The position numbers were made by a program, and so were the translations under genes. The notes beneath the pieces were generated by a model, which saw nothing but the letters and a program-made list of their open reading frames with translations, made no database searches and was not told where the DNA came from. From contig JAMYHL010000006.1 in assembly GCA_025531455.1 (NCBI GenBank), positions 434,001 through 498,000 on the forward strand: 64,000 nucleotides of DNA, written 5' to 3'. This document shows positions 1 through 64,000 of this stretch, piece after piece (positions within the stretch are counted from its first letter, which is position 1; each line of letters starts with the position of its first letter). Source of the DNA: Apiotrichum sp. Y4204 (Eukaryota > Basidiomycota > Tremellomycetes > Trichosporonales > Trichosporonaceae).

Positions 1-160
1 CGACCCGCTCGTCAACAACCACCGGCGCCTCCTCGTTCTCCGCCTCGACAGGCGCCTCCTCGATCTGCTCGCCCCTCTCAGCTGCAGCTGCCGCAGCAAT
101 CGCCGCGCGCTTCGCCTCCTCGCGCTGCTTTCCGGACCGTTTCCGCTTCGCCTCGGGCAT
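1..160 (-). CDS. Lys/Ala/Glu-rich protein, N-terminal fragment (partial)
   Basis: Reading down from an ATG at 160-158, the frame stays open to the window edge (53 codons). It begins MPEAKRKRSGKQREEAKRAA, followed by an alanine run and an acidic stretch rich in E, A and V. The basic start resembles a nuclear or nucleolar localisation signal, but that is inference from composition. No domain is visible because the rest lies outside the window. The start is chosen because it is the first ATG and the upstream DNA (161-300) has no coding character. No function can be assigned. Confidence 0.55.
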   Translation of the reverse strand, partial: MPEAKRKRSGKQREEAKRAAIAAAAAAERGEQIEEAPVEAENEEAPVVVDERV

Positions 161-666
161 GCTGTTGGTGGTTATGGTGGTGTGTGTGACGCTGAAGTCG
201 GCAGAGATGTGTGTGGAATGGAAATTTCATTTTCTCACGGTGGAGGCGCGTGAAAAAGAGAAGGCGCCCCCAAGGGCTCGCCAGGCATCCACCAACCGAA
301 TCTAACTAAATCAGAGAAGCAGTTCGATCCTGTCAGAGGTCAGTGCCTTTTTGTACGCTTGAACTGCCCAGAAAGCGTTCCGTTCGGACGGGAAAAGATC
401 GACTTAGACAAAGGTCGAGTAGACTGAGGACACACTCCAAGTTCATGGAAAAAGCACTCCGAGGGCAGCTTGAAACGCGTCTGACAGCCGTGTTTGATGT
501 TCTTAACTAGCGCTGATGTGACACCCGTAACTCCATTCGCCACCCGCAACAATCGTCCCCGACCTCTCCCGCGACGTACCACAACCACTCTTTCGGCCCC
601 ATCACTGTTTGCGCTACAGGATCGCTCATCTCCACCTCTTTCCTCTCCCGAAAGGCCTTCAATACA
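161..666. other. Intergenic, 5' of the partial gene and of the tRNA gene
   Basis: I see no coding exon here. It should hold the promoter of the minus-strand gene starting at 160 and the upstream flank of the tRNA gene. The only open frames are short and not conserved-looking. Confidence 0.5.
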
Positions 667-745
667 GGCAATTTAGCTCAGTTGGTTAGAGCGCACGCTT
701 CACAGAGAACGCGTGAGGTCAGCGGTTCGACCCCGCTAATAGTCA
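667..745 (+). tRNA. tRNA-Val (anticodon CAC) with 5-nt intron
   Basis: The cloverleaf can be folded by eye. D arm: GCTC pairs with GAGC. Anticodon stem: CACGC (694-698) pairs with GCGTG (711-715). T arm: AGCGG (721-725) and CCGCT (733-737) flank TTCGACC. The anticodon loop is 12 nt instead of 7. Removing GAGAA (705-709) after position 37 leaves TTCACAC with anticodon CAC (701-703), that is valine. The acceptor stem 667-673/738-744 has one A-A mismatch (670/741) and one G-T pair, so a slightly decayed copy cannot be excluded. Internal B box GGTTCGACC is at 724-732. Confidence 0.8.
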
Positions 746-1256
746 CTGTAGGAGCCTTCGAAAGAGGGTAATACCTTTTTAAAAGACTATAATGGGGCCA
801 GGGAAGACGGAGAGGGCCCAGCGCGCGGGGTGCGCTGGGCTCGAGGACCGAGTGACGGACTGTTTTCAGAAGTACCCTGTGCCAAGGGCAGCTGTGCCAA
901 GGGCAGGTGGAGAGGTGACAATGGCAGAACCGTGGGATGCTTCGCCAAGCCTATCTGAACGAAGGACCCGCTGGTATTGCAAGTCATATTGGCATTGCCC
1001 GTAAGTGAGCTGCATTCCTGTATCTATCTCTCTGGCATTTGGAGGCAACAACTGCCATGAGAGAGGAGAAGGAGGAGACAGCGTGGAGAACTACCTGGCG
1101 CAGATCACTTGTCATTGAAAGGCTAGCATTGTTATCTAGACATGTGCCTCGCCCTCATATCCCTCTGAAGTAAACTCTCTTGATCGGTTTTACTTCTTAG
1201 ACCGTTTCGCAGTTGTGTTGCATTTCCTTATTGTCCAGAGTCTTCTCTTGACTTGT
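746..1256. other. Intergenic between tRNA gene and GH5 3' end
   Basis: Apart from the T-run at 776-780 I see no gene here. It contains the 3' flank of the GH5 gene. Confidence 0.45.
776..780 (+). terminator. Pol III terminator (T5)
   Basis: A run of five T residues lies 31 nt after the tRNA discriminator base and is the first T-run downstream. It is the expected type of RNA polymerase III stop signal. Confidence 0.5.
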
Positions 1257-3037
1257 TCATTGCGACTGTGATTCGTTTGTAGTTCTGCAATCCGCCGAAC
1301 GACCACGCTCGGCATCTTTCTTGAGGATGGCGTTAAGCTTGTCCGATTTGATACACTCCTCGAACTTGAAGCTGGCCGCGAGGGTGTCAAGCTCCTCCCG
1401 CGTCTTGTCCTTGAAGTACGCTGCAAACTCGTCAACAAGCGCCTCAGAAAGTAACGTCTCGCGAACGGCTCGAGAGAGATGGAACTTGGCGCCCCAGGGA
1501 TACAGCTTGTCGACTGCCGAGTTTTCCGTGAGCCACTCCTCCATCGGGGCAAAGAGCGGGTCGACGGCCTGCGTCTGCCGGTTCCACGAGTCGACTGCCA
1601 GCGCCTGATGTCAGTAGAGTCGACGGGTGCGACGCACCCTCTTTTTGGCCACAAAGGGCGCCAGCAGCTTCCGGTACGCGCTGTCCTCGCGCGGCACGAG
1701 CATGCCTTGCGCCCCCATATCCTTGTACAGCCAGATGGACCAGGATGTGGACGCAGAATCATAGTTGTCGAGCTGGGCCTGGAGGACGGCACGGCGCTGG
1801 CTGTTGACCGTCTCCCAATCGGGAACGTCATCGCTTGCTTGATGATAAATCGGACCAAACTCGCCGACTGGGGGTTAGGGTCGTAGGCTGAAAAACTCAC
1901 CCCAGGCAGGAACGTTGTGCTTCCGCATGTACTCTGTCCTCTTCTCGAACTGTCTCTTAATAGCATCCAGTTGCTCGGGTTTCCCCTCAAACGGCTCAGT
2001 CTGGTTGGGAAAGCCGTATGCGCTGTAGTCGTGACAGGAATACACGGTGTTCGGAAGCGGGTCTCCGAAGGCGCTAAAGTCCTCGGCGAACGTGTTGCCA
2101 TCAAGGAAGAGGATATGGTTAGGGTCCACCGCCCGGATCGCCTTCTCGACGCGCTCGTAGAAGGCCCACAGCTGGCTTCCGTCCTTGATCACCGGCTCGT
2201 TCACGGGGTTGTACCCAGCCACCCACGGGTTGTCGCGGTAGTGCTGCGGTAAGCGGAAACTCTGAACTGTCTGCAATCAATCGACCCTTCGTCCCCTTTC
2301 ACGCTGGCCGCACAGCTCCCTCACCCACCTTTGCAATCTCCTCCCAGATGCGCACCGCGCGGTCCTGGAAGTCCTTATGGATCCAAACAGACGTCAGCCG
2401 CGTCCACACCAAGCGCTCACAGGTGGCATGCCGCAGTCCCGAGTCACAGTGCCAGTCGGGGTTCTGGCCCCCGGGAAGAGCGTGCAGATCGATAATAGTA
2501 TAGATGTGATGCTTTGCGCACAGCTCAACGACACGATCGAGGTGCTTGAATCCCGCCGCCTTAAACTCGTCGGGAGCCATGTCGTCCTGGAAATGACGGT
2601 AGTTTACCTGCAGAGTTGGAACTTGCCTCACAAGAACCTACTGGAAGACGAAGGCAGTTGAGTCCCAGTGATGCGTAGAATTCCGCATCTTTCTCGTCGA
2701 AGAAGTACTCTAGGAACTGGAATCAGTCTGAGCTAATCCCCAAGTGTCATACCTTATCGAAGAAGAACTCGTACTTCTCTTCCCCAAGGACAGCCTTTAG
2801 AGCTGCACGCGCCTGGAACTCGTGGCCCGGATAGCCTGTGATGAAATTCTCCATGTTCACTGCGGTCAGTCTTGCTGCACCGAGCAGCTGCCCCTAGCCC
2901 AACTCACTCCAGCCACCGAGGCCGGCGCCCTTTAGAACGACAGGCTTGTCATCCAGAGTTATGGCACCGTTTTTGACTTTGAGGAAGCCCTCGGTGTCTT
3001 TGGAACCTTGAGAGCTGTGAGAGAGAGGCTGCCCCAT
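1257..3037 (-). CDS. Glycoside hydrolase family 5 protein (glucanase/glucosidase-like)
   Basis: Seven or eight exons: 3037-2908, 2859-2753, 2716-2642, 2607-2421, 2387-2329, 2243-1901, 1867-1638, 1604-1257, about 492 aa. The N-terminus reads FLKVKNG..DDKPVVLKGAGLGGW, and splicing exon 1 to 2 gives the family-like LGGWMNMENFITGYPGHE. The acid/base glutamate sits in NPVNEP and the nucleophile in WVGEFGP, which is created by the 1868-1900 splice. Hydrolysis of a beta-linked glucan or glucoside is inferred from the family; the exact substrate is unknown. No signal peptide is evident, so the enzyme may be intracellular. ATG 3037 is preferred, though an in-frame ATG exists at 3085. The 2388-2420 intron lacks a normal AG (see findings). 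It shares a promoter region with the divergent GT8 gene. Confidence 0.85.
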
Positions 3038-3762
3038 CGCGAAGAGACAGTACAGGTAACTGTGATTATGAAGATGTGAGAACACCTTACCTTCATTTGG
3101 AACTCATAAATATATAGTGCAGACTGTTCGTATGACGTAGTCCTCGTGAGAACCGGCGTTGCCACGGAGCTGCTGATCTGCTGAGCTAGTTTGTCACGCG
3201 CCGCTGTCTGTCGGTGTTGGCTGTTCTTGGGAACAGGAACCAAACAAGTGAAGTATGGGAAAGACTTGGGGGAGACAAAATGAGCTGTTCTGCGGAGGCT
3301 GATCTCAGCCGAGTAATGGGAATAAGGACTCCGACTGAGTGCCACTGGATCCCCCAAGGTCCTGTGCTCGACTCCGAGGCCTCAATTATTTATGGCAACT
3401 TTCCACTCAGACTTCGGCGTTTAAACTCACAGTTGCACGGGCCAAGGAAATAATGAGGTAGTAGAGCATCAGAGGATAATACCCCGCGATGGCGCATTGG
3501 GCTTGCCCGCTATGTCTGCAGAGCACTGTCGCTGTCAAGTTGACATGTATCACGGTCTATCGATCTCGGATACTTTTGTGCCTCTGGTGACTGCCCCCGA
3601 TCGCGGGGGTGTGGATATACGGATCAGTGACGCCACCACTTGCCAGTCAATCGCGCCACCTAAGCCACCGCAAAAGTCCAGTCCGCTCCGCTGACAAACG
3701 CGTCTTGCATCTCGAGACCTTCAGTTCCATCCCATCCACATCCGACAACGCCAGCTCTCAAC
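3038..3762. promoter_or_regulatory. Divergent promoter region GH5 / GT8
   Basis: This 725-bp spacer lies between two start codons pointing away from each other. A TATATA lies near the GH5 side. The GT8 side ends in a C/T-rich leader with the ATG context CAACATGG. No coding exon is recognised. Confidence 0.5.
3111..3116 (-). promoter_or_regulatory. TATATA element upstream of GH5 gene
   Basis: An AT-rich TATATA stands out in GC-rich DNA about 75 bp upstream of the GH5 start codon (3037). It is a candidate core promoter element, though it could lie close to or inside the leader. Confidence 0.35.
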
Positions 3763-4823
3763 ATGGGCAAAAAGGCGTGGGCAGCGCTTGTCACGCGCGC
3801 AGACTACCTTCCCGGTACGCCGCCCTTCCCCTGTCCCGTCTGACCGCAGGTCTCCTCACCCTACACCGTACGCTGCGTTGCGTGTCGTCCTATCCGCTAG
3901 TGGTGCTCGCGACGGCGTCGCTGGACGAGCCGCACCGCGAACTCATCCGGCGGCGGGGGATGGACGTTCTCTCCATCGACGCGTTGCAGCCTGCCGAGGG
4001 CGCGCATGCCGGCTTCCACGACAAGTTTGCCCGCTTCCACGATACGTGGACCAAGCTCCAGGTCTTCGGCGTGGAAGGGTATGACCGTCTCGTGCTGATT
4101 GACGCGGACACGATCATGCTCCGCGGAATGGACGAGCTCTTCGATCTCCCCCTTCCTGAGGGAGGTATCGCCGCCGCCCCAGCATGTACCTGCAACCCGT
4201 TCCGTTTTGCGCATTACCCGCCCGACTGGACCCCGGAGAACTGCGCGCTCTCGCGGCAGCCGAAGCCGACCACGGTGGATAACGTGCCGCAGCCAACTCC
4301 CGACGCACCGCGGACAGCACATTTGCTCAACTCGGGCGTCGTCGTCCTCGAACCCTCACAGGAGACGATGGACGCCCTCGTGCACCACCTGCGCACATCC
4401 CCGACTGTCGCCGAGGCCCAGTTTCCAGACCAGGACGTGCTCGCCGAGGTGTTTCGCGGCAAGTGGCGCGTCCTCCCCTGGTGGGCCAATGCACTCAAGA
4501 CTGAGCGCGCGGTGCACAAGCATTTCTGGGAGGATGGCGAGGTGCGCCTCCTGCATTACATCCTCGAGAAGCCGTGGTCGAAGCGTGCCGCGTCGTCTGC
4601 ATCCGCCTCCACAGGTAGCGTATCGGCGGAGGCCCCAGAACCGAAGGACCGGCTCCCGCCCGCGCTCCTTGCCGCTGTTGCGAATGCGTCCCCGCAGGAG
4701 AGCCTCACCGACTACGACGAGCTGCATTCGTGGTGGTGGGCGGTGTATGATACCCTCATCGCCGACCTAAAGGCGGAGGGCGGCGAGGACTGGGCAGAGG
4801 TGGACAAGTGGGTCGCACACTGA
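3763..4823 (+). CDS. Glycosyltransferase family 8 (glycogenin-like)
   Basis: Two exons, 3763-3814 and 3850-4823, give 341 aa. The 35-nt intron joins MGKKAWAALVTRADYLPG to LLTLHRTLR, the usual start of GT8 proteins. The donor-sugar and metal DxD motif is DADT (about residue 100). Later come LLNSGVVVLEP, FPDQDVLAE and HYILEKPW, matching the glycogenin/galactinol-synthase-like fold. Sugar transfer from a nucleotide sugar is inferred from the family; the acceptor is not predictable. There is no signal peptide or membrane segment, so it is probably cytosolic. A long open frame starting upstream at 3609 runs through the intron in a different phase and is not the real start. Confidence 0.85.
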
Positions 4824-4898
4824 GTTCTTGGGTTATAGGTGTCTATGCATATGTCTAGTTACTCGATGTGTCAAGCTCGTCGTCCTCAATGTGTTACC

Positions 4899-6759
4899 CT
4901 ACTCCTTGTCCTCGTCCATCTTCGCATCCGCACCCCTTCCACCCTTTCCCTGTCGCCGCTTGCTCGCCTCGACCATCTGGCGCTTCTTCTTGGCCTGTTC
5001 CCGGGCAACATCGCGCCCGCCGCCGCCAACAGCTTTGCGCTTGACGGGCGCCTTGGCGAGCTGCCGCTTGAGATTCTTTGACGGTTTCGGCATGTTGAGC
5101 GCGTACTCGGGTACGGGGCAGCCGGATGCGCGGAGGACGTTAGCAATTGTACGCAGGTACGGCCCGTCCTCCTTGCTGAAGAAGGTGATGGCCTTGCCTG
5201 GCCGCCCGGCGCGGCCCGTACGACCAATACGGTGGATGTACGACTGAACTGTCTGCGGAAAGTCGTAATTGATAACGACCTTGACGCCTCGGAAGTCCAT
5301 GCCGCGCGCGAGCACCTCGGTGACAACCAGGACCCACACGTTGCCGGCGCGGAAAGCGGCGATTGCCTCGTCGCGCTTCGACTTGCCACGGCTCGAGTGC
5401 ACGGCTTCTGCACGGACGCCGTCAAGGACGAGTGACTTGGCGAGCTCATCTGCACGTTCAATCGACTGCACGAAGATGAGGGATGGGTACGGCAGTCCGC
5501 CCTCCGCAATAATATTCCGCAGCGCGAGCAGCTTGCCTGCCTCGGATCCGGTGTACAGCAGCGACTGGTCCACGGTCGTGACAGCCGAGTCCCTGTGGTC
5601 AGAGGAGTTCGCGACAATGAGACTCACTTGACACCAACAACAACACGCACACCCCCGTCGCGAAGCCACCTGCGTGCGAGCTGTTCTGCTCCTGCCGGCA
5701 TTGTCGCGGACAACAGACACTTCTGCACCTCGGCATTCGTGCACGCATCGACAATGGGCTCGACCTGCGGCCTGAAGTCGGGCGAGAGCAGGCGGTCCGA
5801 CTCGTCAAGAATAACATGGCGAGTGCTGGAGTTAGATCGGGCGTGCGGCATCTTTTAATTATTAACACTCACTTTGCAAGAGAGATGCGGTTCGCCTCGA
5901 GGAGATGGTGCAGTCGCTCGGGCGTAGCGACGAGAACGTCGATCGCGAGGCCACCCTTCGTCTCAAACTCATTCACGCTCTCCGTCTCCTCCTCACTGTC
6001 TTCTCCTCCGGCACCCGCACTTCCCGGTGCAGACTCGCACACGGCCTTTTGTGTCGCCTTGCTGAGAACCAGACAACGCCAGCGCCCGTTGGCAGTCACA
6101 GCCTTGAGAACGCCATGGATCTGAACGGCGAGATCATGCGTGGGCACGACGACAAGCGCGCGGATCCCCTGCGCCTCGGGAAGTTTGCGTGCCGGCTGGC
6201 GGAGAGAAACAAGTGTCGGGAGGAGGTACGCGAGCGTCTTTCCGGATCCGGTGGGCGCGATGCACATCGTGTCCTGCCCGGCGGCGAGCGAGCCGCCGAC
6301 GGCGCACTGCACGCCCCACAGCGAGTGGATGTTCGACGCCGCGAGCGCTCTCAGCAGCGGTTTCCTTAGCGGAGACTCCTCATTGTGGGAGAACAGGGAT
6401 TCGAGGTCGGTGCCCAGCGAGGAAGGCAAAGGCTCGGGGCCGTTAAGCGTGATCTTCTGCTTTGGCGGTACGGGCGCGGCCGGAGCGTCGTCCTCGGACT
6501 CGGACTCGGAGTCGGATTCGGGCTCGGGCTGCGCGGCCTTGGACGTCGAAGGGGCATCGCCGAAAAAGTTGAGCGCGGCTGGCAGCGCGGTCTCCCGGCT
6601 CTTGCCCTTGCCCTTTCCCTTGTCTTTGCTCTTCTTGCCCTTCTGATTGTCAGCTTGTGTCCGCCGATGATAGCTCACGTTAAAAAGCTCAATGTCGTTC
6701 TGAAAGCGAGACTTGTCAAACCGCGCGCCTGCGGTAAGGAGGTTGAACGCGGCCGCCAT
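4899..6759 (-). CDS. ROK1: DEAD-box RNA helicase, Rok1/DDX52 type
   Basis: Three exons (6759-5873, 5825-5628, 5592-4899) give 592 aa. The N-terminus ([22 protein letters not shown], later LNFFGD) and the C-terminal part ([20 protein letters not shown]) are typical of the Rok1/DDX52 group. Helicase motifs in order: APTGSGKT (Walker A), PTHDLA (variant of PTRELA), ATPERL, DESD in place of [26 protein letters not shown] and [10 protein letters not shown]. The tail is lysine- and glycine-rich. Known role of the family: ATP-dependent RNA unwinding in 18S rRNA maturation in the nucleolus. ATG 6759 is chosen because conserved residues begin right after it. It is divergent from the NTH1-type gene, 304 bp apart. 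Confidence 0.9.
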
Positions 6760-7063
6760 GGTGCACGATGTAGAGATGAGGATTGGTGGCAAGACGAGAA
6801 GAAGATCTGACGAAACTACAAACTTGGCCACCTGTTGATCGGGTCGAAGCAACTTTTGGTGCGGCCACCGTGGGAAAATTACCGCCGCCCGCAATGCATC
6901 ACCGCCGCGTCCAACCGTGATTACGACAATGGACGACAAGACGCGTCGCGATACATGATAGACCCACTCTACACACTTCATAGTTCTCATTACAATTTTC
7001 CTACTACGCCGAAAGCTTGGCCGCAGCACGCATTACGGCCTGGGGAAGATTACCACGCGCTCC
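6760..7063. promoter_or_regulatory. Bidirectional promoter ROK1 / NTH1
   Basis: Only 304 bp separate the two divergent start codons, so both promoters must lie here. An ACGCGT hexamer occurs around 6940. No TATA box is obvious. Confidence 0.5.
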
Positions 7064-8510
7064 ATGGCTCGCGGGATACCGCCTGCGGGCGACGTCGAGA
7101 CCAAGCCAAACCAGGGAGATGTCAAGCCGGAGACAAGCGCCCAAGGCGTCCGAGGGAAAAGACGGGCAGAGTCTTTCGAGCCGACACGGCGGAGCTCGCG
7201 CCTTGAAACGCTGAATTTGGCGCAGTACGCATTTCAGCCGCCGCCGAAGCGGGCACGCGGACAAGCAGGCGCGGGGAAGCTCGAGGTCAAAGAGGTGACT
7301 GTGAAGGAGGAGGTCGAGGAGCTGGTGAAGATTGAGCCGGACGAGAAGCCGCTCCGCCCCGCGAGGTCAACGCCCAAGTCTGATCGCGGCATGCCCAAGG
7401 CTGCCCGAGATAAGGCGCATCCCGAGCCACCGCGATGGCGCGAGCAGTACGCGCTCATTGAGCAGATGCGCGCCAAGATTCAGGCGCCAGTGGATACCAT
7501 GTAAGCTTATGCAAGCTGGGATTGCTGGTCGGAGCTTGCTGACAACAGGGGATGCGAGCGCCCAAGGACGATGGAGAGTTTGGATGCTAAGGTGAGATGG
7601 GATCTGGTCGATCTACGGGGACACCCTGTACGCCTCAGCGACCCCACTGACATCAGACTCTCCGCTTCCACATCCTCATATCCCTGATGCTGTCGTCACA
7701 GACCAAGGACGCGGTAACTTCACAGGCGGTGATCAATCTGCACGAGGCAATACCAGGCGGCCTGACTGCCGAGTCGCTCGCCGCCGCACCAGAAAGCATT
7801 GTCGCGGACGCGATCAACAAGGTCGGTTTCTGGCGTCGCAAGACGGGCTACATTCAGGATGCGGCGCGACAGCTCCTCCTGCGGCCTGGTGAGGGTGCAG
7901 GCGATGTGCCGCAGACGATTGAGGAGCTTGTGCAGCTCAAAGGCGTCGGGCCTAAAATGGGCTTTCTCGCGCTACAGGCAGCTTGGAACATGTGAGAGCC
8001 CAGCTGCCACAGGTCTAACTGCAGCAACGCGGGCATTGGCGTCGACGTACATGTCCATCGCATCACAAACCGGCTTAAATGGCACAAGCCGCCGACCAAG
8101 ACCCCAGAGGAGACTCGGTAGGTGCTGAGACTGGTCCTTCTGACAGCAGGGTGAACCTCGAGTCGTGGCTGCCGCCAGAGTACCACCGTGCGATTAACCC
8201 CCTGCTCGTCGGCTTTGGCCAGGTGGGTGACGCGTCTGTGAGCCTTCTAACCCAGCAGGTGGTTTGCCTTCCCGTTGGGCCGCGCTGCGACGTGTGTCTC
8301 CTCGGCCAGCAGAAGCTGTGTCCGTCGCGGGTGGCGGTCAATGCCGCAAACCGGAAAGAGATCACATTTTCGTTCACGGATGAGGCGGGCACCTCCGGAG
8401 CCAAGGTCGAGATCGGATATGAGGAGACGGTGGAGCGTGGGCCGAGTGGCACCGGCGACCAGGTCAAGATTGAGAACGTAGACGAGGTCAAGCTAGAGCG
8501 TGTAGACTAG
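7064..8510 (+). CDS. NTH1: Endonuclease III-type DNA glycosylase/AP lyase
   Basis: Six exons (7064-7500, 7549-7591, 7657-7991, 8025-8117, 8150-8222, 8259-8510) give 410 aa. Residues 1-140 are a basic, low-complexity extension, perhaps nuclear or mitochondrial targeting. The glycosylase core follows: LMLSSQTKD with the catalytic lysine, the helix-hairpin-helix LKGVGPKM, and [11 protein letters not shown] with the catalytic aspartate, completed by splicing at 7992-8024. A cysteine cluster [11 protein letters not shown]...C fits the [4Fe-4S] loop. Known family role: removal of oxidised pyrimidines and strand cleavage in base excision repair. The last intron ends in CAGCAG. The second AG is preferred because it gives FGQVVCLP. 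Confidence 0.92.
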
Positions 8511-11500
8511 GAGATGCTAGGTTGTATCACAGAGTTGTCAGCTGGATCCGGCACCAGGAGAGTCCATGGCTAGGCTGCTGTCGTGCAAGTGTTCCGCGCA
8601 GTCATACGCCCTCGTAGACTTGCATGTTTTCTTGCGCTCTCAAAGGTAACACTTCGGCAAGATTCATTGCTGAAACAGAACCCTAGCCCTGCTAGCCCTA
8701 TAGCCCTGCGTCCATATGTATTTACGTCCGTGTGAGTGTGATGACATTGGTACTAGGGGCCCCGTAGGTGTGAGTGATCTACATGATCGGTAGGATCGAT
8801 CTGGATGATCAACATAACCTGCAATCTATGCAATCTACAAGATCAGCACATACGTCAAGATCGTCGAGCCTGAGGATTCAAACGAAAGACTGCGGTTTCA
8901 TGAGCGAGAGGCCCGTGGACATGCCGCCAGTTGGGGACAGTTGCGGCTGTTGCGGTGCATGGCCATCGGAGGTTTGGACTCGCGGACTTACCAACCCCGT
9001 GTCCGTGTATCGGCCGTCGTCGTCCCGATAGCCAGATGATCGGTAAGAACAGACGAGGTGCAAGGCAGCTCGCTAGACATGGCGCTTACTACTGTTCTCA
9101 GGTCCAGCGGTACGGGCGCACTCCGAGCTCTCTCCGAACTCCGGCCACGACGGCCACTCCGATCCCTTGCCATCCTCGGCCCTGAGCTCTGTCGTCCGAC
9201 ATTCTCTCCGGACCGGAGCATCGCGGACATACCCCTCGCCACCGAGGACTCGGCGTACGCACCGCCCTATCGGCCGATATCCGCCGGCACAGCACACCGC
9301 TCAACGACTCTGTGCTCTGTGCGCATCCACGCATCCAGGCATCCCACGTAGTCACAATTCATCAAACCTCGGGGTCTCGGGATACCAGGTCCGGCTCCGT
9401 AGTGGCGGGCGCTCGGTCTCGCTGCGTCCCGCCGACATGCCAGGGACGCCATGCGCGAATGCAGAACTGTCGCGTACTGTCGACGACATCCGTCCCTGTT
9501 GCGGACAGCTCGCAGCACCTTGATGAACGCATGACGGTGCATGCTTGGGCAATTGCGCGCTTGAGCCCAACAACCACGTGCTGCCACACTGAGCACCTCG
9601 GGGCCTCGGGGCTCGAGCACCGGAGCATTCGCGCACCGGTCACTTGGCGGCCCTGCAGGCCTGCAGCCTGCGGAGCCACATGCCACAAGCGGCAACCAAC
9701 CAAAGTCGCCGAGCAGGCCGAGTACATCGCCGAGTCCGACAGGCCGGAGATTCCTGAACGCTGAGGCGGCTCACCAGAGTCCGCCCACGCCGCGCGTAGC
9801 CATACCAATGGTGCCTCAGATTCGAAAACGACTTTTGGTTCTTTCAAGGTCTTCTGGCCCCTTGCCCCTTGTTTCCAGCTCCTGTGGACCTCGGTACCTC
9901 GGCGTACAACGTCCAATACCGGTGCGGAATGTGGAATAATCCGCGAAATGTGACATTCGAATGGCTCGTGGCCTCGGGGCCTCGGATTCGCAGATTGATT
10001 GCCAGCTCTGGCGCGATGGCATCCGTCGCGAGATCGCAGGGCGCTAGGCGCCGGACCTCAGTGGGTCGCTGACTTCTGGCTTCTGCGCCCTCCGCCCCGA
10101 CTGCGCCTCGCAAGCGATTGCAAGCTTGCTCGCATGGGCGCATGGGTCGAAGCGCGGCCAGCGCGGGCCACCGTCCCGCGGCCTCGCTTGCAGCTTGGAT
10201 CCTCCGGGACCGCGGCTCCCGCCACGGGCACAGCTGCCGTTGCCCGTTGCGCTCCGACCGAGTCGGGCAATGCCAAGGGCCGAGCCCGGAGCCGCGCGGA
10301 GTACGTTCATGCGCTTCGTGCGCAGGCGCCCTGCCTTGTCGTTTCTCGGGCTTCTCAAGAGTTCGGGAGCACTGCAAACTGGCGCGGCTGGGTCTTCCCT
10401 CGCCGTTCGCATTTGCCTCGCGCTTCCCGTTGGCCTTTCGTCGTCTCGGGCTTGTAGATATGCCCTGGGCAAGCTGGCCAAGCTGGCACCCAATCTGCGT
10501 GCTGCACAAGGCATAATGATTCCCATACAATACATACATGGCCGCTATCTCCACGCTGCGCGCTGCGCATCCATGCATCCATGCGGTGCGATGGTGCCCC
10601 TTCGGTCCGGGTGTGCCTGATGCTACACCGCTGGTGCATGGTCCAGTCGCCGGCGTGATACCGTGGGTGGCCTCGGTCGTGGGTATTGGATCACCTGCGC
10701 CCCTTCCGCGCATCCTATGATCGTCTGACTAGTGCTTTAGTGAGCTAGTGGCCAAAGGGGTGCTGTGACTCGGAGACTAGGAGAACCGGGGCCGGGGGAT
10801 GGGAGGGGGCGGAGGGGGCACCGCGCCATTGTCAGCCACATAGAGCGGAATTGCGGAAGTTCTCCATGCACCGCGCCTTCTCGGCAGCATGGGCAGCCCA
10901 TGAAGCCCAGCTTGGCCTGCCTACCTGCCTGCTGTTGGCCCATTTCCCCGGGTCAGGAATTAACTATTTGTGCCGTCTGCTCGGGCCTGAGGCCGTCGTG
11001 CCGGGGCCGAGGGGAATGGAAGGAGCAGCCGAGCGAGAGGCACGAGAGCGAGACCCAACAAGCTAGAGACACTCGTTTCTGCGCTCGGGCCACTGGCCAC
11101 TGATCCACTAAACCCTTTTGCCTTTGCATGCCTTGACGCCTTGCGGCATCGAGATTGACTAGAGCTCTAGAGGACCGCCGTCACGCCGTTATGACAGTTC
11201 ATGCAACAATGTTTATGTTCGGGCAGTTCCTTGCCCCATGTGCAGAGCAGCGCGGATGACTGGAGGGCGAGACCGGAGATAGGAATTTAGTCAGGCGAGG
11301 TGTCGTATGTAGCTTGCAGTGAATGGGCGTGCATGGAACGCCAGCGCTTGCATGCATGCACGATTTCTCACTCGCCGCGAAGGCCCAGGCTGTGCCGCCG
11401 AGAGCGCGCGGCACAGAACAATGTGGCCATCGCCGTAAAGGGCTAAGGGATGGGTTGGGCGGTGGCGGCCAGATTCCTCTGCTCTGGAGCCTTCAACTCG

Positions 11501-12679
11501 ATCTCGGGCACGGCGACCCAGGTCTGGTGTGCTCGGCATTGAGCGAGCCGGCAGCCTTTCAAGCTTTCAAGTGTGAAGTTCCGGCTGACTTTTTTTCTGG
11601 TTGCACACGGGTTCTCGCCACGAGGGGGGCGGGGCCGTGGGCCGTGGTTCATGAGCTGCGGCCTGTCCCGCCCTGGCTGCGAGCTCCGAGGGGCCCGAGG
11701 GGCCCGAAGGGGAGAGACAAGGTGAGGAGGCACTTCGGCACTGCGCCCCGTCTGGGTGTGCCCCGCCTGAGTTACTGGTGCTCGTCGTTGCTGGCCATCC
11801 GCTGTCCGCTGGCTGGCTGGGCCCGTCCGCGGCTGGTGCTTGCTTGGCTTTTCTCCGGTTCCTCGCCGTGTGCCGATTGCGCGGCTGCGAGCTGCGCCGC
11901 GTCTGCATGCCGCCCGAGAGAGGATACACGCCGCCCACACAGCCCATGGCCCACACAGATACAAAGACAACCGGCACACACAAAGGGGCTTGGACCCACA
12001 CGCAGGTGGCCAGGTGGCCCGAGCAGCCGCGCGCATACGGCTGTGTGGGACTGATGCCCAGGCGGCCAGGCTCGGGTTATGCCAGGATGCCCTCCCTCTC
12101 TCCGTAATGTACGCACCCCAAAGCGCCGGAGCCGCGAGCCGCGAGCCCGCCCAAGCCGCCGCGCGCCAACGCCTGGACGCCTAGCGCTCCCCGGCCCCGT
12201 CCCTTGCAATATCCTTGCCCGGTCTTGCCCTCCGCGCGGGCGCGCCCCCAGAGCCCATCCGCCCTCCCCCACTCTGGCCACTGGCCACTGGCCACCGCTT
12301 CCCCCCTTCCCCCGTCCTGACACCCCCGACCCCCGTTCCCCGGTCCATCCGTCTTCCCCGTCCCCGTCCTGTTCTCATCCATTCGCCATTCCCTCCTTCC
12401 TCGTTGCCAGCAAACCATCATCTGCTCGCCATCCTATTCTCACTCTTCACCATCATTGACATCCGCGTCGCCAACATCATCTTCGACTCCTCCACACCCA
12501 ACCCCCACCATCGTGGCGGCCCACATTACGCGAAATCACGACCTCCCCCAAATAAACAGCAATAAACTCGCGTTTCGGTCCCCAGCCCTCGCCGGCGGCT
12601 CAGCGCGCGCGTTCGCTGCCAAGTCCCACGCCCACAACGCGTTCGCTGCTTCCATCCATCATCAGATCTACTCTGCACA
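8511..12679. other. 4.2-kb gene-free region upstream of the Zn2Cys6 gene
   Basis: I find no exon chain with family features on either strand, although long stop-free frames exist because of high GC. The sequence includes a GATC-rich patch (8770-8880), G/C-rich stretches, and a (CTGGCCA)-type short repeat at 12273-12297. The last 250 bp before 12680 are strongly C/T-rich, as expected for a fungal 5' leader. A long regulated promoter or a non-coding RNA is possible. Confidence 0.4.
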
Positions 12680-15525
12680 ATGTCCACCTCTCCTGCAATG
12701 TCCGTACCAAACTTGGTCATTGGCGGAATGTCGCCATCCGACGACCACCGCAGCCCTCCCAGGGCTACTAGCGTCCTCAGCGCCAGCGGTGTGAACAGCG
12801 TCAGCACTCCCGCGCCACCGCAGCCGAGCAACGCATCCGCGGCATCAGCGGCATCAGCGTCTCCCCCCGCGCCGGCGAGCGGCAGCATCGGCGCTGCCAA
12901 GCGTGAACTGCCGTCGACCGAGGAGGACGAGGTTGATGAGCTGCGTGACGATGACCCTCCTCCCCCGCCACCGCCCCGCCCTGCGCCCACCACCTCCCTT
13001 TCCCAGACTGCTGTTCCCAGTCCGAAGCCCTCCGGAGGGGGATCCAAGAGCCGCAAGAGCTCTTGTGACCTCTGCCACCACCGCAAGATCAAGGTAGGTG
13101 ATGCCCAACTGAGATAATTACTGACATCAAGTGCGACCAGGTCCGCCCCTCATGCTCGTCGTGTCTCCGCAAAGGACACCCGTGTCATTACTCCGAGGAG
13201 ACCGAGGCCAACAACCCACACGCGCGCCGGGGGACTGGCGCCTCAGTTACCCCATCCACGGAGCGTCCCTTTGCTCCGCGCCCCTCACTGGGAAGCACCA
13301 ATGGCGGATCCCCCGCATGGATGTCGTCAACATCCGTGCAGCGCGCCAAGTCTGCCGCTAATGGCACCAACCGGCCGGCCTCGGCAGCCAGCGGCAGCGC
13401 GGACCGCAAGCGCCGGCTCGACCGCGACCGCATCGTCAACGGCTATGGATCGAGCAGCGACGAGGGCGAAGGTGACAGCTCACGGAGCAAGAGCGTCGGA
13501 GCTGCGGCACCCACAGCCTCGCGCGGCGTGGACAATGACCTCGCAGACATGCTCGGCGACCCCAAGGACGAGGAGGTGGATGAGCTCATCGAGAGTGGTG
13601 ACGAGAGCTCGGCCCGTGGCAAGAAGCGGGACGCCTCGGTGGACGATGAGCTCTCAGGTGAGCTGCTTGAGCTTGCCTCGGCGCCGCCAAAGAAGAAGAA
13701 GAGCAAGCCCGCGGTCTTGGAGGTTCAGCAGGTCCCCTTTCGCCACCCAACGGCACCGCGCCCCCGTCCGCAGGCAAGGGCCTCCCTTCCGGCTACGCTC
13801 CTGCCCCCGACTCAGGCCAATCAACACACCATCGCCGCAGCTGCTCGCCACGATTCGTACAGCCTACCACTTGTCACGCTCATGCAGTCGCTTCCCTCAG
13901 CGGAAACGCAGACGATCCTCTTCAACACATTCTTCCAGGACCCATTCCTCACGGAGGGCATTTCTCTTCTCCAGCCTCAGTTCACTGAGGACTTCAACCA
14001 GCTGATGGAGCGCCGAGGAAACGGCCGCCTCCGCGAAGGCGATGCGACAACATTGGCAAACGCATTTGCCTTCCTGGCAGTTGCGCTCCGTGTTTTGCCT
14101 GAGGAGACTGGCAAGCTGCTTCTTGCATCTGGATCGTCGGCTGCGTCCAATGCGCCCCGGTCGGCCAGCCGCATCATTGCCAACCAGCCCAGCTCGACCA
14201 ACGACTTGACCCCCCTTGACCAGCGCTACTTTGAGCTGGCCCTCCTCGCCGCACAGATCGCCGAGCAGCGTGACGCCCCTTCGGTCATGTACGTTGTCCA
14301 CAAGTTTATGCTTTTTCGCTACGCAACGATTGGATTCCGCAAGGACAAGGTCGTCCTTGCGGGCGCATGGCTCGCCCAGGCCATCAAGACCGCCCAAGCA
14401 CTCGGTATGGGCAAGGAGTGGGAGGGCATCCCTCAGGGCGAGCGCGAACTCCGCCGCCGTGTGTTCTGGGCACTGTTCATCGCCGACCGCCAGTTTGCGT
14501 TTGACACCGCCTTCCCTTACACCATAAATGACGCGCACGTTGGTGTCCACATGCCGTCGCCGATAGCGGAGAATGAGCTCTACAAGATCCCTCCCGAGGC
14601 CCGTGTGCTGCCTGCCCACTCAACCGAGGCCGGTCCGACATCATGCACCGCCCTCTTCATTCACACGCACCTCGCACGCCGCCTCACGCCGGTACTCGAC
14701 GCGTTTGCGTGTGACGGCCCGTCCCACACCCGCCACGAACTGGTCATCCGCTTCGACTCGTCTCTCGATGCGTTCCAGGAGGCTCTGCCGCCCTACCTCC
14801 GTCTCTTCCCCCACACCGACACTCGCTTCGACTCGCAGCACCCTTACCTGCCGCCGCACCGGGTCCGCTTGCACTCGACCCTCCTCGGTTACCGTCTTGG
14901 CATTCACCGGAGCCATCTTGCAAACTACCTCCAGCCCACGGGTACCCCTGGTGTCCGTGCTGTGATCGCTCAGGTGTGCCTGGCATCTATCAGGTGTCAA
15001 AAGTCGGCCAAGATGCTGGACCCCAAGCTGTCACCGCGTCTGTTTAACCCCGCTTCTGTTTTCGAGGCGGCAGCGACGCTGGCGCTCATCATGTATGTTG
15101 AGCGTGCGGTTGCTGCCACCGACAACAGCGCCAGCGGCATCACAATGTCGTCTGAGTACCTGGCCATGCGTGCGGGCGTGGCCGACGGCCTCGAGCTGCT
15201 GGACAGTCTTGGCGCGTCCTCTGAGAACGCTGGCTACGCGCACGCAGCCGTCCGTGTCCTTCGGGAGTTGACCTCTAAGGTTGATGCTGGACCCCGCATG
15301 TCCACGCTCGGCAGCACTTCGCCCACGTCCGCCAAGGTCAATGGCAACACCAGCAATGGCGTCACGAGCCCGTCGCCCTCCCTCGAGCGCTCGCCGTCGG
15401 CAACCTCCCCGACCCAATCTGTGATCAGCTGGCTCGACTCATGGCGCACCCTCGGTATCAATGTCGACTATGTGCTCCGAGAAGCCGACTGGACCAGCTG
15501 GGAAAAGATCATCTCTGGCATGTAA
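12680..15525 (+). CDS. Zn(II)2Cys6 fungal transcription factor
   Basis: Two exons (12680-13093 and 13132-15525) give 935 aa. The N-terminal 120 residues are Ser/Pro/Ala-rich with acidic and poly-proline runs. The binuclear zinc cluster spans the intron: CDLCHHRKIK joins CDQVRPSCSSCLRKGHPC, spacing C-x2-C-x6-C-x6-C-x2-C-x6-C. A long Ser-rich acidic linker follows. From about residue 300 onward an alpha-helical region (LMQSLPSAETQTILFNTFFQ; ELRRRVFWALFIADRQFAFD) matches the fungal-specific transcription factor middle homology domain. It is expected to be nuclear and DNA-binding. Target genes cannot be read from the sequence. Confidence 0.9.
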
Positions 15526-16234
15526 GCGGTCGGCTGTGTGTTTGCTGCTGTTGGTCTGTATGTGCCGACTGGTCCGGCACCTTTGCTCGCAATCTCCGTT
15601 CCGTTCCTTATTAGGCTTTATTATTCGTTACTGGGCGCTTCACTGTCGATTCCTCTTTCTGTCGTCCGCTGTCTTTGTCTCTCTCCTTGGCCAATCTTTA
15701 CGTCCTTTGCCTGTCTGCTTGGCCCTCTTGTCAACCTCTCTTGTCAAGAGACACCACCGTCATACCCATCTTGGAATTCCCACCTGTGAATTGAATCTGT
15801 ACCCTTCCGGCCTTTCCTCCGATCCGCGTCTATCCCCACTATCCGAAGTACCACGTAGACCTTATGTGATGATTTACTAGTGCCACTGCAACTGTCGGCG
15901 GTCGGAACGGAGCCTCGGCGCCGAACTCACGAATGCCGCGCAATTTTTCTGCATCGCCGATGTGCTCGCCGACGAGAGGAAGCGGCAGGAACGCCATACC
16001 GTGGATTCCCGGCACCTTGGCCTAAGAGGCGGGACCTTGGACCTGGCCCAGGCCTCAACTCTATACGATACGGGGTGTGCCTGGCGGCGGACGGCGGAGC
16101 TTGTTGGAATTACCAGATCCGAGAATGCCCACCCACGGGGCCCACAGTTTTGGGTCTGGCCGAGCTGGGATTTTGAGAATCGAGGAACGAAATCGAAATG
16201 GATTCTGGTATTGAGGTGGACGGGACTGGCCGGA

Positions 16235-16240
16235 TATAAA
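16235..16240 (+). promoter_or_regulatory. TATAAA box candidate
   Basis: TATAAATA in GC-rich surroundings, 69 bp before an ATG with a good context (CACACATGA) at 16309. It has core-promoter spacing but its target is uncertain. Confidence 0.3.
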
Positions 16241-16308
16241 TACTCCTCGATTGTCATCTTCGTGTCGTGCGATCCTGCTCGGCCTGCTCACTAATCACAA
16301 ATACACAC

Positions 16309-16410
16309 ATGAAATCATTGCAAAACTGTGCTACTGTGTGCGTCGGTCTTGACGTACTTGGTGGAGTGATTGGTGATGCGATGGTTGCTTCATCTGCTGG
16401 AGTGCTCTGA
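16309..16410 (+). CDS. Candidate small ORF (33 aa)
   Basis: The short open frame begins MKSLQNCATVCVGLDVLGGV and is mildly hydrophobic. It is listed only because a TATAAA lies 69 bp upstream and an A-rich leader precedes the ATG. No homologue is recognised. It may be part of a longer spliced gene or not a gene at all. Confidence 0.2.
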   Translation: MKSLQNCATVCVGLDVLGGVIGDAMVASSAGVL

Positions 16411-17070
16411 AGCTATGGAAAGTCGCGGACCCTCCTGTCCGACTGCGCAGTCGTCATTCTCGGGTTCGGGGAGAAGCGCTCTCTCCTCAGATTGTGTTGC
16501 TCGAGTAACCCCAATTGTAGGCTTTTGGGAATATGCTTCTTTATCGCTCCGACTCAAAGTGGCTTGGCACTTGTTTGGTTTCATGCCTCGATCTTCTCAC
16601 TTCCTCGGCACAGTCTCGCACACGTTACATTCTATGTACAACATGTACAACCATGGTGGTCAATGCTACCATTGCTACACCCCTGGCAACCCGCCAGTTT
16701 CCGCTCGTCGTCTCGTCTCGCCATGCGCGTCATTAACAGTTATCCGGCTTCGCCGCAACCGGATCGCCTCCAGTCGTATCGCCGAGTTTCCTGCCTCCGT
16801 ATCATTCGTTTCCTTTGCTTGTGTGTGTCGCTTGTGAAAACCGTGTTTTGATGTGCGAATGTATGCGTGTGTATCGTGTGTGGAGGGGAATGTTCGTGTA
16901 TGTGTGGTTGTTTGTGTGCGTGTGTTGGGAAGTCGCGTCGAGAGTGTGGGTGGGGGTGTCTCTGCAGCCAGCGTTGCTCCGTCTTCCTGCCAGGGTTTGC
17001 CCGGCACTTCGTCTCGTGCCCCAGACCACAGTCAACAGGGTCTGTTCGTTTGGAAGATCCAAAAGCGCGT

Positions 17071-17927
17071 CTAGCGGTAGCCGTAGCCGTACATGCCGTA
17101 GCCGCTGCTGCAGGTACCGTAGTTGTAGCTACCCGAGCAGCCAGACGCCTGGGTTGTGGACGCCTTCGTGACCTCGGCACGGACTTCGGCCTCGTCTGGC
17201 ATTGTCAGTATTTGGTTTTAATCAATGAGAGAATCATGTGCAGGCAAACAATGTAACTCCCCATCGAGAAGAGGTGACAGTGGCAGTGGGACAATAGACC
17301 TGCCCAGACCAAACCGCCACCGTGCGCGCATACAGTGCGGAGGGCTCAAAGCTCAGGCCTCTCAGGAATCAAGAGGAAATTATCAGATATGATGCCCCCA
17401 AGTCAGATCAGGCGCCACTGACGCCAACTAAGGTGACAAGTGGGTCAAGATTTTAAATCTTCGTGTCCAGATGAGGATGGGTGGGAGAACAGGAGGGACT
17501 TGCCGGGGTGTGCTGAATCAAGGCGAAGAGTCGACTTACGAGAGTCACACATGCCTGTTGAGCCGGATGAGTTGCCGCACACCTGTCCGGAGGAGGTGAC
17601 GACGCCGCACTTGCCGGCCTGGGTGTTGTCGACGCGTGAGCTGAGGTTAGCGGGGAGCAAAGGGTAAACGATTGGGGAAAGACTAGGACTCCATTCAAAC
17701 AATCGAGAAAGACACGAAACTACAGATGTGTAGAGCTATCTGGGCGCATTGGGTGTCCTCCTCGACCATCCTTCAACAGATAGTGAGGAACGGAGAGAGG
17801 AGGGAAAGCGAAAACAGACTGGACGGTGGGGAAGACGCGCCATGACGCGAATATGAACTTTTCAAGAGGTACTGGGGAAGGGAACTCACTACCAAGAGTA
17901 CTGCGCGTTGGCGTTGTAGTAGGTCAT
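17071..17927 (-). CDS. Small Cys/Tyr-rich protein of unknown function
   Basis: Three exons (17927-17890, 17640-17540, 17195-17071) give 87 aa. The splice sites are canonical, with branch sites CTAAC before CTCAG and CTGAC before GCCAG. The start is MTYYNANAQYSWYSRVDNTQ. The middle carries three cysteines (GKCGVV, QVCGN, GMCDS), then an Ala/Glu helix, two more cysteines and a GYGMYGYGYR tail. There is no signal peptide or membrane segment. Introns of 249 and 344 nt are much longer than in the neighbours. A TATAAA lies 176 bp upstream and the leader is pyrimidine-rich, suggesting strong or regulated expression (inference). No family recognised; a further exon inside intron 2 cannot be excluded. 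Confidence 0.6.
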
Positions 17928-20900
17928 AATGGGGGATGCTGAGGGGGAAGGGCTGAAGGGGAAAGATGAGGAGCAAGGGTTAAATATCGCGTCGGTCGTC
18001 GCCCTCTGCTTTACTTGTGCTGGGTGCGGAATAGGGGAGCAGAAAAACTCTGCGGATGTGGTGATGAGGGGAATGGGACAGATGTGCTGGATCGACCGCG
18101 TCTTTATACACCAATGTTGGCAGACGATGGACGATGATGAGAGCAGCTAGCTACTCTCTTCTCTGCCTTTCCTCAACAACCCCACCTATACTTTTCTTCT
18201 GCTCCACCTGCAACGAACGAGCCTTTTCCCCCAATGTCGACGCTCCACTCTCCCTCTCATCGTCTCGGCCATCCCCACCGCACAGGGTGGCTCTTCTCTG
18301 TGCCCCCACTCCCCTGGTCGCCTATCCCTGGGCATGCTCTGGTATATCCAGTCTTAGCCTCGATCCTGGTCCATCCTGATCTATCCTGTCGCACGGGCCA
18401 TCACTGTCGGAGCGTTTTGCTGCCAGTGGGTCATTGCGCATTGCGCACTGCGCACATTGCTTGCTAGCTCGCTGTAGGTTGCAGAGCGGCCAGAGCGGTC
18501 GAGCGGTGGAGTGGTCAAGCAGAAGCAGCATCTGGACCTACATTTTTTTAGCGCCGTGGTCCGTGTCACCGCCAACTTTTTGGCGTCCGATCCTGATCTC
18601 CTACCCACAAGGGCTCGTGGGATCGTGGGATTGTCTTGGTCCGCAGCTCGCAGCTCGCCGGTCATGGAGCTTCGAGGCCATCCTGAGCATCCTTCGCCCA
18701 TTCGGTCCTCGCCGTCCAGCATCATCGCTATCGCGGCCAGTCACAGCACCCTTTCCTCTGTGAAGAGTTGGGCTCGGCAGAGCAGCGGCCAGTGCGCAGT
18801 ACAGCTGTTAGCTCATGGGCCCTCCGGCCCACAGAAATCGTGCACACTTACTTGGGTTCTTTCACGGGACATGATTGCCCCCTCAACTCCTGCCAAGATC
18901 GTTCCCGCGGCCTCTTATCGATTGGAATCTCCCGCGTGTGCCCCCACTACGGCCTTGGTCCTCCATATGACTCAGGCTGCCTAAATGGACAATACGGCTC
19001 AATGCGGTCTCGGTCCCTTGGCCTCCCCTTGGCGCCCGAGGTCCCCCGTGGTACGTATTCGCTGCGCGCTGTGCTCGACCCGGATTGCGCCACAATATGT
19101 GGCTGGAGAGCAAAAGAGCATGAAAGCATGAGAGGCAGTGAGCAGCATGGATCAAACAATAACTTGGTCAGGCCAATCTTGATCGGTGATATGGAAGTTC
19201 ACCGCCAGATGCGAAGTTGCTCCTCCATGGCCTTGTTCCTCTTGCTTCTGCTTCTCTGCCTCTCCAGTCGCCAGTGTCTTCTTGAAGATCTTGCTTCCGA
19301 GGACAACTCTTCGTGGTGAGTTCGAACTCACAGCCATCTCCACATTCCATTTCACAAGACGCGGCACCTCCCCTCCTCCTTCCACCTCGATGTCTCGAGC
19401 TCCTTATCAACACATGCTGGGCGGCTCGAAATCCAGGCACATCTGCACATCTGCATTCCTGCACAGCCTACACGATGGCACGAGAGTACGAGGACCCTCT
19501 ACCTGCCAGGTCATAGTACCATGGTCGACATGGTCCACCGGGCGCCGGTGCGACCAGCGTGCGTGAATAAAAGCTCGGGGCTTCGGGTTCTGGCGGCGGT
19601 CCGAGCTCGCACGGACATGGCCCTGCCCGAGCGCTGCGACGCCATTATCAGGACGCAGCCAAAATCAGGCAGCAGGGACGGAAGACGATTTGCACAGTCG
19701 GCGCAGAAACCGCAAGCCGGGTACCATGCGTGATACAGTATCCGCCCAATGGCGCGAGGCCGACAAAGGCGAGGAATGTGAGAAAATAATCAGATACGAG
19801 GCCCATGATGCAGGATAAGGATCGGGTCCGCGTGCTCCGTAACGGCGAATACCAAGGCAAGCCTAGAGCCTAGTGAGCTCTAAAGTCCTAGAGCCCAACA
19901 AAGTTTCGTGAGCGCGACAGTCCCCCTCTGAATCGTCATCTTCTGTAGATCTCCAACAAAATCAGTGGCGGTCAATCCACAGAAAGCTAGTGCAGCAGAA
20001 AGCTGATGTCCGCTAGAGGTTTGATCGAGACGCCAGCACGCTAGCATCGCCAAAAACGGTTGAAACATCCTTTGGCGCGTCAGATAAGATTGCGCGCGCG
20101 TCATGCAGATCCCAATTCTACGACGCACTAGCCCGATCATAATGGCCATATGATGGTGATGTACTGACCTACCGACTCGTCTCCTTTACCCCTGCTCTAC
20201 TGAACTCTGCACAGTAACCCATTGCTGATCCATTCATTTGCGGATCACTGATCCCCTTATTTGGCCACTGATTCCGCAATCTGCGCTGTCCCCTCCATTG
20301 GTCGCGATTGCGACCCCGATTGTCGCCGAGAAGAACTGCGGATTGTCGTTAGGCCATGAGTGGTGGTCAGTGCGCGACCCAGTACCGACAGCACAACCAC
20401 AACAACGTGACTACCGTTTTTTGCGCGCTGGCGCGCGGGCGTGCTGGCACCTTTGACAAGGCGACCATGAGGAGATTAGGGCAAGGGCAGGTACAATCCG
20501 CAACGCCACCCGTTGCCTCCGGGAGCCAAAGTTCCGGTCCTTCGGGGTTCCTTCGGGTTGGCTTCTCGTGCACCTATGAGACTCCTCTCGCGCTCTCCGC
20601 AAAGCTTTTCGCCGCTGAACTGCTTCTGTGGATTATGTCTTGTGCTTCTGCGTCGATATGCATCAATGCTTGGTCCCTTCGGGGCGTGTGGCACGTGGTG
20701 CACCGTCGGTTTGCGCGCGGGTTCGAGGCTCACGAAGAGCTGCGCGCCTCCCGCGGCCTCCCGAAATCTGGTAATCTGGTACAGCACAATTGACGGGTTC
20801 GGATGCCCGCTTCCTTTCACGGCCTGGCAAGCTCTGCAGGCTCAATCGACAGACCGCAGTTTCTCCATACTTCCGTAACTCAGCTCAGAACGCGGCTCAC

Positions 20901-23900
20901 ATGGTGTCCGTAGACCGGTCGGGTCGTCGCCGCCACTACACGGCCATAAGCTCTCAGAAGCAACGGCCGCAGGTCGCCGGGTTGTATGATATCGCCCATT
21001 GTTGTGAACTTGATTAGTATTTAGCTTCTCGTTTGGCAAACGGTGGTCGCCGCACAGCTCGTCTGGCCTCCTCTCCGCTCACAATCCCGGCCTGAATGGC
21101 TCGTGTGTGCCATATTTGTGTAACTCCAGCCTACTCCCAGTGTCGCAACTTCTCGACTTTTCAATGCCTCAGCGGAGAGATGTGCCATCGATTTGGGTGT
21201 CCCCAAATACTGGCAAAAAGACATGTTGGTGAACCCTGGCCGCCGCAGCCGCCGGCCCCAAACGGCCTGCGCCGCTGGACATCTGATCACAGGTGAGACG
21301 GAGGGTAGGAAGGTCAGGGGATTAGAAGGATAACTGCATTGTGAGCTGGGTTGCTCGAGGGCCCGAGAGCTCGGAAAGAGTAGTGGTCAGGGAGCAACCA
21401 CCACATCCAGGACGAAAGGGTCCCAGTCATCCGAGTAGATTTTCTCCGGCCAAAGCAACGTCAATCTCACTACTTCCCACTACCGGCAATGTTGGGGGTC
21501 CAGAGTGATAAGCGACAGAGAGTGACCAGGCCATGAAGGCATGTGGTGTCTGCGGCCTTAGAGTCCTCCCTTGTGGGCTCCTGAATCTCCTGTATCACTG
21601 CAAGAGAGATATTAGACATGTCTGGTTGAATAGGGCGACACAGACCGAGACCGGATGTTGACCGAGCAGGAGCTCTCGAGTGCAGAACCAAGAGCAGAGC
21701 CCATGCGTCGCGCACCCTTCGCGCAAGGCACAGCCAGTCAGTATGCTGCACAGTATCTGGAATGTGGCGTGGCAGCTGGTGGGAGCTGGGCGCCACTTTT
21801 GGGTGTTGAGTGTCGAGTAGGGCGTTGAGTGTTCGGCGACCATTGTGCGAAACATTCATCGTTGTCGCGATGGGACGAGGTCTCGGCCTCAACCGATACA
21901 CGCGACGCGTGTAGTTGCGACAGGAATGTCAAGACATGTTTTCTGTGCCATGCAGCACTAACGCCCGGCGTGGTCGTTATTCTATACCTCATTCTGTTAA
22001 CAAAAAAACACAGGCTGTCCAGTCCTCCAATCCGGACAATATTCCACTGTAAACGTGGATCCCGCAATGCAACGTGTACTGTGTAGTCTGCCAACGAGAA
22101 AACGCACTCGCCGCCACCAGCAGGGCCGCACTCGTCGCTGACCCGTGCACTGGCGGTACAGTTACCAGGGGACGCCACGCGGCCCGGGCGCGCTGGAGTG
22201 CGCGCGGTCCTGTTAGTCTGTTCATTTGCAAGTGGGAGCGATAGCTGGGAATAAAGAGTGCGAACCGTTCCAAGTCCCAAAGTCAGCTCCGCAAACGCCC
22301 CCGCTCGCTAGCAAGTAGCGGCAGCTTTTTCGACAGGACCACGACCAGCTGGGGTCTTTTGAAGCTGGGTCGCGAAGCTGGTCTCTGGATCTCTGGCCCG
22401 TTGCCAACCACTGATTCATGGACCACCCCACCACCGTGTCCGGCTCGTGGCGGCCGTGGGCGCTCGTGTGCATGTGCATTCGTCGCGTCCGAATGACCGA
22501 TTGGTCGTGACCAGGAACGGCATGTGGATGGCGGCGAGAGGTGTGAAGTTCATGGCTGCGGCAAAGGCCGCCGTGCAATCCATTCAGTTGAGGCAGACAC
22601 TTGACTCGACAAACGGTGGACTGGAATGCCCCTTCGTCCTGCAGGAGCCGTTCCTCCGAGGCGAAGAACGATTGCCGACCAATGCCAATGGGCAGATGTC
22701 AGGGGGCTACGGTCAGTAATCATGCTCGTGGCCAGTGGTCAGCGATCGGTAGTCAGCGGCGAAGTTGTTGCATTTGAGGTGGTCTTCCTTACTATGAGCC
22801 ACTGGCGTCGCAGCGGAACTGACTGCCCGGAGGCGCGTCACACCAACGCCGGTCAGAAGGTGGGGCCGAGTGGACATCGGCGCAACTGCTTGAGACCCCG
22901 TTTAAGCAGCACAACGGCCCGAGTCCATCCATATCCCTTAAGAATCTACGTACTGCGCCCTCACTGAGAGAAGAAGCTCAGGTGACGAGTCCTGCCAATA
23001 TCTGCGCCCCCTCAGTGGATACAGCGGAAAGTTGGTGCGAGTCCACAGATCCAGAGTGGTTGGAGGAATGCGCTAGGAGCGGAGGATCGCGGAGGACAGG
23101 AAGCATTGGCGCAGGTCTCAGAAACGCCAACGCATACCGGTCCGGCGATCCGAGACAGAGTAAGACGCGTAGCTTACAAGTTGCGTCCAACTTGCCTCCT
23201 GCACCTTGCATTTGCGGGCAAGACATGGATGTCTGGAATCTTGAGATCCTGACGGTCTGCTCGATGCAAGAGTCTAAAGGACAGGATGAGTATGTACACA
23301 CGGCCCGAGTTGCACAGCTGCATGGGGATCGCGGGTTGAGAGAAGCGAGCCAGAGACAGACGTTCCAGCGTTTCAGCGGCCAGCGCCGATTCCGGACATC
23401 TGGTACTTTCCTCAAGCGAAGAGCGCGGTGGGGAATGCGTGCGTTATCGGCGGCCGTTGCGGCGTGGGTATCCTGTGGGTGTCTCGGAGCTGGAGTGATG
23501 GAAGGGTTGAAATCCCACCAGAAGCTGAGGTCAAGAAGGCCAGAAGGCCGGAAGGGCCTAAGGGCCAAAAATCCGGATGTCAGAAGGGCAGAAGCATGGT
23601 GCGCAGTCGGAAGCAACGAAACATACTCGACACGGGCACCACTTTCATGGGTCGCGGATCGTGGAATCGTGGAATAAGCCGGGGTGGTGGAACTGGTTCG
23701 ACGCCTGGGCTTCAAGCTTCAATCGGCGGGGCCCAGACTGGTAAACTGCGGCGTGCCTCGAATCCGATTGGAACAAGGCCCCATACCGCGGAAGTGGAGA
23801 AAGGTCCTGGGCCTTCCGAGCGGAAGTTGGGAATAACTGCCCTGGCAGGTAATGCCTCGGCATCTGTCAGTGCTGTAAGATGGGGTTGCGTAGAATGGTG

Positions 23901-24144
23901 TGTGGCATAGATACACTACTGTAGCACTGCAATGGTGTGAACGCCAGGATGATGTTGAGGGGTTGAGAAGTGGTGGTTGTATCGAGAGATGGTGCTATCG
24001 AGGGGGGATTAAGCGGGGTACATTACAGAGGATGTTTTGTTTGTATATCAATGTTCGTATTGTACACTTCTGATCTTCGGTCGCTTTCTAACAGATAACT
24101 CTACTCGTGTGCGGTCGCTACCTGCGCGTCGCCGATGTGTGAGA
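17928..24144. other. 6.2-kb region without recognisable genes
   Basis: Apart from the TATA box at 18103 I find no convincing exon chain, RNA gene or transposon feature on either strand. Open frames up to about 245 codons (around 22980-23715) overlap on both strands and show no family motif, so they look like GC-driven shadows. A perfect 16-bp palindrome lies at 19316-19331. The stretch could be a relic of mobile DNA, a regulatory domain or host unrecognised lineage-specific genes. Confidence 0.4.
18103..18108 (-). promoter_or_regulatory. TATA box of the small Cys/Tyr-rich gene
   Basis: GTGTATAAAG on the minus strand lies 176 bp upstream of the ATG at 17927. It is followed by a C/T-rich stretch up to the start codon. 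Confidence 0.45.
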
Positions 24145-25592
24145 TTAGAAAAATGCGTCGGTTCGGAACACGCGGCGCTGGGGCTTGCCCTCGCCGTCGA
24201 ACGAGTCTGACCGGCTGCGCATCGGCGTGGCTGATCGTGAGACGTTTGCGCGTTGGTACGAGCTGACGCGCGACTCGAAAAAGTTGGCTTTGCCTTGCAG
24301 CGAGATGAGCTCCATCCAGTCGAAGGGATTGGTTGCGTTGTAGATCTTCTCATATCCCAGTGCGACGACAAGGCGGTCAGCGACGAATTCCATGTACTGG
24401 CACATGGACTGCTGTGTCAGTTGAGGCGACTGCAGCAGCAACTCACCGCTGCGTTGATACCGATAAGCGCACATGGGAGCGCGTCTGTCAGGAACTCCTT
24501 CTCTATTTCAACCGCTTCGGTCACGATGGTGTAGACTTCCTCGTCAGAGCAGCGGTGCTTGAGATGCCCATAGAGGAGGCACGCAAAGTCGGTGTGAATA
24601 CCCTCATCTCGAGAGATAAGCTCATTCGAGAATGTAAGGCCACGCATGAGACCGCGCTTCTTGAGCCAGAAGATGGCAGCAAATGATCCCGAGAAGAAGA
24701 TGCCCTCCACACACGCAAAGGCGATCAGTCTAGTGCGGAACGGCATGTCGTTCGTGATGTACTTGAGCGCCCAGTCGGCCTTCTTTCGAATACATGGGAC
24801 TGATTGTCAGCTGTCATGGCAAATTAACCAACTCACTCTTCTCCATGCCCTTGAACAGAAAATCCTTTTCCGCCGAGTCCTGCACATAGGTCTCGATGAG
24901 GAGACTGTAGGTCTCTGCGTGGACCTGCTCAATCATAGTTTGGAATGCGTAGAACGCACGCGCTTCGGCAGCTTGAACCTCGAGCGCAAACTTCTCAATC
25001 AAGTTCTCCCCCACAATCCCATCCGAGGACGCAAAGAAGGCAAGAATGCGGAGGATGAAGAATCGCTCATTGTCGTTTAACTTCTCTTGCCAATCGTACA
25101 GGTCACCAGCGAGATCTAGTTCCTCGGCCGTCCAGAAGCTCGCCTGCGCCTGCTTGTACGCGGTCCAAATCTATCACCGTTAGACATGACGAAACCCAGG
25201 GACGAGTGACTCACCTCGTGATACTTGATAGGAAACAGCACAAACCGATCATCCGTTTCTCGCAGGATGTCTTCATCCTCCTCCTCGGGGAATCTCCGCT
25301 CCTTGATGCTCAGCTTGGCCAACGCATCGACCGGTGGCGAATTTGGTGCTCCTCGCGGGGTCTTGGGGCTTCCCCCAACCGTATTATGCACGCCGCTGCT
25401 ACTCCGCTGCTTCATCGCCACCGGATTGTCGTAAATAGTGCGGTACTGGTCCATGCTCGCCACTGCCTCAGGGTTCTCCTCTAAACTCGAGCCAGGGGAA
25501 CATGAGGCGGATGTCGACCGGGATGCTGACCGAGATGTGGATGACTGCAGTTCGCGGAAGGCCATGACCGGCACTTCCAGCTTGAGAGTCAT
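24145..25592 (-). CDS. RNR2: Ribonucleotide reductase small subunit (R2)
   Basis: Four exons (25592-25215, 25170-24837, 24799-24447, 24408-24145) give 442 aa. The first 110 residues are a Ser/Pro-rich extension. The ferritin-like R2 core follows: [27 protein letters not shown], the splice-restored [36 protein letters not shown] and [15 protein letters not shown], which supply the di-iron ligands and radical tyrosine. [19 protein letters not shown] is also typical. The C-terminus ends FRTDAFF, the tail that should bind the R1 subunit. Known role: deoxynucleotide synthesis. It is divergent from the IF-2 gene. Confidence 0.95.
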
Positions 25593-26124
25593 ACCGGGAG
25601 GAAATGGCAGGACACCAATGTGATCGGGTTTGATGTTATCTCGCGCGGTGATGTTCGGTGGCGAGAAGAGCGCACAGGCGAATGATAGGGGTCCTCAATC
25701 TGCGAGATGCGTATATGCAATGAAGTGAGATGGATGATGTGAATGACGATGGCGACAACGACAGCGGCGAGGGGGATGTTGTTGCTGTCATGCTGTTGCT
25801 TATTACTCTCCCGCCACCGACACCCACCAAAGGACAGGGGGGTGGAGAACAGCAGATTTTCTAGAAATACAGTCAACCTCCAGTCAACCATCGTCATCAT
25901 ATCATAATCTCAGGCGAATGCCACATGGAATCACGTAACAAGACCGGAGCAAAGTGTCACGTGACTGGGCCCTCCATTCCTGATTCCTCTCTTGCTTGAG
26001 GAAAGTTCGGGTCCAGCCGTTTGTGTTTCGTGTCTCTCTCTCCCTCCACTTTTTCCCACCCAAAAGATCCCAGATCGGAGCTCAAAGCTCTGGCTAGCAC
26101 ATCGTCACTACACGGCCGCCAGCA
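25593..26124. promoter_or_regulatory. Divergent promoter RNR2 / mitochondrial IF-2
   Basis: A 532-bp spacer between opposite start codons. It contains the palindrome TCACGTGA (25957-25964). I did not find an ACGCGT element, which often marks S-phase genes. Confidence 0.5.
25957..25964. promoter_or_regulatory. TCACGTGA E-box palindrome
   Basis: Perfect 8-bp palindrome with a CACGTG core, the site type bound by bHLH factors such as Cbf1. It is about 160 bp upstream of the IF-2 start. Function is inferred from motif only. Confidence 0.4.
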
Positions 26125-29065
26125 ATGAGCACAACGATCCTCCGCTGCGCGCGGTGTCCCGCCCTAGGAGCGCGCTTGACGCTTGCGCCCCCGCACAGCC
26201 GGTATCTCACAGCGTCGGCGCTCATCCGCGACAAGCTCCCGACCACGAATTGGGGCGCTCCCGGCGGCCAGGCGGCTGTCCCCCCCGCGCGCAACTGGGG
26301 CGCAGCAGCACCACCACAGAAGCAGGGAAACGAGGGTGGAGCGCGTGGTAACCGAGGACAGGGCGGCCAGCGTCAGCGTCAGCCGCGTGCCGACCGCGGC
26401 GAGCGCAGCGACCGGAACGAAGGCGGAGACCGTGGAGAGCGCGGGGGCGGCGAGCGCGGAAACAGGGGCGGACCTCGGGAACGCCGGCCGCGCGGTGCAG
26501 GCGACGGTGGACGCGGAGGAGGTGGAGACCGCGCGCCCCGCCAGTCATGGGGTATGCGTGATCCTGCAACCCGCGATAGGACTCCAGCTGCGCCGGCGAC
26601 CGAGTGGACGCGCAAGTCGCCTCCGCATGCGCAGGCGGCAACCGGGGGCGCGGAGCCGGAAGCAAGCGCGCAGCGTCCTCGTTCTGGGGAGGTCGAGGAA
26701 TTTGTGAAACTCCCGTCTGACACCGAGGTCTGGGATACTCGCGGTGGCCGTCGGGGTCGCGACGAAGATGATCGGCCTGGACGCCGGCATGGGCGTGAGT
26801 CGCGTTCGCTCCTGCACACTCCTGAAGGCGACTACCTCCCGCCGGCGCACCACCACTCGACGAAGCGCGGAAAGGACCGGGGCAGCAAGCGCGACCGCGA
26901 GCAGCGTGAGCGCGCATGGGTCGTCGATGACGACGCGGCCCTCCAGGCTGCCCGCGACGAGTACCTTCGCATGCAGGCTGACAAGGCACGCAAGGCGGCG
27001 GACAAGGCGAAGAAGGAGGCTGCGGCAGCAAAATCGAAACGTGCGGCTGTTGAGAAGGACGTGTTCATCCCCGAGAACATCAGTGTCGCTCAGCTGGCGG
27101 AGAAGTTTGGCGTCAAGGCGGTCCGCCTCATGCGCAAGATGCAGCAACTCGGCATGGAGGAGAGCCAGTGTCGCTCGGACTACTGTGAGTTGTGACCGAG
27201 ATGGCATGCTAACGGCAGTGCTCAACTCGGAGGACTCGAGTAATCTCGCTCTCGAGTACAACCTGAACCCCATTATCGATACAGAGAAGTCCTTTGACAT
27301 CTACCCTGAACCTGAGAGTGAGGCAGAGCTCGCAAAGTGCCCGTTGCGCCCACCAGTTGTCACCATCATGGGCCACGTCGATCACGGCAAGACAACTCTC
27401 CTGGACTCGTTGCGTAGCACATCGGTTGCTGCTGGTGAGGCAGGTGGTATCACTCAGCACATCGCGGCATTCTCCGTCCCATTGAGCTCGATTCTTCCGT
27501 CCGATGCTCCGCCAACCGATGCCACCATCACCTTCCTTGACACCCCGGGTCATGCTGCCTTCACCAACATGCGCGCACGTGGTGCCTCTGTCACAGATCT
27601 CGTCGTACTTGTTGTGGCTGCTGATGACGGCGTCATGCCCCAGACCAAGGAGGTTATCGAGCTGGTCAAGTCGGCAGGTGACACTGTTGGTTTGGTCGTC
27701 GCGATCAACAAGTGCGACAAGCCACAGATTGATGTCGACCGTGTCAAGTCCGGTCTTGGCGCGGAGGGTCTCATTCTCGAGGAGGACGGAGGTGAAATCC
27801 CGTCGGTTCGCGTTTCGGGTCTGACAAAAATGGGTCTTGACGATTTGGTTGAGACCCTTTCTACTCTGGCCGAGCTGCGCGACCTGCGTGCTCGTGAATC
27901 CGGAAAGGCCGAGGGCTACGTACTCGAATCACACGTCGACAAGGGTCAAGGCGTCGTCTCAACGGTTCTTGTCTCGCGTGGTACCCTTCGCACAGGAGCC
28001 TCACTTGTCGCTGGCCAGACCTGGGCACGTGTGCGTACAATGTTCGACTCTACTGGCCGCGAGATCACTTCCGCCGGTCCTGGTACACCCGTCACCATCA
28101 CTGGTTGGAGGGATGTCCCAGTTGCTGGTGACCAAATGCTGGAGGCGGTCAACGGCGAGGAAGATGCCAAGAAGGCCATCGACAACCGTATTCGGGACGC
28201 CGAACGCAAGGCACTGGCTGCGGACGCAGTGCAGATCAACGCCCGGCGACAGGAGGACCGCGCCCGTGCTGCCGTTGAAGCCGCCGAGATTCAGGCCGCC
28301 AAGGCCGCTGGCAAGAACATCACCCATCTTCTGCACGACCAGCGCCGCGTCGCCGACCAGCGCGGCGGCGACAAGAAGGAGCTCCGACTCGTGATCAAGG
28401 GTGATGTGAGCGGCACGGTTGAGGCGGTGGTTGGCTCGCTGAGCCCGATCGGAAACGCAGAGGCTGGAGTGAAGATCATTCACACCGGCGTGGGTGACGT
28501 GACTGAGTCGGACATTATGCTCGCCGAGGCGGCGGGAGCGACCATCATCGGTTTCAACGTCGAATGCCCTCGTTCCATCCAGACACTCGCCAACATGTCG
28601 GACGTCCCAGTTATGGTCGACAGTGTCATCTACCGTCTTATCGACTCTGTGCGTGGCAGCGTGGCGGCCCTGCTCCCCCCGAAGGTCGAGTATCGCATCA
28701 CCGGCGAGGCTCTTGTGCAGCAGGTCTTCGAAATCAAGCTGGGCCGCAAGGAGGTAAACGTCATTGCTGGCTGTAAGGTTGGCAACGGCATGATCTCCAA
28801 GTCTGAGGGCGTGCGCGTGTTGCGTGGTCCGGATCGCGAAGTCGTCTACGAAGGTAAGTTTGTAGTTGCTGTGGCAGACCAGGAACTGGAGTTACGAATC
28901 TCACACGAACCAGGCACAATTGAAACTCTCAAGCATGTCAAGAAGGACGTGACAGAAATGCGCAAGGGCACTGAGTGCGGCATCGGTCTCGCCAAGTTCT
29001 CGGACATCAAGGAGGGCGACGAGATTGTGACCTTCCAGAAGATTGAGGTCCCACGCACGTTGTGA
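26125..29065 (+). CDS. IFM1: Mitochondrial translation initiation factor IF-2
   Basis: Three exons (26125-27184, 27219-28853, 28914-29065) give 948 aa. The start MSTTILRCARCPALGARLTL is a plausible mitochondrial presequence. Residues 65-150 are Arg/Gly-rich, followed by a Lys/Ala coiled-coil-like stretch. The IF2_N-like segment ISVAQLAEKFGVKAVRLMRK precedes the GTPase: GHVDHGKTT, DTPGHAAF and NKCDK. IF-2 domains II and III and C-terminal beta barrels follow. Splicing the 60-nt intron 28854-28913 gives VVYEGTIETLKHVKKDVTE as in the family. That intron is a multiple of three and stop-free. Known role: initiator tRNA placement on mitoribosomes. Confidence 0.93.
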
Positions 29066-30293
29066 TCTAATGGAGCGGAGTTGGACCACCACGCGGGTGG
29101 ACGGCCAGGCCATTGGCCCGGTTGCGCCGGGGATCTGGAGTACGTACCCAGTCTCGCCGGATCTCATCGGCCCCAGTCCGGCAGGATTCAGAGATCAGAA
29201 TCTGCATCCCTTCCCTGTGCGAATTGGACCGTTTTGTACACCCCTACACCACTGTTACTGGGATCCTGAGCCTGGAGTTGTTGGATCCATATAAGGCATA
29301 GAGCATACAATACAATGCACATCACACCATCATCTCTCACCCTGTTTCGACCTGGGAGTACGTAACCAACTATCCATGGGGTCTCCATTCTCGCCAGCGG
29401 ATGATCGCGCCACGGTACCGCTTGTTGTCTGCAAAGTTAAACGACTGGTAGCAGGAGATTGTGGTGCCTGTCTCAAGGGGAGGCGTCGTGCGCGTCGTGC
29501 ACATCGTGGCGATGTTTCGTATGGCTCCGCACACTGAGAGAGGAACGATGAGTTGATCGCACTCCCGCGGAAGCAGGACGGCTTCAACGGCTGCAACGGC
29601 CACAACCAGACTTTATGCTTTGCTCTCCGCCGCTCGGACCGTGCTGCCCCCTCGGTCATCGTAACCCTGTTAGCCGGATCTCAAGAGGGGGTCACCGTGC
29701 CAGAACGACTAGCTTGTGCCAAATGATAAAAACAGAGTTAGATTTCGACTGGGCGTCGTAAAAGACACAAGCGGCTGCAAGCTGCAAGCAGCAAGCTATG
29801 TGCGGTCAAGGTGCGCAAGGACAAGCAAGGGCTTGCTGCTGTTGGCGCAGTGGCGGCGGCGTCGGGGCGCGGGGCGGCAGCAACTCTGTTTGTCTCCGAG
29901 TCGTCCAGATCGGGGCCTTGGCCTGGTCGTCACAGTGTCATGTTCGTCGCCGTAACTGTCGTCGCCCTCATTGTACTCGGTGTTGCAAAGCATGCAAACT
30001 ATCGCATATGTTGTCGGAAAGCGACGTCTCTGTGGTGCATTAAGTATTGAGCGTTCGTTGTACATTGTGCATTGCATTGCATTGCATGGTGCACTTCCCA
30101 TCCCGCCTCATCTCTCCCCTTCGCTTCGCGAGATCGCTACATCTCGATCACTGTGGCGGCCGACATGAGTTGCCGCACTCCCCTCGCCCATCGGCGCAAA
30201 GCGCCTCCTTTTTCCATTCTCTCCATCGCTCCTTCTCCGTGTCCCTCCCCCGCTCCCTCCCCCGGCCCGCGACGACCACCCGCTCCAGCGACG
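29066..30293. other. Intergenic region, promoter of SGNH hydrolase gene
   Basis: A 1.2-kb spacer. A minus-strand open stretch at about 29370-29590 has gene-like codon use (see findings) but no start or family. A short (GCATT) repeat lies at 30069-30087. The last 150 bp before 30294 are C/T-rich, as in a leader. Confidence 0.4.
30069..30087. repeat. (GCATT)n short tandem repeat
   Basis: Just under four copies of the pentamer GCATT in tandem in the upstream region of the SGNH gene. Confidence 0.7.
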
Positions 30294-32900
30294 ATGGCCC
30301 TCCGCCTGTCGGTGCGCGGTGCGCTCCTCTGGGCTATGCTGCTGGTCCTCACTCTCGCAATGATAGCGCTCCAGCTCGACTCGGACACGGGGCTCAACCT
30401 CGACCTCAACCTCGACCTCGGACGCGACCCCCGCGACCGCAACGACCACGCACAGCTGCACCAGCCCATGCCCCACGAGCTTGGCGATTTCGCGCTCGGC
30501 AACATACCCCCACAGTACCCATCAACCGGCATACGCTGGGCAAAGTGGCGCGTAGGCGCTGGCGATACCCCGGACGAGGCCGTGCGCCGCCGCTGGGAAC
30601 TCGCGCGCGCAACTCAGTATGCTGGCACGGGCGCGCGTATCCAGCGCTTCCTCGAGAAAGCTAGGCGCGGCGAGCCGTTCACCGTCGCGACGCTCGGAGG
30701 CAGTGGTGAGTGATTTGGCTCGGAGCTTGATACTTTCCTCCAGCAGCTGCTGGTGTGGGTTGCCAATTGTTTGTCTCCCAGCCCCGATCAGGTGTGCTGT
30801 GGGAGTTGCCGTTCACACAGCCAAACTGTTCTCCGCTGCGCGGTTCATTATGAACGTGCATGCAGCTGCATCGCCCCGCGGATGCCTTTGTGTGCGATGC
30901 GATGGTCACTCGCCTGCACATACATGTGTTCCTGAGGCGGAAATAAGAGACTGGCACGCGACCCCTTCACCTCCAGCTTTCTCCTCCCCTCATCCCGCTC
31001 CTGCATGATCCTGCACATACCCTGCATCGCACATCCTGACATGCAGTATCCAAGGGCCGCGGCCTCCGCCCCGCAGAGCCCGGCACGCGACCCCCGGACG
31101 CGATCGGCGCCGACACGCTGTACTCAAAAGAGAACCTCCACATGCTCATCTTTGAGTGGCTCAACGCGACGTTTCCCCACCCCCAGAACCGCTTCGTCAA
31201 CGGCGCGCAGGGCGGCGTCGGCGCAGGATACTTTGCATGGTGCTTTAGTGAGTAGTCATGGGATGCTGGGAAGCTGGAGATTTGCGGCTCTGGCGGCGAT
31301 CTTGGGGGATCTGGCAATCTAGCCCTACTTTTGAGTGATCGAGAAAGGGGGGTATGGCCTAGCCAAATGGGGATTGCCAAGTGGACGCCGATCTTGTGAC
31401 AAGGGCTAGCGATCGACAAGCCTGGCGCTAGTTGCGCCCTCCGAGACAGGCCCCTGGTCCAGAATACTGACGCGTTTCCAGAGGAACACATCGACGAGCA
31501 CCCTGACCTTGTCCTGCTCGAACTCGGCATCAACGACCTGAACAGCATCAATGTCGCCTCAAGCTACGAGCACCTCGTGCGTTCCGTGCTTGAGCTTGAC
31601 TCGTCCCCGGCAATGATCAACATTGAGTAAGTGGCCTTACAGGGTGTTGGGGTCTTGGCAGTGCTGTAAACTGTGTACCTAACGCTCAGGACGTTCACCA
31701 CCCTCTTCCCTGCGTTGCAGTCTAGCTCCGCTCTGCACGGCGACATACTCGCATATTACGACGTCCCCTCCTTTGGCATTCGTGATATTCTCCTCCCGCG
31801 CATCCTCGCGGACCCGGACACACAGCTGCCCCGCTGGTTCCGTACCGGCGGGGATGTCAAGCTGGGCGACCACAAGGTGCGCGAATGGGGTGGGGTGCCC
31901 GTTGACCTGATGCACGTAAGTAGGGTCTTGTTGTGGTTTTGGAAGACTGTTTTGACACGCTCAGATCTCCGCCAAGGGACACGCACTTGCCGCAGGGCTA
32001 GTCATCAACTACCTCTCGACACAGCTAGCGCTCATCGCGCCGTCGGGGTGGTCGAGGCTTGCCCCAGGGCGTCACCGCATGGCACGCGTCTACAGTGTGC
32101 CCGGCACGTCTCTCACCCAATCGTTTACACCGGGCGACCTGCCGGAGAAACGCTCGCCCATGTGCCGCTCCATGATCTCTGGGCGCCGCCACAACCGCAT
32201 CTCCGGCACGGACTCGGCGTCCGACAAACCGGAGGATTTGGTCCAGGGACTAGTGTTGAACAACACCTCGCACGGATGGGAGAACTGGTCGTGGGACGAG
32301 AAGCATTATGTCGTTGCGCGCGTACCCGGCTCGTTGGCCATCTTCGATTTTGTTACCTCTGAGGGCGAAGAGCCCACCTCGGCCGACAAAGAAGTCTATC
32401 CCGACCCGCTGGACGTGTACGAGCCAGAACGCGAGGACCAGCTGCCAGCTTCCGAGAATCCGTCACAGACGAAGCGGGATCAGAACGTTGAAGACGCAGA
32501 TTCACAGATCATCTTCGCGAAAGATACCGATTCTACGCCGCCGCGCCTGTTTGGCCGGCGTGGACTCTTTGCCCGGAGAACAACCAAGCAGGCGCCCGCA
32601 GCCGCCGCTCTGAAGCGCGTGGGTAAGAAGGGCGGAAGGGGAGGGACAGTGTCAGTCGGATACCTCCGCTCAGCCACCTACGGGCTCGGGAGTGTTTTCT
32701 GCTGGGTCGACGGCAATGTGGAGGGCGGCAAGCGGTTCGACGGGTACTGGACCATCAAGGAGCGCAATATGGGCATTGTGGACCCCGTCGCAACGGGCCT
32801 CAAGCCCGGGAGGCACACGCTGTCGTGCAAACTCCTGCCCGACTCGCTCGACCCGCTGGGCAGGAAGGAGTTCCGCCTCTTCTCCATCATGCACGACTAG
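30294..32900 (+). CDS. Membrane-anchored SGNH/GDSL-type hydrolase
   Basis: Five exons (30294-30705, 31047-31247, 31482-31626, 31690-31915, 31965-32900) give 639 aa. A type II signal anchor ALLWAMLLVLTLAMIALQL lies at residues 10-28, so the enzyme probably faces the Golgi lumen or cell surface. SGNH blocks: the first splice makes GGSVSKGRG (nucleophile Ser), NGAQGGVGAGY (block II), ELGINDLN (block III Asn) and DLMHISAKGH (Asp/His, block V). A C-terminal beta-rich domain has an internal low-complexity insert (about residues 440-510). Esterase or acetyl-transfer action on surface glycans is a reasonable inference, but the substrate is unknown. Confidence 0.8.
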
Positions 32901-33029
32901 ATTGGAGCTGCGATCTGAAGTGGCCAAGGCGGAGGCGTCCCAGGACAGTTGGCCCGTGTTGTACATTTATAGCATACAATAATATGGTATCCACGCGTGA
33001 TGTCGTGTCTTATCTTGTCTATCTACATT

Positions 33030-35524
33030 CTACTTCCAATTCTCGGCAACACGCACGCCGACAAGGCGGACGATCTCCCCTACACGCCGCGCACGTTCGC
33101 TCCCCGCCGGTGGTGGCAACTCGCCGGCCTCGGCACGCGGGAACGGTATGCCCGCGACGTCAGCGAGCATGGTGCGGAGAACGCGCGCGTCGCGGTAGAT
33201 GGCGCGCAGCCCGAGCGGACGCGCCCGCGACAGCGCGACGTCAGCGTACCGTGCCGCGGCCCTGTAGGGCATTACAACTTCCGCTTGGCCCTGGGCTTCC
33301 GCATCCATCGCCATAGCAGCCTGGGCCTTGGCGCGGATGAGCGCTGCGCGCGCGATGTCGACGGGCCCAAGCTGGTCCCATACGCGCGCGACCTCGGCCT
33401 CGGCCTTGACGGGCAGGTTCATCGCGAGGAGAGTCTCTGCAAAGAGCAGGGTCGCGCGTGCGTACAGCGGCCAGAGGCCGAGCGCGCCCGCTAGCTGAAG
33501 CGCGGAGAGCACGTCGGGAAGCACGAGGTGTGCTGGCGCGTGTGCGGCGAGAAGTGGCTCAGCGCGGCGCAGCGCCGATGTCACTTCGCCGTGGGCGAAG
33601 ATGATGCCCTTTGCGCGCGAGGATGGGGGAGACTCGGGGTCGTATGCTTCGCGTACTGGACCGCCCGGGCCGACGCGCAACAGTGCCGAGCCGCGCAGGC
33701 CGGAGATTACGCCCAGTGCGGAGCCGTCGCCTTCCTGCTGAGCTACGCGTTCTAGGAGGTCCCACACACCGCTTGCCCAGCGGCGGTAGCACAGCGCGTT
33801 CATCGCGTCCACTGTTGAGCCGTCTAGGACGAGAGCCAGCGCCTCGTCGGTCTTGCCCTGGTCGCATAACTGGTGTCAGTTAAGCTTCGGGAGTAGACTC
33901 ACTCTGTCAGCGCGTATGAGCACCATCTCCATACGCGTCTCGTCATCAAGATCCGGCGATGTGAATGACATGTCCTCGTGCAGCGCAGCAAGCGTGTCCG
34001 AGCCTGAGAGTTAGCGCCATTATCAGCCGATAACTCACCCAGCATTGTCCACAGGCCGGCCTGCACACTGTGCCACACGGCAGGGCTCAGGTGCGGTTCC
34101 GGGAGGCCCTCGGGGCGTTCAGGCTGGCTGCCATCCACGACAGGCATGTAGCTGTAGCTGAGAGCGGTGTATACGCGGCGGAACGCAACGTGCACGGGCT
34201 CGCCGAGGTCAACGGCAGCCTTGACGCTCCACACCTCATCCGCGGGCATCGTGTTCCGCTGCAGGCGGTCGTGTGACAATGGCGTCTCCTTGACCTGCGG
34301 CACCTGGAATCCAGGCCAGGCGGCCGACTCGAGCTCCATCTTGATGCGATACTCGAGCTGAGTGCATTTGTGGACACAGGTGCGGTCGCCGGAACGCCGG
34401 GCATGCCGGATCGCGCTCTCTACCGCTTCGAGCGCGCTCTCAAGACCACCAGTATTGTAGTGGAATGTGGCGATGTTAAGGAGCGTGTGCTGGTGCATCC
34501 CGCGATCCATCTCCGCGAGCTGGAAGTCGTAGAATCGGCGGAGGGAAGACAGTGCAGTAGCGTAGTCGCCTGACGCTACGGCATCCTGAAACTGCGACAT
34601 CGCTTCAATGTTCTCCTTCAATGCGCCGCGCTGAACGCGCTCACCTGAGGGTTAGCGACGAAAGCCTGCATAACCCACGGTTGAGAGTCCACATGAGCGG
34701 GACATCCTTGCCCATGTTCTGTCCGCACCAGTCGCCGACGCACGCGGCGAGTACGTGTGTCTCGTCAAACGAGAGCTTGCGCAGCGCAATCACCACTTTG
34801 CGGAAGAAGAGCCCAAGTGGCGATCGACGTTCTATCGGCTCGACACCCTCGAGCTCCTCCTCGTGTTCGTTGATGCGATTGCGAATCTCGCGTTCAATTG
34901 CTGCGGTTAGAGGGTTCAAAAATGGTTGCTCACTGTCCACAAAAACGCAGGCCTTGTTCATATCCGCAAAATGTGCCTTCTGCGCTCGTCAGCTGATGTA
35001 CTACCGAGTCAGCTACGCGCTCTCACTCACAAACGCGTCCATCCAGCTGTGGAACTCGGCCGCGGTCTCGAGGTCGAGCGGCACCGACTGGCTGCGCCCG
35101 CGCCGGCGCGTGATCAGGCGCGCGACCTCGTGTGCCTCCCGGCGTATCAGGCGGTCCGTCTCCGCCTGGAGCGCGGAGAACGTCGCGGGTGTGGGGTTGA
35201 CCTGGCGTCAGTGATGAGCGCTGGATTATGAACAGAAGAACGACAGCAGCGATCAGATCAATACATGACACTGAGCATGCCTGCCAGCCCGTCCACTCTG
35301 TCACTTACCTCGAACGCTTCGCGCGCAACGACGTCGAGAATGGCAGCGAGGAACCCGGGCGAGTAGTACCCCTTCGGAATGCCCTGGTCGCTCATGGGCG
35401 TTGCGCACACGACTAGCCAGGCGAGCGCCAGCTTGAGCGGCATCCCGCCGTCGGGCAGCTTGACCACCGCCGGGTACGACGGTATATCCTTTGGTCTGCG
35501 GGATGCGAGTGGCGTGGTAAACAT
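33030..35524 (-). CDS. APC5: Anaphase-promoting complex subunit 5
   Basis: Seven exons (35524-35309, 35201-35031, 34979-34934, 34900-34679, 34644-34039, 34003-33903, 33869-33030) give 733 aa. N-terminal conserved helices include ETAAEFHSWMDAFKAHF and SPLGLFFRKVVIALRKLSFDE. The diagnostic APC5 TPR block reads QHTLLNIATFHYNTGGLESA followed by LEAVESAIRHARRSGD. The rest is helical TPR-like sequence. Known role: scaffold subunit of the APC/C ubiquitin ligase in mitotic exit. The 33-nt intron 34901-34933 has no stop in frame and would add 11 residues if retained. The stop codon lies 130 bp from the SGNH gene 3' end (convergent). Confidence 0.8.
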
Positions 35525-35829
35525 CGGGTGTGGTGGGTGGTGGTGTTGGTGGTGGTGATGACAGCAGATTGTGACCTTTGTGTGTGTGTCAACAATGGAA
35601 ACCAAACAAAATTAAGTCCGCGCTCCTCTGGCACGGCAGCCAGCGGCACCCGAAACGGTGGCCTGGCTGGGACGACTGATGACGACAGCACGCCTCTGCT
35701 GCTCGTATGAGTGGCGCCCTGGCCGGTCGGCTACGAGAAATGTCCACGCTCCCGTGTCCGTGTCATCCTTTTTTTTCGCTGCCGTCGTCGTTTCCATTTC
35801 CATCTCATTTCCATCATCTCCAGCCTTGC
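35525..35829. promoter_or_regulatory. Bidirectional promoter APC5 / lipase
   Basis: 305 bp between divergent starts. On the lipase side it contains a T-run and C/T-rich leader (35768-35829). On the APC5 side it contains a GT-repeat-like patch. Confidence 0.45.
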
Positions 35830-37876
35830 ATGCTTGTTCGCCGCCCGCTCGTCCAGCTCCACCGCGCTGCCCGCGCCATGACCTCTCTCCCGCTGGACAC
35901 TTCTGCCTGCGCCCCGTCTCGCGCTTCGGCGTCCGCAACGCCAACACCGAGCACGCCCGGCGCGGACCCCAGCACGCCATCTACCGCCGCGTCCCCCGCC
36001 CCGAGCCCCAACACGCCAACCATGCCTGCCGCGGCGGTCATCTCGCGGCCCGAGTCGCCTCGCATCGCGCGCGACAAGGGAAAGCGCCGCGCCGAACCTG
36101 CACCCGCTCGCCCTCTCCTCCCGGCCGACGCGCAGGGCGCACTCTCCACGATGCTCGACGACGCACTCTCCTCTCAGCTCGACCTTCCCGCGTCCCCGGA
36201 ACGGCGGGAGGTCTCCTCCTCGAAACCTTCTGAGGGAAGGCGGCCGAATCTCCAGCACCAACGCTCATCCTCCCTCATCCCCCGCCCGCACCCCGGACTA
36301 GCCGCCCCTCCGAAAGCACATCATGCGCCCGAGCATCTGCGGCCAACACTCCGGCCGAGACTTGTATCCAACCTCACGCGCTCGACGTTGCCGACTTCGT
36401 CCCTCACGTACGCGTACGCCGAGGACCACTTCCAGGACCAGGGCTGGCGGCAAGAGTATCACCTCGTGGAGAACCAGAACCCGCCAGGCGAGAGCTCATC
36501 TTCTCCTTCGGCATCGACGTCGCAGACTCCCGCGCGCCGCCGGTCCCAGTCCCGCCGTTACTCGCTGTCTCGGTACTCGGACGAGTTTCCGGACCTTGAC
36601 CCGGAGACGGGGCTGCCACAGACGCGGCGAAGCAGTGAGAGCGAGGAGGTTGAACCCCAGCGATTCCGCGTGCAGCGCACGATCTCGCAGCTGTCAAGGT
36701 TCTCATCGTCACCCGAGCCGTCACCGCCAGCCAAGACTGGGCCGTTTGGCCTCCCGCACATTACTCTTCCCAGCCTCGGCGGCCGGGGCACCAGCGTGGA
36801 CCTTACGTCGTCTCTGCGGCGTACATTCACCTCTTCCACAACCACGACCACCAGCAAAAAAGAGACCGAGTGGCCGAAATGGGGGAACATCTGGGGCGGG
36901 AACAAGGATCGCGTGGATGACATGCTCGCGGAGGAGGACCAGGCGCCGACAGTGGAGGAGGAACAGGCCAAGATGCAGGTGAAGTACCGGTCGCCGGAGA
37001 ATCCCATGGTCTTCTGCCACGGCCTGCTCGGCTTTGATTACCTCGGCCCCGAGGGCCTCCCCGCGCTACAGATCAGCCACTGGAGGGGTATCCGCGAGGT
37101 GCTCGAAGCCAACGGCGTCGAGGTCATGATTGCGCGCGTGCCCGCCACCTCGAGCATCAAGGACCGCGCAACGATCCTACACGACCTCATCGCCGAGCGC
37201 TACCCCGGCCGCACGGTGAATCTCGTCGCGCACTCGATGGGCGGCCTCGACTGCCGGTATCTCATCTCCGAGCTGGTAATCGACGCGTTCAAGGTCGCGT
37301 CGCTGACGACCATTTCGACCCCGCACCGCGGCTCCCCGTTTGCTGATTATGTCATTGACAATGTGATTGGGCGCGACAACCTCCCGCAGCTGCTGGGCGT
37401 GATGGAGGCGATGCGCCTCCCCTCGACGTCTGGTGACGGCTCGGCGTTCGCGGCCCTCGGCACGCGCGCAATGCACGAGTTCAACACCCAGGTGGTCGAC
37501 TCTCCCGACGTCAAGTACTTTTCTTGGGGCGCGAGCTTTGAGCCCGGCCTGCTCGACACGTTCCGCTGGCCGTGGAGCGTGATTATGGCCAAGGAGGGCC
37601 CGAACGACGGTCTCGTGTCGGTCATGTCCGCGCGCTGGGGAGAGTATCGCGGCACCCTTCTCGGTGTGAACCATTTGGATCTGTGAGTGCTGGCAGCTGT
37701 GTGGGGCTGACGGCAGCGTTGGATGGGTCAACAACCTCCGATACATGTTCTCCGGCATCACGGGCAACAAGATCAACTTCAAGCCCGCGACATTCTACCT
37801 CGAGGTCGTAAGTTGGGAGGGTTTGCAACTTTATCTGACAAAACAGGCCGACTATCTCGCGGAACAGGGATTCTAA
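35830..37876 (+). CDS. Tgl2-like lipase (alpha/beta hydrolase)
   Basis: Three exons (35830-37682, 37717-37807, 37847-37876) give 657 aa. The N-terminal half is low complexity (Ser/Pro/Thr). The catalytic half begins VFCHGLLGFDYLG. The nucleophile elbow is AHSMGG, the acid lies in GPNDGLVSV, and the histidine in GVNHLDLVGW is completed by splicing. ATG 35830 is preferred because a pyrimidine-rich leader ends there and MLVRRPLVQLHRAARA looks like a mitochondrial presequence. ATGs at 35707 and 35878 are alternatives. Known relatives are triacylglycerol lipases of mitochondria. It is divergent from APC5. Confidence 0.82.
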
Positions 37877-38117
37877 CTAGGATTTGCAAGCTTAATGTGG
37901 CAGCATTCGGAATGTGGACCACCCGCTTACATGCACTCACATAGATTCCAGCATACGCAATGTGCATCTTGTATGCATTTTGTACACGAGGCCGTCGCCT
38001 GTGGCACGAGCCAACCCCATGAGAGGCACCAGATAAGAAGGCATATTCATATCGCTAACTGAGCAAATCACGAGGGGTACTTCACGCAATCGAAGGGGCC
38101 TATAAGAGTCCTCACTG

Positions 38118-39663
38118 TCACGGTGTTCCTGCCGTTAATACTGCTGGCCAGGGAGAAGTAGCAGACTCACCGCCAAGGAACCTATCAGCCATGATCCTCT
38201 GCTGCTCCCAGTCATTCTTGAACACGGCCAGGCCGACCAGGATGCCAGCGACGAAGACTGGCGTGAGCGACGAGTCGTGACACGGCTTATGAACCGTCCG
38301 ATAGCCGCGTTACTCACAGACACAGCTCCAAAAGAGCCAGAAGGCGCCCCAGAAGCGCGAGCCCCCAAACCCGAGGAGCTTGGCGTATTCTGACGCGTCG
38401 GATGAGTTGACTTTGCGCTTGAGCGTGTCCTGCCGTCAGCAGCTGGCCTCATAGGATATAGTCAGCTGGAGGGTGGGTTAACTATGAGCCGGTGACTCAC
38501 ATCAACAATGTCCCACTGATGTTAGCAGATCAGAACAAGTGACATACATCTGCACTTACGATACAGTACAGACACGACATGACGCCGAGGAAGAGGACGA
38601 GGAAACGCAGCGCGATTGAGTGGTATACGAGCCATGCCGTCTGATGTGAGTTATGACATGGAGAAAGGGGAAGAGAAAGTTATGAGGGCAAGAGAATGGT
38701 TGTGAATAGAAAAAAAGAGGAGGAGAGAACATGGGAAACCGACGAAAAAGCATAGAGAGAAAGACATGCGATGAGAGGGAAGACAAGAACAGTGACCCTC
38801 GACCGAAAGGGCCGAAACCTGCCCTCCCAGTACACTATCCCTCCCCCTGCACTCACCACAATCAACCCCGCCGCAAACCCGATCGTCGCCCACGCAATCC
38901 AGCTCCTACGCGCCCAGAACAGGGTAAGCAGGAAGAACACGCTGAGAACGAGGCACGCGACGCGCGATGCGCAGGTATCAAAGCCCTGTATTTATCAGCC
39001 CACACCACTCCACCACACGAGCGCACGCACACAGGCGATCAGACACGCGCCGATAAAGCTGCTCCCGAGATACCCGGCCGGGAGGGTGACGAACGGGAGC
39101 CCGCCGCGCATGCGGGTTGCGCCGCCCTCGCGCGGGTCGAGCTGCAGTCAGCTTTCGCTACACAGGATGCGTACCGAGATGGACTCTACCCGGCCGCAGG
39201 TCAGCACGGCCGCGAGGGCGTGACACATTTCGTGCATGCCGACTGTCTGTCGTCAGCTATACCCCGGCAAAAGACGCACGAGGAGCTTGAAGGGATAGAT
39301 GAGCTCGCAGAGATAGGGAACTGGGGATCAGCAGTGATACACATACACTTTCTTGATTCTCGACGTGATTCTCAACGTACCGTGCCTGTTATCAGCCACA
39401 CATGCCGCGCTCGAGCACCCACCACTGGGGTTAGTCCGGCCAGTTCCTGTCTGCATACTTGTACAAGTCCGTGATTCGACTCACAACTGCCGTCAGCCTC
39501 GTTCTGTTCCTCTACACGCACGGATAGCGATGAGCACGACGTAGCCGCACACGACAGCGAGGGTGACCTCCTGCGTTGGCGTGGGCGTGAGCGCCGCAAC
39601 GACGCGGGTCTTTGCGTCGTCGCGCGCTACGAGGGCGAGGGCGTGGTCGTATATCGGAGCCAT
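38118..39663 (-). CDS. M50B-like membrane metalloprotease, 13 exons, apparent frameshift
   Basis: Exons: 39663-39522, 39486-39485, 39424-39423, 39385-39381, 39320-39280, 39246-39175, 39141-39031, 38986-38857, 38640-38560, 38515-38501, 38429-38318, 38257-38171, 38128-38118; about 269 aa. Conserved features: VGMHEMCHALAAVL with the HExxH zinc motif, DPREGGATRMRGG, TLPAGYLGSS, GFDTCASRVACLVLS, and VWDIVDDTLKRK-like YCIWDIVDDTLKRK; several membrane segments. This matches fungal peptidase M50B-like proteins, intramembrane proteases of unknown substrate. Exons 2-4 are only 2, 2 and 5 nt. Exon 8 contains one base too many at 38940/38941, so the gene is frameshifted as given, either by sequence error or as a broken allele. 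Confidence 0.75.
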
Positions 39664-40394
39664 GGGAAGGGGAGGGGATCACGGAGTCGAGGTCAAGACG
39701 GGACGGATGAGAGGTTTATGAGGAATTTGTTGTCGACTTCCAATGTTTGTTCTCTGGACGCGGAGAAAAATGAGAACAACAGAAGCACAGGCCTACATGC
39801 CTGGTGGCGTTGGGAACTACCCAACCGTCGTCAGAACCATCACAAGAGTACAAGAATAGGTGACGGTGCCTCGAGGCTGGCGTGTTGTGGTTTGCAGCTA
39901 GCTCAATGGACGGGACATTGCGCACGGATCGCCACAACGAGGCAGCTGCACTCCTTTCACCACACAACTGCAGCCTCGTGATGTCTCTGCGCCGTTCAGA
40001 CAATGAATGCATGAATTCAAGAGGAACTGGAGCATGTTCCATGACCCCCATATCCCATCCCGATACCTCCTTCTACGTACTTGTCTACATCGCGATGTGT
40101 CTGGTGGTGAGCTACAGTGGGTTGGTGGGTGTTACACAAAAATCTAGGTAGTTTTAAGGATATTATAATGAGAATGAGCTACTTCTACAGGTAGCAACTG
40201 GTCGTACAGCGCTCCGAGGGTGAGGCAGGCAGTTGGCAGCTGGGCAGACGCACTGCGATGCAAGGGCCATTGTGTTGTGATCTCCTTCGCGCATCGGTAC
40301 CTGGTCGCACCAAGACGCGACGCGCCTGGTGGCAGGTGGTGGCGCACGGCGACTGACGCCACCGACGCCGCGCGTAACACATTTCGTACGTGCT
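39664..40394. promoter_or_regulatory. Upstream region of M50B-like gene
   Basis: A 731-bp spacer between the M50B-like start and the 3' end of the histidine kinase gene. No coding exon seen. It should carry the M50B-like promoter and the kinase terminator. Confidence 0.4.
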
Positions 40395-43300
40395 CTACGC
40401 AGCAGGGTCGTCCGGCTCGCGCTCCGCCACGGCACGTTTCATGCGCGCAATCAGCTCTGGGAGGCGGTAGGGCTTTATGACCACTGCAGGGTTAGTATTT
40501 ACGGGCGATACACAGAGAGGCTGGACGAATGGTCCGTTCCACAGACCACCCTCATGTCCACTCACCATCGTCCATGCCGGCCTTGACCGCTTCGTCGATC
40601 TGGCCCTGGCGCGCGTTGCCTGTAAGCGCAATGACAATCTGCTTGCGCAGCGCGCCCGTCGCCTCGGCCTCGCGGATGTGGCGCAGCGCAGTCAGACCGT
40701 CCATGATCGGCATTTCGAGATCCATAAGCACGACGTCGTAGTCTGTGCGGTCACCGAGACGCGAGCGGCGGTGCGCCTCGTGAATCGCTATGAGCGCTTC
40801 CTGACCGTTGTTCGCAACGTCGCACGTCAAGCCGGCGCGCAGGATCTGGCGCTTGAGCACAGTCTGGTTGATGACATTGTCTTCCACAATGAGGATGTGC
40901 AATGGGAGAGGCTTCGGAATGGAGTTTGAGCTCGACGACTTGGACTCGAGCGACGGGCGCACAGAGCTAGGCGACCCGGACAGCGATTTGGCGATTGTCG
41001 ACGTTGGAGAGGGCAGCTCGGCCACACTGGACGGAGCCGATGTCGACAAAGTCAAGCTCTCCTGGGGCTCTACCGACGAAACGGAGAAAGAAGTCGAATT
41101 CGAGTTGCTCGACACAAGGTCAGGCATAGCCGCGACGTTGACGGCAGAGGCTTTGATGTAAAAGTTGAAGACGGAGCCCTCTCCGACCTTGCTCTGCACC
41201 TCGATACCGCCGCCTAGGAGATCTGTGATTTCTGCCATGAGCCGAGAACCTCATCACCACACTCACTCTTGCAAATAAACAAGCCAAGACCGGATCCTCC
41301 ATACCGCGTGTGGATCATCTTGTTCCCTTGATGGAAGCGCTGGAAGAGTACATCCTTCTCGGCGGGCGTCATTCCCGGCCTGGTATCGCGCACGCTGATG
41401 AAAAGATACACAGGCGTGTCTTCGGCTGGCGGAACTCCGGGGGATCCGTATGAATGCGGACGTGGATCGGGGTGGACGAACGTGCCCGGGAGCGGGGGTT
41501 CGAGGCTGACATCGTACGTGACTGTAATGCGGCGCACGTCCGAAGCGGCCGTGAACCGGATCGCATTGGATATAAGGTTGGTGATGACCTGTCCGAGACG
41601 GACGGGATCCGTCTTAACGCTGTGTATCCGGAGTTGATCCAGTGTGGGGCCAAACACGAGCTTGATGTCAATCTTCTTCATCCGCGCCTCAGAGGAGAAG
41701 ACACTCAAAACCTTGCGCGCCTCACGCCGCATGTTCATCTCAATGTCGTGCAGTGACAACATGTCGAGCTGGATACGCGCGAGCGAGAGGACATCACCGG
41801 CAATGCGCTCCTGTACCAGGCCGCACTGGAAGATACCTGCCGTCAGTTGAGTGCTTTGAGAATCATCACTATAGACTCACTGTCAAGTGCTGTCACATCC
41901 TCCTCGAGATCAGCAAGCAACTCTGCCGAGGGACGGAATCCTGCCTCGCCGGCAAACCGCAGTTGCTGCTTCAAGGCCACGAGATTCTCCTTGACGAGCG
42001 ACGAACACTGGAGAATGGCCGACACCGGGGTACGGATCTCGTGAGAGATGAGGTCCACCAATAGCTCTTGCTGATGCTTGCTCTCCTCTGCTTCCTGCCG
42101 CCGCTTCTCCGCCTGGGTGAGCTTCTCCTCCTGGTATGAAATGTCCGTAATGCAGCCAATTATACCCCGCATCTGAGGATTCACCTTGTCCAGGCGGATA
42201 AACACGCCTGACATGGTGCGCCCGGTGTTCCACTTCCACTGTATCTTGGTCGTGGTGCGGTCGCCGTGTATGATCTCCTGCCAGGTGTCTTCAAGAGCAG
42301 CCCAGGAGTCGGGGTCGCAGTGGGTCGACCACCGGTTGAGGTCCTCGCCGGGTTGCAGCCCGGCAGGTTCAAGGAACGCCGCGTTCGCGTACGTGAGATT
42401 GCCGTTCGCATCCGTGCGCATAATGCCAGACGGGCAGTAGTCTGAGAGAACGGCAATTTCCTGCTCGCGCTGGGCGAAAAGCTCCTCGAGCTTGGTGCGT
42501 CGCTTGCCCATCTGCATGTGCAGATGCACGCGCAGCAAAAGCTCTTTCGATCGGAACGGCTTTGCTAGGTAGTCGTCTGCTCCGGCCATAAACGCATCGA
42601 CGCGGGTTTCGGCATTTGACGCGGCAGAGAGGAGCACCACGGGGGTTAGCTTGCTCCTCGACTGGATGCGTATATCGTTGAGGAGATCAAGACCCTTGCC
42701 ATCAATCATGTGCTCATCAGACAGCACGAGATCGGGTCTCAACTCCTCGACAGCGCGAAGGGCCTCGGCCACACTTCCGACATCCACGACGTCGCAGTAG
42801 GGCTCGAAGATACTCTTGATGTAATCGCGGAGGTCCTTGTTACTGTCCACAACAAGCAGGCGATCTGTGGGCTCGAACATGAGTCCGTCGATTAGACCAT
42901 CGCGTACGGGTTCGGAAGCATCAGAGCCCTCGGACGGAGTCGCAGTGCCTTCAGTCTCCTCGGCCCACAACATGACCTCCTCGGCCATCTGCCGAGCGTA
43001 CACGCCGGGCGAAACGGCATCTCGCGGGATGCCATTTCGTGAGGTTGAGGATGCTGCCTTTGTGGTAATCGGGATGCGCGCAGTGAACGTCGTACCATGC
43101 GCGTGTCCGTCCACTTCGCCATCGGTGTCAATGTTCAGCGTGCCTGAGTGAAGGCGGACGATTTCTTTGACGAGCGCGAGTCCGATGCCCACACCGTTGA
43201 GACTCGAGCCGAGGTCGGGGGACGACGAGGTCGCCGTCTCCATGCGACTGAGCCAATCGGTGGCGGAATCGAGTTCCTCAAACGGCACACCTATCCCAGA

Positions 43301-46300
43301 GTTGCTGATCGCAATGCTCGCTGAGCGGTCATCATACGTCAACTGTACAGAGATGCGGCCGCGCTTGGCCATTCGCACAGAGATGAGCATAAGGTTGCTA
43401 ATCAGCATCTCGAGCAGGTCGGGATCAACGTTGAACATGTCGTGGCCTCGCGTTGCCCCCAAACTGACGTGTAGTTCGAGCTGGAGGTGCTCCAAGGCTC
43501 CGCGGAACATGCCCGCAATCTCGCTCACAAACGAGTTCAGGTTGGTGCGCACGAGAATGGCCTGAACATGCCCGCCCTCCATACGGCTGAAATCGAGAAG
43601 CGCGCTAACGAGCTGCTGCAATCGGTGAGCGTGCTTGAGCGCCATACCAAGCTGTTGTCGCTGTCTTGGCTGAAGGCTCGTGTGTTGTAGATCTTCAAGG
43701 GGGCCGGAGATCAAGGTAAGCGGAATGCGGAACTCGCGCGCACTGCCGCGGAACCATGCAACCTTTGCACGCTCGAGCCTTTCCTTCTCCAATTGGCGGG
43801 CGACGTCTTCCTCGAACGCGATCGCCGAGGTGAGCGCTGATGTGAGATGGGCACGCATGCCCTGCAGCCAGTCCTCATACGGTGCGTCCAACGGGCGGTA
43901 GAGGTTGAGGCCGATAATGGCAACGCCAGAGGGAATCTGCGCGCTCAACTCGGAGCAGATGGGGATCACGATTGCCATGTCAGGTAGCTCGTCCCAGTAC
44001 CGCACGGGGAGACCCTCGATGATGCTCGAACAGTCCTCAACAACTACGCACTGCCGCAAGGTAAGTGCGCGGGCGATGGGCCATGGTGTCTGCGAATTTT
44101 CTGTAGGTGTGGACTGTGGGCGGGTGGGTGAGTGGAAGGACGGGCTTGAAGTGTTGCCTGGTGGAGTCGGGGAGCCTAAGATGTTCAAGGCATTGTTGGA
44201 GGCTGGGGAATTGAGCAAGCTCAGTCCATTTGCCAGACGCTCCAGACTGTGGGTCGACGACAGCACTGGCGATGTGCCAGGTGGGGCACTAAAGGAGCTG
44301 CGTGCGCTGTTTGCCGCGCGTGGGATAGCATAGCGCAGTCGGCGCGGGGCGCAGGGATGGTCGGTGGGGACGCCCACGGTCGACGCGAGATGGAGGTCGA
44401 CAGTGGTGGTGGTGTGGGGATCCGAGCTAAAGGTGGAGACGGACTTGTTTTCCTTGACCGAGTAGCAAATGACAAACGGGGCGTCAGCCGCATTGGGCTC
44501 AAACCCGGCCGCGACAGCTTCGAAGAACGCGGACTGGGAGCGGGCGGCGGATGCACGCTCGACAACCTCGCGGGTGGTTTCCGATCGACGGTCGGCAAGG
44601 ACACGCGTTGTAGTGCCTTGTGACGGGTTGTACACTCCGAGGACCCTTTTGTTTGCGTCCACGATGGGAATCAGTGAATAGCTGTGGTAGCGTTCAACAA
44701 AGCGGCCGCGCTCGTTCCGCTGGTGAAGGATGAGTGCGTTCTCGAAACGCATAGGTTCCCCGCTCCATACCCGCATCATCAGGGGTTCAAGATACTGCCA
44801 CAGCGGCGCCCAAACCTCCTTCTGCGGCCTCCCAAACGATTTCGGATGATCCACCATGATCGAGTAGCTTTGGTTGCTGCTGTCAGTAAACCTTGCCCAC
44901 CTGCACTCCCTCACTAGATCATGTTAAACTCCGGCCCGATGTAGACGCAATCCTGTGTAAACGAGGAGAAGGCAATGTTTACCATGGCCAATATCTCTGG
45001 CGCCCAGCTTGATGGCGGTCCTATACTCGTAGTCGACCAGTCGTACGTCTCAAACAAAATATGACACTGTGTCGCTACAGGAGGTGGCTCTCGCGGGAAG
45101 TCTGCCTCAAAGTCCATGAGACTCTGATTATCGCGCTCCTGCGGAAGGATGAGGCTGTGGTTGGAGGTCTCCATTCGATTGGCCACGGCATGGGGCCCAG
45201 CGCGAACATTGGGACCGACAACATCAGACGTCCTACGTGGTGCGCCCGGGTCCTTTGCTGCCGAGATTGCTGTGAGAATGACGAGACAGTACCCTGATGA
45301 GTCTGGTGGGCCGGATGATCTCGTCTTGACAAGTTCGAGTACGACGAGGGGATGGCCAATCTCGAGTGCAAAGACTAATGGTGGTGGATCAGTTCCCTCA
45401 TAGTCGGTCTCTGCCTCTGCCCATGCTTGTAGGGCGGCGAGCGTGTGGGCTTCGACAATGTCGTGTAGTGAGCGATTTTTAGTGATGGCCTGGGCATGGC
45501 GATTGGACCAGGCAATGGTCATCCGACTCGACAGTGGTGCAGATACGGGAGGCACGATGACGTTTTCAGGAATGATAGATGGACCTCCCAGCAGCTGGCT
45601 TCGACGTTTGCTAACGGGACTTGATGGACTGGAACCTGATGGGCCGGTGACATTTCTTGCGCTTGTTGCATTTCTTGCACCTGTTCCATTTAGTGGGCTT
45701 GGCGCGCTTGTTCCACTAGGGTTCACGGGAGTAGTCTCTGGAGACAATGTTGGCGGCAAGTGCGGGGTGTCTGGGTGGGTCGGGGTGGTGGACGAGGTGG
45801 ACGTAGAGTGGTGGGTACAAGTTGGGCAGACCTGATCGTCGTAATTTCCGTCGCAGCAAGCAGCAGACTCTGCACTGGCGACGCTGGTAGGCTCTGTGCT
45901 CACTGGACTCGGGACGTCGGTCCAGTCGTCGAGTTCCGCGGGGCTCGACGAGCGCGTGCTGGATACGGATGTGTCGGTCGGCTGGCGGACGGTGACATCC
46001 GTATCGCGCGAGATGAGGGAGGGTCGTGAGGGACCGGACGGAGCAATGTACAGGGAGGGATCGATGGCGGCTCGTACTCGCAGAACAAAGGCCGGGAGGG
46101 GATATGACTGGGTGAGTCAGCAACCGTGATGCACGCAACCGGACAGCGCGGACAGAGTGCAGAGCAACATGGATGAGAGCGACGGTTGCTGCGGCGTGGC
46201 GTATCATGCTTCAGCCAACCCGAAGCCGAAGCGATCTGTCCGCAAGCCACACCTTGGACCGACGCCTTGAATGTTTGATGTGGATGCAGCTGTTGTATTA

Positions 46301-46624
46301 CTAGCTACTTGGACTGCCGCGCACAGTCGTGTCCGTGTGCCCTGCATACCAATGTCAAGCGCGCATCAACGCATAGATACTGCGCACATGGGTGCACAGA
46401 CAAGGAGACCACACAACCGAGGCCATTGGTTTCCCAACCAGCCGAGACTTGAACGCGGACTAGGTGTCTCAAGCCCACTGGGCCCACATCTGTCACGGTA
46501 TCCTCTACACGTCCAGACATATCCGTCCACTCCTCTTTTGCCGCAAGATGTGCGCAAATGCGCGAGCACTCACCTCAAGATACTCGACAGGGACCCCGCC
46601 GAGGTCTGGAGCATCTGGCGGCAT
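40395..46624 (-). CDS. Dual hybrid histidine kinase (Tco2-like)
   Basis: Six exons (46624-46574, 46107-44915, 44876-41881, 41836-41267, 41231-40566, 40483-40395) give 1854 aa. Order: Ser/Thr/Pro-rich region, PAS/GAF-like sensor (EFNMIYNQSYSIMVDHPKSF), first kinase module, receiver 1 (DLVLSDEHM, KPF), PAS (DANGNLTYANAAF), second kinase module (LISHEIRTPVSAIL, NLISNAIRFT, GGSGLGLFICKK) and receiver 2 (VVLMDLEMPIMDG, VVIKPYRLPE). The phospho-acceptor histidine of module 1 is replaced by Arg (SAREFRIPL). Two kinase plus two receiver modules resemble Cryptococcus Tco2. Known role: multistep phosphorelay to the HOG pathway. ATG 46624 is inferred from the splice to SYPLPAFVLR; the first intron is 466 nt. 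Confidence 0.88.
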
Positions 46625-47466
46625 TGCAGGTCGCGCCGCGCCGCCGCGGCGGGGGTGGCGTGCCGGATCGGGGCGGTGTGAGAGGGTGGAGGCGGAGAGG
46701 GGTCGGCGGCGCGGCGGAGCTGGGATCGTAGCGGCCGGCGTCAAGTGTGGGCAGGTATGCGTGGGTGGGCGATGGTCGGATAGAGAGCGCAGTCGACAAG
46801 TGCGACTAGCGTCGGGAGGAGGAGGGACTGCGAGTGGAAGACTGGAGGATTAATGGGCGATTCGCAAAACGAGAACAGTGTTGCTGTGAACGGTGGCGGT
46901 TAGTGTGTTTGCTCCTGTTGCTTTGGTTTCTGTCTGTTGCTTCTCGCTTGTCCGCTCTGTTGAATGTTGCGCTCGATACTCGCTCTCCGTCTGTCGTGAG
47001 TGAGTGTGTGTGTCTCCGTGTCGCAGAGGTGGGGGTTGGTGGAACGGAGTGATGTGGGGTGTGGGCATGTGGAAAAGGACCGGCAAATGTGTTTTGTGGG
47101 TACGGTGGTGGTGGTGTGTGTACTGTAGAGCCGGGGTAGTCAGTGGCTAGTGGAGTATGTAAGCGGCTGTGATTCCTTCTAGCCCTCCAGCCTGCAGCCC
47201 ATCCCAAGGGGCATAACAGCCATGCTGCCCTTCCTAGTCCGTGTCATCATAATCCAGTGCCATTCCGCACATCCTCACACATTTTGCAGTGCTCCAAAAG
47301 TCTAGAATGGGTCGACTCGGATCAGGCGACCTCTGACCAGGCCATACCAGGCCGAGTAGCACAATCTCGGCACCACATCAAGCTGCATCATTGCATGTAG
47401 AAGAACAAGCTGCAGATCTGCAGAGCTTGCAAACGCACGACAAACCCAAAAAGAACAACACACAAC

Positions 47467-47505
47467 AGAGAAGAAAAGAAAAAAAAAAAAAGAGAAAAAA
47501 AAAAA
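47467..47505. repeat. Poly-purine (A-rich) tract
   Basis: About 39 bp made only of A and G, with two long A runs. It is conspicuous in GC-rich surroundings and may be a nucleosome-excluding or poly(A)-derived sequence. Confidence 0.7.
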
Positions 47506-47679
47506 GCGCAAAAGAGTGCAATTCAAATCGTTTACACCTTTTGCCTGTTCCCGCTATTTCGAAAGAGGGCTGCAGCGCTGCAGAGTTACCGCGCCACCCC
47601 CCAGCCCGGCCCAGACCCTAACTGGGTGACTTTCCTGAAAGCCCTGGGGAATCCCTGGGACCCCTGCGGCTCTCTTTGG

Positions 47680-47687
47680 TGACGTCA
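47680..47687. promoter_or_regulatory. TGACGTCA (CRE-type) palindrome
   Basis: Perfect CRE/ATF consensus in intergenic DNA, roughly 1.06 kb upstream of the histidine kinase start. Motif-based only; a chance occurrence is possible. Confidence 0.25.
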
Positions 47688-49685
47688 TTTGCGGCATGGT
47701 GCATTTTTCCGCCCTTTCTTCGGTGTGAGCCCGAGCAACAACAACAAGAACAAGAGCTACATCGGAGCCAGAGACAAGGGGAGGATCGGCGGAGGACAGC
47801 GCGCGCGGGCGGCTTGAAGTTACATTGTACATTGTTTTGCCACTGGCCACTGGCCGCGGGGCTGCTGTGGTCTGTGCGCCAGTGCAGTTGCAGCTGATCC
47901 AGATTTGACAGTTTTATCGTAGAGTTTGCTGGACCCAAACTCTGGGTCTCTGGGTCTCGTGCTGCTCCGCGCCCCACCGAGTCACTGGACTAATCACTGA
48001 TCACGGAGTCACTGATCGCCGCTCGGCGCACGATTCCGAGTCCCCGAGTATACACACCCACATACGACACTCTGACGGATGACCTATATGTTGATAACAT
48101 CCCGCGTTGGAGCCCTTGCGCACAAACTCTGTCTCCTGGTCTCCTCACTGGTTGGAGGAGGGCGACAAATCCCTCATGATATCAGACCGCGAAGAGCCGA
48201 GGGCCGAGATAACAGCCCCGGGTGTCGGTATGACAGCATCGAGTAGCGGCCCAGGGCGTTCGGCGGCAAGGGCACGGTGGAGCCGGTCCGCGGTCAATCA
48301 TGTTTGAATAAACTCAGTCAATGACCTGATCGCTTGCCGTTGCGGGTTTCGCGCAGCTCGCGAGCTCGCTTGTAAACGTGTAAGACGCGGAGTGCGCGGC
48401 ATGTGGTCAGCACGTCAGAATGCAGCATGCAACGCGCAACGCGGTCAGGGCGGAGCGTGGGGTTATTGATTAATATGAGGAAGGGACGGGTGGAGTGGTG
48501 CCCGTGGTGGAGGTACGGAGCACGCGGTGGTTTTCCACACTTGGCACTGGAAACAGAGTACTGGTCCGCGCATCGAGTCGGACGCGGCGGAGCGTGTCGC
48601 GTCAGTTTCCTCATGTCGTGTCACGTCGTCGCTGCCTCGCGGGGGTATCCAGGCCTCATGCCGCGTCTTGCTCGTTCGCCGCGTGATGCCGGTAGGAGTG
48701 CAGGAGACCCTCGACGTTCCACACATTGGAAAACAAGGTCTTCGAGTCCCTCGCACTCTCAAAGCCCGCGGCCAAGGTATACTTTTAGCAACAAAACAGC
48801 CACAACTCGGCATCGGTCGAGCAGAAGAGCCAAAACTCGTATCAGCACGGCGCCGATGACACGGCGACTCGGTTAATAGAAGCGCAACCCGAACTCAGGA
48901 GCTGCCTTTGGCACCGTCGCGTGCGAGTCACCGCGGTCACGCGTCCGAGGCTCGGCCGGACGGCGGACATGGTGTAGGGCCCGGTGATCGACATTGAAGA
49001 AAGTAAGCTCAGGCATCAGTAAGGATCGAGTAGCAGCGCGCAGAAACTGCAAGGATGCAGGGATCCTAGTATCAGAACTGGCGCCGAAGATGGATCGACG
49101 CGACGGAGCTATGAAGCCATGAAGCTATGAAACCGATGGGTAGATAGGTATCATTCTGCATATCGCGTAGAGCGTACGAATAGTTGGAAGTCAACTCTAC
49201 CGCGCCCAGAGCCATCTACCACTGCCTCTTCACCACCTTCGCTGCGTCCGTCGAGAGTTTAGCAAGCACGGCGCGGCCGATTTTCGCCGCGTCCACCAAC
49301 GACAGGCGATCGGAACGGGGCCAGTGGTGACGTCAATGTACGAGAATAAACACGGTGTCGGCCACTTAGAGCATGAATCAAAGTACAAGAAGTGCGTGAC
49401 AAGGATGCAAGGACAAGGACATCCGTGGATCCTTGTGCCTCTTTTGGGTTCCTAGGATCCAAGGAGCCTAAGGATCCCGGCCTCCCATGTCCCAGATCTC
49501 AGATGTCATGACGCAGAACAAGAAAACACAAGAAACGCGTCGAGCCGAGCCAAAGTGTCGGCGTCTGCTTTTGCTTATCGTTTCTTGGCGCGATATGAAA
49601 GCATTGGAGCGGCCGGGAAGGCACGGTCTCGGCATGGAAGTGGACGTGACGGAGAGGGTTGATTGGATAGTACTGCTGTACTATT

Positions 49686-49757
49686 GTATCTCGCGCGAGG
49701 CTTCACTTCATACGCTTCTGAGTATCTCGCGCGAGGCTTCACTTCATACGCTTCTGA
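49686..49757. repeat. Tandem duplication of a 36-bp unit
   Basis: Two identical 36-bp copies (49686-49721 and 49722-49757), each starting GTATCTCGCGCGAGG and ending CGCTTCTGA, directly abutting. Each unit contains the palindrome TCGCGCGA. Confidence 0.9.
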
Positions 49758-50788
49758 ATCCTAGGAATCACTGCTGGATACCGGGGACACACCAGTACAA
49801 ACTGGTACATCTGGAACGGGTCGCGCAGTCGCGAGGAACAGCACCGCGCTCGTGAGGGTTTCCGGGGTTGAGGGTGAGAGATACAGGGTTTCGCGTAGTC
49901 TGGAGGTTGTCCAGTCGCCTGCAGGGGTTGCCGGATCGGGGTGTGGGGTTTTGTGAGTTTATGAGTTTGTTAATTTGCTGCCCACGTTTGTCGGAGCACA
50001 ATTGCGTCGTGGGCTGCAGCCTTTCCGCAGCGGAGAGGCCCGCGGAGGTGGTCATGATGGTCATTGTATCATTGTTATTACCCGTCTCCGACCTCTTCTG
50101 CTCGCTCATTCGTCACTTATCCAGGTACATGGGGTTCGGAATTTCTTTCGTGTTGCGCAACTTTTACTAGTGATCATGTGCGCGGACGCGTTCACGACGA
50201 GGATCCCGCGCGGGACGGGTGAGAATTGGTGGGACGGGCCGCTCGCGATACGTTTGCGATGCGCGATGCGCGAGACGCACTGCTGCATTATTCATCTTGC
50301 TCAGCGGTATCTGTACCCGCTCGGAAGCGGTCGACGTGTGCTCGTCGCGTTGCTACATATATCGTTTCAGGACTTGTGTCTCCTTGGCGTGGTGACGCGG
50401 TGACGCCTGTTCGGTGCTCGTTCATGTCTCTGCCCTTCCGGTTTGTGTCATCGGCGCATGCAGTGGTGCCATGCTCTTGCTCACTTTGCTTGCCCGCCTT
50501 CTCCAACCCTCCTACTCTCCCGCCGCTCCCTCGCTCCGCCGCAGTATGAGATACATTCTCACTCATCGACGCGCTGCGCGCTGGTGGTAGCAATAGGAGT
50601 GTCCTACAAACAGTGGCTGTGGCTAGAGACTAGAGCAGAGGCTATGCGGTCGAGTTACAGACATCGAAAGAGAAAAAGGGAACAAAAACAAAAGCGAGAA
50701 ATAACAGCGGTCTCTGGGATCCGCAGACGAACGGTGTTGGCTCGGCCAACACACAGCGCACACGACGCTCGGCGGCGCGGCGGAGCGC

Positions 50789-52775
50789 TTACCGACGCAC
50801 ACTGAGCGGCGGGCCCATGGCGCCCGCGCTGCGGTCGGTGCCCCGCGGGGGCATGTCGCTAAAGAGGACGCGCGCGGTCCCTGCAAAGCTCGGTGCGTCG
50901 CCGCTGTTACGTTTCGGACGCACGGGCGACGGGCTGTGCGCAAGGAACATCATGAGCTCGGCAGCCGCCTGGTCGTCCTCGCGGCGCATCAGGTCGTCTT
51001 CCTGCATCCGCTCGTGGTGATGCTGACGCATCTCACGCTCGCGTGCCCGCTCGCGCTCCATCTCCCGCTCACGCTCCCGGTCAGGCGACCGGCGCCAGAA
51101 CGACCGACCGCCAAACGGCGACGAGTCCATGCTCGCGCCACGGTTGTGTCCCATGTGTCCCTTCGGCGGGCCAAACGCGTGCGCAGGCATCAGTGGCGGG
51201 GGCGGCAGATGCGGGCGGCTCATCGGGTCATGCATGTGGCGCTCCTGGTCCATGAAGCTCTGCGCACGAGGACGCGGGGGCGGCATGTCGGAAAACGGCG
51301 ACGGCAGACCGGCCGGTGGCGGGTGGTTTGGCGGGCCAAGAGGCGGAAGGGGGAAGTGCTGCGTCGGCGGGCCACCTGACGGCCATCCCGAACCCGGAGT
51401 GATCGCCGAAGCGGAAGCGGGACCACTGTCGCGCCGGCGGTCAGGCCCAGGAGCCACGGGGGAGCGGCCAGATTCCAGCATGAACGTCAGAGCACGTGCC
51501 GCGTCAACATCCTGTGTTGTCGGGCGTTCACGGAGGTTTGACTGCGATTGGGATCGCTTCTTGGGCGACTTTCTAGGTCGCGAGCTGGTCGAGCTTGGGG
51601 GCGGGTAGGGATCTGTGGACAGGAACTGGTGGGACGTGATCGCGCTTGACGCACGCCGATGACCGCCTCCTCCTGCCGGGCGGCCGTTGGGAGGGTGCGA
51701 GTTGTAGCCGCGCAGCGGCGACAATGTGGAACGCGCCAGGTAGTCGTCCATTCCCATGCGCTGCCGACCCGGCGACATGGGTTGCCCGCGGTTCGGCGGC
51801 GCGCCCAGCGACGCGATCGACGGCAGTCCTCCGGGAAGTGAGTGTGACGGCGTGTGTGACGAAGTGTGGGGCGACGGGCGCGAGGCATAGGGGCGCGGGG
51901 CACCCGGTCTCGGTAGCGGCTGCCAGAGGACATCGGCAAGCTGCCATGGCCGAGAAGGGGAGGGCGGCTCATACGTCGGGCCGTTGCCGTTCGGGATGAT
52001 GATCGGTGGCCGCTGCAGATGCGACTGCTTCGGGAGGCGCTGGGCGTCAGACAGGAAGACAAACGAGATACTCACAGTCTCAATCTCCTTGATGGTCATA
52101 TCGGACCATCCGTGGTTGGTCTTGATGGACGCGAGCTCCAGACGCTGCTGGAGCTGGGCAATTTTCTGGTGGTCAGAGACTGTGTGGACCGTGTGGGTGG
52201 AGGTAACGCGGTGGCGACACTGACGCAACGGTGGACGCGTGCGTGCCATGTCCCGTCCATCCCGCGGCCGCCGACCACGCCCGACTCACCTTTTCCATTT
52301 CTACACGGCGCAAGAACCTGTCCATACCGTCGGGGCTCTCATCTGCGCCCGCGACGTGCACATCCGCGATCACGCCGTTGCTGACTTGGCTCGCTGGTCC
52401 GACGCTTGCGCCAGACGATGTGGATGTGTTGTCATTGTGTTCCGCATCATCAGCAGCAGTGACGGACGCGGCTGCTGAAACGGGGCCGGAGCCGGAGGCC
52501 GAGTGGTGCTGTGTGTCGCTTTGGGTGGCAAAGGCTGGACTGTCAACGTCCGTGTCCATCGAGTCTGGCTCCGCGGCAGCCGTTGCGCGGGATGCCGAGA
52601 CTTGGGACGGGCTGTGCTCTGACGGTACAGGCTCCGTGTGGGTCAGCTGCGTGGGGGTTGTGGGTTGCGGCTCCGTGGGCGAGGCCGTCGCGCGAGATGT
52701 GCCCGTGGGAGTGCGCTGATCGTGGTTGATGGGAGGAAGAGATGGGGCTGCCGCCTTGGGGCTGTCGATATCCAT
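50789..52775 (-). CDS. Whi5/Nrm1-like G1/S transcription repressor (tentative)
   Basis: Three exons (52775-52290, 52165-52076, 52039-50789) give 608 aa. It is mostly disordered, Ser/Pro/His-rich sequence. Around the first splice an ordered segment reads EKKIAQLQQRLELASIKTNH, resembling the core helix of the Whi5/Nrm1 family. Two short similar helices follow, ARALTFMLESGRSP and AAELMMFLAHSPSP, the second after an Arg/Glu-rich stretch. Known family role: binding and repressing SBF/MBF at G1/S promoters. An ACGCGT (MBF-type) site sits 39 bp upstream of the ATG. The 36-nt intron 52040-52075 is stop-free and a multiple of three. Family assignment is by eye and could be wrong. Confidence 0.55.
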
Positions 52776-52813
52776 GACGGGCAGAGGTGCGCGTCTCGCA
52801 GGGGTTTGGCGAG

Positions 52814-52819
52814 ACGCGT
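52814..52819. promoter_or_regulatory. ACGCGT (MCB) element
   Basis: Perfect MBF-type hexamer 39 bp upstream of the Whi5/Nrm1-like start codon; another copy lies at 53333-53338. Hexamers of this kind occur by chance in GC-rich DNA. Confidence 0.35.
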
Positions 52820-55263
52820 AAATGCAAAACGGGATGTCGCGCGGTCAGGGGCTACCGGGGTGGAGGGTTCCTGCGATGCGGACTGAAGCGTGGATGGGAT
52901 GGAAGCCGGCTACCTTACGTTGACGAGGGCGCGGCGCGTTCGTTGTACGCGAAGAACACAAAGTGTACGAAGCGTCGAGCGGATCGCGTGGATGGATGCA
53001 CGGATTGGCGCGCAGTGGGGGCGGTGACTCGGACAGGAGGATGGCCGGTGAATCAAGCAAGCGGGCGTGTATGCGCGTCGTCGCGTGGCTCAAGAAGTAA
53101 TAGAGTAGTGCTGGGTCCGGCGACGCAAGAGAATGTGGATGGTGGATGCACGGTGTCGAGGACGAGAGTGTGATTAACAGATGCCTGAATGGGGATGAGA
53201 GACAAAGAGGATGGGATCTGGTGTGCGAGCAACGACAGTGACCACGTTGTTTCTGGAACCTGCTGAGCTGCAGAGGGTGGTGGGGCGGCAGAAGGCCTTG
53301 TTGTCGTGCAACGGGTGGTGTGCGGTATGGCGACGCGTCCGGTGTGTGGAGTGACTTGCCGAGTGACTCAAGGACAAAAAAGAGGTCGTGTCAAAGACTA
53401 CTCGCAGTTTTGCCGCTGATCAGTTGGGACCACCTTGGACTTCAATGTGGATGAGTCAACGACGAGGTGGATGCACAAGTGTCTTGGAGCTGCCAAACGA
53501 GGTGGCAAGGCTGGCAGCCAGTGGCGTCGAGTTGGCCGCGAAGTTGATGACAAGTGGCGCGCCGGGGTGGCCAGGAGGCGATTGTCGCGTTGTGGGGGGG
53601 TTTGGGGGGTGTAAGTATCAATGGTCGAGCGCAGAGGCGGCTGCGGCTGTGCGCGGGATGTGGACGGGGGAGGGAGCGTGCTGCGAGCGCGCTGCGCGTT
53701 GTCTGTCTGACAGAGCAAAGGGCGGGCGGGGGCAGGGGCGACTGTAAGGATGCCTGTGCAAGACCGCCAGGTGACACCTCGGGGGGGATCGAGGAATGTC
53801 GGAGGATGGAAGCAAGGGCAGCAACAGCGGGTGTCTGTGCGGCAGCGGTGGCGTTATGCCGGCGAGTCGACGTGCGGCGGGGTGGAACCAGGGAGCGGAG
53901 GAACGAAAGGGTGGGAAGCGGGGGTGTGCAAACGACGGGTGGCTGCAGCGAGGAAGAGTAAGAGGGTAAAAATTGCTTGCTTTTGTGTGATAACCCAAAG
54001 GTGATCACGTCGCAATGTAGTCAATTGGAGAACGGGGGTAGACGCGCGGCAGGCGTCGGGTGCGGCGGCGAATGGAAGTGTCGGCAAGAAGAACTAGCTG
54101 GCCTTACTCAGGTCGATCAGGACAATGAGGGGCGGCGGCGGCGGCGTCGTCAGGAGCGGAGCTGCCAGGGACGAGTACGCGACGAAGAGCGATGAGTTTG
54201 GAACACGACGCGGGCAGCACCAGTCTGCCGGAAATCCAATGTGGGTAGAGCTGAGCGAATGCGCGTCGGGGTCGCGACGAGATTCGAGGATAAGGGATGC
54301 GACAAAGGGACAAGCAGAGAAAGGAAAAAAGGGGTGATGTCCAATGTCCAGGATGTCTTGAGGGTGCGTGTGGGGTGGCGTCGCGGCAACTGCGGGCAGA
54401 GCGCACAGCAGAGGTTGAGGGTTACTGTGGTGGATATGCACGTTGCAGGGATGCTATCTCTTTCGTGACCGTGGGACGTGCACGCGCTGGAGGCTTGGGG
54501 ACTGTGAGAGAAGGATGAAGGAGGTAAGAGGAGTAAAGTGGATGGATGGAAGTGAGACGAGATGCGATGGATGCGATGGTGGATTGGGTGGGGAGGGAGA
54601 GTTGGTTGGGAGATGCGACTGGGGGGGAGAGTGGGTCGGGGAGTGGATGGGCGCGGCAGGAGCGCGTTAGGTTCAGGTAGGTCGCCTTGAGCAGACTTTG
54701 GGACGGGTTGCACGCGTATTCCGTCGTGTCCGTGTGGAGTATGCTTTGTGCTGGTCGCGGGGATGCGCCGGGAATCGGGGAGATCGAGAGGAGGAGGACG
54801 GAGAGGGACGGAGGACGGGGGCGGGGGGCCGGATCGGGGAGGCTGGAGAAGCGAGGCGGGGATGATGTGCAGAAGACGGATGATGGAGGGGAGCTGGATG
54901 GATGGGACGTGTGGATGTGTGGATCTGAATGTGAATGATGGACAGAGAGATGGAGAGTGCTTTTTCCACCAGAGCATCTTCTGTTGTCTCTTTCGCATCC
55001 TCTTTCCTCTTCTCTCTTTTCTCTTTCCATTCTGTCTCTCCATCTCCATTCTCATGCATTCTGTAGCACCTGTAGGTAGCCTCCCTCTCATTGTCTCTTC
55101 TACGCGAGGCACCCAGACACTCTAAAAAGGTCTCGTGTTTCTCGAGGGTTGCAGCATGTGCCCGTGCCCAGACCAATCCAACCTCGGATATGCATCCTCG
55201 TCTCGTGTCCGCGTCGCCCTAAGGGAAGAAAGAACGTCCGTAGGCCGTAAAGTCTCTCGGGTT

Positions 55264-55313
55264 CCTCCCCCCTCCCTTTCCCCCTCCCTTTCCCCCTTCT
55301 CTCCTCTCCCCCG
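55264..55313. repeat. C/T-rich low-complexity tract
   Basis: About 50 bp containing only C and T, with repeated CCCTTTCCCC units, in intergenic DNA. Confidence 0.7.
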
Positions 55314-56539
55314 ACTCCGACTTGTTGTATACGCGCCACTCGACGTGTGCTCTCCTGCGTTCCCCCGCGGTGCCCGAGGCCCCCGAGAGCCACCCCCGAG
55401 GTCGTAAAGAGGCACAACCCAACTCTGTCCTGTGATCATTCCACTCTTTTCCACCCGTTCGTGCCGTCCTCTCCCCGCCTGCCCATTCGTCATTATTCCT
55501 ATCTAGCCCACCTCTGAGTTCCTCAGTCCTAAAGCCATCATAGCTCATAAGAGACCACGTACGTCCTCCCCCCTCCATTACCTGTCCTGAAAAGGCAACT
55601 TGGCGCGCGAGAGCAGGTATTCAGGGCCGCACCAGACCCACTTCAGCTCTGCAGTCTCTGGTCTCTCTCTCCTCCTGCTCTCGCGCCGCGCCACAATCTA
55701 CATTGCGACACCAGGCGCGGGCGGCGTGCCGTAACCTGCATTTGGGCTGGACTGGAACTCCGCCTCGGGTCACTAGCTGTATAGCTGCAAGACCAGCCGC
55801 CACGGTCCAGGATGACACCCAGGACCCAGGCGCGGTGTAATGTGGCTGGCAGCCAGCAACCGGCAGTGGACCCACAGAACCAGAACACTGTGAATACACC
55901 AGGCCAAGCTAGCGTACCGCAATCCCACCGGAACGCGATCACGGGTGCAGCCAAGACGCGATCACGCGAAGAAGTGTGGGACTAGGGGGTCTTAAGCGTC
56001 CCGAATGTCATATGGAACAACGATCGTGAAAATCCAGCATGGGTTTGGAGAACGAAGCAGCAGCGAGAACCCAGAATCGAGGAGATACAGGGATCACGAA
56101 GGTTGGGCTGGGTTGGCACAGCCGGGTTCGGCAGGCCGCGCTGCCCTGCAAAATGCACGCGTCGCGCGGCTGCGTCACAGGCACTCTGGCAGTGGCACTC
56201 TGCGTATGCTGCTGCGGGTTCACTTCTTTCGGTGAACGAGTCCACGGGTCTGGATGTCGTCGATTGCTTGCGTCGGCAGTCGTTCGGAGCGGAGCGTGAC
56301 GGTGGAGCGCCACTGGACACGTATAATCCGTTGGAGAGTGAGCGTGGTCGGATATGATCATCACGCGCAGAGGGGTGCAGACATGTAGAACTGAGCACGA
56401 GCGATCTCATCTTGAGCTACGCAGTACGCGGTATCGTTGTCGCATCCATCAATCGATATCAACCTAGCACAATGCAATCAGTCATCCCTGCCATCCCTAT
56501 CCCCAGAGATATCATCTCCTCATGTCTCTCCATTATTTG

Positions 56540-59500
56540 CTACCCAATAACCCTCGCCGTAGCAGCTACCCGTAAACCAGAGGGGAGCACGCGGTGGTCG
56601 TACATGAACTGGATCGGGCGCCCCGCCATGATCACCACGTCCTGGTGTCAGTCGCTCATCACTGACTTGCGGCTCGGAACCTCTAATACTAGCGCAATCA
56701 CGATCAAGATCAAGTATATCCAGATCACGATCGCGATCGCCATCCCACTACTCACCCCGTGCGCGAGCTGGAGATCGAGCACGGCCGCTGCGTGCCGCCG
56801 CCCTGTGCCCGCACGCCGCGTGCGCGTCTTGGGCCGGAACGACATGACCGCACTCGCGCCGAGCGAGAGCGCCGCAACCACCGGTCCGAGGCCTGTCGTC
56901 AGAGGTGCTCGCCACTCAAGACTCCAACTCTTGACTCGCGCGCGGACCAACACGCAGACTCACCCGTCTCGCCGTCGTCGTGCCAGCTCATCTTCTGCCC
57001 CTCGCGGTACATCACGCTGAGGATCTCGTTGAACTCTACCCGCGTGCCGAGCACCGCGGCAACGCGCGAGCGGATCCTGCGGTCAGGAAGGAGATCTGAG
57101 GGGTGTGGTTGAATACTCACACCTCCAGGGCATCCAGGACACACGCCGGGCCGTCGGCAAACGCATAGCTGAGCGTCTCGACAATGTACTTGTAGCTCGC
57201 GCCCGAGTTGATCGCGAACTGCTGCGAGAGCATCGCGCCCTTGACAGTGTGCATCTTGAGTGCGCGGCGCTGGAACAGGGGCGTGTCCTTTGGCGTGTGG
57301 ATCGCCGCGCGTTGGTACGCCTCCCAGATGCTGTCGGCGTGGGCGCTGCCCGCGTGCCGGATGTGGTACACTGTGCCCCTGGGGTCAGATCAGGAACTGA
57401 GAAAGAATACACACGCATGGGGGAGCTCGTACGCGACGACCAGCGCCGTCCCCGTGCCCATACGGAGGGAACGAACCGTCATGGGGATCTGCGCGGCGCC
57501 CTCCGTGTCCTCGCCGAGGAGATCGCCAGGAGTCCTCCGGAGCGCTGACGCGGGCACAACGTCGCCCTCGCCGAGCGCACACAGCTGTACCCCGCACCCG
57601 AGGCACTCGAGCATCTCCCACCGGTGCCGGCAGTTTGCCCTCCCGCACGCGTTGCACACCCATCCTGGCGTCAGATGCGCTGTGGCATTCTACTCACCCT
57701 GCCATAGGTTCCGAGTGCCCGCCAAGTCGGCGGCGGCCATTCCCCCCACGAGTGGGGGCACGACGTTGTGTGGGACGCGCTCGCTGCAGGGGATGTGTTT
57801 GAGGAAAGCGGGGGTGTAGGTCAGCTGTTGCGAGGGGCTTGGACGCGCGGGCCGTCTTGTCCCGGATTGGAACTTCCAGAATGCAGCACAGGAGGGCAGC
57901 AGGCACGTCCATCCGAGCTTGTACACCTGCGGGCTTTTCGTTTCGCAGCTGGCACACACTTTATCAACGGTGGGCTCTGATGAGCAGTGCGAGATGTCCG
58001 TCTCTGGAGCGATTGGGGGCGTAGGCATCGCCTCCTCCGGTTTGCTCGGCGTAGGGTCCGGCGTCACGGGCCGAGAGACGCGGGGTGTGAGGGGGTTGAG
58101 CATCTCCGTGAGGGAGAGATGGTGGGGTTGCGAGCCCTGCTCGGTCTCGTGCAGGCGCTCCGGGGGGAATATTACCTCATTGCGGCTGATGTACGTTGTG
58201 GGGAAGGACAATTCTTTGCTCCACGCACTGCGCTGGGCGTCCAGAGCAGGAGAGAGGGAAGGTGGGGGGGAGGGGGAAAGCGCAGGCCGCGAGCGGGTGC
58301 GCAATCCGTTATGCAGCTCGGTATCACACGAAGCTTCCTCTGATATTGAGTGCAGTGACGACAGCCGGCTGGAGGACGACGCGTCAGACATGCGCCGCGG
58401 GAGCGACGTCGGCGTGGGGAGAGGCGGCGGCTGGGGAGTCGGCGTCGAGCCAAATCCTATGTGCTTCGCGTTCATCGGCGTGGATGGAGCTTCGCCGGTA
58501 TGCACCGGCGCGACGGGAGTCTCGGTGCACATAGGTTGAACGGGGGGACCACTGACAGACTGCGTATCGCTCGGCATAGTGCCCGCCTTATCAACACAAG
58601 GCGGGGCCCAGCTCCCCTCTCCCGAACGCAGCCACCATGGGTCACCCTGTTCTGAGACCCAGTTGAAGCGCACCTTGAGGCGGTGGAAGTAGTTGCGCCC
58701 CTTTGGCGGGACCATGCCCGGTGCAGCGGGCTCGGCCTCGAACCACGCCGCGGACACCCAGTACCTTGGATCAGCGGGGACGCGACATACACTCACCAGC
58801 CGAGGACCACGTATTGGCACGGAAGATCCCACGGAAGGAGGGCGTATCCCTTTCCCGCCAGCAGCACTATTGGGGCACGCGTAGTGGCAGCATGGAGGAG
58901 CGTGTCGATGCGCGCGTCCGCGGACGAATGGTCCGCCGAGAGAGACACGGTGGGGTTTCCGTTTGCATCTGTCGCGCGTACCGCCTGTCCACCACTACCG
59001 TCAGATGTGAGCTGCAGTGGACTTACCCATGGGATATGATGACGCGCCCGGCCGCAGCCCATATGTCGCGTCTGTGGTCAGCTCCATCGAGGACATCACA
59101 TACGGGGCAGGGAAGCCATCGAGCAAGTATCCGTGTGCAATGCGGTTCGACATGTACATTCCTGACTGATACGCGCGGTAGTATGGCAGTGCCTCGCACA
59201 GTTCTTGGCGCGTCTCGTCGTCAGCAGTGGAGAAGCAGGGGACGCACCTCGGCCCAGACAGGCGGTTGTCCTGGCGGGGCGGGGCGAGTCGGCGTGCTGG
59301 GTACCACAGGAGTGACGGGCAACCGTTCGCGCGCAACGTTGGGAATACCCTTCGCTCTATGCAGAGAGGTTGGGACGGTAGGTGGTGCGCAGCCTGTGCT
59401 GCCCAGGGGCACTTGGACAGCCCAGGCAGCATCCTCCAATGGGTCCGAGGTCGGGGCAAGATGGGCACTTGTGCTTGTCGAAGGTGCAAGCGCTTGAAGA

Positions 59501-61225
59501 AGGCGGGAGGACCTTCGAGGTGGTGTCAAATCCTGTATGTTCCCAGACTGTGTTGATGGACCAGGCTCATCATTCTGAGCTCTGTCGGTGTGTTCCCCTT
59601 GCTGATCGTCCGGGGCTGAGGTACGCGCGCTCCGAGCGGAGGACACCTTCCTCCGACCCATCCCGCTCGTCTTCTGCGGCAGTGGCAATGCCGCTTCTCC
59701 CGGTATCCACCGCCCGACATTATCCTTGTACCGGTCCCACGGCTCGCGCATCCCCTCATCGGGCGGGAGGACGAGGTGCACGCCAAAGCGCGCGAGCACG
59801 TCCTGCGTGAGCGGCACAATCCGCGCACTGCCGTACCGCCGCTTGCGCTTTTTCGTGATCGCGAGCGGGATCGAGTTTGGGTTCGCGGCCGGGGTAACTT
59901 CGAGAGCGTGCTGATGCGTTGCGTCCGCTGCACCTGCGCAAGCCGTAGATGGGCCAGCATGCCCGCACCATGGATGTTGGCGGGCGCGCTTGTGGGTCTG
60001 CGGATCGTAGTCTGAGTCCGAGGCCGAGGCGTGCTCGAAATCAGAGGGTAAGTCCGTGAGAGGCGACGTCGCGGCGGAGACATCAATTGGTTCGGGCTCG
60101 GGAGTCGGTATCGCCGCTGGCGCCTCAGTCTCGGGCTCGATGGCGAGCTTGGCCTTCGCCGCCCTCTTGGCAGCTCTCTTCGCCTTGTTCCTCGCCACCT
60201 TTGCTTCCTTCTTCCGTAGCCGTCCCTTTGCGGCAGTAACAGCCTCCATCGCGGTGGTCTTTGGACTGCTCGCCGTCGACATCGATCTGGACTTCGCCTT
60301 GGTCTTCTTCGTCTTCCTTGGATCACCTGCGGGTTCCGATTTTGAGGCGGCCGAGTCCCCGTTCCCCACCGGCACAGCAGACCCATTCTCGAGACGAGGC
60401 ACGCGCCCGCGCCGCACAGGCCGCACCCTACCGCCGCCAACGGGCTGGCGCGCCACGAGCTCAGCGGCCGCCTGGACCGCCGCGAGCTCCGCGGGTCTTT
60501 CTTGAAGGAGCATCTCGGCCCGCGCACGCAGTCTCGTAGAGTCGCTGCGCCGCCGGCAGTGTTTGGCGCAGTAGAGGAGGTATGCTACCCGGACGCGGTA
60601 AAGCCTGCTTGCTCGTGAGGGGGGGACGGCGAGGAGAGAGTGGAAGTCTGCGTCGAGGGCGGCCTGATGTCAGAGTGGATGAAATAAAAGAGATTGGAAA
60701 GTGGACTCGTCTCACTGCTCGCTGGGCCCCTGTTCGCCGCTCGCTACGCGCTAGCCACGTCGCCTGTGGACGGTCTGATGCGCTCGCGATGAGCTCCAAC
60801 ATAGGGATGGGCTGACAATCCTCAAACCTCAAGGCCTCAGGCCGGAGAGAAGAAGAGTCTGGCGGAGCACGAGCAACGCGTCGAAACAGCACCGCGGCAG
60901 CGCGTCTGATTTGAGACGTGACCACCAGATCGGCGCGACCCCTGCCCAAATCGACCGGCGATCCGGCGATCCGCACAGCCCAGAGTGGAGCATACTCCTG
61001 ATCGACCTGATCCCTTGCCCTTGAGCCTCGAGAACGTCGATCCCACTAATCCATACTCACCTCGACGGCATCCCCCTCCCCCAACGCCGCCTCGAGCGCG
61101 TCCGCGCCGATTTCCACGACGCCGTCCTCGCCCTCATCGGTGGGTAGGGAGACAAGCGCAAACGTCCTCTCCAAAGCGGGGCTCACGAACCGCGCGGCCA
61201 TGCACGGATGTGGGTGGGGCTGCAT
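56540..61225 (-). CDS. Large AlkB-like Fe(II)/2-oxoglutarate dioxygenase with Cys-rich zinc-binding segment
   Basis: Twelve exons (61225-61061, 61006-60716, 60663-59248, 59213-59104, 59071-59027, 58994-58797, 58764-57698, 57664-57415, 57378-57121, 57076-56964, 56892-56756, 56641-56540) give 1383 aa with consistent phases. Early regions are basic and disordered (Lys/Arg runs near residues 210-250). A mid-module reads TRQELCEALPYYRAYQSGMY, GFPAPRDIWAAAGRVIISHG and CQYVVLGWYWVSAAWFEAE. Two CxxC clusters follow (VCASCETK..C..SCAAFW; WVCNACGRANC..CLGCGVQLC). The C-terminus is AlkB-like: MSWHDDGETGLGPVVAALSLG, HGDVVIMAG and LPSGLRVAATARVI. It is likely nuclear. Demethylation or hydroxylation of nucleic acid or protein is possible; the substrate is unknown. 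The join of exon 1 to 2 is less certain (acceptor 60997 or 61006). Confidence 0.75.
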
Positions 61226-61273
61226 ATCGTTAACAGAAGGGGGTGGGCACGGTGAAGAGAGCTGTCTTGCGTT

Positions 61274-61300
61274 AGTCGCGAGTCGCGAGTCGCGAGTCGC
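61274..61300. repeat. AGTCGCG heptamer, about four tandem copies
   Basis: Tandem AGTCGCG units lie 49-75 bp upstream of the AlkB-like start codon. Each junction forms TCGCGA. It could be a regulatory array or simple repeat. Confidence 0.75.
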
Positions 61301-62013
61301 CCGCCCCGCCCAATTCGGCTCCCGTATCTCTCTGTACCTGCGCGACAGAGTGTGGCGCGCGACGAGACGAAGGGTCTGGAGCACTCGGGTGCAGCAGTCC
61401 CAAGCTTCGAGGATGGTGAGTGGTTTCGAGAGTGTGGACGCCGAGAATGGCGTCAGCGGGGCTCGGCGGGGCTTATCGCATATCGCCGGCTTGTTCCCAC
61501 CACAGAGAGGAATTGATTGCCGGACTGGGAGGCGGTTTCGATGGGACATGGTAACACGGGCGTGGTTGTCACCGCCCCATGCTAAGATCTCGGAATCTGG
61601 TCGTCAGCTCGACGCTTCGGCGCGTACCCTGCCCGCCGTGGGTCATAGCCGAGAGCTTTGCTCTGAGTGCGCCGCATTGAGCCCATTGCGTTGTGGCACT
61701 TGACGCAGTTATGCAGTCTGGACTCTTCATGAGCGATTCCTCGGCGATCCCTCCACAGGGTGCGTCTTTCGATGACTCTGCGTTCCTTAGTCGCGCCACT
61801 GTCATTGAAGGAGAGTCAGTCGGAGACAAGTACTGCGGTCTTTGGCGTTCCCTCGGCCTACTTCTGCTCGTGCACTCACTGACACTGCTTCAATCACTTA
61901 AACCGCACATAAAAGAGGGCCCCCCCAGGACCCACAGACCGTAACGCACCACCTCCGCCACAGCCCACTAGCTCAACTTCACATATTCTTCGCCTCCTCC
62001 CCATCCCCAACCT

Positions 62014-62193
62014 ATGCTCTGTGGTAGTGCGGTACTGCAGAGTAGGCCACGGATCGGACTGTGTCACCACTTGCCCCGGGACAAAGTTCGATTCGGGAGA
62101 GCTCTCCGGCCCTGGGCAAAGTCGGTCACCGCAATGACTGGCTGGGGGCGGATCTCTTTTGTTGCGTCGCCGACCAAGTCACTGTTAAGGTGA
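62014..62193 (+). CDS. Candidate small ORF (59 aa) behind TATA-like and C/T-rich elements
   Basis: The frame begins MLCGSAVLQSRPRIGLCHHL. It is listed because ATAAAAG lies about 100 bp upstream and a C/T-rich stretch ends just before the ATG, the same layout as the small gene at 17071-17927. Codon use and composition give no further support and no family is recognised. Confidence 0.2.
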   Translation: MLCGSAVLQSRPRIGLCHHLPRDKVRFGRALRPWAKSVTAMTGWGRISFVASPTKSLLR

Positions 62194-62788
62194 ATGAGCA
62201 TGGCGGTGTGCATTGTGATCGCTATGAGGATGGGCGTGATGATTTTCAGCTCGTACGATCTGCATACACAGCGCGCTGAATGTGCTTCGATGCACGCTTG
62301 GCTGGTCAGCAAGCACCTTTGATGCGACTCATGGAAATAACTCCCCGAGCTCCGAGTGGCAAATCAAGTTTCTCGGGATAGCCTCCTCTAGCTGATACTC
62401 GTGCAACGCGTGAGTCAGCAATACATGCGGGATGCAGACATGGTAAACAGCACGAAGCTTAAGCTCATTGCACGAGTTGGAGTAATGCGCACCGTGCAGG
62501 GCGTGCACAGAGCTAGAGGCATCCGCACCATCACCACAACCATTGCACAAGACCGAACTAGCAGTAAAGAATCGTGTGACAAGGGAGACCTGGGGCTCCG
62601 CTGCGCCGGCCCTCTCCTCGAACACCCAACTCTCCCACGATGACACGATGACGAGGATACAGGTAACACGACAAGACAGCCTCCACACGAGCACACGGAC
62701 CAACCTCCTGGCCAGCGCTCAACACTCTCATCATCAACATTGACGCTCGCAGCTCCGTTTTCTTCTTCGCACCCATTCACAGCTCGCA

Positions 62789-64000
62789 ATGGCAGACGAC
62801 GGCCAGCTTCCCACACCGCTTACGCCCGCGGGCTCTGGCCCCGGGCCCGCGACTCCCGAGGCCTCGAGCTCGACGCACGCCGCCTTCCCCAGCATCGTCG
62901 ATCTAATGGCATCAAGCGGCGAGCAGAGCCAGCAGAGCCAGCAAGGGCAGCAGAGCCAGCAAAGTCAACAGAGCCAGCAGGGCCAACAGAGCCAGGGAGA
63001 GGGAAGCTCGAAAATGAAGTTTCTCCTGCCGACAACTCCCGAGCAGCTCTTCTCGATGATTGAGTCTCCGGCTGCGCGTGACATGTCCACGGTCGTGGCC
63101 ACCCTGGAGCAGTTGGCGGGCGGGCCGATCGCGCCGCCCTTGAGCGCGGCGCTTGCCAACGCGCGCCCCCCGGCACCAGCTCCGCTTCTCGCTCTCCCCG
63201 GCCTCGACATCCAGACCCTCCCCGACGAGAGACTGCGTGCTGGGACGCTTGGATTTGTCTATGTTTTGTGAGTGTGTGACTGGATGCCGCTGACGTCAGG
63301 ACGACCCGCCTCAATGCCCGCGCTGATGTGCGCCCCGCCCATGTGCTCGAGGACGCAGCCAGCTTTTGCGCAGTGGCAGAGCCGCTGCAGCTGGCCGTCA
63401 TACCCTCCCGAGGTCAGTTGCTTTGTCCATTATGATCAACTGGCGTGCTGACATGCAGTGACCGAGTTTGCCTGGAGCTTCCTTCGCGCGGCGCAGCAGG
63501 CTGGACGTGTGAGTGAAATCAACCATGAGTCACGTCTTGGGTCATTTGGAATGGCATTGCAGAGTGACCATAAGGGACTAATCACTGATCCCAGGTCGAC
63601 TTGACACTTGCACCCCTCGAGGCGCTGCTGCACGCCACCTCGCAGCCGTCCTTCTTCAACCCCGTGCATGCCGTCTTCCTCGAGGCGTGTCTCTACGCCG
63701 GCGCGTATCAGGCCGGTGCGAGGTCGCTTACCCAGGTCTACGTTAATGCTGGCGAGGTAAGCTGTCCGCTTGCTCCCAGCTGACATCAGGGAATCACTTA
63801 CATTGACGTCCTGGCGTATCACCACCATGCGGGCACCATCCTCGCCATGCTGGAGCAGTATGAGCGGGCCACGGAGATGTTCTTATTCGTATGTCTGCGC
63901 TCCTTCACCTACAACATGAGCGCGACGAGGCCACAACACTGACGCCAGGCGGCTGCCATGCCGACGTCGAGTCTCTCCGCCATTCAGATCCAGTGTGCCA
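62789..64000 (+). CDS. CSN3: COP9 signalosome subunit 3 (5' part, cut by window end)
   Basis: Exons 62789-63267, 63300-63412, 63459-63508, 63595-63756, 63790-63888 and 63949 to beyond 64000. A Gln/Ser repeat (residues 47-69) precedes the ordered region. The family features are clear near the end: YIDVLAYHHHAGTILAMLEQ, then YERATEMFLF, spliced to AAAMPTSSLSAIQIQCA, where CSN3 has its conserved helical repeat before the PCI domain. The PCI domain itself is outside the window. Known role: subunit of the signalosome that removes NEDD8 from cullins. Introns are 32-86 nt. The start ATG has the context GCAATGGC and follows a C/T-rich leader. Confidence 0.85.
62927..62995 (+). repeat. Ser-Gln-Gln coding repeat in CSN3
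   Basis: Imperfect nine-base repeats (AGC CAG CAG with GGG/AAA variants) encode a run of SQQ/GQQ units, residues 47-69. Prone to length variation. Confidence 0.8.

Follow-up and report, generated by a model that had tools for sequence, protein, structure and literature searches.

A predicted run of three consecutive micro-exons of 2, 2 and 5 nt in a Peptidase_M50B-like gene of Apiotrichum sp. Y4204

The M50B-like gene of Apiotrichum sp. Y4204 described here very likely contains three coding micro-exons in a row, measuring 2, 2 and 5 nt, as judged from its genomic sequence. The gene lies on the minus strand of the window (the whole 64,000-nt stretch of DNA analysed, from a 48.9-Mb assembly of 182 contigs) and runs from an ATG at 39663 to a stop codon ending at 38118. 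Its model comprises 13 exons and 12 introns, with a coding sequence of 810 nt that specifies 269 amino acids with no internal stop. From the first to the twelfth, the introns measure 35, 60, 37, 60, 33, 33, 45, 216, 44, 71, 60 and 42 nt, 11 of the 12 being 33–71 nt long. Inclusion of the micro-exons in the mRNA and their constitutive use are most likely, a reading that draws on the splice signals, the frame, the encoded peptide and conservation in a second copy of the gene. The product matched the Peptidase_M50B-like family PF13398 at 183.1 bits (cut-off 26) and carries the HExxH metal-binding motif as HEMCH, encoded in exon 6. An Rfam scan of the 64-kb window returned no matches.

Exon 1 (39522..39663, 142 nt; all features of the gene are on the minus strand) runs from the ATG to GTC GTG CTC ATC GCT ATC C. 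Intron 1 (39487..39521, 35 nt, GTGCGT...CTGACGGCAG, branch CTGAC at 39496-39492) separates it from exon 2, the dinucleotide TT (39485..39486). Intron 2 (39425..39484, 60 nt, GTGAGT...CTAACCCCAG, branch CTAAC at 39434-39430) is followed by exon 3, the 2-nt TG (39423..39424) that supplies the first two bases of a Trp codon. After intron 3 (39386..39422, 37 nt, GTGGGT...CTGATAACAG, branch CTGAT at 39395-39391), the 5-nt exon 4, GCACG (39381..39385), contributes the third base of the Trp codon, a His codon and the first base of a Val codon. Intron 4 (39321..39380, 60 nt, GTACGT...CTGATCCCCAG, branch CTGAT at 39331-39327) then leads to exon 5 (39280..39320, 41 nt), which begins TT CCC TAT CTC TGC GAG and extends to the LL preceding TVGMHEMCH. 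Together the three micro-exons provide 9 nt (TTTGGCACG) that complete the L-W-H-V codons of L-W-H-V-P, a motif placed where the first long predicted helix ends and ahead of the helix with HExxH, and an mRNA with full inclusion of exons 1 to 5 is predicted to contain ATCCTTTGGCACGTTCCC. A preliminary description of this locus had listed the same coordinates, exon letters, four donors, AG acceptors, branch motifs and intron lengths (35, 60, 37 and 60 nt), all of which are present in the sequence, and its joined peptide, AILWHVPYLCELIYPFKLL, could be reproduced.

The remainder of the gene consists of exon 6 (39175..39246, 72 nt), exon 7 (39031..39141, 111 nt), exon 8 (38857..38985, 129 nt), exon 9 (38560..38640, 81 nt), exon 10 (38501..38515), exon 11 (38318..38429, 112 nt), exon 12 (38171..38257, 87 nt) and exon 13 (38118..38128, 11 coding nt including the stop). 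Exon 10 is another micro-exon, of 15 nt, encoding WDIVD; around its site the deposited Cryptococcus proteins are distorted too, with an insertion in P0031 and deletions in P0037 and P0121.

The preliminary description went too far in presenting this as the sole splice set that keeps the frame. We enumerated the GT-AG chains that link exon 1 to exon 5, requiring introns of 30 nt or more, an exon 1 donor no more than 12 nt from the one given above and a fixed last acceptor, and found 201 of 921 chains to be open and in frame (2 of 3 with one intron, 45 of 174 with two, 110 of 500 with three and 44 of 244 with four). It is the peptide that decides among the chains. The pattern W-[HYNQ]-[VIAL]-P ahead of YLCEL was produced by 3 of the 921 chains. 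When the minimum was raised to 33 nt, the length of the shortest of the gene's other introns, 1 of 645 chains produced it, namely the TT/TG/GCACG set. The accompanying claim that these exons restore W-x-x-P was thus upheld, no other chain achieving it in the window under that minimum. The second copy of the gene, on C94, is less unique in this respect: with no intron shorter than 33 nt, 8 of its 1,062 chains gave W-x-x-P, among them the TT/TG/GCACG set and one with strong donors in which an exon CAGTT replaces TT. Apart from the TT/TG/GCACG set, exactly 9 nt can be inserted in just one way if no intron is shorter than 30 nt, namely as a single 9-nt micro-exon, GCACGGTAC (39385-39377), yielding AIRTVLPYLCEL. 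This exon requires the donor GTTGAG, whose score of -8.9 is among the poorest of the interval, and it loses the conserved W-H-V; we regard it as extremely improbable.

The predicted splice sites of all four introns combine GT-AG ends, a branch motif and a high donor rank. When scored with a matrix of the 16 donors of introns 5 to 12 in the two copies, introns that had themselves been placed using protein logic, the four donors used ranked 1 to 4 of the interval's 20 GTs in the window. Among the 22 GTs of the C94 interval their ranks were 1, 2 (tied), 2 (tied) and 5, the last being GTGGGT. This intron 3 donor is the weakest of the four, with a score of 5.6 against 5.3–10.0 for the training donors. 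Of 13 AGs in the window interval, only the four used have a CTRAY branch motif with its A 6–7 nt before the intron end, a fifth AG having such a motif at a distance of 13; in the C94 copy, likewise only the four used among 12 AGs have the CTRAY A at 6–7 nt, with two others at different distances. L-W-H-V was obtained by any GT-AG chain in 5 of 20,000 dinucleotide shuffles of the interval, and in none when strong donors and branch sites were required; a W at that place arose in 1,490 of the 20,000 with any GT-AG chain, and again in none with the signals required.

Sites in which a branch-AG, 1–8 nt and a strong donor follow one another number six in the window, three of them being exons 2 to 4, and 40 Markov simulations gave 3.1 such sites per window (sd 1.6). 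Micro-exon-like sites are not rare singly; it is their clustering that is the odd feature. The other three lie at 10733 (plus strand, 7 nt), 52631 (plus strand, 7 nt) and 57664 (minus strand, 5 nt). Around 52631 and 57664 the second copy aligns over the full stretch without a net difference in length (601/601 and 551/551, at 96% and 95% identity), and both look like plain coding DNA and hence chance matches. Around 10733 the second copy is 90% identical (551/559).

The 9 nt affect the protein differently according to how they might be lost. Skipping one or two of the micro-exons would shift the frame and leave a protein of 76–126 aa, and retention of any one of introns 1 to 4 alone would bring a stop within 67 aa. 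Skipping all three would give 266 aa with only W-H-V lost. The latter is the product of one of the open in-frame chains, a single 201-nt intron (39521-39321) that yields AILPYLCEL and would be removed whole, the inner splice-like sites being decoys. This chain keeps the frame, exactly its three-residue gap recurs in seven deposited relatives, and PF13398 barely distinguishes the two products: the Pfam alignment proposed in the preliminary description as a check did confirm the family, but scored 183.1 bits with W-H-V against 180.3 bits without it. A single intron nevertheless leaves unexplained that, in both copies, the best donors and the only well-placed branch-AGs spell the missing L-W-H-V. 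Moreover, the gap in the relatives is as large as unrecognised micro-exons would make it, and the annotation breaks differ among relatives from three Tremellomycete orders. We consider removal as a single intron improbable.

A second alternative is that the three micro-exons exist but are alternatively spliced as a block, so that 269-aa and 266-aa proteins are both made. The 9 nt would then behave as an all-or-none cassette, with four introns, an obligatory order of removal and two readable messages, one for 269 aa and one for 266 aa without W-H-V, while partial products, being frameshifted, would probably be destroyed. The total of 9 nt is in frame, and only full inclusion or full exclusion keeps it so. 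Such a choice could also matter to the protein: a structure model of the relative P0001 (60 aligned relatives, mean pLDDT 90.1) places W52-H53 at the end of helix 32-53, the first long helix, ahead of the helix 62-82 that holds HELSH (72-76), and on this model loss of W-H-V would shorten the link from the first long helix to the catalytic-type motif. If the cassette were true, no smaller series of consecutive exons would be known, and it would offer a natural means of regulating a membrane protease. Against this stands the retention of W in 149 of the 166 relatives listed, and we consider both block splicing and its cassette form unlikely. The best PDB match of the P0001 model was the archaeal site-2 protease 3b4r_A, at E 0.48, and the fold search of this model gave no matches at E 0.001 or better.

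The relatives were collected in two protein searches, from which the best 120 of 1,101 and the best 120 of 577 matches gave 166 different proteins. The best named relatives listed belong to Cutaneotrichosporon, Kwoniella and other Tremellomycete yeasts; Kwoniella and Cryptococcus are both Tremellomycetes. The 149 proteins with W carry it after L, F, I or V and shortly before YPFK, and they include P0001, from C. oleaginosum, as well as P0004. The 17 listed relatives lacking it are 15 Tremellomycetes, Phlebia P0122 and Gymnopilus P0147, the last an N-terminally short protein. W is missing from the deposited annotation of 15 of the 18 named Tremellomycetes listed. Seven of the 18 (P0002, P0003, P0005, P0006, P0009, P0014 and P0020) lack exactly three residues, seven (P0007, P0008, P0011, P0031, P0037, P0085 and P0121) have R-H-V-P or E-H-V-P after other residues, and P0015 has an unrelated insert. 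The three that keep W are P0001, P0017 and P0010, the last with an extra YELTTV. We read the distorted Tremellomycete proteins as probable cases of micro-exons overlooked by annotators. This would be an annotation pitfall: in many Tremellomycete yeasts, including Cryptococcus, the same three residues beside a catalytic motif are absent from the deposited proteins or distorted in them.

Two of these proteins were back-translated. PANNYR, which precedes HVP in P0031, fits a branch site and acceptor of the form ...GCTAAC...TACAG/GCACG, and ELTTV in P0010 fits ...CTGACNACAG/TNTGGCACG. Taken as the faint hints that they are, these back-translations suggest that the class may have had intron 3 for a long time and that Cutaneotrichosporon sp. 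HIS471 may lack introns 2 and 3. For Cryptococcus, the deposited proteins yielded no complete exon structure that was consistent throughout. P0004, on a contig no longer than 1,536 nt, has LWHVP in an uninterrupted ORF, and spliced RNA is its probable source; other proteins from short contigs likewise hint at splicing in relatives. The deposited P0122 protein of Phlebia brevispora reads ILWHVVTSRHVPYL, with L-W-H-V, extra residues and H-V twice, a repeat that suggests a misplaced intron at the same motif outside the Tremellomycetes.

A second M50B-like gene, also present in two copies (L003/L004 on C112/C98), contains ...AGIFWNAPILRDA... uninterrupted. This paralogue pair was rejected as a further micro-exon case, F-W-N-A-P (paired by eye with L-W-H-V-P) being contiguous in one exon in both copies. 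A single exon can thus carry W-x-x-P, and its fragmentation is peculiar to the gene at 38118-39663 and not a feature of the whole family.

A syntenic copy of the window lies on C94 (about 703-751 kb). In the six stretches compared its identity was 87–96%, and its presence points to a hybrid yeast or one that carries two subgenomes for some other reason. The M50B-like gene is 87% identical at the DNA level between the copies, over 1,597/1,601 bases. The gene beside it at 41900-44900 is also duplicated on C94, at 95% identity; since this neighbour is duplicated too, the copies form a homeologous block. The C94 gene follows the same 13-exon model, with TT, TG, GCACG and all eight splice sites kept. 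Exon 1 differs by 10 substitutions and no gaps, exon 5 is identical at 41/41 positions, and introns 1 to 4 have drifted in length to 38, 60, 40 and 64 nt. The micro-exons themselves are identical in this copy, conservation in other species having been judged from deposited proteins. Between the copies dS is 0.159 and dN 0.011, and because dN/dS is 0.068 the gene is under constraint. As the copies are close (dS 0.16), their agreement is supportive but modest rather than decisive evidence. Assembly error or a pseudogene would have to be reconciled with two syntenic copies that agree, with this dN/dS and with 810 nt free of any frame break; no evidence for either turned up, and we give both practically no credence.

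Intron 2 is 56/60 (93%) identical and gap-free between the copies, above 8 of the 11 other introns (range 73–95%). A hidden longer exon at this position was rejected, its retention leading to a stop (the TAA in the branch site) and a product of 65 aa.

Three consecutive micro-exons remain the reading best supported: the signals alone pick the same eight sites, the peptide matches the relatives and the syntenic copy agrees. Partial loss would truncate the protein and full loss would remove W-H-V. The preliminary description had also spoken of exon definition of a 2-nt exon, which is probably the wrong frame, short introns allowing recognition across introns. Introns of this length are naturally recognised across their own span, and each of the four (35–60 nt) would be recognised by its own donor and branch-acceptor pair, that is, by intron definition, and with recognition across introns no exon definition would be needed. 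An exon of 2 nt is close to the smallest that splicing can join, and with two in a row followed by one of 5 nt, neighbouring introns could hardly be handled simultaneously. They would probably be removed one after another, since 2 nt offer no room for the splicing machinery of two adjoining introns at the same time; removal of the first would fuse a micro-exon to a larger exon and so free its other splice site. If confirmed by RNA, the locus would lend itself to testing whether introns are spliced stepwise by intron definition with no exon definition involved. RNA-seq data have been described for Trichosporon hybrids and their relatives (PMC6642101).

Close-set fungal introns are also known as stwintrons, which are clustered and removed stepwise (PMC8469720, PMC6616335). 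In a stwintron, an intron sits inside a splice element of a second intron, whereas the M50B-like introns are each a complete GT...AG with coding bases between them. We rejected a stwintron or nested intron here, introns 1 to 4 each having a contiguous donor, branch site and acceptor.

Exons of comparable size have been described elsewhere. In plants, a 1-nt exon was described in APC11 of Arabidopsis (PMC4674806) and 1-nt exons in APC11 and VPS55 of land plants (PMC8831610). Like these, the present case concerns coding exons that are probably constitutive, two of them below 3 nt, missed by annotation and deduced from frame and a conserved protein; unlike them, where a single micro-exon was shown by RT-PCR and expression constructs, the fungal gene is predicted from genomic DNA to have three in a row. 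Neighbouring micro-exons occur in rice Os08t0562700, where adjacent exons of 5 and 12 nt, the smaller unannotated, were shown by RT-PCR sequencing (PMC8831610), so that rice has two with 17 nt in total and the M50B-like gene three with 9 nt. In human RPS24, exons 4 and 6 flank three micro-exons (PMC11162997). Among fungi, a 20-nt micro-exon switch regulated by glucose was described in Xlr2 of Trichoderma virens (PMC11121469), likewise a fungal micro-exon overlooked by gene models, albeit longer and regulated. The P450 genes of Phanerochaete chrysosporium share with our gene a basidiomycete origin, small introns and micro-exons, which are common there, with a shortest exon of 6 bp (PMC1184071); the accessible text of that paper reports no run of exons below 6 nt, which sets them apart from the 2+2+5 run. 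In the open-access literature on consecutive or fungal micro-exons we found no run as short as 2+2+5, although this does not prove that none exists. Another fungal case is CYP621A in Fusarium, with a 1-nt exon supported by SRA reads and called the first in a fungal gene (PMC12940212). Both are fungal, both place an ultra-small exon within a conserved motif and both were found by comparative reasoning, but CYP621A has one 1-nt exon and SRA reads, whereas the M50B-like gene has two 2-nt exons and one 5-nt exon, consecutively. Exons of 1 nt were thus already known, and what is new here is the predicted, extreme consecutive run of 2+2+5 nt.
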